From assembly GCA_013365325.1 (NCBI GenBank), contig JABVXV010000027.1:248001-312000 (forward strand): 64,000 nucleotides of DNA. Direction: 5' to 3'. Under the pieces are notes generated by a model. It saw only the letters and a list, made by a program, of their open reading frames with translations, did no database searches and was not told the DNA's origin. Positions within the stretch are counted from its first letter, which is position 1, and each line of letters starts with the position of its first letter. Source of the stretch: Dipetalonema caudispina. Taxonomy: Eukaryota > Nematoda > Chromadorea > Rhabditida > Onchocercidae. Positions 1 to 64,000 of the stretch are shown one piece after another. The position numbers and the translations under genes are program-made.

Positions 1-172
1 GCTAGACATCTTGACGAGAATAAATGCTTCCATCCTTCTTCTTCATATATTCCTCATTTTCTATACTCAATTTAATGATCAATGCATCAGACTACGGAAG
101 AAGTAGCCAATCTGTAAAAGCACTTAATTAAGGCAGTTTTTTTTTTTTGAATTGAATTGAAACGTCCTTCTA

Positions 173-205
173 GACAGAATATGTTCTTGTAGCACATATT
201 CCGTC
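173..205. repeat. imperfect inverted repeat (hairpin A)
   Basis: The arm GACAGAATATG is followed after a short spacer by CACATATTCCGTC, which is its near-perfect reverse complement. It lies about 36 bp before a second, longer hairpin. Confidence 0.5.
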
Positions 206-241
206 AGAATTTCCAACATTCCTCACAAATTTTGGTTAAAT

Positions 242-290
242 AAACAGTCATGGAAATTTTTGGCTTTTGCCGAAAGTTTCATGACTGTTT
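242..290. repeat. imperfect inverted repeat (hairpin B)
   Basis: The left arm (242-264, starting AAACAGTCATG) pairs with the right arm (269-290, ending CATGACTGTTT) across a TTTT loop. The arms are about 22-23 nt with a few mismatches. It may be a structured RNA, a foldback-element remnant or chance; nothing identifies a family. Confidence 0.6.
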
Positions 291-1273
291 AAATCAGAAT
301 TTGTATCCGTTTATTGGACAAACATTTCGATTTAAAAAAGCAGTTGAGTAGGAGGGTTGTTGTATTTTATGTAAATTGAATTAGTATGGCGATATTTATG
401 TTCCTTACGAATAAATAAATGAAGTTAGGTAATAAAACAAAAATTAGAGAATTTTTGTCTACTTTTTCAACTGTCTTCATCTTCCCTTTCCTCCTATTCT
501 TTTCTTCAATCACTCCGTCTTTCTGCATCTTCATCTTTTTCTCCTCAAAGTTTTCTATTCTTTCAATTTTCGAATTCGTAACATTTTGTGTACTAAAAAC
601 GTCCCCATTTTCAGAAACTGAAAATGCTTAAAGATTTAAAATTGAAGATTGTTGGTTCAGTCTAGTGATCACATGCGAAATGATTGCAATGCATTTGTTC
701 CTTTCAGTTTTACAGGGAATTATTTTCTATGAAAGGTGGTTATATGGTTAATGCTATTTGTTTGATTATTTTTATTATACATCGAAGGTCTGCTAACGGA
801 TCTTTTAAAAAAGTTTCTTTCCGCAAAAATTAACCAAAATTTCAAAACAAAGTCCAAATGATGTCGATGTGATATATCTTTATGTAGAAGTTCACAATAG
901 TTTGAAACATTTTTACCTATAACTAAAATAAACTGACTTAATGGTCATACTCATCTTGTTATGTTATGTAATAAGTAAACCTTCAGAACAGTAGACGTAA
1001 AAGTTTGCTACGATCGCTTTTCACGTTCATTTTATCCCGTGAAAACCGCATTAAGTTTACCTGAACATTTAATAGGGACAATAAATTCTATTCATTTACA
1101 CTTCTGCTCCATATATCCTTGTATTACTTTTATTATAAAACTATTTCTAGTTATATGGTATTTTGAATTTTTGCTCTGAGTTGAAATTTATGAACAGACA
1201 CAGTGCCCAAGTCGCCTGTTACCTGTTGCAAACGTCGTTTGTTATTAAATGCTTTGAAATAAAAATATTTACG

Positions 1274-1296
1274 TTTTTTTTTTTTTTTTTTTTTTT
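1274..1296. repeat. poly-T homopolymer (23 T)
   Basis: An uninterrupted run of 23 T followed by GTTTTTTG. This is a simple low-complexity tract. Confidence 0.9.
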
Positions 1297-1875
1297 GTTT
1301 TTTGTTATTTCTTAGACATGAAATATACATTTAAAAAGTACCTGGGATGAACTGAAAAATGCAAATAGCATAACTTAAATTTTTCATATCGATTTGACTC
1401 TAACTTCAACCCATAGGTTACAATTTTCATCTTTCGAAAGAAATTTGAAATCCGTTGTTTGCTTTGAACAGAGTTCTAAATTTTATACAAATTAGTAATT
1501 TCTACATTCATTATTTAAAATTCTAACTTTTCCAAGACTTATTTTTCACTTGTCGAGTTCAGCACTTATGTAAATTGAACTGCTGATTAATTCAATCCAT
1601 TAGAAGCTTAGCTCAGAACTCCTCCAAGAACATTTGTTTACGATTTCCTTATTACAATGCGAGCATCAATATCATTATGACATTGATTCAGTAATGCGGA
1701 GGATGAAATTAATTGCTATCAAATTAAGTGATAACCGCTTTTTACCTATTTCACTACCTCTAGCATGATGTTCCTATATTTTCCTACCAACTTTATTCAG
1801 GAATTCTTGAGAATTATTGCTATATCTTACATACTCAGAAATTTTGACTCTTCATAGATCGTAATGTATCACATC

Positions 1876-2277
1876 TTACTGTCGTATCCATTGCTGACAG
1901 CATATTGACTTCGGATACTTTGGCTTTGGTTTTATCTTTTTCACAATATGTTCTCTAAAAGCTTTCTTACTTACTTTTCTCTTTCCGACTAATTTTAAGG
2001 CTATATTTGATCGATATTGTTGTGACGTTAGTGTTTCGTAACGTCGAGAATAGGTATTCTTCCATGTTGTTCCTTTTAATGTTAAGCTAAGATGAATCGT
2101 TCTTATGCAGATTGTTATGAGCAAAGATTTTAAGAGATCACTGCTATAATACACTTTTATGTCTAGAATGCAAACTTTTCGAAATATCATCGGACCGACA
2201 CAATTAATCTCCATTCCATCGCATTCATCAGCCAAATCTTTTTTTAATTCTAATTTCATCTTATGCAGAATTTCCAT
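1876..2277 (-). CDS. doubtful 133-aa ORF, no recognised family
   Basis: The longest uninterrupted ORF in the left flank. It has a lysine/arginine-rich C-terminal half (KRKVSKK, KKIKPKPKYPK) and four cysteines. I recognise no domain. It has no introns, no obvious splice acceptor just upstream of the ATG at 2277 and no flanking exons that would extend it, unlike every real gene in the window. It could be an exon of a diverged gene, a gene remnant or chance. Confidence 0.15.
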   Translation of the reverse strand: MEILHKMKLELKKDLADECDGMEINCVGPMIFRKVCILDIKVYYSSDLLKSLLITICIRTIHLSLTLKGTTWKNTYSRRYETLTSQQYRSNIALKLVGKRKVSKKAFREHIVKKIKPKPKYPKSICCQQWIRQ

Positions 2278-5242
2278 TTACCCTTCTGTTTCACCTTTTT
2301 CATCCATTTGAAGACTTTCTTTGCTTTTTAGTTATATAAATGATTGAGAAGAATTGTGGATCAAACCTCTACAATTGCATTTCGGATTAACAAACTCTTT
2401 GGAAAAGAGTGATAATCAAATTTTTCATTGAGAAATGCTACTTCTCATTCTTTTTCGAGAAGATTAAGTAGTTCTCAGAATTCTCAAAACTTTGTTAATG
2501 AACTCTCAGATAGTTCTTCAAACTATTTAATATTTGAGCTCTTAGTATCAGGATAAGAAAGTAGCTTTTTATACAATACGTTTATCTTCCACTTTGCAGA
2601 AATTACATCCTTTTTTTTCCGTCCAACAATCATTACCTGAGATTTCACTTTACCTTCCGATTCTACTCACCAAATCTTATACTGCTCAACTTGAACATTA
2701 CGTAATCCACTTTATTTGTTCCAATAAAAGTCATTCAGCATATCTTCATTACATTTCACCCTTTTTTCTGGTTTCTTGCAGCGCGGAATATTCGGCATTA
2801 TTCTTTCACATTCATTGCATCAGTTTGTGATCGAAATCATAATAACCTATTGTACTGCAAATGACAAGTACAATTATTTTAACAGTTGTTTACGTATTCG
2901 TTACTGTACTCATTATGATAATTATTTGCTTATACATTCATAAAAATGAATTCACAACGGAGAGTTATGAATTTCTCTAACGTTGTGTTTTATTAGAAAA
3001 TATTTACATTGGTGGAATGTTTTACATTCACAATTGCGCAGTGCTTTTTTTCCCTGGCAATATATTACATAACTATTCGTAAGCAATACTTAATACTTTG
3101 AACTTTCGAAATCTCAACTTTTTCTGCTGAACTATCTTTCTACAATGTTGTATATCCTCTATCAAGTCGTTTTTGCATGTCATTCTCTTTGTATTTTTTC
3201 GGATAGCAAAATGTTGCAAAAGTGCTGTTGTCTTAGATCACCATGGTGACATGCCCTTTCCTAATTCTTTAAATTACATCATTTTTCCCGCAATGTCGAT
3301 TTAAAAAAAACAATTATTCATCGCTTTAAATGCACATTTATGATGATATATTATCATCAACATAATGATGGCTATCATCATGTCTCAGGCTAACACACTT
3401 TTTGAGAGTGATACGAAGACTATTTATTGATTTATTGCGTCGCTAGAGAGGATATTGTCATCAATACTTCTTATCTTATCAGGATAACAACGCCTCATCC
3501 ATTTAGCAACTCCCTGTAAAGTATTTATACGGCTAGGAACAAAGAGACCACAAAGATATAAAAGGTTTGAAAAGTTTCAAAGATAAATTTCAACTTCGTT
3601 TACTGAGACATTAGCAACATCATACCTGAATAGCTACCATTTCCCTTTGTACAATCTCTTCCGGAACATCGACCGTCGCTAATACACATCGTTATTACAC
3701 GAACAGAAATACATTCATATATATACAACCAGCTGTTTGATCATCGTTAGAGTGAATGATTTTTGGATTGATCGGAGAAAGTAGCCACTTGGTATGGTTA
3801 TTTAAGGATTAGCATTTTGAGCGATCATTGATTGACTGGATATATCATTCATCCGGAATGATTTTTATAAAGTGAATGTTTCCAAGGGAACGATGGAAAT
3901 AATAACCGGGCATGAATGAATCGAATGGAGTGGAGATTTTTTGCAAATTCATTTCCCCAAATTTTGGAATCTTTCATTTCATCCTCTTCCTTCGAATTAT
4001 TGATTCGAAAATTCGTCTATGGAGAAAATGAGGACTTTAAATTTATGCAAACAAATGAATATTCTCAGATTTTGTATGATTCAACTTACAAACCTTGCAA
4101 ACCTTAGAGATTCAAAATTTTCACAGTTCCAATTTATATTGAAAGGAATCGAGTTATCGCAATAAAAAATCAATAATTCCATTAACATATCGCTATCAAC
4201 ATTTTTTCGCACGAGCTATTACTACTTTTTTTTGTGTAGTATTACTCATTCTGGTTGATATAACTTCAATTGGATAATAAGCAAGTGCTTACTATCTTAT
4301 TGAAATAATTATTATTTAAATAAGTTAGATTGAACAAATTTCTAAAATGGTATAAATTAAATAATGTGAGATTCATTTATAATTATTTGAATTAATTTAT
4401 TTGAAGAGAAAAGTATAGAAGTCCTACTTTAGGATCAGATAAAAACATGAAATGAAATGAATCAGGGTTAGGCTTCAATTTTATTTTACAAATTACAATT
4501 AAATTAGTTAAAAATCGACATTTCTGCTCATCGACAGTAGAGTAAACGGTTTTGTGTTCATTCGAATTTCGCTATAGCTTTGCAGTAAATTAGCATTGTT
4601 GTATGTTCTCTGCCTTGTTGCCAACAAAATGATCATCACCATGCAATATAATAATACTTTTCCAATCGGAAATCAATGTCGTTTATAGTAAATGTATTGA
4701 CAACCAAAGAATTTGCTGTATTCATATTATTAGATTTTAATCTTTACTGTTAGTATTTCTCTAAAAAATCACGTTTTTGTTAATCTTTCAAGTCAAATCG
4801 TCCTATATTCTACATTTTACGGAAACTTTCATTTCTGTTTTGACCAATTATTTCACCTCTATCTGTTCCATTTCAATCTCCCTATCCCTTCATCGATCCT
4901 ATTGTATATTCATGTGAATCATAAATCATTTTCAGTCAGAAATTCCAACCAAACTTATGTTCATAGCGCATTACCTGCATTTATTACTAGTACGGAAATT
5001 TGAATTAATCGGACTTTCTTTACCTGGCAGCAGAAATGCTCGATTCTATGCCCCATTTTCTGGATAATGAGACTGATGAATTTAACTTACTCATTATTTA
5101 TCCCAAAAAATCTTACACGATGATTTATTAGACTGTTTGAATTATTGATTATATATCAATTACTGAATTATTTTTTCAATAGCTGAATACCTAATTTTTG
5201 ACCGTGTTGTGATACCACAGAATATATTTCCACTTCTTTTAT

Positions 5243-5252
5243 TTTCTTCTAG
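5243..5252 (+). promoter_or_regulatory. candidate trans-splice acceptor at the ATG
   Basis: The sequence TTTTCTTCTAG ends directly before the ATG at 5253. Nematode spliced-leader acceptors often lie within a few bases of the start codon. It could instead be an ordinary acceptor of an internal exon if more exons lie upstream. Confidence 0.35.
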
Positions 5253-8200
5253 ATGGACTATGAGTCCCCAGCGAAGAAAATTGAGCAAGAGGAAATCATC
5301 GAGCATTATGTGACTGAATCACGTCGATTACCTGGCACCAGTAGTTCACGTGTCCCTTTGCAAGAAATTCTAACAGAAACAATTGAACGACGATACAATG
5401 AGGAATTACCAATCCATGATTTTTATCGTACATCACAAAGTCCTTTACAACCAACTTCATCAGCACTTAGCAATGATGCGGAAAGAAGGTTACTCTACCG
5501 CTTTTCCTTAGATGGAATATCTTTAGATACAGTTGCTAATTCTTCGTTAGCTATCCTTTTTCACTTTAAATTACTATACCTTCCCGTGAAATTTGCATCT
5601 ATTTTCTTTTTAAATTTTCAATATCTCTTTTTATCTTTCAGATTCTATGCAACCGGTGAAAGAGATTGCAGTAGAGATGCGTCCTTTATGCAAACATCAG
5701 GTATTGTCCGGAATTATTGCTAAGATAAATAGCATTAAATGTCTCACAACTATGCAAACAAATAAGCCCATAGCATTTACGAATTTTAAATGTTCCGTAA
5801 TTTTCATACGTCTTGACCATTAATCAGTTTAAACCGTAATTTGATACAACCGATTATTCTGTTCAAAAGAAAAAAATCCAATTTCTCCTCTGAATAAAAG
5901 ATAATGAACTTACTGTTTGAACAGCTCTCCTTTGCTGATCTATGCCGAAATTTGCATGTCTATCTAATGGAGAAATTCAAATATCTTAATATTTCATTAA
6001 ATATAAACAAAATTTGTATATACTTTTACTGAAGTCATCAAATGTTACCAAAAGTAATAGCAGAGAGGAGGTAAAAATATGAAAGTTTTGAGAGCTTTAA
6101 TTTTGAGATTCATTGGATAAAAAATCGCTTGCATTTTATAATACTTAATTGTAAGTATTAGCGGTTTTTACTGCTTTTACTTATTTGACTATCTTCATTA
6201 TTTACTTGGTCACTTATCACACCGTGTACCATAATCATCTTCACCTCCTATAGAAAGTAAAAGAGCTGATAACTACATTTCTTTATCTCTTCTTATACTT
6301 CTAAAGAAGAAATTGCTTGTTCTATATTTTATAATACGAAGATAAGTATGTGAAATTATCAAAACTGAGGAAGATTGGAGGGAGAATTCCTTTTGGAATC
6401 GTCATAGAATAATGACTTAGCAAGACTTTATACTGATAATGATTTAGTGATTCAGTTAGAACTTTTGCTTTTTCCGGTAAAAACTGACATTAAGAAGGAA
6501 GAAAACGAGTTTAAGTTTATTTATTTTGCTTTGAAAAAAAAAAGAAAAAAAACATTCTGCAACACTAAAAATTTCTCGAGCGGATCAGTTAATCTCTGCC
6601 ACTCATTTATTGTTTATTTGTTCTTCTATCTTTTCCATCCCATTACCCAAGCCCAATTTTCTGCTGGAATTCCAACTCTTTCATCTGCTTTTTTTTATTT
6701 CCATTCCTCCATCTTTCATTCATTTAAATTCAATTTCTAGCAGCTATATAGGACCAGAAGAATTTATAATTTTTTCAAAACAGAAAAATCTCTCGTAAAA
6801 TAATCATGTATCTTGGATTTTATTCATGAATCTTATAATTTATCAGGAACTCGTTTTTATCTTTCAGCAGTTTAAAGTTTTCATTGAAACCCTTGCATGT
6901 TCCCTAGTAAATTTGAACCCTCAACTGAAAAAGTTTCGAAGTTAATCGTTCATTTCATATCATTAAAATTTTATACTACAAATTCCTCATGTAAAATCAA
7001 GATTACGAAATAACTTACGAAAGATCGAACAAACTAAAAGTTTATCTTCAATATTTAATATCTATCCCAATCAATTTTCATTTAAAATGAAACACATCAT
7101 AAGGACAAAGTGCTTATATTATGCATTTATACTTGCATACTGATATATCGATGAATTAATATCATTATATCATGACAGTTGAAGACAAAATAGAATCTCT
7201 TATTCGTTGACAACATTATCATATCAAACAGCTTTCTTTACACTTCAAATAAGCTATCAATAAAATGAAAAAACTGACTATAGCGATCATTCATTTTACT
7301 AATCCGACACTGACATGCAGAAAAATTTGAATACCTTATCATTATCGAAAAATTGTGTTGTTCACTGTTTAATATTTTACTAGTGGTAAGCAAAATTTGA
7401 ATGTGTGGTATAACGCTAATTTTGTTTGAAATGCAATCGGGATGAAATGGACGAAAATTTCATTAGATTGAACAATATCATTTCACTTTAAACACCGTTT
7501 CTTAGATTCCTTAGATTTTGTAATTCAAATACGGAAGGAAGATTAAGTTATTCTAATATCAATTTCAATTCAAAATCAGCTCAAAATAAAGAACATATTT
7601 TGCATAAACATAAAAGTCGGACATTCATTGAAAAAAAAAGCAATAGTATGTATATAGAAGTGGAAGATTGTTTGTTCAAGATTTCTAAACTTTAGTTTCC
7701 TCTGCTAAAAGTGCTCTTCATCAATTTTCAGATGCTAATACTCTCTCGCTTTTTCCACATATTTTGTTTATCATTATTCTTATCTCTTCCTTTAACATTC
7801 TCCTGAATCGCTATTCAAAAAAGAAATGAAATATGTGAGACTTTACTTGATCACATGTGAGTTTATCATAGTTTTGAAAAGTTAACAGAAATTTAAATAT
7901 TGCTCTTGCTCACTGAACCTTCCCTTTAATTATGCCATATGCAAAACTATCAAGGAAAATATTGTTATCTACACAGTACTTCTTAATCAATAACTCGATT
8001 AGATAAGAGAGATATGAGTATATCATTAACAAAAAGCATTTTTCTTGATTTATTCAATGAAAATGAATCAAACCATCATCACTTGTAAGGATATCCCCTG
8101 GTGATCAAATGGAATCATCAAACATACCAATACCTTACCTCAAATTATCAGATAATTTAGATCGCTCCATGACAAACATTCATTCCTATGGATATGATGT

Positions 8201-11200
8201 TCATGAAGTTCATACATCAGGTCAGTCGACCTCGTTTACGTATTTAAATTTAAAGTTTTGGATTATAATTATGATGTAGAAACATTTTGTAACAAATCAA
8301 GCTACAATAAATTTTTTTGTTTATGATTTTAAAACATTCGTTTTTAATGTTTCTAAAACATTGCAAACAACTTCGATTTAATTTTAAATTAATCTTTTAA
8401 AGATTCGTGAAAAGTTTCATTATAGAGGGCGGTGCACGAATAGTGCAGACACATGGAACAGGCCTTATCCATGGTGATGGATCTGCGATACAGCAGACAG
8501 AGCGGAGCCTGAATCAACAACGGATACATAGTGATAGAAGTGTCGAACAACAGCGGACAACATTGATCCAAGAACGGAGCGAAGGAAAGTATTCAGGAAT
8601 CTCCTCTCCTCCCAAATCTAGTCATAAGGAAGTCGGTCTCCTAAACTCAGCAAGGTTGTATATATTTTCATATAAAAATTACAACACTGAGGTAGTTGTC
8701 CCTAAAATAGAAGTAAACTATCACTAATTCTGCGGAAACTCAGGTCAACGGCTAATGAAATTGGTACTGCGATTGATCATCATCGGAAAACTGTTTATAC
8801 ACTACCTTTATCGTCCGCTGAGAAAACGGAAACCTGGCGACGTGTCGGAACCTTACCGACGGAAAGGTTTATTTACTAATTTACTACAAAGACTTTGTAG
8901 TGCCTTTTTAATAGAGAGTATCTAAAACTTTTTGAAATGCGCAAATTGTTTAGTTTGGCTGTTCAGACATTTTCTCAATTCCATCATCAAAATGTCCAAC
9001 GGGATTTCTTCGTATCCATTTGATTAAACACACCATCTCCTAGATAAATTTAATCTATTAAATGATAACAACCACAATGGCGCTAATTAATAATAATAAT
9101 AATAATAATGATATTTTTGCAATATATGTAATTAAATTCGTAGCATTAAGTAATTCTAAACAGTTATTACAGCAAATTTGCTTTTTCGGACAATTGTTCG
9201 GTGTTTAATTTCATCTTGTTTCAGTCCAATTTAATCCGAATCTAGAAGTATAGCCTGTTTTAGTAAACTGTCTCGAAAGGACAGCTACAGACGTATGCAA
9301 ATGGGACAGCAGGATGATTCGCCGGATGTTTATGCGGTATGTTAAAACATGCACTAACGGAATCATCAATTTCAATTTATGGTAGTAAGAATACTAAAAG
9401 TATACCACAGTTTCAAACTATTTAAATTTTCAAAATAATTTCGAATTACAGCCCCGATCAGACGCCTTATTAATTGCCGGTTTCACAAAATCGCGCTCTC
9501 AATCATCCGATGAAACGCTCACTCTATGGGAACAAATGGTACAATTCATGAGGAAGATTCTCTCCAGAGCAAGGTTTTCGAAATTATTCTAATTTTCAAC
9601 GAAATATATGCAAGATAAAAAGTATATATGGATAGTGAACTTCCTACAAAAGTATTTCAGTGACCCTCGGAGAACAGGGGACAAAGTTTGAGAACAATAA
9701 ACTATTCCTTGGGCCTATTTGTCGGCATTCCCTACTTTATTCTTTACAAAAGCCAATTCCTATGCGTCATAATGTGGATAATATTCTGGAGCTAAGTTTT
9801 AATAACGGAGTACCATTGTTGAGGAACATATAAGGCACATGTCATGATTATAGTTAATAGTCTCAAGGTTCCAGTACCGCATGATAACAGATTAATGGTT
9901 ATTTTGATGAATGTTTTAAATATCAGAAGAGCTTTTTGCAGGAATACGACGTGGACGCCACGCTTGATTTGTCTTTTGTTATTATTTTTACTTCTTGTCA
10001 CTTTATTTTTCGTTTTAATTGGCATTATACTCAACGCTTTATTTGGCTCTTACTCGGTAAATAAATGCTTTCAACAACGATATTTTTATTAATGAAACCT
10101 TCCTGAATTGCATTTTTAAATAGTTCGAACTACTTTGTCTTTGAAGAAGAAATCGATTCATTTTTGTTGTCTAAGTATTAAATTATAATAAAAACGTAAC
10201 CGATTATAAAGTTAAAAAAAAAATTTTCCCATCGGAATTCGTTAATAGTCCTCAATTTTATGAATGATCGTTAGATTTATCAATTAATTTTTTAGTATTT
10301 AAGAAATAATTTTGAAATTACACAAATTTCTACAGACCATAGAAAAGATATTTGCTATTTTCATAGTCAATATACTAACTAATTAATTCATTCCTAAACA
10401 TAAAATAGTTCTGAAAGGTCATAATGTAACTTCTACAATAATTTATCTGCTCTGTATCTCTTCCTGAATACATAAATTCTGTGGTATTTTCGCTGTAACG
10501 AACAAATTTAGGAACGAACACTATCCTTATATCCACCAATATGCGAGAAATGTCACCATCGTTACCCAGACGGTATCTACAACCAGATTCCCAGTCTACT
10601 TCGTATTATCTTCTATAGTTCGTCGCAGGTTCACTTCGAATTAACTGGCAATTTACCGTTCAGAAGTAACTCATTCAGTGTTATCGATTTCGAAACGGTA
10701 TATTTTATTCTGATCTGAATTTTGGAAATCACTTGATTCTTCAATCTATGATCGTTTCTCAAGGAAATCAATTGATATCATTTCTCTTCTTGTTAGCAAC
10801 ATTTGATGCAAATTTGCAGGGTTACATAGCAGTAGCGGATCGTGCCTTGATTGATAGCACTGGTAAACAAATCGCATGTTTCCTGATACCCCTTGATCGT
10901 CCCGCCATTCCAAATATGTCAGCTCTTCGTGATGCACTTTCATCTGTAACCTCTGAGGTTAGTATATCAGTTATTCACTAGCATTCTTGCTTACTTTTCA
11001 ACAAACAAATAAAATTTTACAAATTTTAAGTAATGCAATATTGCCCATCTCGGAAAATTTCTCTAAAACTTTGTCTATCGAATTTGTTAATACTTAGAAA
11101 TCTCATTTCATTTCAATTCATTGCAAAAAAAAAAAAAATTCCCGTTGAACCATTAAGATTTATTCGGAATACGGATGGCAAGAATATTGGCAGTATCGTG

Positions 11201-11690
11201 CAGAAGCAATAGATGCGAGAAGTGCAGAACGTAAATTTACAAATAAAATTGATCATTGTCAGGGTGCAAAATGGCATTTGCTAAAGCATACAGTATATAC
11301 AAGTGGTTAGTTCAAAATCTCTAGTCTTTGGTACCGGTATTTCTTGTTGTTAAGCTGTTTAATTACCATTATTTAGTTGAGATATTTGTTGACTCTCATT
11401 ATGTATACCAATATTTTTTACTGTTATTATCAGCAAACACATCAAACGATATTTTACATATTTTAGACTCAAGTTGCTCGAATTGCTACGATTTTTGCTT
11501 ACCAAACTATGCTATTCAACGATTACATAAGTACGAAGATGACATGACGATCGGTATCAGACGTTTGGATTGCTTCCGACTTTTTGTTCCTGAATGGGAG
11601 AAATATCAACTAAAACCTGACAGTCAAGGTGGACATTGGTCCTATCCAAAAATTCCATTGAATAAACAACAAGATTTATCAGGAAACTGA
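5253..11690 (+). CDS. BRICHOS-domain type II membrane protein (ITM2/BRI-like)
   Basis: Exons 5253-5488, 5642-5700, 8426-8654, 8744-8866, 9264-9336, 9452-9573, 9942-10056, 10512-10697, 10820-10957, 11158-11305 and 11434-11690 join in phase to about 561 aa. A polar, Gln/Ser/Arg-rich N-terminal part of about 285 residues carries no signal peptide. One transmembrane helix follows at about 289-311 (LICLLLLFLLLVTLFFVLIG), then a luminal/extracellular region with CEKC. The BRICHOS domain is recognised by GYIAVADRALIDSTG, ACFLIPLDRPAIPN and the distal SNCYDFC, where the family has its paired c-region cysteines. After it comes IGIRR followed by LDCFRLFVPEW, placed like the furin site and released peptide of human ITM2B. 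BRICHOS domains act as intramolecular chaperones in the secretory pathway; that this one does so is inferred from the family. C. elegans C09F5.1 is, from memory, a BRICHOS protein. The start follows a candidate trans-splice acceptor. Confidence 0.78.
8109..8220 (+). CDS. alternative first exon of the BRICHOS gene
   Basis: ATG at 8109 opens a clean 37-codon frame (start MESSNIPIPYLKLSDNL) that ends at a GTCAGT donor in phase 1. It enters the exon at 8426 in the same phase as the exon ending at 5700, and both end with the bases ACATCAG before the GT. No acceptor before it gives an open in-phase internal exon, because the nearest AG puts the frame into a stop. A second promoter giving a shorter N-terminus is therefore the simplest reading. 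Transcript evidence is lacking. Confidence 0.5.
9087..9109. repeat. (TAA)n microsatellite
   Basis: About seven TAA/AAT units in a row inside an intron of the BRICHOS gene. Confidence 0.85.
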
Positions 11691-13315
11691 GTTAATTGAA
11701 ATCCAACTAATCAGATAGCAAATAACATCATCGACTGAAGATGAAATGTAGATTCGAGTGTATTTTGGAAATTTCGTGATATCGTTCCTTGTAATTAAAT
11801 ATATCATAGGTAATGCTTACATTGTTATTGATTGAAATTATCATCAAAATCTCTCTTCATTTTTAATTTTTGCAAGTGCCTTTTTCTTTTTTCTAACAGC
11901 ATTTAAAATTCATAAAGTAATTAAGTCAGTATGAAGCTAAAATATAAGTCAAATTTAAGTAGAGTATTTTTAATTCCAGTTTTTCTTTGGAATAATGACT
12001 TAAATAACTTCTTTCCGAAGTTTCAAATAAAGTTCCTAGTTTAATAAAAAGATTAATTGATATATTGTATGCCATCATTTTCGATTGACAATTCAAAATT
12101 TTGTTAATTGAAGTCCAATCATCTTCTATAACATATTTTCAACTTTTTGCAGTACTTTAATTCACCCCTGTTTAAGGTAATATCCAAGCACTCAGTGAGG
12201 AAGAAAACCTCCTATACTGTTATTTGATGTGTTAGCAATTTTGACCTTAATTTCATTTCATCTATTACAGATCTAAAGGGAACAAATTTTAAAAGCACAG
12301 ATGCACTAAATGGTTTCATCTTAAGATTATGTTAACCATTGGGTGAACCAACAGTAATATACAACTTTGTATCATAGAAATATAAACATATTTCCTGCAT
12401 ATCAAACCCTAAACTGTCTTATTGTTTTACCTATTCATAATGAATGAGTTCATTTAACAAAGTTTTTCATCAGTGTCTTTTATTATTAAGAGCTCATTGT
12501 AACAATACTTACAATTTTATATTTTAAAACTGTCGAATTTTCACTGTTAATGAGGAATGTGTTAAATTTTAAATAAATTCTTTCTTGATCGAATGATACT
12601 GTAGAAGTTTATGATAACAAGGGATTTGATGGCAGATTCCCATTCTTCATAAGGAAATAATCAGTAAATTACTAAATCTAGATTCACCATATTGAGTATT
12701 GCATCTTCCAGAAAAGGTTGTAGCAAAATCAGTTAAGCAAACATACAGTTCTCTCATTGCTAACCTTAAGAGATACAGCGAGTTGAAATGAGGTGCTTTT
12801 AGATGCCATATTATTCTGGACAGTTTCTATTCATTAATAAAGATACCGAACAGAAGAAAATAATCGAATTTTAATTTTAAGAATTTCTTCTTATCCAAAT
12901 GATTTGGAGTTTCCGCACAGTAACAAATTTCCTAGGATTGACAGTTTAAAATATATACAAAATGTATAATTCTTTAATTTACAGCAATTAATTTCAACTT
13001 CTTTGTTTTCTGATAAGTACTCACTTTGCTGGCCCTGAAAAAACGCATTTGAAAAGTAGACATATATATATTAGCATGTTGAAAATACTGTATTATTCCT
13101 GTCATTGTTCATTTAATTTGTCATAATTAGTAAGGGTTTGCGAGGTCAAAAAGTTTAATATATCGATTTGGAAGATGGAAAAAGTGCAGAAATAATTGGA
13201 TGATTAATTAGTGCCAGCACAAACAATGTTGCAGAAGTCTTCCTATATTGGTAGTAAGATTTTTAAATCGCTCAAATTTTAGTAATGATGCTGAAATTAG
13301 TTAAACGTTGGTACA
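11691..13315. other. intergenic region between convergent genes
   Basis: This lies between the 3' ends of the BRICHOS gene (+) and the exchanger gene (-). Apart from the AATAAA at 12026 I see no exon, RNA gene or repeat that can be supported. Confidence 0.6.
12026..12031 (+). terminator. candidate poly(A) signal of the BRICHOS gene
   Basis: AATAAA about 335 bp after the stop codon at 11690, on the coding strand. Confidence 0.4.
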
Positions 13316-16300
13316 TTAACTACTGGAACTTTTAACGCTTGTGGTGGAGGATTTTTCTGTCTGAGTGTGCTCGGTATTCAAGTACTGCTCTTTAGACTTT
13401 TCCGCTTTTTTTCTCGACTTTGCAGTAGTTTCTGAATGTTTCTGCTGATCTCCAACATCTTCGTCCGATTGTGTTTCTAATGTCTTCCTTCTCGCTATAT
13501 CTACTGATGATGGTGTCAGCGGTTTTGTTTCTGTCTTCCTTGTCACTTGAGTCCGTTCTGAACTTGGCCGTAATTTTTTGGCTTCTATTTTAGCCTGAAA
13601 TAAGGCAAGGATGGAGTGCATACCAGTCAATACTTTGGTCAATTTCAAGCTTGTTTATACAATGTTTCTGCTATGAACAATTGCGCACCAACCCTATCTG
13701 GCTTAATCAGTGATTTCAAAAACGCGACTTAACGTCATGATGGTATAGAAATAATATGGATAAAGTTGTATCCTTTTGTTCATTAAGGTTCATTGCAATC
13801 CTATTTTGCGTATAACAACCAAAAATAGAACTCGGTTCAATCAAATCTATTTTTACCTTTTCTAGCTCTCCAAGCGAAGATTTAGCTTTCTCCAAAAGGA
13901 TTGGAAGCGTTTGCTAAATGAAACAGTTTAATTTTATAGGAATTTCTGAATATGCTTGCATTTTAAAGAAAAATTTTTTTGCTAAGAATAAGTTCCGAAT
14001 TCTCTACGCATCTTTCCAACGCAAGTGTCTATCTAATCTGTAGATAGACTGTATTCAGCTTAATGCCAATATATTCAGTTGAATGTGAAACGATTACCGC
14101 AGTCCTGGAAGCTGTTGACATTATTTTCTTTTTGACACTGCTCTGTAAATTTGAAAACTATTTTTCTTGGGAAAGCAATTAGATAGTAAAATTTCAGTCA
14201 ACTGTTAAAAACTTCATCAAACATGAACGAAGCGGTTAACCTTCTTTCTTGATAATATTTTGTCCGGCTCTTCCGTTTCAGTTTCTAATGATATATTACT
14301 TTCTACATCCAAAGTTGGCTGATCGGCACTTCGCTCATTATCGATAAGGACTGACATTCCCTCCTAAAAATTGTGCAGATTTCTGAGTTTTGAACGGTTC
14401 AACTTTCTTTCGAATCAACTGTCACCCATACTGTTTATTCTATTTCAAACTTCTCACAATATTTTTAGGAATGAAAGAAAGTTTACATCTTCACCAACAG
14501 GTTTTAGTGTTACAACTGCTGGTCCCAGAATATGATAATGATCATCCAAGCTTGTTGAAGGCTTCAAAGCAACAATCATCGCTCGAAATCCGATGATAAG
14601 CTTCCTTCCAATCCCAACTTCAATATCTTTTCGACCGCCCACCGAATATCCACGTCTTGTGTACAATTTTTCGAATTCATCCAGCGTTATTAAAGCGAAA
14701 CTACAGTAATGTCACCGAACATTATTTCAGTTTCAATTAATAGTACACGAATTTCTATAAATTTAATTATGACTCTTTTGGGAATAAATTTTGATATCAT
14801 TAGCTTAAATTATCAAAATTTGTCCATTTCGGAAATGATTCTTCCAACTAGGGATTATACATTCTTTTGTATCCCGATAAATTGATCTAATCTCTAGCCA
14901 TATCAGCAGTAAAAATAACGGATTGTGCAAACTGCTACCAATATTTTGCACAGAGTAGAAATATGACATTCCTTCCAAGAAAGTAAATACGAACGATTCA
15001 TGTTGTTCCTTTAATTCATAGATAAGTCGTCGTGTTTGCTCCTTTCGCGATATTGTTCTAATTATTGAGCTGTCAAATGAACGAACGATATCCATTATAT
15101 CTTCATCAATCTTAATCAATATACAGTCGGTCGATGTTCGATATTCAACTTTCGGTTTTTTCACTGATTCACGTCGCTAAAACAAAAATAAGACCAAATT
15201 GCATATGTTGCTGAAAAAAAGATTCCTTAAAAAAGACAATTATTTTTTGAATCATTTTTGAACAAAATTAAACGAAGACATCAATTTCTAATCAAAAATT
15301 ATAAAAACATAAAATTTGTGCTAATCTCAAGACTAGCTTTCTTCTCTCTTTTAGTTCCAATTTATAAGTTTATTAGATTATATATGGGCAGTCGGTTTTT
15401 GGAAGTTTGCATTAGATTTATCGCTTCTTTCACTGAAATTTCAAAAAAAAAAACAAACGAAATCATTTTTATCCAGCAAATTTCGCTCTCCAACAAAACG
15501 TCCCTGATGTACGTAGTAATCATGCTTGTGTTCTTTGCCTCGTCTCGATAATGTCATTTCAGTTACTCTATAATTAATAGTCGTATTTATCAATGATAAT
15601 GCTGCACGGCCATATTCATATTTGAAACGAAACTTAGCTTGTTTCGCTAATTGAAGGTAATCCTTTAAGTTTGTAGAGATGAAACTACACCGAAATGTAA
15701 AAAACAAAATTTCTCAAGATAGATATTATGTCGTTAAAAATAAATAACCAACTTGCAAATGCCCTTCCTGACGAAGTACATCGTCTTCCCGAATGTTTGA
15801 ACCAATTGTCCGCTTGGATGTTCAATTCCTGATTGTGTTTCAAGATATCTGACCAGTTTATCTACTAATTCTTGCCTTTTCTGACTATCAATAGCCTGAA
15901 TCCAATGGACAGATTCTAGAGTATCCTGATAACTAGGATCCGGAGAGTTAATTAGACGTTCGCCGCGATCACGCAAACGATTTAAAGAGCGCTCCCATTG
16001 CTTTATTGATTCGTGGTGCAAAAATCCTTGCCTGTAATCAAAACGGCTATGTATCAAATTCACGGAAATTTGAATTTTGAGAATTTAAAATCAGTTTAAT
16101 CGAAACAATTAATTAAGAAAAGAGTCGTTTCAGAAATTTATAGAGTTGAAATCTTAATGATTAGATTCTCAAAACAAACAAATTCTTTAAGTGTTTCCAA
16201 ACTTAGTCATCTCGGCTGTCTTTACATTTATGACCCTCAGAAGCTAATGCATTAACAATCGGAAATGAAATCGTAATTTCTACTAACTTCTGCAACTCAA

Positions 16301-19300
16301 CAATAGTGTGTTCCAACGTTTGTGCAGCCATTCGGATGGCTTGTTTGGTCTTGATAACAGTAATTAGATCAAGCACTTCTTTGTTTTTTTTCATCGCTTT
16401 CCGGATCAAAGCATCCACAATTTTATTCAAATGTTTCTGTTCTCCTAATGCTATCTGGTAGGAATCACCCGGAAAAAACGTAAATTTTGCTGGTGGTTGA
16501 CTGAGCAGAAATTGAAGAAAATAAAGTGCTGAGAGTTGAATACGTACACGCAGAAGCTGAAACAAAGGCAAATACTTCATGAAATATATGACATAAAGTA
16601 TAAGTTGATTAAAGTGGAATGAAAACAGATGACATCATATACATAGAAGGGGACGTGAGGACAAGAAACAGTAACATACGTTAGCGGTATATAATGCTTC
16701 ATGCAGCGTGAAAATGAACAGTGGTGTGATACGCAGGATTTTCAGAAGTGTCAAAAGTACCACAAATAAAAGAAGTATAAAACGCATCGTGTTGCATACA
16801 GCTGAAAACACGATAGTGAAAAGAAAATAAAAAGAGAAAAAGGAAGATTTCTTCTAAAAAAGGAAAAGAGATTTCATAGTGTCAAGATTCCAGAATATTA
16901 TCACAATGATCTAAGAACTAGAAAACAATGCATGGATTCAGAAAGAGATAATCAAGATATCAAAATTTCTGTGCAGGAGATATCGAAAGACCCATCTAAG
17001 GAATCTTAAAAAGTAAAATTTCATCCTTTTATCAAATTGCGCTTCTCTGAATGCTTTCTTCCTCTTTGGATTTAGAGCAACCGAAAAAGCCAGAAAACTA
17101 AAATGATGTGACAGCACTAACATAATACTCTCCACTGTCCATTATCTTGTATGCATGAACCATTCGGATATTTGGCCAATATAATCGAGAGGACGATACA
17201 TATGCCGACAATCAGTGATACGTAAACAAGAAATAGGACAAACTCGATAGTGATTCTATTCACGCTTTGAAAGCAGCGCATATCCAGACGATCTAATTCC
17301 TAAAATTATCGTCTATAATTTCTACAGAGAATTGTGGGAATATGACGTTGTTAATGTCATTCATTGAGCAGCTTCGCAATATTTATCCACGATTGTACGT
17401 TGGTTGGTTGTAAACACTCGGCTGGTTCCGGGAATGCAATGTAATTCAATATTTCAGCAATTCTCACTTTAGGGCACTAATAACAAACTTTTATATGGCC
17501 ATTTCAGAGGAGAAGTTAGAATAGAAAATTGATAAAGTTGAATAGCTGACTAACTAGTCGATACGATGGTTTTCGTAATCGATGAAAATGTACCACTTCT
17601 TCAACAAAAAAAATGAAAGCAATCAGGAATGTGAACATCAAAACTGAATAGCTGACATCGGTTTCAACTGCTGGCTGCCAGAAGATGACAAATGCAATCA
17701 GGATCGACTGAATAACAGCCAAAAATGCGGAAAATATGCACCACCTTTAATTAAAAAAAATCGAATCAGGAAAAATGCAAGACGAGAATGAAGAGAGCCG
17801 CTGGGGAAACAGACTATAATATTCAGGTACGTCCAAGTTTGATAATTAAGAATGACTCTTAATTGGTGGTAGAAAGAGAACGTAAAGACAATTGTTTCTT
17901 TGATCGCCAAATATATACCATTCTAGAGATCGAACTGGTTTTAAAATGGAAATATTAGTGGGAATTGGATAAGGCAAGAACGGAATACCCATCCAGTTTA
18001 GACGATTCAGCTTTGTATCCGTATCAATCCAACACTGGAAATTTGAAAGTTTAAGTTTAATATATTTTGAGGTATTTGTAACTGGATATAATGATAAATT
18101 ATTTAGTGAAAATTTTATTGAGGATCCAATAAGATATCTCATTGGATTTCAACTGATATTCCATTAAATACTGCTTTAAAAACTATGAAGAATATGTTGC
18201 TTTTTGAAGTAATTTCTAAAAGTTTAACCCGCAACACTGTTAGGATCTTCAATTCGACATGATGGTACCACTTGTTATCAGCGGAATTCAAATGTTCGCA
18301 GAAGTCATCTAACGTTAACTTTCCTTCGTCAACACCATGTTCCAGGAGGTCGATTACTAAATGCGCCGCACGTCCAGAAATTGCACCCAAAGTCCAAAGG
18401 CTATATACTCGAGCAAGAAGAATGTTATAGTAACCAGTGCAAACGTCACTATCGTCTTTCTTCTATAGTTCAAAAAATTTGAGCCATTTGCTTTAGCATT
18501 TAATTTCAACAGAGAAATTCGTCAAATTGTGGAGTTATGCTGAGGAACATATGATACCTCATAATCAGGTGTGAGAGACTTCGGTAGTCTTTCTTTCGAA
18601 ATAGTCAGAATTTAAAAGTAAACAAACACAGGGACAAAAATGAAGAAGATAAGATACCATAAGAAGTGATTCATCTACCGATTGGCTGTCAATACTTTTC
18701 ACTGATTCATCATACATGCTGGTCTGTACCCGTGAATACTGTCCAATATTGCTTGCAAAGCCCTGAAAACCACAAAGTGTCATCAGTTACTTTTGTCAGA
18801 ACTACGATAACCACTACAAAACATCAAGAATGATGATATCCAGAAGTAAAAGCATTTTAAACAAACTTTGGTACTTCGAAAACGAAAATAAATAAGTTAA
18901 GAAAAACAAGTATTCATCATATATACGTATTGGATAAATCTTTTTAGAAAAACTTATTTTGAAGACGTTAGCTTCAATTTGCTCATTGACAACGGTCCAA
19001 TTAGCCTCTGTAAGATAAGAGTCAGCTTGCCGACGCATTGCTCCTATATTCGTACGTAACGTACGATTTAAATGTCGTTCTACATTCTTCTCCGAATCTT
19101 TGATGTAACGTGATCGACGATTTGTACCTTCACGATTTGTAACGTACGAAAATGTCATACCCTGTAATTCTCCATATTTTACTACGTTATCAATAGTATT
19201 TTAACTAAATTTCTGATGGAATGTTTACTTGATAAGAAAATTGCTTACGTCTTTCAACTAGCCAAAAAGTACGCTTAACTTGAAAAATAATACTTAAGCA

Positions 19301-22300
19301 TTAAGAGCTTTCTGCAAACTATAAGACATATTATGATGGTAGTATAAAGAGTGATAGCTAAAGATATTTTGGTATCAGCAGTGACTACCTGAATCACTAA
19401 ACAAACAAAAACGGCGGAACTCGCATAAAGTACCACTTTCTCGCCAATTCGACGGGCGTAAGGATCATATTGAACACTTTCGGTAAATTCATGTACCAGT
19501 AGGAGTGCCAATGCTCCTTTCAGACCGCCGTACGCCAAAAGGACGTAATCGGTATCATAAACAATATGAGAACTGCCAAGTGCATTCCAAACTTCACGAA
19601 ACACAAGCAACGCCAACATACGAGCCACCAATGATATGGGGAATAATAGTACGCCGGAGATTAAGTGATAAATTACATCAATCTAAACATTCCGTTCTCT
19701 GCGAGCAATATAGACATGGCCTACTACCTTTAGACTTTATTACTCATACAGTTATTGACTCGGAAACCCGAAGGATTCAAAAGACATATTTGTAAATTGC
19801 GAAAAAAATAAGGATTCACTTCAACTGGATTATTGAAGAGTAGCAGACCGATGGCATAGCCGCTGAACATGAATACGATGCAGTTAGCCCAATAACCAAA
19901 TGCTGTCCAAATTTGTAAAGTTAATTCTACACTTCTCGGACTTAATCTTTCTCTACAAATTGATGCAATATACAACAAAAGAATTTTTGAAGCTTTTATA
20001 AGAATTTATCGAAGGATATAAAATCGTTGAATAATTAAAGATCCAATATTACCCATACTTCTCCTACTCTGTGGAACCTGTGGAAACCGATCCCGATTAT
20101 TAACTTTTCCTGAATCATAATGTTTGTGGAACAACGAACAATCACCTAAGATAGTTCAATGTAACACCGTAAAAGACGGTGGCTACAGCAGCCGATCCCT
20201 TGGTCACTTCACCCAGTTGCCATACAAAGTATACCGAAATCACCAAGAACATCTGAAACTGCAAAAATTTTAAGCAAGGATTACTTAAAGGAAAAAGACC
20301 TTTTGTATCATAAAAAACATATAGTTTGCACTTAAACTGAAACTGGATGGCTTTTGATTCCAGCTAAGAAACGAACCAACTTCAAGCTAGACCTTGAATC
20401 GCAGCAATTCCTAAAATCTCGTCCAAGGTACCTCATAAAATAATATATTTTCTTACAAATATTTCACACAATCATACCAATTCTCAATGTTAAAACAACA
20501 ATCAAAAGTAACAGAGAAACAATAAATAACCTGAATTCTTTTTTCCTCACTAATACCATGCCGTATAATCATTACAGTAATATGAGCACTGGTGTATCCC
20601 AATAAAGGCGATATTACGATACAGCTTACACACATCGCTGCATAATGAACAAAAGTGTACGGATAGGATGGCAAATTTACTTCCTTCTGAAAAAGTTCAA
20701 ACTATTAACTTTCAAAAACCATCCAATGTTTGGATATTTTCATTGTAAAATACTGATTCAGCACAAGATTAGCAAGGTCTCTACTTTATGGCACAACTTG
20801 GCTAATTTACAGGACTATTGCGGAAGAGCATCAAAACATTACTGAAATAGAGCAAGAAAGTTTTACTTAACATAAAACTACTATTTAATATGCCATTTCA
20901 TTAATGATATTAGGGATTTAATAAATTGAATTAGAAAGATACAAGTGCGTTTCTAACAATAACCCTACCATTTGGAGAAAAAATTGTGAACAGAAAAGAA
21001 CTACCAAAACAAAATTGCGGAGAATTTGATAGACGAAAATGGCTAGGCCATCGTTGAGCAACGATTCACCCTCTACCAATATTTTGATACGCTGTGGTGC
21101 GCCGATATCTTCCAGGATCGCAACAACTGCTACAGGATCTGTTGCTGCCAAAATTGCACCCATCAACATAACCTACATGATTTCAAGTTATCATTATTCA
21201 GAAAACTGCCCCATTTCTCTCAAAAGATCTTGCTATAGATTTCAGATAAATCATATATATGGACGATTGGGCATACTTACACGAAAAATGATTGTGAAAT
21301 GAGCCAAGGACAAAAAGAGAAAAATGTAAAAGTCTAAAACGTTAACATAGTCAATGTTCAAGTAAATAAAGTAAGCCTAGAAAGAGTCAGTCAAAGTTAT
21401 GATAATCTAACCCAAAAAGTAAATATAGAACACGATTTGCAGTCGGATTTTTCATGATAAAAGTATGCTATATGGCAATTTTTTAGCATTATCGATAGTT
21501 TCCAATAAAAAAAAATTCTAACATAAGAACGAAATTGATTGAATGTTAGAGCGAAGTTAGACGTGTATCGGTAGGTAAGTAAAAAAAATTTACGTAAATA
21601 GAAAAAGTGTATGTAAGTAATGTGTAAATAAAAAAGTGTACGTAAATTTAAAAAAAACGCTTCGTAAAAACTCCGTTTCGATTAAGAATCTAAAAGGGAA
21701 ATAGAAAATAAAATGTTTTGGAATGGAAAGTCATCTCTTCATAACTAGTTTACTTCACGTACTTCCGAGTAATTCACGATACCACCCAGTGGTATTCGAG
21801 AGAATGGTACGTGAGGAAGAAAGCTGATCAAAAATCAATAATATCAGAAATACTCTACCAAAACTATATCTTTTCTGATGTTAATTTGCATGAAATCCAA
21901 AATGTCTATTTATTTAGGTTGGCAAGTCATTTCAATAATAATCACACCAACCGTGAACATATTCCAATTATCTGTAATCCGTAAAAATGGTAGCATTAGG
22001 GCGGTGTATAATATTAGCGTTAATAAATAAACAGTAGCGGTGAGAGCGAATAGTAGCCGTTGCTTCCGAAAGAATAAATGTGAATTGCTTTTCACCGCAG
22101 ATTCAAAAATAAGTAGCGGTAAAAGAACCTAAATGAAAGTTAACTTTGTCCGGAATAGTTTGCTTATCCTATTCTCAAAAAAGGAATTCTCGTGTGTTGT
22201 ACGGATCAGTAAATTTGAATCACTGATCATAATTAATATCATAAACGTACTCCAGCAACGATGCCTGGTTCAACTGTCTTCCACGTGTATGTCTCATCAA

Positions 22301-22874
22301 TGTGCGCCATCAAATTTTGAGGAAAGAATAAGTGAAGAATGAAACTAAAATGTTGCATTGTTTTTGGAGATAAAATATGGGTGATTTATGTCATTATTTA
22401 ACAAATTTCAATTTATCAATTTTAACTCTTCGTTCTCCAGCAAATGTGATGATCAAAGGTTGGCACGATCGAAAGTTCATCGTTTCCTGATGATTACGCA
22501 TTTTAATCACTCCACTTTTTTGACTGCATCAAACAATTTAAAAAAGAATTTCGAATAAGTCGTAGAAAAAAAAAAAAACTAATTGAAAAGTTGAAGAGTG
22601 AAAAATAGGATATAATTGATTAAGTAGTGGATATTAAAGAATATCATAGATGTTATTACACATAGATGAATGACAAAACAATTCATAAAATTACATTTTG
22701 ATAGGATATTTGAGAACAAAAAGAGGGATGAAACCTTGTGCCAAGTGCGAATAAGAAAATAAGAATAGTATCCGGTATACGCAGAAATCGGATGCGACGA
22801 TTTGTAGCATCTAATACAAGACCGGTAACAAGAGCCAGAAATGGGAACAAGAATACTTGCAACGATTTGGGCAT
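13316..22874 (-). CDS. SLC9C-type Na+/H+ exchanger (NHE + voltage-sensor-like + CNBD)
   Basis: Twenty-six exons (high to low): 22874-22735, 22344-22251, 22128-21952, 21172-21011, 20686-20531, 20252-20146, 19952-19820, 19682-19389, 19161-18967, 18762-18658, 18462-18229, 18034-17919, 17744-17555, 17476-17399, 17299-17161, 16801-16680, 16556-16235, 16026-15753, 15684-15459, 15176-14991, 14886-14861, 14700-14487, 14363-14241, 14142-14098, 13913-13857, 13594-13316. They sum to about 1397 aa. Residues 1-420 are a multi-helix CPA1 exchanger with ATDPVAVVAILEDIG (ion-site Asp about 149), GESLLNDGLAIFVYQ and YGGLKGALALLL. Residues about 638-815 add at least four membrane segments. Residues about 1000-1150 read as a cyclic-nucleotide domain: KTMYFVRKG, GRFVGERNLL (GE of the phosphate cassette) and YRTSTDCILIKID. 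The last 200 residues are charged and disordered. Plant SOS1 shares the exchanger and CNBD but not the extra helices, so SLC9C (sperm NHE, about 1180 aa in humans) fits best. Two joins are uncertain: 16235/16026 and the 26-nt exon at 14886. Confidence 0.82.
21571..21660. repeat. degenerate GTAA-rich tandem repeat
   Basis: Several imperfect copies of a unit resembling AAAAAGTGTACGTAAATA follow one another within an intron of the exchanger gene. It is low-complexity and has no coding potential. Confidence 0.5.
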
Positions 22875-23248
22875 GCTACTGCATACAAGTGACAGCTTAA
22901 TCTTAACTGAACGTAATAATAAATCTCCCTTGACTGTCTCGTCTCTTTTATACCTTCATCTAACCTGGTTTTTATAATTTTTGCATAAAATTAAACGCAA
23001 ATTTCCGAAAAATTTCAAATAACTATTATCATTTCCTATACCATTTATCAAATAGAAGTAGTAAATGCTTCAATCTTTCATTGGGGTATTTAAATAAAAA
23101 CTGATTGGGATGAGACTTTGCATTAAGTGACCGCATTGTTTCTCTTAGATTAGTAGTAGTTAGGGTTCGGGATTGCCTTTTTTTCTTTCGAGGGAATGGT
23201 ATTTTTAGGGAGAGTATAAAGGGTTAAGTGTAATTCGGTTATTGAGAG
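22875..23248. promoter_or_regulatory. shared divergent promoter region
   Basis: The exchanger (start 22874, minus) and the uridylyltransferase (start 23249, plus) are head to head with 374 bp between start codons. TATTTTTAG at about 23200-23208 is a possible trans-splice acceptor 40 bp before the plus-strand ATG. No core promoter motif is evident. Confidence 0.4.
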
Positions 23249-26200
23249 ATGGAATCTGCAACTGTAAGAGGAGCGGGCAGTTCCAAACGTACCACCGCAG
23301 ATCAGAAAGGGAAGCAAAAGAAAAAGATCAACAGCGATACATCGATTATCTTACAACCTACTCGAACGGTAACTTATCATTATTGCACTTTTCAAATATA
23401 GTGAAAGTGTAGGTATCACAGTGTGACACGATAGTTGGGAATGATTGAGTGTAACGCCTAAAATTATGCTAAGATAAGGTAAGTAGTAGGATTTATTAGA
23501 ATAAATTGTTTGTATCTGTTCTATCATAGATCATTTTTTATTTTGTCTCATTATTTCAGGAGAATCAGAAGATTTCGAAAAATATCAGTAGGCGAAAAAG
23601 AACTCCTATAAGAAGGCGAACATCGCGTATTCCTGCAACAAATAGTACGCTCGATACACCTCTAATTGCATTGAAAAACGCGTCTACCCGACCCGAAGTT
23701 GTTTTTGAACATACGGGAATGCATTCTGCAATTCAGGTGAGCTTTATGAAATATCCATAGTCAAATGCTTCGTGTAGATTAGAATGCGTCTTAATTTTTC
23801 GGGGATATTTGGCACAAAAAAACCGTTTTTTTGATTCTTATAACCAGTATACTATACAAAAATTCGCCATATATATAGGATAACAGTCATCAAAACTGGA
23901 AAGTCAACGATGTAGCGTCTGCAATGAATCCAGAAGTTCGTGATTTTTGGGAACGCCCGGACATGGGATCTGGTTGCAAAAAACGCCATAAGAATAGGAA
24001 CAGGCAGAAAGATCCCTCGGTCTATAAGTTTTGCATAATATTGATATATTTTACATTCTTTATTTCATTTCTCTCATAACGTACCGTTGTGTTTGCATAC
24101 CTATAGTTCTTTCATTTTATTTCATATGACATTTGTAGAGAAATATTGCTTGCCAAAAATAGATAATTTGCAGTTTCATTTGGTCACGTTTGCTGCAAAT
24201 ACTTCCATAACTGAAGAACATGCAAATGTTGTTGCAAGCAGTAGTGAGCCAGATGTAATATCATTAAGTGACGGAGAAGGAAGTGAGAATTTGGAAGTTG
24301 ATACTGAATTTGCTTTACTTGAACAGGCAGGTGATAATGATGTCGCTCAATATATATTTTGAAGCTCTGTAGAATTTTTTCATCCTTACAATAATCTCCG
24401 TTAAGATCGTGTGGAACATGAATACTGCTCAAATTGTTGGAATATTAAGGGGTAAAGAGGAATATTATTATAGCTTTTTACTATTAATTGTGATCTTAAA
24501 AAAATAGTGCAACTAATAAATATCTTAAAATGTCCCATATTAGGGACCAAAATTATATGGTTATTGTGCACAAAACAAACTACCTAGTGTCCAACAAGGC
24601 AACTTATGATTTCATGAGATGGAGATAGTCTAAAGAATTTTTGTACTATCATTGATTTTATTCGATATTTACATCTTCACCATAATTATTGCAGTTTTCT
24701 AATTAAGTTACAATTAAACATATAAAACTGAATCCATTCATTTCAGGGGGATGATTTCACTAACCAGTTACGAACTTCATCGCTGGTCAAAAGAAAAGTT
24801 CTGAAATATCCAACTGCTTCTGACGGATTAGTAGGAAGAGGATTTGTAGATAATGCGATTTCTGAGGAAACTGATAATGCCAGTGTTGTAAAAAATGAAG
24901 GTACTGATTCATTTTATAATAATTTGACGCAAAATTTAATTTCTGAAATATAAGATGATTGCAATGGGTTCAGTGGAACAATAAAACAACTTTTGGAGTT
25001 GACTGAGAACATAAAGTTCATTCAAGTTGCCGACAGTAATCCAACTATAAGAAACAAGGAACAAATGAAGGTGGATATGAACATCTGTAGAGAAAACAAA
25101 CAATTCACCACCGAGGTTAGTTTTTTAATTTTACGATTAGATTTATGAATTTGTATCTTTTGTGGCAGTTTCAGTATTCTGCACTTTTTCATCGCCTCAA
25201 TGATTTAATATTTTTATCGTAATGAATTATTTAGGTACCTTTGAGGAGCGGTCCACTTTTGGTCCGAAAAGACTCTTTTGATGGATTTAATTTAATCCCT
25301 GGAACGCATAAATTTGTTCAAAATGGCGAAATAGAGGTAAATTTTTGGTTTGTTAGTAGCATTCATTTCATAATAGTACTTTTGACTGTATCCGATACCT
25401 TTTGCGTTTTATTTTCCACCAAATTTCAGCTCAAAATTGAGAAGCCAGAAGGGAAAGATTTCATACAACTCATCTTGTTTGAATGCTGCGGCCCATTGGA
25501 AGATCCTAAACAAGTAGCTCGAGGTGGATACAAGATATGTGCGTCAGCCGTATTACATGAGAATACATCTCTCGAAGTAATACGCGAAACACTTAATGAT
25601 TTAGCCGAACAGCTGGAACGAATATCTCGTGACTCGTTTTATCCTGGTGAATGTGAAATTTGTTTAAAATTGGATTTTTTATTAAAACCGTCTTCAGTAT
25701 TTAGTGTTGCTTAGAATTTAGTGTATCCGAATAACTAGGTGTTTTACTTTAGGCGAAAAGTTGCCTTATTCTGTGAGTAAATACTCCTTGCCTTACTTGG
25801 AGAAGCACTGCATTTATCCGCTGAAGAAGAAATCTTCACGCTTCCCACGAGCTATCTACTACTGTGAATTATGCCAGTATCACATCTGTTCAGTTTCTCA
25901 AGCAGTAACACATTTCTTGTCACGAGAACACATTGACAACAAGGAGGTCAGCATTTTAACTACTATTAAAAAAAATTTCAAAACAGTCACAATTTTTACG
26001 CTGGAAATTTCTTGCATTGGGAGATTTCCATTATAAGGCCTCTATGTTCGTGTTATCTCAGATTTTATAGTTCATTTTTTTTTTCTGCAAATGTTATGCA
26101 TGTTGTGGTCATTAGTTCTTGATTTAATCAAATACAGTTATAGAAGGCGGATTCGCTAAAAAAATTGGATAGTTTGCCAGGGCCAGCCAAAGAACAAATG

Positions 26201-29200
26201 TTCAAAGTAGACCAGATTATTCGAGAATTGTACATTTTCACGAGGCTTACAGATGTACAGTATGAAGTCGGGTCACAAATCGCGAATCTGTTATCACATT
26301 TTTTGCAGAACGAAGCTCACAAAAGTGTGCTTTCCCTGACTTCGTAGTCGAATATTAATTTAGATTCAGTTGAAATCATCATTACTAATCATATCAGTGT
26401 TCATGTCTGTACTAAACAGCTCTGCCTAAAATCATGACGTTTCTTGTTTTCATCGGACTATTCAAATTATAGTACTTTGAGATGACTGAAGGCAACTTAT
26501 GATGTACAATGATGTGCAACAACTCAGAATCTTGAATTCGTTATTAAAATTAGGATTCTAAGAATTTCGAATTCCTTATTAAAATTTGTTCTATCAATTT
26601 GCAAACATACAGGTTATTCGGTGATGGTTTATGGTTCATATCTGACGAGGCTAGCGACTCTGCAGAGCAATTTGAATTTAGCACTGAATTTCCCTTTGGA
26701 ATATTCACTTGGTCACGCACTGTCACGGGTCATGGAAGTTCTAGATGATACAGCACTAGGTTTTTTTTTTTTTTCAACTTTTCCCATTATTTTAGTTTTG
26801 AATTCCCCAAGCCATGTGATTGCAATCCTGATATTAAAAGTATGAATTCTAATCTTTCAGGAAAAGACTTTATTGTCCATTCTATAACTTCCGATTTTCA
26901 ACGTCCAGATCCTTCTATTCACTGTATTGTAAATTCCGTCGAAGTTGTTATTACAACAAATTGCCTTCGACAGCAGCGTGCTACCCATCTGATTAATTTA
27001 TATTGTACGATTTGTTCACAATTCAAGATCCTCGCTACTGTCTTTCGTTCGTGGGCTGAGGTATGAATAAATTTTATTCCTTTATCTTGCAAATTTCCTT
27101 GTATTTGTATTACGAACGTTTTTGCCCTAAAACCATTTAGAACCATCTATGCATTTTATTCAGACGTAGTATACACTTGGATAAATAAAAAACTTAAGAT
27201 CTCTGTACTGCTGGATTCGACGTTTGTCTGAAACATATAGTCACATGTAAACTGCTGAGATCGTCGGAAATTTTGTAGGTACTAGAATTTGCTAGTGCTG
27301 GGTTTCTGGCATATAATCTTTAAAAAATCTCATGATCTCAAATGAATACTTTTGCGGTGATTGTTTTTCATTTTCTGAAGAGCAAAGTTCAAGAGAAATA
27401 AGTTCAACTTTTTTTATTCGGTTTAAAAAATTTTTGCAGCTGTGTTCGTTAACTAATATACAGTTGGGTGGTATGCCAAAAATTGCTTTCGATATCATGC
27501 TAATTCATTATCTGCAACGCAAGGGATTACTTCCTTTCGTCTTCGAGGTATATTTACGATTTATTGAAGATTTCCATTTTTTTTCTGAGAATTTAATCAA
27601 AAGCTTGATTTGTTTTTCTCAAAAAAAAAAAATTCAAAAATAGTTATGTTTAATAGGGAAGAAAGCCCACATCCACTTTAATTTCAGAATTCAAGTATCT
27701 TACGCTTAACGTAATTTACGTCGACTAATTTTTGTCTGTTTTATACTGCGTGAGCAAATGGAGTCTTTGCAGATTCTAAATGAAGAAGAAATACTGCTGC
27801 TAGACAGTGAAAGTCTTGGATTTGAACATCAAGTAGATAAGATAGTATGTTCTTTTTTTTTCAAGTTGTGTCAAGTAAAGTATATTTTTACATGATTGTT
27901 TTTTGTGTTCACTTTAGAGTACTTATTTCGGTGGTGGCAGTGAAGAATGGAATTTCGGCGAACTTTGGATTGGCTTGTTCCGCTACTATGCTACTGAACA
28001 TCCTGTTGAAGAACTGATACAAATACGTTGGAGAAAAAGGTGTTTGTCAGAAGACTGCACGCGATGGAGCAAAAAACGGCTTGCTGTTGAAGGTTATTTT
28101 ATTCCAATTATTCAGTGGAATTTTAATCAGTCAAATAAAAATAGTTTTTGAATTTTTCAAACTTCTTCACTGAAGTCATATTTCCTCATTTCACCTAATA
28201 CCAAAGGTTCTTGCACTATTGAAAGAAGATAGAACTAAAATGATAATTTTCATTATTTTTTATACTTTTTTAGAAATGTAAGAATAGCTTTGTTAATACT
28301 TTTTGTTTTTCAGATCCATTTGCTCCGGATCACGTAATGCAACCACAGCAACGCATTAATGCTTATTTCTCGAGCTGTTTTGTGTCTACTTATTTTCATT
28401 TTGCTTTACCGCGCACTGCGGTTTGTTCGCTAATTCCACATTCCATTATAACGCCCGAAACTATTGATGTACAGATGAAAAAGGTGATTTTTCATCTAAT
28501 GTAGTTGTTTTATTTTTTATTTGAATATAAAATCACCTCTTTTCATTTCGGCACTATTACAGAAACGAAAGCGCAGATCGAGAAAAACCACATTGTTAAA
28601 CGATTCCTGCTCTGATGAAGCTGCAGCAAATAATGATCAAAACAACAGGAGTGATTTTGATGACGCTGATAATTTATGTGAAGGTTTCTTTCCTGAATAG
28701 AATTGGTACAGCTATAACAACAGTAGTTTCTAAAGCTTAATATTCTCTCCAATTTTTATATATTTTTAGACGTGAGAAATCTAGAAGCAAATGAGACACA
28801 AATCACGGAGGTCGATGTAAATAAGCAAAAGATCGCTGCACTAATTAAAACTGGATTGGAAACTGTGCCGCAAATTTGGACAAACGAGGTAATTTTCGAA
28901 GTTTAGTTTTCTTGATTGGATATCCTAATAGCCAATACCGGTGGTATTTTTGTGATTCAATTTGATGCTGATGAAAAAAGCCTTGTTCCTAAAGATGGCA
29001 GTAAAGATTAATATAATATTGATACTTTAAAAAATTTTCGGATTTCAGGTTTCAGTTTTACATTCTGAAGATAACATAAGTCATGATGGAACGACTTTTC
29101 TTCAGAAAATGGTCAGTTTTGTGGATTAATTAAACGGCAATTTTTTACGCAGTGTTCATTTCCCATACAGCTTCAGTAGTGTTCTTTACTTTTTTTAATT

Positions 29201-32200
29201 TAAAAAAAAAGAAAAACAAATAAACCAACACAAAGGGTGGAAATGGAAGCGAACGCATAGGATTAACAGTAGCGGAAGTAAACTGTAACAACAGAATTTT
29301 TTTGCCTACAAATACACGGCAGTAATAGAAATGAAGCAAAATACACGACATGTATTGGGAGTATGATGCAAATAAGATGAAGTTTAAGGTACTTAAAGCA
29401 CATCGTTAAGCCATTGGAAATCTATTTATTCTTTCCTTAATTTTACTGCTGGGTATGACTTTAATCTGGCAGTAGTGTGGAAGTGATAAATTTCCCCAAT
29501 GTTGATAACTTCCTCTTAGCCGAAGTACACATACTCTTAGCTGGGAAATAAATATACAGCTGGCTTCAACTGTAGTAATTTTCTGGTAAAAATATCTGGC
29601 AGACTTCCAATGAAATTGTTATTTTCACATTTTTTGAGGATGAGGACGATGAAAATTCGTTGGCATCTATGAAATGCAAAGATTTGAAAATGTTAGTTCC
29701 CGATCGTGCTGCCTCACTCCTCGATTTCAATACATCTCATAATGATTTAAAAAGAGATGATGCTGATGAAACGTATTGTGATCGTAATGTGACTTCAACT
29801 CTTCAACAACATAATATTCACTTCTCGGAACTTCCTTCAGTTGGTTTCACTTCTTTGAAATCTTGGAACTTCGAAGTATTTTCACTATGAGTGAGTTTGA
29901 AACTGTCGAATTTTTGTGCACTAGCCATTAAATTCTATGACTGGCGCCAGAAATTTCTTAGAGTAGAGCAAGTTGATTCTCAACTTACATGTTTCATTTG
30001 CACTAACTCCAAGCTTACGTAAATTTATTTTAAGTTTGTTTTAAGATTACTTAGAAATCTAGGTATCATTGAAACGCTTTGTTTCAGCGAATGAAAGAAC
30101 TCGAATTGTCAGTGGCTGCTATGCAAAATTCATATATCAAGGAAGAATATTATGTATGATTTTGTGATGCTTTATTTGTGTTTCTATTAGTTTTTCAAAT
30201 GGGTTTTAATTGTTGTGGTATTTATTTCCATCAAACTATTGAATTTTTAGACTTCCAACACTGAGTTTCAGGAAAAAGATCAATTTGCGGCTAGGCTTGC
30301 AAGTGCTTCGATTTTGAAAATCAAATTTCATGATTATGACGAAATGTCCGTTCGCAAGTTATGGTTGGCTTTGAATAGTAATGAATATAATTATCCGTGG
30401 GCTTTGCACTGCTTCACTGGCGGATTGGTATGTTAGTTTAGACTAGTACGACAAAGACACTTGTAAAGCACAAGAGAATTAACTTGAAATTTCGGGAAAA
30501 GACCTAAAGAATTGAGTGGTTTTAACTACGGCGCATTTTCATAGGATAATGTTCAAATCCGTTTTTATTTCCATTCGATGCTCATACTTATGGAGTGTTG
30601 CTTCATCAAATCTTAATTCTTATTGTGTAGAATACTTTTTCAGGAACCAGTGGTACGATGCACATGTTGTAGTGCAGATGGTCATTTGCGAAAAAATTGT
30701 CCTGAACTTATGATTCCAAAACCTAAGAATTTCCCACCGCTAACCAGTGCTCAGAAAAGAATAATTGATCTTATCATCTCCGATATTTTCAGTAATTCAT
30801 TTCAAACAAATACTTTAGATTGGAGTGTTTTTGCAAAAAAAATGTATTGACGTAGTTGCATCCGTCAATTCATACATTAATATTTAAGGATCTTTTTTCA
30901 AATTTTATCAGTTACTTAGTTTGAAACATCTTCATCTGGGAAAGCAGTTATACTCTTCCAAATTTGCATTTTTACTTATTGACCATGGTTTCTAGTACTG
31001 GATAAATTTAAGCCGAATAAATCTAAGAAAGAGTGTAGCGAAAGTGCATCCATCAGTGTTTTCTTCTGCAAATTCAAATTTCATGTTTCACGAGTAATAG
31101 AAACACATTCTGCGTTAGATTTCAAATAACAGCAGTATTAAAATTAAGAAAGAAAAGAAAAGCAGAAAGTGATTCTGAAACAAAAAAATTAGAACTGGAG
31201 AAATAGGAAAAAACTAAATAAATTTAACTTTTTAATAGGGAAGGATATCAAGTGTTTGTCAAACTAAGTGCTGGCAAGTTAAAGGAATTCTAATTTCCAA
31301 CAAATATATTTTTCAGATACAATGCGAATAAGACCCTATTATGTGTACCATATGTCAGCGCTGTGCCGCGAACTTGAAGGTTACCTTCGGCGTTTTTATC
31401 GTACTGATTGTCATCTTTCATTGTTCGGTTCAGCTGGAAATGGATTCGGTCTTTTAGGTTCTGATGCTGATATTTGTCTTCGGTTTGGACCAGAAGTGAG
31501 ACCTGAAGTAAATTTTAAAATGATTTTTGTTAAGTCTGATCAATATCTTTCAATTTTTCAATCAAAATTCATGAGATTCGTTTTATCATATGATTTATGA
31601 AATTCAATTTACCATTAATAAGAAAAATGGTGATAAATTTCACAAATTCCAGATGACAAATTTTTCAAATTTGACTATTTCCTATTAGAGATGAAACATT
31701 CCTACAGGACATCGATTCGGCGGAAGTCATATGTAAAGTCGCTGAGGTAGTTCGTAAAATGCCCAACGTTTCATTTGTCTGCGAAATTCCACATGCTAAA
31801 GTACCAATCGTGAAGTTCCGTTGTCGTAATCACTATCATCTTGAGGCAGAGTAAGTATTTTACGTAAACCAAGAGAGCATACCTCATTTAATTGTTTAAA
31901 TTACCAACTGGAATTTATTTCCAATCGAATCTGTTGACTTACATTAGTTATATACCTTTATTAATAATTGTTGAATAGTTCTAAAGTACACAATTTTTTT
32001 TAAAGCAATCTCGATTACAAAAATATTCAGTTTCCTTTGGATTTCAATTGATTTTTAGTGTGTCACTGTATAATGTGCTAGCATTAGAGAATACACATTT
32101 GTTGCGGACATACAGTAAGCTTGATCGACGAATACATCAGTTAGGAATAATGACAAAAATTTGGGCTAAAAACTGCGAAATTGGAAATGCATCGAAAGGA

Positions 32201-33598
32201 AGTCTGTCATCCTATTCATATATAATCATGCTTATTCACTATCTTCAGCGAACAAATCCACCAGTTGCTCCATTCCTCCAAGAAGTTTGTTTTACTTTTT
32301 ATCATTTCCGAATTTTTTTCCCATTTTCTTTCCCAACTGTTTTTATTACCCATATTGACGAGGACATTACTTATTTTTCCTTATTTAAACTTTTTAATAG
32401 TCCATTATTTGGTGAGTATAGGATGATTTTCTTTCAGATAGCACCACCTGGAAGATGTAGAGAACCAGTAATAATTGATGACTGCGATGTGTACTTTTGT
32501 AGTTTTGAAGATTTGGTTAGTTTTCAAATTCGCATTTTTCATCCCTTCCTCTTTCTTTTTATTTGTATCATATCATGTTCGTTTTCCTTCATACACATTT
32601 TTCCTATATTATGTTAAGCTTTGTCTTTCTCAAAATTTGTCCTCTTACTATTTGTATTATTTTGTAAACGTATATTTACGTTAGGAATGGACAATTCGCA
32701 ACCGATCAACTGTTGGGGAATTGTGGATAGGCTTTTTGGATTATTTCGGGGCGAAATTTGATTTTGCACGAGAAGTTGTACAAATTCGACAAACTCCACC
32801 GCTTATGAAGTTGGACAAAGGCTGGCAATCTAGACCGATTGCCATTGAAGATCCATTTGATCTCACTCATAATCTTTCTTCTGGTGTTCATTCCAAAAGT
32901 AAGCAAAATTTAAGTGGACTGTATTATTATAAATGTTGAGATGGTCTGATATAGGCAGAATAAAAAGATGTCGAAAAATATCATCAATTAGTGCAGTAGT
33001 ACTTGTCTTAGTGTGATTAATTGAAACAAGTTATTTCATGAAGGGGCTATCTGTAAATCCTTTAGCCTAAAAGTCACTTTTGAACCGAACCATTGAATTT
33101 TCCAAAATTTCTCCCTTATTTCACTTTATTTCCCGAGTGGTAGGTTTAATATCACGAGGTTAATGATTAAATGAACGAAAAATATGCAAGTTAGTCAAGT
33201 TCGGATTCATTTTCAGCAATGGCATATATACAGAAATCATTTATACAAAGTTGGGAGAAATTTAGTATCTTATCCGTCCCGGATTCAAAGCTAAATCATA
33301 ATGCACTTGTGCTTTATGCGGTAAGCCCCGTCTTTCTGGTCAATTTTTTCTAGTATAGTCTCTTACTGGTTCCTTTATTTTGTCATCTAATTTGTGAAGA
33401 AATAAAACTGCTAGGACAGTTTTGTTTGTTTTAATTCTACATTTTTATTTCTTCATTCTTTCAGTCTGTTTTGCTTTCAAACTGTCGTGTGGGCAGTGGT
33501 CCTCCATTAGATCGCAACTGTTGCCACCGATGTCGACAAATTGGACATTTCGTAATGGATTGTCCCTTGGGAATGAAAGATAAGAAACGAAACAAGTA
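23249..33598 (+). CDS. terminal uridylyltransferase, TUT4/TUT7-like (PUP/CID-1 type)
   Basis: Thirty exons in phase: 23249-23368, 23560-23736, 23879-24019, 24174-24341, 24747-24900, 24955-25115, 25235-25336, 25430-25646, 25753-25946, 26144-26324, 26613-26759, 26861-27060, 27440-27547, 27773-27844, 27918-28092, 28314-28483, 28563-28683, 28770-28888, 29049-29111, 29603-29875, 30088-30153, 30251-30427, 30644-30791, 31317-31507, 31708-31850, 32059-32284, 32438-32515, 32685-32898, 33217-33320, 33465-33598; about 1514 aa. Domain order is as in human TUT4/7: C2H2 finger (about 451-473); first nucleotidyltransferase with VYGSYLTR then SNLNLALNFP, both usual Asp replaced by Asn; PAP-associated region; CCHC knuckle (about 1107-1120); second nucleotidyltransferase with LFGSAGNGFGLLGSDADICL and EADVSLYN, giving an intact Asp triad; second PAP region; CCHC knuckle (about 1490-1503). 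Such enzymes add uridines to RNA 3' ends. C. elegans relatives are PUP-1/CID-1/CDE-1 and PUP-2. The stop TAA overlaps a consensus donor (AACAA/GTAAGT), so a further exon is possible. Confidence 0.88.
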
Positions 33599-36232
33599 AG
33601 TCTTTAATTTGGAATCATTTCTTGTTTTTTAGTTGTATATTTCATCTTCCTAAATGTACAAAATGTTTGTGATAAATTTTCTCAACAGTAATAAAAATCG
33701 AAAATATCTTAATATGAAAAAAATATTTCTAGATCCTTCTTTTTTATTGCCTCGAATTTCTCATTAATAATTTTCTTATACGGATTCAAAATCCCCAAAG
33801 TATATTTCAATGAAACATTTGGTGGGTAATAAACCAAAAGCCGCCGAGAAGTATAGATAATGGTAAGGATACAGAATAATCATGGATAACTCTCTGAAAA
33901 ACCAGAGCAGCAGTAAACAAATTAAATATAGTGAGCTATGCAAAGTATATGATATCATCAATCTTTCTAAAGTACTCATCATTTACACTTCACCAAACAG
34001 AAATTTCCGATTTTCGCTGCTACGAGTAACCAACCTATAGTAATCTACAGTAAACTCCACATAGCTGCAAACTGGTGTATGGGATCGAAACGTTTTGATC
34101 CTTTGATCCATCGTATCTGTTTTACTTCCATTTCCTTCCCTTACCTTATACATTAATTCTGAACGAGTTATCCACAGCTACTATCGGTTTGTTAACTGTG
34201 TATTTCAGTTTAATAATTCATTGGCTAATTGAGGCCGAAAAAAGATTTATGGGAGATCGTTTTGGAGCAGAAATATAGCAATATCACACAAATTAGTTTA
34301 CTTTTGCTACCACTAGCATCATTTCTTTACTATTCATTCATTTGATATGTCGTTCCTTCACGTACGGTATTACTTCATGTTGTATTTATTCGTTAGAATG
34401 AATTGTTGATGCTTTAGTGTATCGACAAAAGTTCTTCCTCTTTGTATATATAATTCTTTTGTAGGTAGTGCTAATCTGGGAAGTCCCTGAATTAATACAA
34501 TTTCTGTTACCGTCAGTGATCACTGCCGAAATAATTTAAAGAGATCTCAGCGAAAAGCGACCAAATCAGACATAATGTGAAATAGAAGCGAAATTTTATC
34601 GTTATCATTGTTTTGATTTCTCTCAAATGTAACAATATACTAATTCGTATATATCAGCCACCACATCATTTATTTCCAATTCCCTTTATCGACTTACGAT
34701 GTTTGAGATTTTAGATGCAACATATCGTTATTGACCATTCATTTTCTAATAGTTAATTTCTAATAAAAGCCTATTGGAAATTTGATGAAATGTCGTATCC
34801 GAACGTGTTCGATCACTTCTGGAGGCGATTAATTTTTTCTGCTGTAATTTTCGCCTAATGTAGTAATACAAGGAATGTAATGTAATGCTGTGCTAAAATG
34901 ATTTACTGTGCTTTGAAATTTATTCTTGATTCGTCTTTGTTTACTCGTTTTTTCTAACTATGATTGGGTTTTACTGGTGCTTTGGATTTTATGTCGTAGT
35001 ATGAATTTTCACATCTATTGTATTATTGTTTTCAACCTTTCTATGAGTAGTCAACTTTTTTGAATTTCAGAGAAACTTTTTTAACAAATTAATTAAACAG
35101 TCTTTCTTTTGAAAAGGGATTTTTTCCACTTGATTCTGGTAAAGATAAGTTAGGATATCATTTCAGAATGGGGATGCACAAAAAATGCAAAGATATGATG
35201 CTGTTTGACTTTCTCTTTTCTTCCTTTATCAACGGAAGTATTGTACTATAGCCTTAAAAAAAGCGGTTGTCAAGATATTTAAGCTAGTTTTCCTTTTTTG
35301 ATTCCCTGTCTGAATTTAACACTACTCTTTCTGTGAAATGCAACTTACGGTTATTATTTTGGCATCGTTAATTGCTTTGTGTTATTTGCACCAAAATTTT
35401 CCTGATGACATTAGTTTGTTTCAAATTGGGATATGAATTTGATTGATGTACTTCAACTAAACCAACTGTGTTATGGTACCTACATTCATTCCTACTTCTA
35501 ATGTGTATCTTTTTCATAAACATCTGATATCTCAGGAATGCTATTTAATTGTTTATTTTTGCTGTAAGGATATGATTTTGTTATACTGTCATATCGTAGT
35601 TGCTTAAGATGTTTTTATGGCCTGCGACAAGATTAATCTCCCAAAACATTTTTTGCTCTTTTTATTCAGATGTTTAATAGCTTAATTTATGGTAATAGTT
35701 TTAGCTCCGTTGTGTCATTTTTGCATTGTGATGTCGTTATAGAAATGTCGCCATTGTTCCGTTATTGATTCATTAAACTTTTTGGCTAATTAGAAAGCAA
35801 CTAACCTTAAAAGTAGCTGTTAAAAGTTAATTTAACGTAACGCGTAACAACGAACATGTTGCATGCTACTATTTATGAAGGCGAGTTTTTTAATTACCTG
35901 GAATTTCCAATCTGTTGAATTTCCGTGAGTTAATTCAGGATTACGATAAGGTGGATAGAAAAGGAGTGGACATAAGCATCAGACTTTTTGTAGAGGCCAG
36001 TTCTTCTTAATCATAATTTTCAGTAATGCCTCTGTTTTATTAGCTTGAAATACTTGCGTTTGAAGAGCTAGGCTGGTTCCTGTCATGAAATTTTCTATCC
36101 GTTTTTCAGAAAGTTATCCATTGAATCTTAAATCTATAAATCGTACTAAAAGGGAGATTCTGACTATATAATTGAAAAGGGCACACCGGATAAGTGTTGC
36201 CTTGCGAAGGATTCTGTGTGGGTATATAATTG
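33599..36232. other. intergenic region before HIRA
   Basis: 2.6 kb between two plus-strand genes. I found no convincing exon chain. The sequence GTTTTTCAG at 36101-36109, about 124 bp before the HIRA ATG, is a possible trans-splice acceptor. AATAAA-like sequence near 34762 could be a distal poly(A) signal of the upstream gene. Short open stretches after AG at 34184 and 34208 could extend the uridylyltransferase but are too weak to call. Confidence 0.4.
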
Positions 36233-39200
36233 ATGCAGTTAACGAATCCAGTATGGATTCATCACTCAGGTAAGTGTATGATTGGATTTCGTATAAAATG
36301 ATGGTTTTGAAATTTTATTCCTATTTCTTCATTTATTGATATTCCTATGTATTCATCAAATATTCAATCAATTAGTCTACATCTTCGTTTTTTAGTAATT
36401 TTGAACTTTAGGTGGTGCAATCTACTCGGTAGATATTCATCCAGATGGTACGAAGATAGCAACATGCGGACAAGGTGGTGAAGGTGGTTCAGGCCTCGTG
36501 ATTATCTGGAATGTGAAACCAGTAATTAACGAAAAAGCTAGTCAGGAGACATCGTGCAGTCGACTCCTTTCTCGAATTCTACATCAAAGTAATTTAGGGG
36601 CTTTTCATGTTAGATTCTTCACATTCAATTTAATTAAGATTGTTTATTTACTGCTGTTTAGAAATATCTGTCGTATTATCTTATATTTTTATATCCATAG
36701 CTTTATCAAACCGTAGAGAAATTGACAGCGGTGAAGTGAAGGCAGACAGCTTTAAAGTACCGGTATATTACTACATCTCCGTATTACTGCAATCTTTGCT
36801 TTAATATGTGGTAAATGCAGTTATTAAATTTTTGTACATAATGTTTTGTTAATTTAGATTGTGTTAATTGTGTTCGTTGGTCTCCGGATGGAACATTTCT
36901 TGGATGTGCTGGTGATCAACAATCATTAACACTCTGGGAATTTGGTGGTCGAGTTTTCAGTGCTGGAACTATTGGTTCTGTGGTAATTTTTTATGAATGA
37001 AATCAGTCATTCCGTATACTCGTACATAAGTATTGTGAAAACTCTTCATAATCGATTTTTGGACCCTTCATCATTATTTTTTGAAGTCAAAATAATTATT
37101 TCAGGAGTTAAAATGTTTGTGCCTTTAAATAAAACATATTTCAGGATTCCGTTAATGTCGAAAAATATCGGGAGAAATACCGATTGTATGGGCATTCGTT
37201 AGATGTGTTACATCTTGAATGGTCCAAAGATGGCCGCTATCTTGCATCTTGTGGGATGGATCATGCTGTGATTATTTGGGATGCTCATAATTTACCGAGT
37301 ATATATTTTTGGAATATTACTTTTCCACTTTTTTAGATTCTAATGAAAAGAATTTCGGAATTGTTGTTCTTTGGTCTTATTCATCAGTTGATTTCGTTAT
37401 GTAATGAAGTTTCAGAAATTTTCAGACAAGGTGGTATCATTAACAGTTGAACGAGGTGGGCATCAGGGCATTGTGAAAGGAGTAAGCTGGGATCCAATTG
37501 GAAAATTTCTTGCTACGCAATCAGCTGACAAGTCTGTGAGAATCTGGACCACTGACAATTGGCAGTGCATCAAAGTAGTCATGGATCCTTTCATTGAGGT
37601 TTGTTAAAAAGAATTTACTAGAAAAAGAAAGAAGTTTACAGCAATAAACCGTCATGTATTAAGAAATTACAAGGATTTCTTGAATCTTTTAACATTGAAA
37701 TGTCAGTTAGTCGATCGATGTTTCAGTTATTTGCATTCAAGATTTTTCGAAGCTTCTAGGTTCACTTTTTGAGGAGAATTCATTTTATTCGTTTTAATTT
37801 GAAGAACAATTCGAAACTTGGAAAATGATTGCATGCTATGTTTTTGCAGAGTAGCCAGTCTACTATGTTTTGTCGATTGGACTGGTCACCAGATGGTACT
37901 TACCTGATAGCCCCATGTGCGAGTAATAATTCCGGTCCAACTGCTCACCTGATACGACGAAAGGTTAAAAAATTTTGTGCGGAATAGTCATATAACTAAT
38001 TCTCTTACCTACTAGTTACTTATTTTGCACTAGAATTTAATTTTCAATGTTTATTTAAGAAAGACATTACTTATTCACTAACAGCTATAGTATTTTGAAA
38101 ATTTTGTTTCATTTGATATCCAGGATTGGGATACTACGCTGGATTTAGTTGGTCATCGAAAAGCTGTAACAGTGGTTCGGGCTTGTCCTCGTATGATTGA
38201 ATATCAGAATTACAAGGTTTTTGAATTAAATCAACTTAATAATTTCAGAAATACTGAAATTTTTTTTCTAGAATCATTCCATCAGTTTTTCATTTCACTT
38301 CAGATCTTTCATCACTTTTACATTTAACTGTCTGTTTTATCTTATCTCTATCTATATTTACATCAGTTTTATTAAATATCATCCCTGATTTTATGTAAAA
38401 CTTTTTCACGGTTCATCAAATTAAAGAAAATTATTGCAGGGTAATCGTCTTCAAGTAAGCTGTATAGCAATGGGTAGTCGTGACAAATCATTAAGCGTTT
38501 GGTTGTTACCGAATGTAGATCGACCTTTAGTTGTTCTGTACAAACTTTTTAAGCATTCGATACTTGATTTTTCATGGTAAACACTTATTTTTTTGCTTGC
38601 AAAGTCGAAAAATTACGTACGAATCAATTGATCACATTTTACTCTGATCTTAAAAATTACTCGATATCAGCTTTATAACATTACCGGTACAGCACCGGTA
38701 GAAGTAAGCACTATCTCAAATGACTGCAGGAATGATTATCATTTAACTATTTGCTCGATGGATGGAACAGTGAAATCAATTGTGTTCGATGCGAAGGAGT
38801 TAGGACGGTTACTTACTGCTTCTGAAATGGTATTTTCAATGATTCTTTCAAGTTGATTAATCTTCATTCTTTTTTGTCTTTTTCTTTGCATAATAATTTT
38901 GATAAGGAAAAAAGAGAGGGATATATCATTTGCTGTTTATGTTTATTGTGTTCACTGATGCTTTTAAGGGTGATCTATGTGAACGAATGTATAGTCGTCG
39001 GCCGTTGCAATATTCTGATCAACTAAATAATGGACATCAGTTGTTGTCTTCCAAGGATTCTAATCGAATGTTTGTTGATGACCTGAAAAAACTTCAAAGC
39101 GAAAAACAAGAGCCGAAACAGTCGAAAATTTACGACAGTGTTTCTTTCACCTCGTCGAAAGTAAAAGAACTTTCTAGCAGTGAAACCGCTGTCCGTGCAC

Positions 39201-42200
39201 CAGTTTCATGTGACGCAGGTTTTAAACTTTATTTTTGTTCGTGAATATATTCATAATATGTATGCCAACTGTCAACAAGATGATTCTTATGCACTAGTGC
39301 TAAGAATGTTATGTAATGGCATATTTCGGTCCATCACAAAATGTTCTCGATCTATGATCTTTTTTTGGGGAAAATAATGAATCTGTGTTTAGCTAATTTT
39401 TTTTTCTCAAGGACCTGAGAAGGGCGTTTTGTCTGGACGTATTCAGAATGGCATGAATGACATACCAATCTGGACGAAACGAAATATGCTCTTTTCTATG
39501 TTTCTGTATTATCTTACTAATTTACACATCAAGTTGTATTTGTAGTTCAAACTAATTGCCCAGAAAAGATGCTTCCTTCATCGGAATTACCGAAGAAACA
39601 AACCGAACTTCGAACCAAATCAGGAAAAAGAAGAATACAGCCTGCTTTCATTGCTTCTGTTACAGTTCCTGAAGCTGAAATAACTGCAGTACCTACTTCC
39701 GCAGACGAACCAACATCTAACAGGTTAATGCCCTATGAAGCAACACATTTTGTTTCAACTTGGTTTTTTAGATTTTTTAATGTGTTTAATTTTTTCAGTG
39801 ATTTTTTATGTGAGAACACTGTTTGTTTCAGTTATGAGCCAGCACAAGCTTCGTCTATACATCTTTTGGCGTCTCCGTCTAAAAGTAGTGGCCGAATTTT
39901 AGTAAGTAGCGTTGAAAAGGTAGAAGCTATGCCAAGAATTGATGAGCCGATGGATACTCATCCTCCAACATCCAAAACCGAACAGGTTGCCTAATTTTTC
40001 AAGATCTTACAGAAATATTCAGAAATTAATAGCTACTGATACTAAATTGTAAGTTTCTTATAGGTTCTACCTCAGTTGGCATTGAAACCACTGTTACGTC
40101 CTGTTCCTTTCCCGGAATCATTGACAGTCATGTTGAATGATAATCGTTCCGTTACTTTTCCTGTTCCGCAACGGCGACGATCATTGTCGATATCTGTCCA
40201 CCCGGTAAGTTGCGATAATTTACCGTGGTTATGGTATTTCCTTTAGTTCACTGTTCGATTTTGCATTTATATGATTGAAATATAGGTTGATGTTTTGTGT
40301 AGAAGTACAAAATAAACTAAGATTAAAACATAAAAATATAAATTCATACTAAGTGTATTCCTTTAGTACAGAATTTTTCAGAGTTATTTGAGTTATTAAG
40401 TAATCAAATGAAATAGTTTTTAATAACTTTTTGCTCAAATAATCTTTTGTAAAATATTTGTTTGGTATCAATAATTTAATTATTTACAGACTGAAATGTG
40501 TTCAATAAATAGGATTGATGTACTGAATGAGTATGAAATTGCGGCAACTGTAAAACTGACGAAGGTGTGTGGCATGAAAGATGCAACAGTACTGTGGACA
40601 GCTCATTTGGATCCAGTTGTGTGCTCCGTTGCCGCTAGCAGGTGTTCCTTTTACTTAAAAGTTTTCATTTGCCTCTTAGTATTTTGAAGAAAAACTTTGA
40701 TTATTGCAGTATTTATCTTGAAAAAGCAATCATTGTATGTTTCTCACACTGGATGCGATAAATCGTTGTTGCGGGTATCAGCTTATACCGTTTGACTGAT
40801 AGAAAAATGTTAGCTGAAATTAATTGAGGGCTTTAAATAAACTTTTTCTAAGTGGTTCTCTTACAGTCACTGGTTTGTAGCTGGTTGCTACGATGGCAGC
40901 ATTCATATTTATTCAACACCATCCGGCCGATTACATACATTTTTTACTATCGATTCATTACCTTTCATAATTCAAGTGCATCGAAACTATCTTTCTGTTT
41001 GTTCATCTCAGGGATTAGTTTATTCTTGGTTAGACTTTTTTCATTTCACTCAATTTAGAAGGTGCGCAGCTATAAAACATTACATCTGCGAAACTTTTTC
41101 CAAAACAATTATTATAATTGAAATCTTCATTGTTAATGCTATTTTTAGGAATATAGAAAGTAGGAAATGTATTATGTCAAGGGGGTCCGTTGCTGATTTT
41201 TGCGAAAAAGGTAATTTTCAGCTCTTTATTGAAGACGAATTATTTGTCGTTTCGTCCCCGTAATCATTATAAAAATTTCATTAAGCACTGTAATCATCCG
41301 ATAACTTTTATCAGTGTTCTGGTCAGTTCAGAACTGGGAGTTGTCCCTAACATAGAAGTTTTTTCTTGCTAATAAGTGACGATTTACTGCATCTTATGCA
41401 TTCCGTTCAACATGTATCGATTTTCTTGACACCGATATGAATATTTTACAGATTGTAAAGTAGTATCTTGTACATTATCAGATATAGGAGAACCTATCGT
41501 TACACTTTCAAATGGAAAAACTTATTCGTTTTTGCTATCTCTGGATTGCTGGTAAGAAACACTCTGTTTGCTGGTATTTTTCTACTAAAGAGAAATTGGA
41601 ACGTAGATGACATGAGCTTTTTATTGTGTTTATTTACAATAATCATCGTTGAAATATGTTGAACTTCAGTTTGATTTGGAAAAATAGTATGTATTTTGAA
41701 AAAAATGGTTCAATCCTCGATTTCAGGCAATTGCTGTTCGATGATAAAAGCATTCTTCCTAGATTAAGCCTTCCATCAGTACATGCTTCAGCTAGTGCCT
41801 TACTTGGTCCTATAAAAAGGTTGGTTGTTTGTTGAAATTGTTTCGCTTTTTGCGAATTTTTCTGGTTCATTCAATTATTTTTATACCAGAAGTTACTATT
41901 TTTCAGCAGCCCAATTCATGTGAACAGTGAAGTCCAAATCAGTGCTACACATTCATTCTTAGAAGAAAGGCTTTGCAGCGCACTTTCATTAAGACTTCCA
42001 AATGATTTTCGTCACTACCTCAATTTATACGTGCGATCCTTACTTCAGCACGGTGAGAGAATTATGAAGTCAAACTTTTTGGAAAAGTAATCTTGATCCA
42101 TTTGTAACAGGGCATCTAGATTTCTGGATTTTTAAATGTGTTTCAAGATTAGCTGTAACTTAAAAAATGGCTTTAATAAAAAGCCTGTTTTGAAAAAAAG

Positions 42201-42748
42201 GCCCCCAGCAGTTTTACTTGACATAGACGTGCTATAACTATGACAAAATGATCCTCGCTGATCAGCTTATTTTTTTTCATGATTTTTTAATATTAATAAT
42301 ATGGTGGTACAATCAGTTCCTATGAAATCATTATTTGCACTCTCCATTAAATATTTTGGATCTAAATCTAAGAGTCAGTAAGGTATTCTCTTAATGGATA
42401 GATGGATGAGAAACGACCAAGTAAAAAATCTAGAAACTTATGTTTCACTGTATGATCCGATTCTAAACTGAAGTGGAAGTAGAATTCTTGAAGCAACATT
42501 ATCTTTTTAAACTTACTGAGCTTTTCTAATGTTGTCAAATTATTGTTGCCCTCAACTTTGCCATTCTAGGATGTACTGCAAAGTTAAATGAAATTCTCTC
42601 AACATATTTTACAACCGTTTCAATCTGTGGGTTAAAATGCGATGTATTATTGCGCGAAATATTGGAATTGACGGAAAACAGCGAAGGATGCAGCGAGTTT
42701 ATTCGCGATGTTACTCTACGCCTCCAGTCGCTTATTTCTCATCAATAA
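36233..42748 (+). CDS. hira-1: HIRA histone H3.3 chaperone subunit
   Basis: Twenty exons join in phase: 36233-36269, 36412-36588, 36858-36982, 37145-37298, 37426-37598, 37850-37963, 38124-38216, 38440-38576, 38730-38829, 38969-39218, 39546-39723, 39832-39985, 40064-40204, 40490-40641, 40867-41028, 41149-41210, 41452-41551, 41727-41819, 41907-42052, 42570-42748. The product is about 908 aa. The N-terminus ([20 protein letters not shown]) and the WD40 propeller to about residue 370 ([31 protein letters not shown]) match HIRA throughout. The B domain that binds ASF1 is at about 470 ([17 protein letters not shown]). The C-terminal HIRA region includes [15 protein letters not shown] and a final helical part. 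HIRA deposits H3.3 independently of replication in the nucleus. An optional 27-nt exon (39412-39438) keeps the frame. Confidence 0.95.
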
Positions 42749-43509
42749 TACTGGTATTGATGATATCATTCATTGTACAAATTGCGCTAAATTTCTGGCA
42801 GTTATCATAGCTCTATTTTGATAACTTCTCTAGTCCTAGGCATATGTGGAATTCAACTGTATATCATTTTCTTTTTTCGACTAGATTTCTTTCATTGGTG
42901 ATCAGTTTGCTTTTTCTAAAAATTTTCAGAATGTTCAGTGCTTATGGATAACAGTAAATCTAACTGGAATTTTACCATGATTCGTTTTTTTCTTTGCTGA
43001 ATGCATTTAATACTGCATTTAATTTCTGTTATGTTTTCTTTATCGCGAAGTCATTTTTTAGCATTCAAATTGTTATGTGAATTACTGGATCAGTAATTAT
43101 TTTATCAGGTTTGACGATCTCTGTTTCATGTCTTATTATATTTTTGTTTTATTTTTTTCCGTTTCATTCATCAACTTGTATGGGGACTACAACTTTTAGA
43201 TGATTTTTTTCCAATAAACGGAAAAAGTTGAATGAAAAAGTGCTTTAAAATATGCTTTTAAAGACGAACAATCTCTTTCTTCTCTTTTTCTCTTATTAAT
43301 TCAATTCAACGAAATAGAATTACGGAAGCAATAGTTATCATTCGTGTCATTTTCTGCGGATCCATTCTGATTCTTTACTTGGAAAAGTTAATTTTACTGT
43401 AGCACTTTTTCTGTAATTGCAGTTGAAAATAAATAATGTGGTTACATTGAAAGTGGAAGTTCAGAGACCTCTCTTTCCACTCTGCATGAAAATTAATATT
43501 AACAGATAA
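42749..43509. other. short intergenic region, HIRA 3' UTR and MOCS2A upstream
   Basis: AATAAA at 43213-43218 on the plus strand is a plausible HIRA poly(A) signal, 465 bp after its stop. The next plus-strand ATG is about 290 bp further on. ATTAACAG ends four bases before that ATG, at 43505, and could be a trans-splice acceptor. The spacing would allow an operon. No exon was found. Confidence 0.45.
43213..43218 (+). terminator. candidate poly(A) signal of HIRA
   Basis: AATAAA in the sense orientation, 465 bp downstream of the HIRA stop codon and before the MOCS2A start. Confidence 0.5.
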
Positions 43510-44252
43510 ATGACAACAGTACCTGTTCATCTTGTTTTATTCGGTAAAGCACGTGAATTGGCCAATTCATCGGAAAGAATTGTAAATGTGCCGAGTGTGT
43601 TAAATTGCCGACAACTGCGACAACTAATATTTCATGAGGCTTTGTTTTTTCACTTCCACTACCATTCATAATTTATTCAATTAATCGCTGCAGTATACAT
43701 TGGACGTTACCTTTCACTGCTTCTTGGTTGACATTTTCCAAAGGCTTTTGAAATATTTTAATAGGTTTCAGAACATCAAGCTTCTCTGGAAAATTTTGTT
43801 TGCATTCAGATCACTTTTTTCCGGATAGGATTAAAATTGTAACTAGTAAACACTTTCATTTAGTTGTGACTATCCGGTCTGTGATAGAAGTACCAATTCC
43901 TTCGCCATATCGAAGCTAGCATATAGTTTTTAAAAGTAGATTAGAATATACTAAGTGAATTTAGTTCATCCTAGGACAAACCTTGTTCCTTTTTGCTCAG
44001 CAAGCAAGTTTATTCTTTCTAATGTTACTTATTCGATGCAAGATTGGTTGATATTGAGCTTTAAATGATAAGCATTCAAGCAACCAATGCTTTAGTGAAC
44101 TTTTGACTTTTTAGATATTGAAGGAGTTGTCACCAGTTGAAAAGTGTTGCATACTAGCTCTAAATCAAGAATATATCGATGATGATAACGATATGTTTAC
44201 GATCAGTGCGCACTCAGAAATCGCAGTAATACCACCGATAAATGGTGGTTGA
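43510..44252 (+). CDS. MOCS2A: molybdopterin synthase small subunit (MOCS2A / MoaD-like)
   Basis: Two exons, 43510-43638 and 44115-44252, give 88 aa, the same length as human MOCS2A as I recall it. The first begins MTTVPVHLVLFGKARELA, the typical MoaD first strand, and ends with CRQLRQLIFHE. The second has ILALNQEYI and ends in EIAVIPPINGG followed directly by TGA. That exposed Gly-Gly is the C-terminus that MOCS3-type enzymes turn into a thiocarboxylate to supply sulfur for molybdopterin. The split ORF is too short for ordinary ORF calling. The acceptor TTTTTAG is good. The only in-phase donor that keeps the conserved helix is GAG/GCTTTG, a non-canonical GC donor, so the intron needs transcript support; a sequence error is the alternative. 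C. elegans has a MOCS2A gene (moc-6). Confidence 0.75.
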
Positions 44253-45278
44253 ATTTTGAAAGTTTTCTTGAAGGAAGTGGCGCTTTTGTGAATAATCTGA
44301 TGCAACTTTTCTCACCGAAAAAAATCCTATTGTTCAGCTGTGGAGATTTTAATTTCTGAAGTGTTAATCCCATATCTTTATCTATTAAGCTATTGTTAGG
44401 AAGAAAATGGTACCATAAATGATTGTTATTTACATCATGAACTTTCCGTGTAAGACGACCTTAACACTCCGAAACATTTAGTAAATGACTGTCTCTTACT
44501 TTAGTAAAAGAAATGGCATCAACAAATTGCTTTTTATTCAACAAATAATTGAGGAATGAATATTAACAAGCTATGACTTAATGTTCGCATGTTTTTTTTC
44601 TTCGATCCAATTATAGAGTTAAATTTTAACTTCGAGGCAATATTTCAAAAAGAATGTTTATTATGAACGTTACAACTCATGACCCGTAACTATTAGCTCA
44701 ATGGTTTTGCATCTAATCCAGTCATATACTAGAAGAGATTGTAAAAATGATAGTTTTCTGCAGTGACGTATTTTTATTTAGAGTTCATTAATACAAGAAG
44801 TAAAGTTTTAATATAGTTTTGACAATACGGATGGTATTATGAAATAACTGGTCACTGGTCAAAAAGTGCTCCAAATTTTTAGAGGAACAACCAGATGTGG
44901 GAATATTAGCATTCGCCCGTCCTATGTTCACTAGACTTATGCATATGTGGAGTCAGTGTGATTTTTTGTGGAATTTATTTTTTGAAACATTATATGCTTT
45001 AGTGTTCCCTGACGTATTTTTTTGATCTACAGTGCAATCAATTAATTTAGAAAGATTAAAAAATCAGATGAAATCACAGTAATGGGAAGAATAAATGCCA
45101 CAATGTATTTATTTGTATTGATCGGTTGATTATGAAACTGTTGCATAAGTATTTAAATTCAAATATAAAATGCTACAGTAATCATTTAAGATAATATTTC
45201 TTGGCATTTGACACGTGGAAATAAATTAATAGTGAATAATAACAACACAAATTATTGAATCGATAAATTAAGGAAGCT
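44253..45278. other. intergenic region
   Basis: About 1 kb between two small plus-strand genes. It is AT-rich with no exon or RNA gene that I can support. Confidence 0.5.
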
Positions 45279-45595
45279 ATGTCTACTACAAAAATGAATG
45301 ACTCAAAGATTGGCGAAACTGCAGAACAAATACAAAAGAGCATTAGGGAATTACAAAAAAGAATTCAAATTGTCAAGTATGGATACTTTGGAATAAAGCA
45401 ACTCTGAGGAGATATAAATAAAAAAAATTGAATTCAATGGAAATACGTAAAGTTACTACTACTTTAAGCTTTCTGTAGCATTTAATAAATTCTATTATTA
45501 GAAAAATTCAAAAATGTCGAGGGGGACCTGCAAGTTATGAAGACTGTATTCGCTGTGTAGATCAATTTATAGAACATCAGTTTTCACTAAAATGA
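45279..45595 (+). CDS. small two-exon gene, 63 aa, unknown family
   Basis: Exon 45279-45376 and exon 45502-45595 join across a GTATGG..TTATTAG intron in matching phase (AA + A gives Lys). The protein begins MSTTKMNDSKIGETAEQIQK and ends ECVDQ-like: ...CIRCVDQFIEHQFSLK. The first half is a charged amphipathic helix (QIQKSIRELQKRIQIVKK, coiled-coil-like). The second half has three cysteines (KCRGG, DCIRC) and a short acidic helix. No signal peptide or membrane segment is present. I do not recognise it. It lies between MOCS2A and the transporter gene, whose stop is only 123 bp away on the other strand. In C. elegans the K10D2 region also holds very short genes (emb-1 among them), but I see no APC16 motif, so that identity is not claimed. 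Confidence 0.55.
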
Positions 45596-45717
45596 ACTAG
45601 TAAAAACTGATTGAAACCTTCTTAAGTATCTCATCATGGATAAATTTTCAGTACATTTAATGTACATTTTAAATTCTTGGTAATAAAAAAATAATAAATA
45701 TTCTTCAAAAGCATTAT

Positions 45718-48161
45718 TCATTCTGGTACTGAATTGTATAATAATATTGCTCCGCAAACAGTTATGGAACCGGTAATAAACATCAAATTTATCTGCATAT
45801 CGTGGATTATCAAATAAGAGATCATAACAACCAAGACGATACTCACTGCTGAGGCAAAACTTTTAAATAAGTTATCCAGATATTTCACCACAAGTGATAT
45901 GAAAATCCCACCTGAAATAGAAAGAAGAACTTTTGCATTTATCGCTTACTATTTGCTGCTCTATTATTCACAATATTTCTTTCTCCTTGTAATTCATTCA
46001 TTTCGTATTCGCCTTTTTATCTAACTATCTATCTACTGGAGGCATCACAATATTCAATGATTATATTCGATACTTCACTGGAAACTTGCTTGACTAATTT
46101 CATCTTCAAAAACTTACCAACCATGTTTAATGTTTGTACCATATATTGCTGGTCAGCTTTCGAAAAATTTTATGTACGTCTACCTATAAGTAAAAAGAGA
46201 AATAATTAACTTACCTATACTCAAGAATAGAATGATAGCAATGACATTAATATTATAGCCGTAAAAAAATCCTTTGGTCAGAATTCTGTTCCAGTCAGAA
46301 AGAATGCATCCCAAGGCTGCGCTCATTACGCCACAGCCATACATCTGAAGATTCCGTATCCAGAACGGTGTTTCACTGCCGTCTTTAAGCATATATTCAA
46401 AATATACCCCTGCAAACTGAACAAAGAACTCAAGATTCCTATCATTTCTGAATTTACAACTGTCTAAACTAAAACTAAATTAACATTTTCTAATACAGGT
46501 TACCAACCAGCAAAGCCTGCGGTCACACATGTGAGTAATACAGCGCCCAATCCAACCATGTAATTTTCATCGCTTTTCTCCGCAATGCTTGTTTCGTTTA
46601 TGCTAAGCTATAAATTCAAAATATCAATTCTAAACTGAATGAAATTCAATTTCAACTTCAAAAATACTGAAATAATATTGTGAACAATTTAAACAGTTTT
46701 AATCTTATACATTCCACTGTCATTTTACTAAAAACTTTCCAGTTCGCTAAAGCGTATGCCATAACATATTGAAATATCAAATGAGACAGAGATTACTTCT
46801 TTATAATTTTTTATCCTTTTAGTTGCATTCTTTACTTGTACTTGTATAAACATTCAATCAAAAGATAGTCAATTACAGTAGTGAAGAACAAATAAACGAG
46901 CACTGTACAAAATACACAAACATACCTCAACAGCAGCAACACCACCAAAAAGCAAGAAAATTGCAAGCCATCGTGTACCCGAGAATCGTCGTCCAAGGAT
47001 AATCATCATAAAAATGGCCGTAGAAACTACTTTAAGTTGAGTAGTAACATGATATACAGCAGCATTCAAATTTGACAATGCCACGAAGTCAAGATTATTT
47101 TGAAGTGCATAGGCTATCGACGGAAAAGCCATCTTCAGGAAATCCTTTGGCTTCCCGAAATATTCCTCTCTTATACACTATAATTCAATTGATTGCTACA
47201 TACTTCTTATTTGTTCTGTTAGTTTTTTGAAGAAATCAATTGTTTAAGAAACTGTCATTCGTTAAAATTTTCTCCCGACTTTTTTCTTAACTTTTAGATT
47301 TTGATGTTACATTTAATATAGACTTGAATTTTTACGAAAATAAATAAGCCTGAAATGATAATAACAGCTTCGATGACTTGTATGCACCCATGTTGATGAT
47401 ACCTCAGATATCAAACAAGTAAAAGTAAACTTACTCTTGTAAATTCCTTCACATTATAGTTATTGAGTTGAAAGACAAAGAATAAAGCAATAAACATTTT
47501 GATCACTTCCGCGAGATATACGACTGTTGTTGAGGAATATTGCTGGAAAAGGTCAAACATTCTAATAATAACAGATTTTTTCTCAAACTATAACACATCA
47601 GAAGGAAGGAGAGAGAACTGGAATGAATTTAGTTAAGAATAACATAAATTGGTAATGACAAGATAATATATTTTATGATACTATCTGATAAGTAATACAA
47701 AGTATTAATCTTTTATGTTATTAAGTGTAATGAAAATAATAGTAGAACGAGAGCAAAATAGTACCAACAATTTAAAAAATATATAAAGAAAGGCTAAATT
47801 AACATATAGTAACAATCATGTTAGAAATAAATAAGATTATTTCAAAATAATTGAATGATCGACAGGATATTAAACACTGACAATGAATATTAATCCGATC
47901 ATCGGAATATTTTATAACGATCCCTAAACTGAGGTATATTTCCGTATTACGAATAACCATATTACATACCAAATGCTTGGGAGTGCTTGAACGAGAATAT
48001 CTCACAATTATTGTATAGCTTGTCCAAATGAAAATCATCTGAATAATAATGAAACATTTAAAACGGAGATTACTTCGTCCTTCATTCTCATTCATCTTTG
48101 ACGATTTCGATGGGAGGATATCTTCCGATGGTAATTTCTCCCAGTTCCCGTTAATTAACAT
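45718..48161 (-). CDS. SLC35A-family nucleotide-sugar transporter
   Basis: Six exons, all in phase (high to low): 48161-47970, 47542-47435, 47177-46926, 46607-46508, 46409-46215, 45911-45718, giving 346 aa, close to the 325-395 of the family. The SLC35A signature runs through it: SSTTVVYLAEVIKM, then FPSIAYALQNNLDFVALSNL, TTQLKVVSTAIFMMIILGRR, GFAGVYFEYMLKDG, FWIRNLQMY and GGIFISLVVKYLDNLFKSFA. About ten hydrophobic segments fit a Golgi antiporter exchanging a UDP- or CMP-sugar for the nucleoside monophosphate. Substrate cannot be read from sequence; UDP-galactose or UDP-GlcNAc is likelier than CMP-sialic acid in a nematode. TTTATTGCAG ends two bases before the ATG, a good trans-splice site. 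Next to a SMA-2-like gene, it may be the UGTP-1 counterpart. Confidence 0.9.
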
Positions 48162-48173
48162 TGCTGCAATAAA
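48162..48173 (-). promoter_or_regulatory. candidate trans-splice acceptor of the transporter gene
   Basis: On the minus strand TTTTATTGCAG is followed by CA and the ATG at 48161. This spacing is typical of nematode spliced-leader sites. Confidence 0.4.
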
Positions 48174-50062
48174 ATGATAAAATTTGAAGGTATAAGTCAA
48201 GTATAATTTCCCCCACTAATTCGATGGATTGAAAGAGTTCGATGAATCTGCAAGTGCAATAGGATGCACGCTAGTGAAATGTAATGCACAGTTATTTAGC
48301 TTACTCATCATCTAAGAAAGCATTTTTAAACAACACATCTGGAGAATTCTATAAAACAATGCCTCTTGATGAAAGCAGAACAGAAAAATCTAGCGAATAG
48401 CAAATTTAGAAATGAAATGTTTAACATCCATATGAAATGTCATTTTGAGAACGTTTCGTTTCATGAAATGAATTCATATGCTTGGATGATAACAGAACTA
48501 AATGGGATTTTGAAGGAATGAAATTCCGGTAATAAAACGGTTTAGACCAGTATGTCTCCTAAGATAATTAGTTTATTACAACATAAGGGGAATTTCTGAA
48601 AACCAAACACAGTGGATGCTAACATCATACATCACTTCAAAATAACAAACCAATGACGTCGAATATCGCCAATCAATAAACAATTGAAAAGAAATGGTTA
48701 TTAGATGGAAAGAAAGTTTGTTTTCTCTGTGAATAATGTCTTATTCTTGTCAGAGCTAAAATTTTTAACGGTCGGAACGAAAATTTTTATCTGCAATCAA
48801 ATTTGGTTCAAACAATCTTTGGAAAAACTACGTAGCTGATTTCCAGGTTGGAACTAAAACTTAGGCATTACATATTCCATATCTTTGACTTCAGATCTAA
48901 AGTACAACTCCGTCTATTACCTTACTCTCAATATTGCAACATTTTACAACAGGAATTTTCCATCCTAAACCGCTTTCTTGGACCATTATAGCATTACTGA
49001 ACCCTGAAAACAATAAAATGAATGATAGAGACATGAAAGACAGCACGCATGATGGTGCAAAATTTAAGAATATAATTAGTATATTTGTTAAATTTCACTA
49101 CAAACTTTATGAAAAACCGAATAATATATAACAAAATTGACCATCAACGCAAAGTACAATAAATGTAAGGCACAAATAGCTATAAAGATGAAATCAACAG
49201 AAAATTTCGACATCAGCAAGAAATTTAAGAAGAGAATTTCGGTGGTTGAAAACTATTCGTCGTACAAACTTCAGAGATATGGCTAAAGCAGGCCTACCTT
49301 TCACATTTTCAACTTGAAATCATTGTTCCCTCTTCTTCTTGTCCCTATATCCTTCTAATTATTTTTCAGAAACAAGATCGAACATTACAACAGATCACAA
49401 AATCCGTGTTTGGAACAGAGTTCCCCTTACAGAACCACCACAAAATAGATTGTAAAATAGCATCAGTGAAAAATTAGCGATAGACAAACGGGCGAGAAAA
49501 ACTTTCTCGTTAACATTGAAACCATCCTATAGAATGACCAAATGAGAAGATAATCTGTTTGAACTCCATTTGCTTCCCTTTTCATTTAAATATTGTGAAT
49601 AATAATTTGACTTTTGGATTCTGAACTAGAACCTAGACAATGAAGAGTTCTAGATTGAAATATTTAGTGAATGTATCGTACGAATGATATGAAAAATTAT
49701 TGCCCAAGCGCTGGTAAACTATTAACGACTACAGGTATACGTAGTACACTTTGCGCAAACGAAAATAGAGAAAAATGTACAATCGGCAGTAAAAATTTTG
49801 CCTAGCAGTTAAAACTTCAAATAAGACTAGCTTTCTTTTAAATGCACGAGTTAGAAGTCATCACTACTTATTCCACAATTAATTGATCAGGAGGTCTTAA
49901 AAAGATGACACAAAAGGAACCTTTCAATTTATTTCAAGAAGCGAAGATTAAAACACAAAGAAAACAAGCACTACCCATTCATATATCACAAAAAAAACAA
50001 TAAGTTTTAAATCTCATCGTTCATCATATTTCGAAAGAGGTTGACAGTGCAAACATAGGCAG
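48174..50062. other. intergenic region
   Basis: 1.9 kb between the transporter start and the SMAD stop, both on the minus strand. It should contain the transporter promoter and the SMAD 3' UTR. The plus-strand open frames here are short, have no splice partners and look non-coding. Confidence 0.5.
49928..49933 (-). terminator. candidate poly(A) signal of the SMAD gene
   Basis: TTTATT on the plus strand, read as AATAAA on the minus strand, 130 bp after the SMAD stop codon. Confidence 0.5.
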
Positions 50063-52510
<2,448 letters not shown>

Positions 52511-53264
52511 TCCTTTGCTTATTACAACTGAAATATGAAATGAAATTAATTCAGTTCATTCAATCACTCAATTCATCGTCAAACAAAGCACTTTAAAACT
52601 TGTTTGTAAGAGAAGATAAGCTCAGATTCAATTTAGAGCAAAATAAGGAAGGAAGAGGATATATTTCTGGATGGGACGGAAAGCAAATTTCAATAGTTCA
52701 GCTGAGGGTAAAGGTCAAAAGAATACCACTGCTATCGTGGAGCGAGAGAATGGGATAGTAAAGTGTTTACAAGTTCATCATCCCAACATTAATAAGGATG
52801 CAACGAATTGTAATAACATCGTGGGACGTAACGTTGCAGATATAGAAGAATCCACTGATAAGGTTATGCGAGGTCATATGTTTTCATTATCATCTGTAAA
52901 GGATAGGTGTGATATTGGTTATTTTAGAGACATTTCTGATTAAGAAGTTCACTGATATGCCAATACATAGAGCAGTTTATACGTTCTTCTGTAATAGAAG
53001 CTAGCTCTGAAGGAGTTCAGCCATATCAGGCCATGGACCAGTTTTTTAGTACTTCAGGAATAAAGGATAGAAGTCAGGACTAGGGGACCTGGATAAAACT
53101 GATATTCAGTATTTGAAAAAAGTTTAAACTCAGTCAGTTAAATGAAGAGAATATCTGGAAGTTGTGCCGAGAATAGTTTTCCCAGATAAACTATTTTGTT
53201 TGAAAATAAACGATCAAATATACTCGCATAAGAAGTATGTTCCGTTGTTCATGATATCGGTAAT
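52511..53264. promoter_or_regulatory. shared divergent promoter region (SMAD / VPS53)
   Basis: 754 bp separate the start codons of the SMAD gene (minus) and VPS53 (plus). It contains ATTTCAG (minus strand, about 52534-52528), a candidate spliced-leader acceptor of the SMAD gene. A 90-codon plus-strand open frame here is judged non-coding. Confidence 0.4.
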
Positions 53265-56200
53265 ATGCTGATGGAAAAGAGCAGCAGTTTTGATGAGAGA
53301 GATATGGACGAAGCATTAGAAAATAATCTTCAAACGAAGGAAGATGGAAGTCTCGAGGGTGTTGGAGACGAAGCGACATTCAGCGACAAGGTAGTGATTA
53401 ATTAAATTTCATTCTGTTCTTCTTGAATTTAACATTTTCAAATTATCAGCTAAATAAGGAAACTAATCTTAATTACAATATTATTTAGAATAAAATTTAC
53501 GTATTTAATAATGCAATCGATTGTAAGAACAGATCATACAAAAAAAGGCGAGAGTTGAATTTACCCTTTCCAGTGTTTCTGCTATGTATGATTGATGAAT
53601 TGCTTCGCTTTCCTCTTAAATAATATAATTTTCAAAGTTAGAAATAGCGATGTGCTGTACTGTAACTGCAGGTGATTCGTACCGTTGCCTCAATTAGTGG
53701 TGGTGGATTATGTCCTGCTGATATGGATGTTGTCGATCAAATCAATGCTTTGTTTCCAACAGAGCAGTCATTATCACAATTAGATTCAGTGATGCACTCC
53801 ATCGAGGATGAAATTGTTGGCTTGGATTATCAGCTGGCGAAACTTGTTGAAACGCATGGAAAGGCCGGTGTCGAAGGAGATCAGGCGTTACATGAGGTTG
53901 ATAATTTTTTATTCCAAACACTTATGGTTGTTGACTAGTGATATATGCGTAAGCAGAGATAAAAACAAGCAAACCAAACTCGAACTTTTTTCAAATTTAT
54001 TATGCTACTTGAGTGTTAAGGCTCATGCAGCGATGGGAGATTTAGAAGAACGTGTACATGCCGTTTGCTTGAAGACACAATCCTCAGAAAGTATTGTACA
54101 GGAAATGACCCGTGATATCAAGCAACTTGATGTTGCAAAGCGAAATTTAATCTCGTCGCTTAAAGCACTTCATCATCTTCAAATTTTGCTGACTGGCGTC
54201 TATTCACTCGGTATCGTTTGTCTTATTGGAAAGCTGTTTACGTTCAAGCTCTACAGTAAATAACTTCCACAATAAACAACGGTTTCAGTATAACGAGAGG
54301 AATTCTTACGTATCCGTATAATTAGATGATTGATTCTAATCACCTAAAATGATTTAAGTCTTTTATCAGTGCTACTGGATTAAATTACATAACATCTGAC
54401 AAAGAATGACATAATTTGAAATAGTAATCTTCGTTTCACATTTCTGTATTACAATGCCACACATTTCAAAAATTTGGAAAAATTTTATTTCTTCATGCAT
54501 ATTACAACAAATAGGGCAGAATCTTTTTACCACTTAAAATAGTCAGATGAATTCAGACTTTACATTCAAGAAAGAGGATGGTAAAAGTTACCTATATTTT
54601 GGAATGTCAAAAAGTCTGAAGACTTCAATTTGCTCGCAAGTTTGTTATCAAGATTTGCGAAACGTTAGCTATGGCTCTAATTTTTAGATAAAAAAATTAA
54701 TTTAAGATGATGATATATGCTGTTTGTTGAATCCTAGAAAATCACTGATTTCCACTTTTCGTGAAAGAAAGTTTTGTAGTATGAACTTACTTGACAGGAT
54801 CATGGATAGATCAGCATCGATATGGTGATATTGCATCGCAGTTACCGGCTGTTCTAAATGTCTTACAACTTTTTGGCCCGTATATGGAAGTGGAGCATAT
54901 CAAAAATGTCGCTGAACAACTCGAACGATTAAAACAGCGATTAGCTATTCAACTTATTGCAGATCTGAAGCATTCATTCCAGGTTTTTGACTGATTAAGA
55001 AATACTTTCATTGCTAATTCCCTTCAAATTAAAGTTGTAATTCTTTTTTTTTTTCTAAAATATCGATGATTTAATTGATATTCAGACAGGAGTCTTGAAT
55101 TCTTCGGTGACTGATATGTGCCGCGTTGCTACATCGTTAGATCCAGTTATACGAGAAGATTTTTGCAAATGGTTTATAGAGCATCAGCTTTCTGAATATA
55201 CTGTGCTTTACGGTGAAAGTGAGAGTATTGCTTGGATTGATAAAATTGACTTAAGGTTGTTTCAAAATCTGACCTTTTATCAGTTTTGATTTAGTGATGG
55301 TATTTAATCGAGCATTTGCTCTTTTTATAGATATCGATGGTTTGTGCAAAAATTGACAGAATTTGAAAAAACAGGTATGATGAAAGTGTTTCCTGCTGAT
55401 TGGGATATCGGCCGACGTTTGACTTTGGGATATTGTAATTTGACAAGGTATTCATTTTCATTATGCTTTTCATTGGATTTTTCTAATCTAATGTTCGAAA
55501 ATCTACTTTGCAAAAGCGACATGAAATCATCTGGACAAATAAAAATTCTCAGAAGAATCTCTACTTCAATTACCTGAAAGTGTTGCTTTCGATTCCTCAC
55601 ATTTTTTATTACCAATTTATCAGAGAAATGTTAGAACGAATGATGTCGAGACGTTGGTTGGAACTCGATTATAAAGTACTTGCGCACGCAATCAATCATA
55701 CAATAATGTTTGAAAATCTACTTTGCAAAAGGTTTCCGGCAAAGGAAGGTTACAACTTTGAAAAGGTATGTTGTTTTTGATTCATCTAAAACACCCTATG
55801 TCCCTAGAAAATGTTGATGATCGCCATGACAGTTTATATATCTAACAGCACATTTGGTTAGATATTTGATTGACATGAAATTAAAAGAATTGGTTAATGA
55901 AACATTTGCATGTCTTTTTAGATGGTCATATTCGGAAAGGAAAGAATAAATTTTTTTTTAAACTACTAAAAGCAGCCAGAATGTGTAAATAAGACTATAT
56001 GAGATAAAATTTGCTCCCCGCTATAATTTGGGACGAGAGAAAAAGTACTAACATTCAATTCAGATCATTTGGCGAGCATTCGACAAATACATGGATGTAT
56101 TTGTGGCAGCACAAAAGAAAAATTTGGATAGCTTTTTAGAGGAATGCGTAATAAGGATCAGGAGTGGTGCTGAACGACCAACCCGAGAAACAGCGTCCCA

Positions 56201-59200
56201 TGCATATCCACTTCCATCATCCGCCGATATGTTCCTTTTGTTGAAAAAAATAATTGCCGAGTCAACAAAACTCAGTTCCAATCCAAATTCTTTACTGAGG
56301 TTTGGAATTTTGTTGTATTAACACAGCTTGTATAGTCTCCGAATCAGTCATTCGTTAACCCTTGTCGTTCAGGCATCATTGGCAGTACAGTTTAAGTTAG
56401 GAATCCCATTCTGCCATTCAGTGATACACTTCACAGGAACAAAAAAAATTTCGTCTTTGCGTAGTGTGACCTTGTGGAAGACAGTTGCAAAACGATCATC
56501 AAACGCAAAACTGAAAAGGAATTGGGCACTCAGGGAATATCATGAATTTTGTTCTTTTTAGTTTTGTTTTGTACCTTTCTTCATTGTTAATGACAAGAAG
56601 TTCAACAATAACTCGAAGATTGCTATTTTTGTCAGTTTTAGTTTTATAAAATCAAAATAAAATTTAAAACTCTCTTTTCAGAAATCTCGTGGAAGTACTA
56701 CGCAACTGTTTACGTGGTTATGCTCATGGTTGTTTAACAGCATTCTTACCGTCCTTATCATCTACTCAATTCTCATCTACTTCAATTTTGCAAACATTGA
56801 TGAGGTTTCCTCTTCACTATTTACTCACTATTATTCAAATTTCATCTGGAATCCTTAAAATTTTAAATTGTAATCTGATTAGATTTAATCTTGTCCTAGC
56901 ACTTCCGAACTTTTATTGAACGTTTTGAAAATTTTAGGGATGAAACAGCAGTTCGCTTAACAGTTGATCAACAATTTTTTACATGCTGCGTACTTGCTAC
57001 TGCTGATTGGTGCGCTGAAACAACACTACAGTTACAAGAAAAATTAAAACAACGAGTGCAGGTGACTACGGGTTTTTTAATCCATTGAATGGAGGAAAGG
57101 TGGAAATCCTGTATTTCCCTTTTACATGGGCTGTGATTATCCCGAGTTTGTGAATTATCAAAGGAACTGCAGTGTTGACAAAAACTTCTAGGAGTTGGTG
57201 TGGGAAGAAATGCACATAGTAATGTTGAGTGTCAAATTTTAGACACTAAACCTATGACAGATAGGTCTTTATTTTTTTAGAGCATCGATCTGAATCAGGA
57301 AATGGAGCTGTTCTACAGTATATCAAACAGTGCACTTTCTGTTTTAGTACAAGATGTAGAGTCTACTTGTGATGCTGCTCTGCAAACGATGGTGAAAAAA
57401 AAGTGATTTTTTTTGCAGTTTTCATTTCTATTTCCTTTATTTCGGCTGTGAAAAGCCTTAAACTATCGGATCTTGTACTAAACGGATGCTTTTACTTAGC
57501 AGCGAAAGCTTGTTTTTAGAAGATCATGTCACTGCCAGGGAATTTCCATACCGAATAACAGGCAGCCTGATATCAGAAATGTTTTCAGTTGGAGTGGTGT
57601 AGAGAGTGTTGGTGACGAATCATTATACGTTTCGTCAATACGAAGTCATTTGCGGTCGAGTGTACCACTGATTAGGGATTTTTTCGTTGATAGACGAAAA
57701 TATTTCGCACATTTTTGTTTGAAGCTTGCGACGCAGTTAGTCAATAAGTTCTTGGGTGCTTTATTCAGGTAGGTATTTAATGGTTATGTCATTGATTGAA
57801 TTTTTAACGGAAGGAGTAATTTAAAGAAAACTGCAATTAAAATTAAAGAACTTAGGAAAAAATATAATTAAAGTATAGCAGCGACAAGTTCTTTCATCTG
57901 ATTGTCATATGATCAAGGTAATGCAACACCATTATGCCGATTCATTATGACTTAACGCCAAAGTGTCCCATCCTCCCCACGTTACTCGTGGAAAATTTGT
58001 ACTATTTGTTACAGAGTTATCTTGATATATATTAATGCAGTGTATAATATTAATAATAATGTAAGGGCATAATAAGAGACAGCTGAAAGCATCCGAGAAA
58101 ATCGGACATTTGTGTAAGGCGAGAAAGTCGGAAATGAATCTTAGTTTCTACTCCTTACTTTCCCGTCGTATACAGATGTATGATTTCCTTGGGAGATTTC
58201 TATCTCTTACTATTATGTACTACCGTATAATTTATTTTTTACTTAATTTTTCAAATGTTTTTTAATTGTTGATTGTGCAATGTGCTTAACATTTAGGTGT
58301 CGGCCAGTGGGTGTCACTGGTGCAGAACAGTTGCTTTTGGATGCACATGCATTGAAAACGTTTTTATTATCAATGCCAACCGTTGAATCATCCATTAACA
58401 CAAAACCGCCAACGATGTATACCAATGTTGTGGTAAGAACCATGACGAAAGTAGAAATGATACTCAAAGTATGTTTTGTTGCCCTTTTTTTTGCTGTACT
58501 CTGATGGATGACGAATAATATGGTTTGGATGGATTGTTGAGCATTATTTTACTTTAAAGTATACTTGCTATAAGTTTCAGAGCATCAAGAATTTTCTTTT
58601 TTTTTTTTCAGAACGATTGTAGGGTCGTTCAATAGAGAAGTAAATAATGGAAGATTTTATAAGGCAAGAAAGACAAAAAAATTAACTAACGAATTAAGTA
58701 ACGATTTCAACAGATTTTCTTCATCATGTTTAACTTGTCTTATCATGAAATCATCTTAGATTGTCATGTCAGAGATCAATTCACACGAGGAATTTGTAAT
58801 GGCATATGTGCGACTGTTACCTGATTCGGACTCTTCCGAGTTACAAAAAGTTCTAGAAATGAAAGCATTAAGGCGTCAGGAACAGACAAGTATTATACAA
58901 CTCTACAAATCACGTGCCGAAGGACAAGCAACTACTGTGGATCCCTGTTGGTTTTGCTGTTTATTTTGTTGTTATTGGATTCCGAAAGAAAAAATATTTT
59001 AATATGGAAATTGGTAGCAAATCCTTCGAAACGATTTAAATTTTTATTGCTTTAGTGCTAATTTTTTCAATATTCGGTGATTAGTAGAAATAAGAATGAG
59101 ATTTTATGAAACGGGTCTAGAGATACATTGAAAAAGGGAAGTAAGATTTCTTAAATAATAGTAATGAATCGAAGCCAATCTCAAGTTATTATTAAAATCG

Positions 59201-59643
59201 AGTAATTCTCTTCCGGAATGGAGTCCTTTTTTTCACAGTAGCAGTGTTTTGGAAATAATATTTGCAAATTCTAATGGAAAGAATTTCAAAACGACAGGTG
59301 ACTGAAGTATGGTGTTGATGAGAATGGGTACTTGTTTGATAGAGGATTTGTTAGAGTTAGAAACGTTTTATCGTTCCACATTTTTGTATTAACAGACTTT
59401 TCATATAATGTAGAGAGGAGTTCTTTGAGAAGTAATGAAAACGCAAGCGAGGAAGATTGCCATCATATCATGAATCTTTCTCAAACTTATCGAATATTGT
59501 ATTCATTTATCGGGAATTCATGATATGTAAGATAATGTCGTGCAGTTTTAGCGGACGTGCAATCCACGGCGATCTCAGCATTAGAAAGTATCGGCGATTC
59601 GAGCATGAGAAGATTGGAACAGCTCGTAAAGAAGAAAGCTTAA
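53265..59643 (+). CDS. vps-53: VPS53, GARP/EARP tethering complex subunit
   Basis: Fifteen exons in phase: 53265-53390, 53672-53896, 54021-54210, 54798-54982, 55086-55255, 55331-55447, 55624-55765, 56064-56299, 56682-56804, 56938-57061, 57281-57402, 57589-57768, 58297-58468, 58760-58946, 59552-59643; about 796 aa. VPS53 landmarks occur in order: INALFPTEQSLSQLDSVM, the coiled-coil stretch with EMTRDIKQLDVAKRNLISSL and HHLQILLTGV, EYTVLYGESESIAWIDKIDLR, ASHAYPLPSSADMFLLLKK, LQLQEKLKQRVQSIDL, PVGVTGAEQLLLDAHALKTF and VRTMTKVEMILK. The last exon encodes MRRLEQLVKKKA, matching the family's basic C-terminus. The complex tethers endosome-derived vesicles at the trans-Golgi and supports recycling. 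A second ATG at 53271 could also start. If the last intron were retained, a Cys-rich tail ending at 59002 would result; I consider that non-native. Confidence 0.95.
55491..55516 (+). repeat. intronic copy of a VPS53 exon segment
   Basis: Twenty-six bases starting ATGTTCGAAAATCTACTTTG match 55706-55731 within the VPS53 exon 55624-55765 at 25 of 26 positions. The only difference is a synonymous third-position change (TTC/TTT). The flanks are unrelated. Confidence 0.9.
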
Positions 59644-60564
59644 TACATGGAATGCGGAGTAATAAATTATGTAGAAAGGTGATAGATGGTATTGGGTCGC
59701 TGATAAACTGTTCAACAGGGGAACCTTTTTGAGCATATTTCATGAATTTTATTAATAAAAAAGACAATATGTGTAAACTGGATGATTTAAATGATTTAAA
59801 TCCGCGAAAAAAAAGAAAACAAAAGGAAGCAAGAGAGGATATAAGAAGTGAGCCTGGATGACGTACGTCAACGCTGTTTCTACCTCATCGTGTAGATTTT
59901 TCAAATTAACTGTTTTGGCGGGAAAAAGATGAAAATAATGAAAAAGAGGTAAATGCAGGAAGTTTCTATCGAAGTTATGAATGAGCGAAGATTGAGATGA
60001 GATGTGACAGTGTGTGAATTATTTCAATGGAAATTCCTCACAAGCATTAACCACTTAATGCCATTCATCTTATCAGGAAGGTGAATAAGTCACTTCCTTA
60101 ATTAGAATCATATTTGAACCTCTACTTCTAATAATTGTGAACTTGGAAGATTAGAAAGCATTAGCTTTAAAATATCTCTCATCGAGCACTAATATCAGTG
60201 TTATGATTTGTTGGGAAGAGGAAATGTTTATTTGTAATTTAATGGTAACAGTGAGTAGAGGTGTGGTTAATCATATTGTAAAATCTTTCCGTTATCGTTG
60301 TTATTTGAGTTAAGAAACCAATAGTTCTGAGAATGGGTAATGGATAGGTTCAAGAAATTTCAAGAAATCCATCCTCATAATCATTTTTCAGGGAATAAGT
60401 TATATAGATTATTTACTTGTCTCAATTGCTTGACTGTTTCACTCCTGAAGTGTAAATTATGTGTTGGATAAATTAGGTTGATAAATATCATTTTAACGTA
60501 AAAGTTATCTCTTCACTAACAATGATTTTTCAGTCCCAGTTAAGTACGAAGAAAAAAAATAAAG
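59644..60564. other. intergenic region
   Basis: About 0.9 kb between VPS53 and the KH-domain gene, both plus strand. Besides the VPS53 poly(A) signal, TTTTTCAG ending at 60533 lies 31 bases before the KH gene ATG and may be its trans-splice acceptor. No exon was found. Confidence 0.5.
59754..59759 (+). terminator. candidate poly(A) signal of VPS53
   Basis: AATAAA about 110 bp after the VPS53 stop at 59643. Its position supports the 3' exon ending there. Confidence 0.55.
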
Positions 60565-63178
60565 ATGTCGGAACGTTGCTCAACGAAATTATCATTTGAA
60601 TTACCACTTTTCCTTGCTTATGTCACAGGTCAAGTACTTTTCTTTCCATTGAACAAGTGCTGTAGTTGGTTGAGTTATTTCTTCAGAATTCGTTGATGGG
60701 GACATTTTCTGGTTTTTAGATTTTAAAATCCTGGTGAAATTCAGAGAATTTACTTACAACTGTTAAAACTTAAAGGAATTTAGGCAATGATGCATGTGAT
60801 GTATTGTTGGAGCTGGAAAAAGAATACAACGTGAAATTTATCATAGGTGAAGATTCAGTTTATGTGGAAGGTATGAAGGAGCAGAATCTGAAGCCCATCA
60901 AAGAAGCACTTTCTGATGCTTGGAAGATGGATGATTTTCAGCGGTTATTGAACTTTTTTATCATATAATGGTTAATAGTTGAAATGACGTCACTTTTTTC
61001 TAAAAATCATTGACCACTGATGAGTAGATGTTTAATTAGGAATGGAAACGTTAATAATAAACGAATATTCGTATTAGTTAGTTGCTCTAATATCATTCTA
61101 TTCGAACGTTTTGTTGTTGCTTTTGTATCTGATATGGAATCTGTCATCATTATTAAATTTCATATTTTCCTCTGAATTGTCATACTTTTAAAAGCCTTGC
61201 AGTGCTATAGAAATATGTGAATTAACGAATAAATCAGACTATCAATTTCTGTTTGAAGTATCACCTTCGGAAGCTGCTCTTATACAATTGAATGCTAAAT
61301 CTCTTCTACACCGAACGGGAGTACTGCAGTTGAAAGTATATTTTCAAATAAAAACGTGAAATAGTTGTCATTTTTAATATTTTCCAACCTATGATCACTT
61401 TTGCAGACAGATAGCGATGGTCATGTTTGTATTTTCGGGAACGGATCCTCAGTTTGTGATGCCTACGATACGATAGTTTCGATTCTTCGCAAAGCATCTT
61501 TTAAGAGCAGTAAGTTTAGATTTTCGTGATTTGTTTGCTTATATAAGTGGAAGAGAAAAGATTACATAATTATATTTAAATTAAGTACTGAAATATATGC
61601 TAACGCTATATTCGAGTAGTTTTTCTTTCCAATTTACGATATCCGTTATGCTTTCGTTATCTACTCCGCTAAGTTTAACAGAAAGTTTTATTCCTCAGAT
61701 TCTTGAAGCCATCTTTGAAGTAAATATAGTTCTGTTACATATTTTGAGACACCACTTTGCAAGGCTTCAATGAAGAACCTTGCGTTCTTCTGATGAATAT
61801 TCCGAGTGCAATTGCGCAGTTTGTATTTTCAAACGATAAACGAAGTGTAAATGCGTTAGAACGTTCATCCCGGTGCGTCGTTGAACCACATTTTAAAGAT
61901 GCTGATACAATTGGTAATACTAAAGTCAATATAATCACTAAAGATGTATGTTTCAAACAATTTGTTATTAATTTTTATATTTATATTGCTTCCTAGAAAC
62001 TAAAAAGTTATACATTGTGTTTAAGTCTTATTATCTCACAAAATTCAATGTTATGATTTTCGTATGTATATGCATATATAATGCTGTGATAGGTCAAATC
62101 GGGAAACAGGTAGTAAAGGTCATTCAGAAGTAGCATTACTAAACCCGGCGTACAATCTAGACAACATGAAAAACTGCGATAGAAGCCTGGACGATCTAAG
62201 CAAGCTAATTTGTCATTGCAGCTCGCCAAGGCATTAGCTGCAAAGACAGCGCTGATGGAACTGATTGAAAGTCATGTTGGGAAAATTCACAAATGGCCAA
62301 CTCCGGTAACAATTTGCTGTGGCTCGCGTGTGTCACGATCAATTCCAGAAGTATTTTGTCGCACATGTATATTTCTTGTTATTACTTTGGATTTGAAATG
62401 AATTCACAGACCAAATCCCTTTAATAATTTATGAATGCTTTCCAGTGTATGAATGTGAAGCTATGCTACGTAGTCCGACAAACAAGAGTTTGATTTTCAA
62501 CGTACCTGCTTCTGAAGCTTCACGTCTAATTGGCACTCGAGGATTAAATAAGAAAAGAATCGAAGAGCGCACAAACTGCTTCATTTCGGTTTTGTATTTT
62601 ATAAGAAAAAATTTCTTAAAACCTTGTTTAATATCAACTAACTCCTGATGAAGTTCTCTTCCTTTTTTACCATTGAATACTGAAGCTACAAAGAAAAGTG
62701 AAATTAGTTGTGACACGTAATTAATGTATAATTTGCAGTTGCACACAGAGGCGAAGCATAACGGTAAATTTCCTGTAGAAATAATTGGTCAAAATATGAA
62801 AGAATGTGAAGCTGCTCAGGCTTATATCCAAAATTTTCTGAAGGAAACACCCGGAATGAATAAAAACATGACTCGCACTAGTTTATCGAGTGCAATGCAA
62901 CCACTTCAACACTTCAGTTCTGAATTGGAATTGTCACAACTTGTTGCGCCGTCTCCTACCTATAAGTTAAAGCAAGTAGTTGCTGTTTTTTCATGATTTG
63001 AGTGCAATTATTTGAATTATTACTATGGTATCGGTTAACTGAAGACATAAATCTTTCTACTTACCCAACTTTGTTGCTTTCTAGGCCGTTATGCAACATA
63101 AGTATAGAAAGTCCGATGCAGTGGCAACCATTACGAAAAGTAACATCGAGGAAAATTTTCAGTGACGACAAAATCTAA
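60565..63178 (+). CDS. tandem KH-like domain protein, possibly Bicaudal-C/GLD-3-like
   Basis: Nine exons in phase: 60565-60628, 60784-60943, 61203-61335, 61407-61509, 61749-61945, 62222-62366, 62446-62588, 62739-62965, 63085-63178; about 421 aa. Four units share the KH pattern of a hydrophobic strand, helix pair, strand and long helix: about residues 9-70 (LSFELPLFLAYVTG), 80-150 (YQFLFEVSPSEAALIQL), 155-245 (CVLLMNIPSAIAQFVFS) and 280-345 (LIFNVPASEASRLIGTRGLN). Only the fourth keeps a GxxG RNA-binding loop (GTRG). Ser/Thr/Gln-rich sequence with no domain follows. KH proteins bind single-stranded RNA, while loop-less units usually serve as scaffold. Spacing and loss of loops resemble Bicaudal-C/GLD-3, but this is only a suggestion. 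The exon 6 donor (62366) and the exon 5 acceptor (TTTTGAG) are the weakest splice sites. Confidence 0.6.
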
Positions 63179-63698
63179 TATAATTCTTGTAAATATTTCT
63201 TGTGCTTTGCGAAGAGTAGTTTGATAAGAATAAGGCATCAGTGATAAAAAATAAAATTAAAGTAAGAGGGAGTATTGCACCATGTCTGTTTTTGTTTTTT
63301 CACTTCTTTACTGAATAATCTTTTCTCGCTTGATTCGATACTGTGATTGCTTAGAGGGAATTTACTGTTTTTGTCGAAATATGTTATTTCTGTTATTTCA
63401 ATTATTTTTGAAACTAAAAATCATATGTGAATAGCTCTGCCTCTATTGTTAGATGTAATGTACAATGAGTAAATAAACATTTTTACCACGTTTCGTAATA
63501 TAATTACCACATAATAATGGCAATTCTAACAACTTTACTATTGTCAATTGATATTTGCATATTTTATGATGATATACCTTGAATTTAATGAATTAATATC
63601 AATGTTTTGGAGTGAAATATGATTTAAAATCGAATTTTAACTGCTTAGATTATTGTTTGCATTCTCATAACTAACGCGCGGCGTGGCCGAAAGGGGGG
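63179..63698. other. intergenic region
   Basis: About 500 bp between the KH gene and the glycine-rich gene. It contains the KH poly(A) signal and otherwise AT-rich sequence. Base composition shifts sharply to G-rich at about 63676. Confidence 0.5.
63250..63255 (+). terminator. candidate poly(A) signal of the KH gene
   Basis: AATAAA 72 bp after the stop codon at 63178, on the coding strand. Confidence 0.5.
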
Positions 63699-63984
63699 AT
63701 GACATCGCAGTATTTTAGTGCACCAGGTGGTGGCGGTGGTGCTGCACCGGGGACGGTATCTGCATACTTCGCAGCACCAGGAGCGAAACCCAGTGGTGGT
63801 AGTGGTGGTGGTGGTGGTGCAGGAGGTAGTGGTATAGGTGTTGGAGGTGCTGGTGCTGGTGGTACAATGTCTGCTTATTTCGCTGCACCAGGAGCTGCAG
63901 GAGGTGGGGGTGGATATGTTTCGGCGTACTTCTCACCAACTGTACCTGGAGGTATGGGAGGAGGAGGCGCACCCTCACCTGCAG
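63699..63984 (+). CDS. glycine-rich repeat protein, 5' exon (runs off window)
   Basis: ATG at 63699 follows an in-frame TAA 27 bases upstream and opens a frame of 95 codons to a GTAGTT donor in phase 1; the rest lies beyond the window. The protein starts MTSQYFSAPGGGGG and repeats the motif SAYFAAPG (VSAYFAAPGA, MSAYFAAPGA, VSAYFSPTVPG) between runs of glycine, with Ala, Pro and Ser. No signal peptide is seen, so a secreted cuticle or eggshell protein is not directly supported. The G-rich composition is unlike the rest of the window. The antisense frame, rich in His, is a shadow of the glycine codons. I do not recognise the family; it may be a disordered assembly or scaffold region. Confidence 0.6.
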
Positions 63985-64000
63985 GTAGTTTTTCTTGTCA

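What the first reader, a model, noticed from the sequence alone, without database searches (positions are those of the whole stretch)
13316..22874. Full-length SLC9C (sperm-type) exchanger architecture in a nematode
The reconstructed protein has a CPA1 exchanger core (ATDPVAVVAIL, GESLLNDG), extra membrane segments and a CNBD (MYFVRKG, GRFVGERNLL, YRTSTDCILIK). That order is known for SLC9C1, the voltage- and cAMP-regulated exchanger of flagellated sperm. Nematode sperm are amoeboid and lack a flagellum, so a complete SLC9C gene here implies another role, such as sperm activation by pH or somatic cAMP-linked pH control. I know of no described nematode protein of this type.
Basis: partly seen in the sequence, partly recalled or inferred. 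Interest (0 to 1): 0.8.

Follow-up and report, generated by a model that had tools for sequence, protein, structure and literature searches.

The report
Nematode exchanger with a charge-poor voltage sensor
Several groups of roundworms, whose sperm crawl and have no tail, carry a gene built like the voltage-gated sodium/proton exchanger of swimming sperm, but the part that should sense voltage has lost most of its charges, so it probably exchanges protons under some other control.

Summary
One minus-strand gene fills 22874..13316; orthologues refine it to 23 exons, 1306 aa. It has a CPA1 exchanger, four membrane helices and a CNBD-type beta-roll, in the order of SLC9C1. Relatives occur in filariae, ascarids, Steinernema, strongylids and Pristionchus. 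A 2024 review states that SLC9C is not conserved in nematodes (PMC11120249, one passage).

Exchange residues are kept: D238 in 18 of 18 and R399 in 19 of 19 ungapped nematode rows. S4 is stripped: its longest i+3 chain of basic residues is at most 2 in 16 of 16 evaluable nematode rows, against 3-8 in 28 of 28 canonical rows. The CNBD phosphate-site arginine is shifted in filariae and lost in some other nematodes. Voltage gating is unlikely, cAMP gating doubtful.

A fold predicted from nematode sequences alone ranks sea-urchin SLC9C1 first in the PDB, weakly. Trees do not separate SLC9C from SOS1-like origin (AU p 0.292). A sperm role is untested.

I call it an SLC9C-type exchanger with a charge-poor voltage-sensor-like domain.

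The parts
13316..22874 (-). whole gene: 23 coding exons, 1306 aa
   Evidence: spliced model guided by orthologues, 22 GT...AG introns, phases consistent
19389..22874 (-). exons 1-8 (aa 1-423): CPA1 Na+/H+ exchanger membrane domain
   Evidence: Pfam Na_H_Exchanger 26-430, E 2.8e-28; PDB profile search has SpSLC9C1 first
21005..21172 (-). exon 4: ATDPVAVV and GESLLNDG with the ion-binding ND aspartate (SpSLC9C1 D238)
   Evidence: D in 18 of 18 ungapped nematode rows and 29 of 29 other rows
18967..19161 (-). exon 9: start of the intracellular helical linker
   Evidence: conserved in the orthologues; the orthologues' extra VFK end has no GT right after it here
17555..17744 (-). exon 13: S1 and S2 helices
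   Evidence: hydropathy peaks aa 643-661 and 673-691; corresponding helices in the nematode-only model of P0123
17122..17299 (-). exon 14: S3 helix
   Evidence: hydropathy peak aa 725-743
16680..16801 (-). exon 15: S4 helix with only one KxxR pair
   Evidence: hydropathy peak aa 770-788; longest i+3 basic chain 2 (KILR)
16288..16556 (-). exon 16: post-S4 helices with KTKQAIR, like KTRQAIR of SpSLC9C1
   Evidence: phmmer and hhalign alignment to SpSLC9C1
14995..16031 (-). exons 17-19 (15753-16031, 15459-15567, 14995-15176): end of linker and CNBD-type beta-roll
   Evidence: profile of seven nematode CNBD pieces matches E. coli CRP at E 4.7e-5; sub-threshold Pfam match 0.0013
13316..14700 (-). 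exons 20-23: region after the CNBD (beta-rich in the P0017 model) and a low-complexity tail
   Evidence: strands 1087-1150 in the model of P0017

Best explanation
This is a nematode SLC9C-type Na+/H+ exchanger: a CPA1 exchanger joined through S1-S4-like helices and a helical linker to a CNBD-type roll. Shown by sequence: gene structure, conserved transport residues, loss of most S4 charges, occurrence in several nematode orders. Shown only by prediction: the four helices fold like a voltage-sensor domain. Inferred: the exchanger is active and electroneutral; the four helices no longer sense voltage but remain as a structural or ligand- or lipid-responsive lever between membrane and exchanger, as in TRP channels; the CNBD is remodelled, so cAMP control is weak or absent, though a shifted arginine leaves cyclic-nucleotide binding possible in filariae and some ascarids. 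Tissue and role are unknown; pH control in amoeboid sperm or in somatic cells would both fit.
Confidence: 0.7

Rival explanations
1. A diverged SOS1-type (exchanger plus CNBD) protein whose four extra membrane helices arose independently of SLC9C.
For: Full-length tree groups it with SOS1-like rows at 73/91; SOS1-like HMM scores higher in 12 of 12; VIA-align ties SOS1 and SLC9C1; an unrelated helical subunit matches the bundle about as well as channel S1-S4 domains do.
Against: 0 hydropathy peaks at this place in 6 of 6 SOS1-like or bacterial rows that could be anchored; the nematode-only model has SpSLC9C1 in rows 1-12; pairwise exchanger scores favour SLC9C in 7 of 7.
Confidence: 0.17
2. A working voltage- and cAMP-gated SLC9C1.
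For: Architecture; S2 glutamate (E746) kept in 15 of 18 ungapped nematode rows; arginine at GE+10 in 13 of 18.
Against: S4 chain at most 2 in 16 of 16; K800, R803, R812 and K815 positions basic in 0/16, 0/15, 1/16 and 0/16; S3 D767 acidic in 0 of 16.
Confidence: 0.08
3. A decaying gene or an artefact of joining two genes.
For: One orthologue-predicted exon end (exon 9) has no GT right after it here.
Against: 23 open, phase-consistent exons; 92% and 93% identity to the A. viteae and Brugia rows; both halves in one predicted protein in several genera.
Confidence: 0.03

Closest known systems
SLC9C1 (sNHE, NHE10), e.g. sea urchin SpSLC9C1
   Same: Exchanger, S1-S4, helical linker and CNBD in this order; D238, R399, S2 E746 and the KTRQAIR-type motif
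   Different: S4 has one KxxR pair instead of up to 8 spaced charges; S1 E698 and S3 D767 lost; phosphate-site arginine shifted or lost, with an insertion; nematode sperm lack a flagellum (recalled)
SLC9C2 (NHE11) of mammals
   Same: SLC9C architecture with a reduced S4: three of seven charges and no R803 equivalent (PMC10049371, passages)
   Different: That paper says NHE11 keeps the phosphate-site arginine; the nematode protein keeps the ND motif, on which the passage seen contrasts NHE11 with sea-urchin SLC9C and NHE1
Plant SOS1 and SOS1-like CNBD exchangers
   Same: Exchanger plus linker plus CNBD; trees and HMM scores cannot exclude kinship
Voltage-sensor-like domains of TRP channels
   Same: Predicted S1-S4 range aligns to TRPML2, PKD2 and TRPV2 and is likewise charge-poor (recalled)
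   Different: No pore; linked to an exchanger

Membership tests
SLC9C | CPA1 exchanger with ND aspartate and SpR399 | tested here: met
   18 of 18 and 19 of 19 ungapped nematode rows of 19
SLC9C | four membrane helices folded like S1-S4 between exchanger and CNBD | tested here: met
   By prediction only. Hydropathy shows 4 peaks in 5 of 9 nematode proteins, the others 5, 3, 3 and 1; the urchin itself shows 3. Helix number is met; that the fold is a voltage-sensor fold is weakly supported
SLC9C | S4 with charges every third residue (working voltage sensor) | tested here: not met
   at most 2 in 16 of 16 evaluable nematode rows (3 of 19 too short) against 3-8 in 28 of 28 (1 of 29 too short)
SLC9C | CNBD fold | tested here: met
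   CRP match E 4.7e-5; beta-roll in the P0017 model; Pfam matches 5 of 14, 19.1 bits under the cut-off of 27.5 for the window protein
SLC9C | phosphate-site arginine (SpR1053) | tested here: inconclusive
   GE+9 arginine 0 of 18; GE+10 arginine 13 of 18; motif not found in 8 of 26 nematode proteins, some of them partial
SLC9C | clade with animal SLC9C | tested here: inconclusive
   AU p 0.292
SLC9C1 | testis or sperm expression; voltage and cAMP gating | not testable with these tools
   no expression or physiology data
SOS1-type | exchanger plus CNBD without S1-S4 | tested here: not met
   four hydropathy peaks in the window protein and four predicted helices in P0123

The most novel reading that the evidence does not exclude
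Nematodes kept SLC9C after losing the flagellum and sAC, stripped its voltage sensor and rebuilt its cyclic-nucleotide site, and now use it as a voltage-independent, otherwise gated Na+/H+ exchanger for the pH rise that starts crawling sperm; the Caenorhabditis line lost it. This would contradict the published views that SLC9C is not conserved in nematodes and goes with an axoneme.
Probability: 0.3. Interest if true: 0.75.

Novelty: new variant of a known kind. Interest (0 to 1): 0.58.

Why it matters
SLC9C1 is described as the only known transporter regulated by voltage-sensing domains (PMC10620092, abstract in the search listing). A 2024 review says SLC9C is not conserved in nematodes (PMC11120249, one passage), and a survey ties sNHE to species with an axoneme and says C. 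elegans lacks it (PMC6660944, passages). A nematode version with the exchanger intact and S4 discharged is a natural experiment on what the S1-S4 and CNBD parts do without voltage sensing. It also gives parasites of people and livestock a transporter that the survey did not find in C. elegans.

Tried and rejected
Two phase-0 open stretches in introns: 21282-21376 (a possible cassette between exons 3 and 4) and an arginine-rich frame at 16941-17141 that looks S4-like. Neither scores above shuffled copies against 25 nematode proteins (best 37 and 37, shuffled means 39.3 and 38.9), so both were left out. I first read the phosphate-site arginine as lost in all nematodes from the MAFFT columns; the CRP alignment and the spacing count corrected this to shifted in 13 of 18.

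Genome searches for CATSPERB_C and Radial_spoke gave 0 matches, but the tool's control genomes also gave none, so absence is not shown. Motile_Sperm gave 22 matches in the same genome. Ion_trans gave 50 exon matches, none on contig C199 that holds this gene. Paralogues: of the seven other PF00999 loci fetched, five match this gene, at 35-41% identity over 49-65 aa, so no close copy was seen; this is not a full search. The full-model VIA-align does not choose between SOS1 and SLC9C1. A paper search for Bm10817 listed only papers with unrelated titles.

Full report
What is there. The window lies in a 78 Mb assembly of 764 contigs. Its predicted protein scores highest with Elaeophora, Acanthocheilonema, Brugia and Wuchereria proteins, so I take it for a filarial nematode; I cannot name the species. 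Three-frame reading of the minus strand gave a 24-exon hand model of 1394 aa. Orthologue sequences and their alignment (A1, 14 rows) corrected it to 23 exons and 1306 aa. The 22 introns begin GT and end AG and the phases fit. At the end of exon 9 the orthologues have three more residues; here no GT follows that place, and the model uses a GT just upstream.

Occurrence. One search found 414 proteins at E up to 0.001, of which 120 were listed; P0001-P0020 are nematode: 11 filarial rows, then Toxocara, Anisakis, Parascaris, Ascaris, two Steinernema, Haemonchus, Necator, Angiostrongylus. (profile; 655 found, 120 listed) added Ancylostoma, Loa, Gongylonema and Pristionchus. Their titles are generic (for example 'Cyclic nucleotide-binding domain-containing protein', 'Sodium/hydrogen exchanger 7'). 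A 2024 review says SLC9C is not conserved in nematodes (PMC11120249, one passage), and a survey says C. elegans has neither CatSper nor sNHE (PMC6660944, passages).

Exchanger. Pfam Na_H_Exchanger matches 14 of 14 proteins in A1. In A3 (48 rows: 19 nematode, 29 others) the sea-urchin D238 position is D in 18 of 18 ungapped nematode rows and R399 is R in 19 of 19; both 29 of 29 in the others. In the sea-urchin protein D238A brings the Na+ response to the level of non-functional controls (PMC10620092, passages), and R399A abolishes exchange (PMC6052114, passages). That transport is intact is inference.

S4 charges. I counted the longest run of R/K at exact three-residue spacing in the region, which needs little from the alignment. 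Nematodes: 2 in 14 and 1 in 2 of 16 evaluable rows (3 of 19 too short); the window protein 2. Others: 6-8 in 22, 5 in 1, 4 in 3 and 3 in 2 of 28 evaluable rows; the 29th, P0022, has no VSD in the alignment. By column, K800, R803, R812 and K815 are basic in 0/16, 0/15, 1/16 and 0/16 ungapped nematode rows (others 25/28, 25/28, 27/28, 25/28); R806 and R809 are basic in 14/15 each; S1 E698 is acidic in 0/18, S3 D767 in 0/16; S2 E746 is kept in 15/18. The columns depend on the alignment. Reduced S4s are known in the family: mammalian NHE11 has three of seven charges (PMC10049371, passages) and a ctenophore VSD is described as markedly degraded (PMC6660944, passages). New here is a further reduction across the sampled nematodes.

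CNBD. A profile of seven nematode CNBD pieces matches E. coli CRP at E 4.7e-5. The arginine stands nine residues after the GE glutamate in 24 of 29 other rows; in two of the five misses (P0219, P0295) my pattern hit another place. In the 18 nematode proteins where the motif was found, of 26 examined, it is 0 of 18 at nine and 13 of 18 at ten, the CRP spacing (window, ten filarial rows, Toxocara, Parascaris); Anisakis has K, two Steinernema W, Haemonchus G and Angiostrongylus T, whose stretch looks incomplete. cAMP binding is thus open for filariae and some ascarids and less likely elsewhere. The literature reports no sAC gene in nematodes (PMC12867704, one passage).

Descent. 'SOS1-like' is my label for plant and protist exchangers, most of which carry no CNBD mark in the listing; the protist names Chromosphaera, Creolimax and Corallochytrium are recalled from record prefixes. 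The exchanger-only tree (44 rows) sets the nematodes on a stem of 3.13 outside SLC9C and SOS1-like rows with weak support. The full-length tree (24 rows) puts them with SOS1-like rows at 73/91 and does not reject SLC9C (p 0.292). Group HMMs favour the SOS1-like set in 12 of 12. Pairwise scores favour SLC9C in 7 of 7 for the exchanger, but for the tail the best score belongs to another group in 4 of 7 (P0003, P0016, P0018, P0124). P0022 stood with SLC9C and with SOS1-like. Sequence alone cannot decide; the S1-S4 helices are what point to SLC9C.

Role. Intracellular pH rises during sperm activation in many animals including nematodes (PMC5991658, passages), which would give such an exchanger a job in amoeboid sperm. 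I had no expression data, and a somatic role is as possible. That nematode sperm are amoeboid and lack a flagellum is recalled.

Verdict. A conserved nematode exchanger of SLC9C build with a charge-poor voltage-sensor-like domain, in lineages said to lack SLC9C. It should work as an exchanger; I do not file it as a voltage-gated SLC9C1, because a defining feature, the charged S4, was tested and not met.

Noticed in passing
16941-17141 (-): Open frame with an arginine-rich, S4-like stretch inside the intron between the S3 and S4 exons; no counterpart in 25 nematode proteins.
   Followed up: partly
21282-21376 (-): Phase-0 open stretch flanked by AG and GT between exons 3 and 4, like a cassette exon, without counterpart in 25 nematode proteins.
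   Followed up: partly
18967 (-), end of exon 9: Orthologues carry three more residues, but no GT follows that place in this assembly.
   Followed up: no
P0281 and P0296: Two proteins with record prefix Nk52 (recalled as the unicellular holozoan Chromosphaera) have all three SLC9C Pfam domains and a 7-charge S4, although a 2019 survey found no VSD exchanger outside Metazoa (PMC6660944, passage).
   Followed up: no
31283-31597 (+): Exon matching the poly(A) polymerase/TUTase nucleotidyltransferase palm.
   Followed up: no
46872-47177 (-): Exon of a nucleotide-sugar transporter, E 3.8e-33.
   Followed up: no
53666-55286 (+): Two pieces matching Vps53.
   Followed up: no
62397-62645 (+): KH-domain exon.
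   Followed up: no
P0125: Unnamed 742-aa protein, 25% identical over 39% of the query, with a longest S4 charge chain of 1; its source organism is not given.
   Followed up: no
P0017 model, residues 1087-1150: A beta-rich part follows the CNBD in the predicted structure; its identity was not searched.
   Followed up: no
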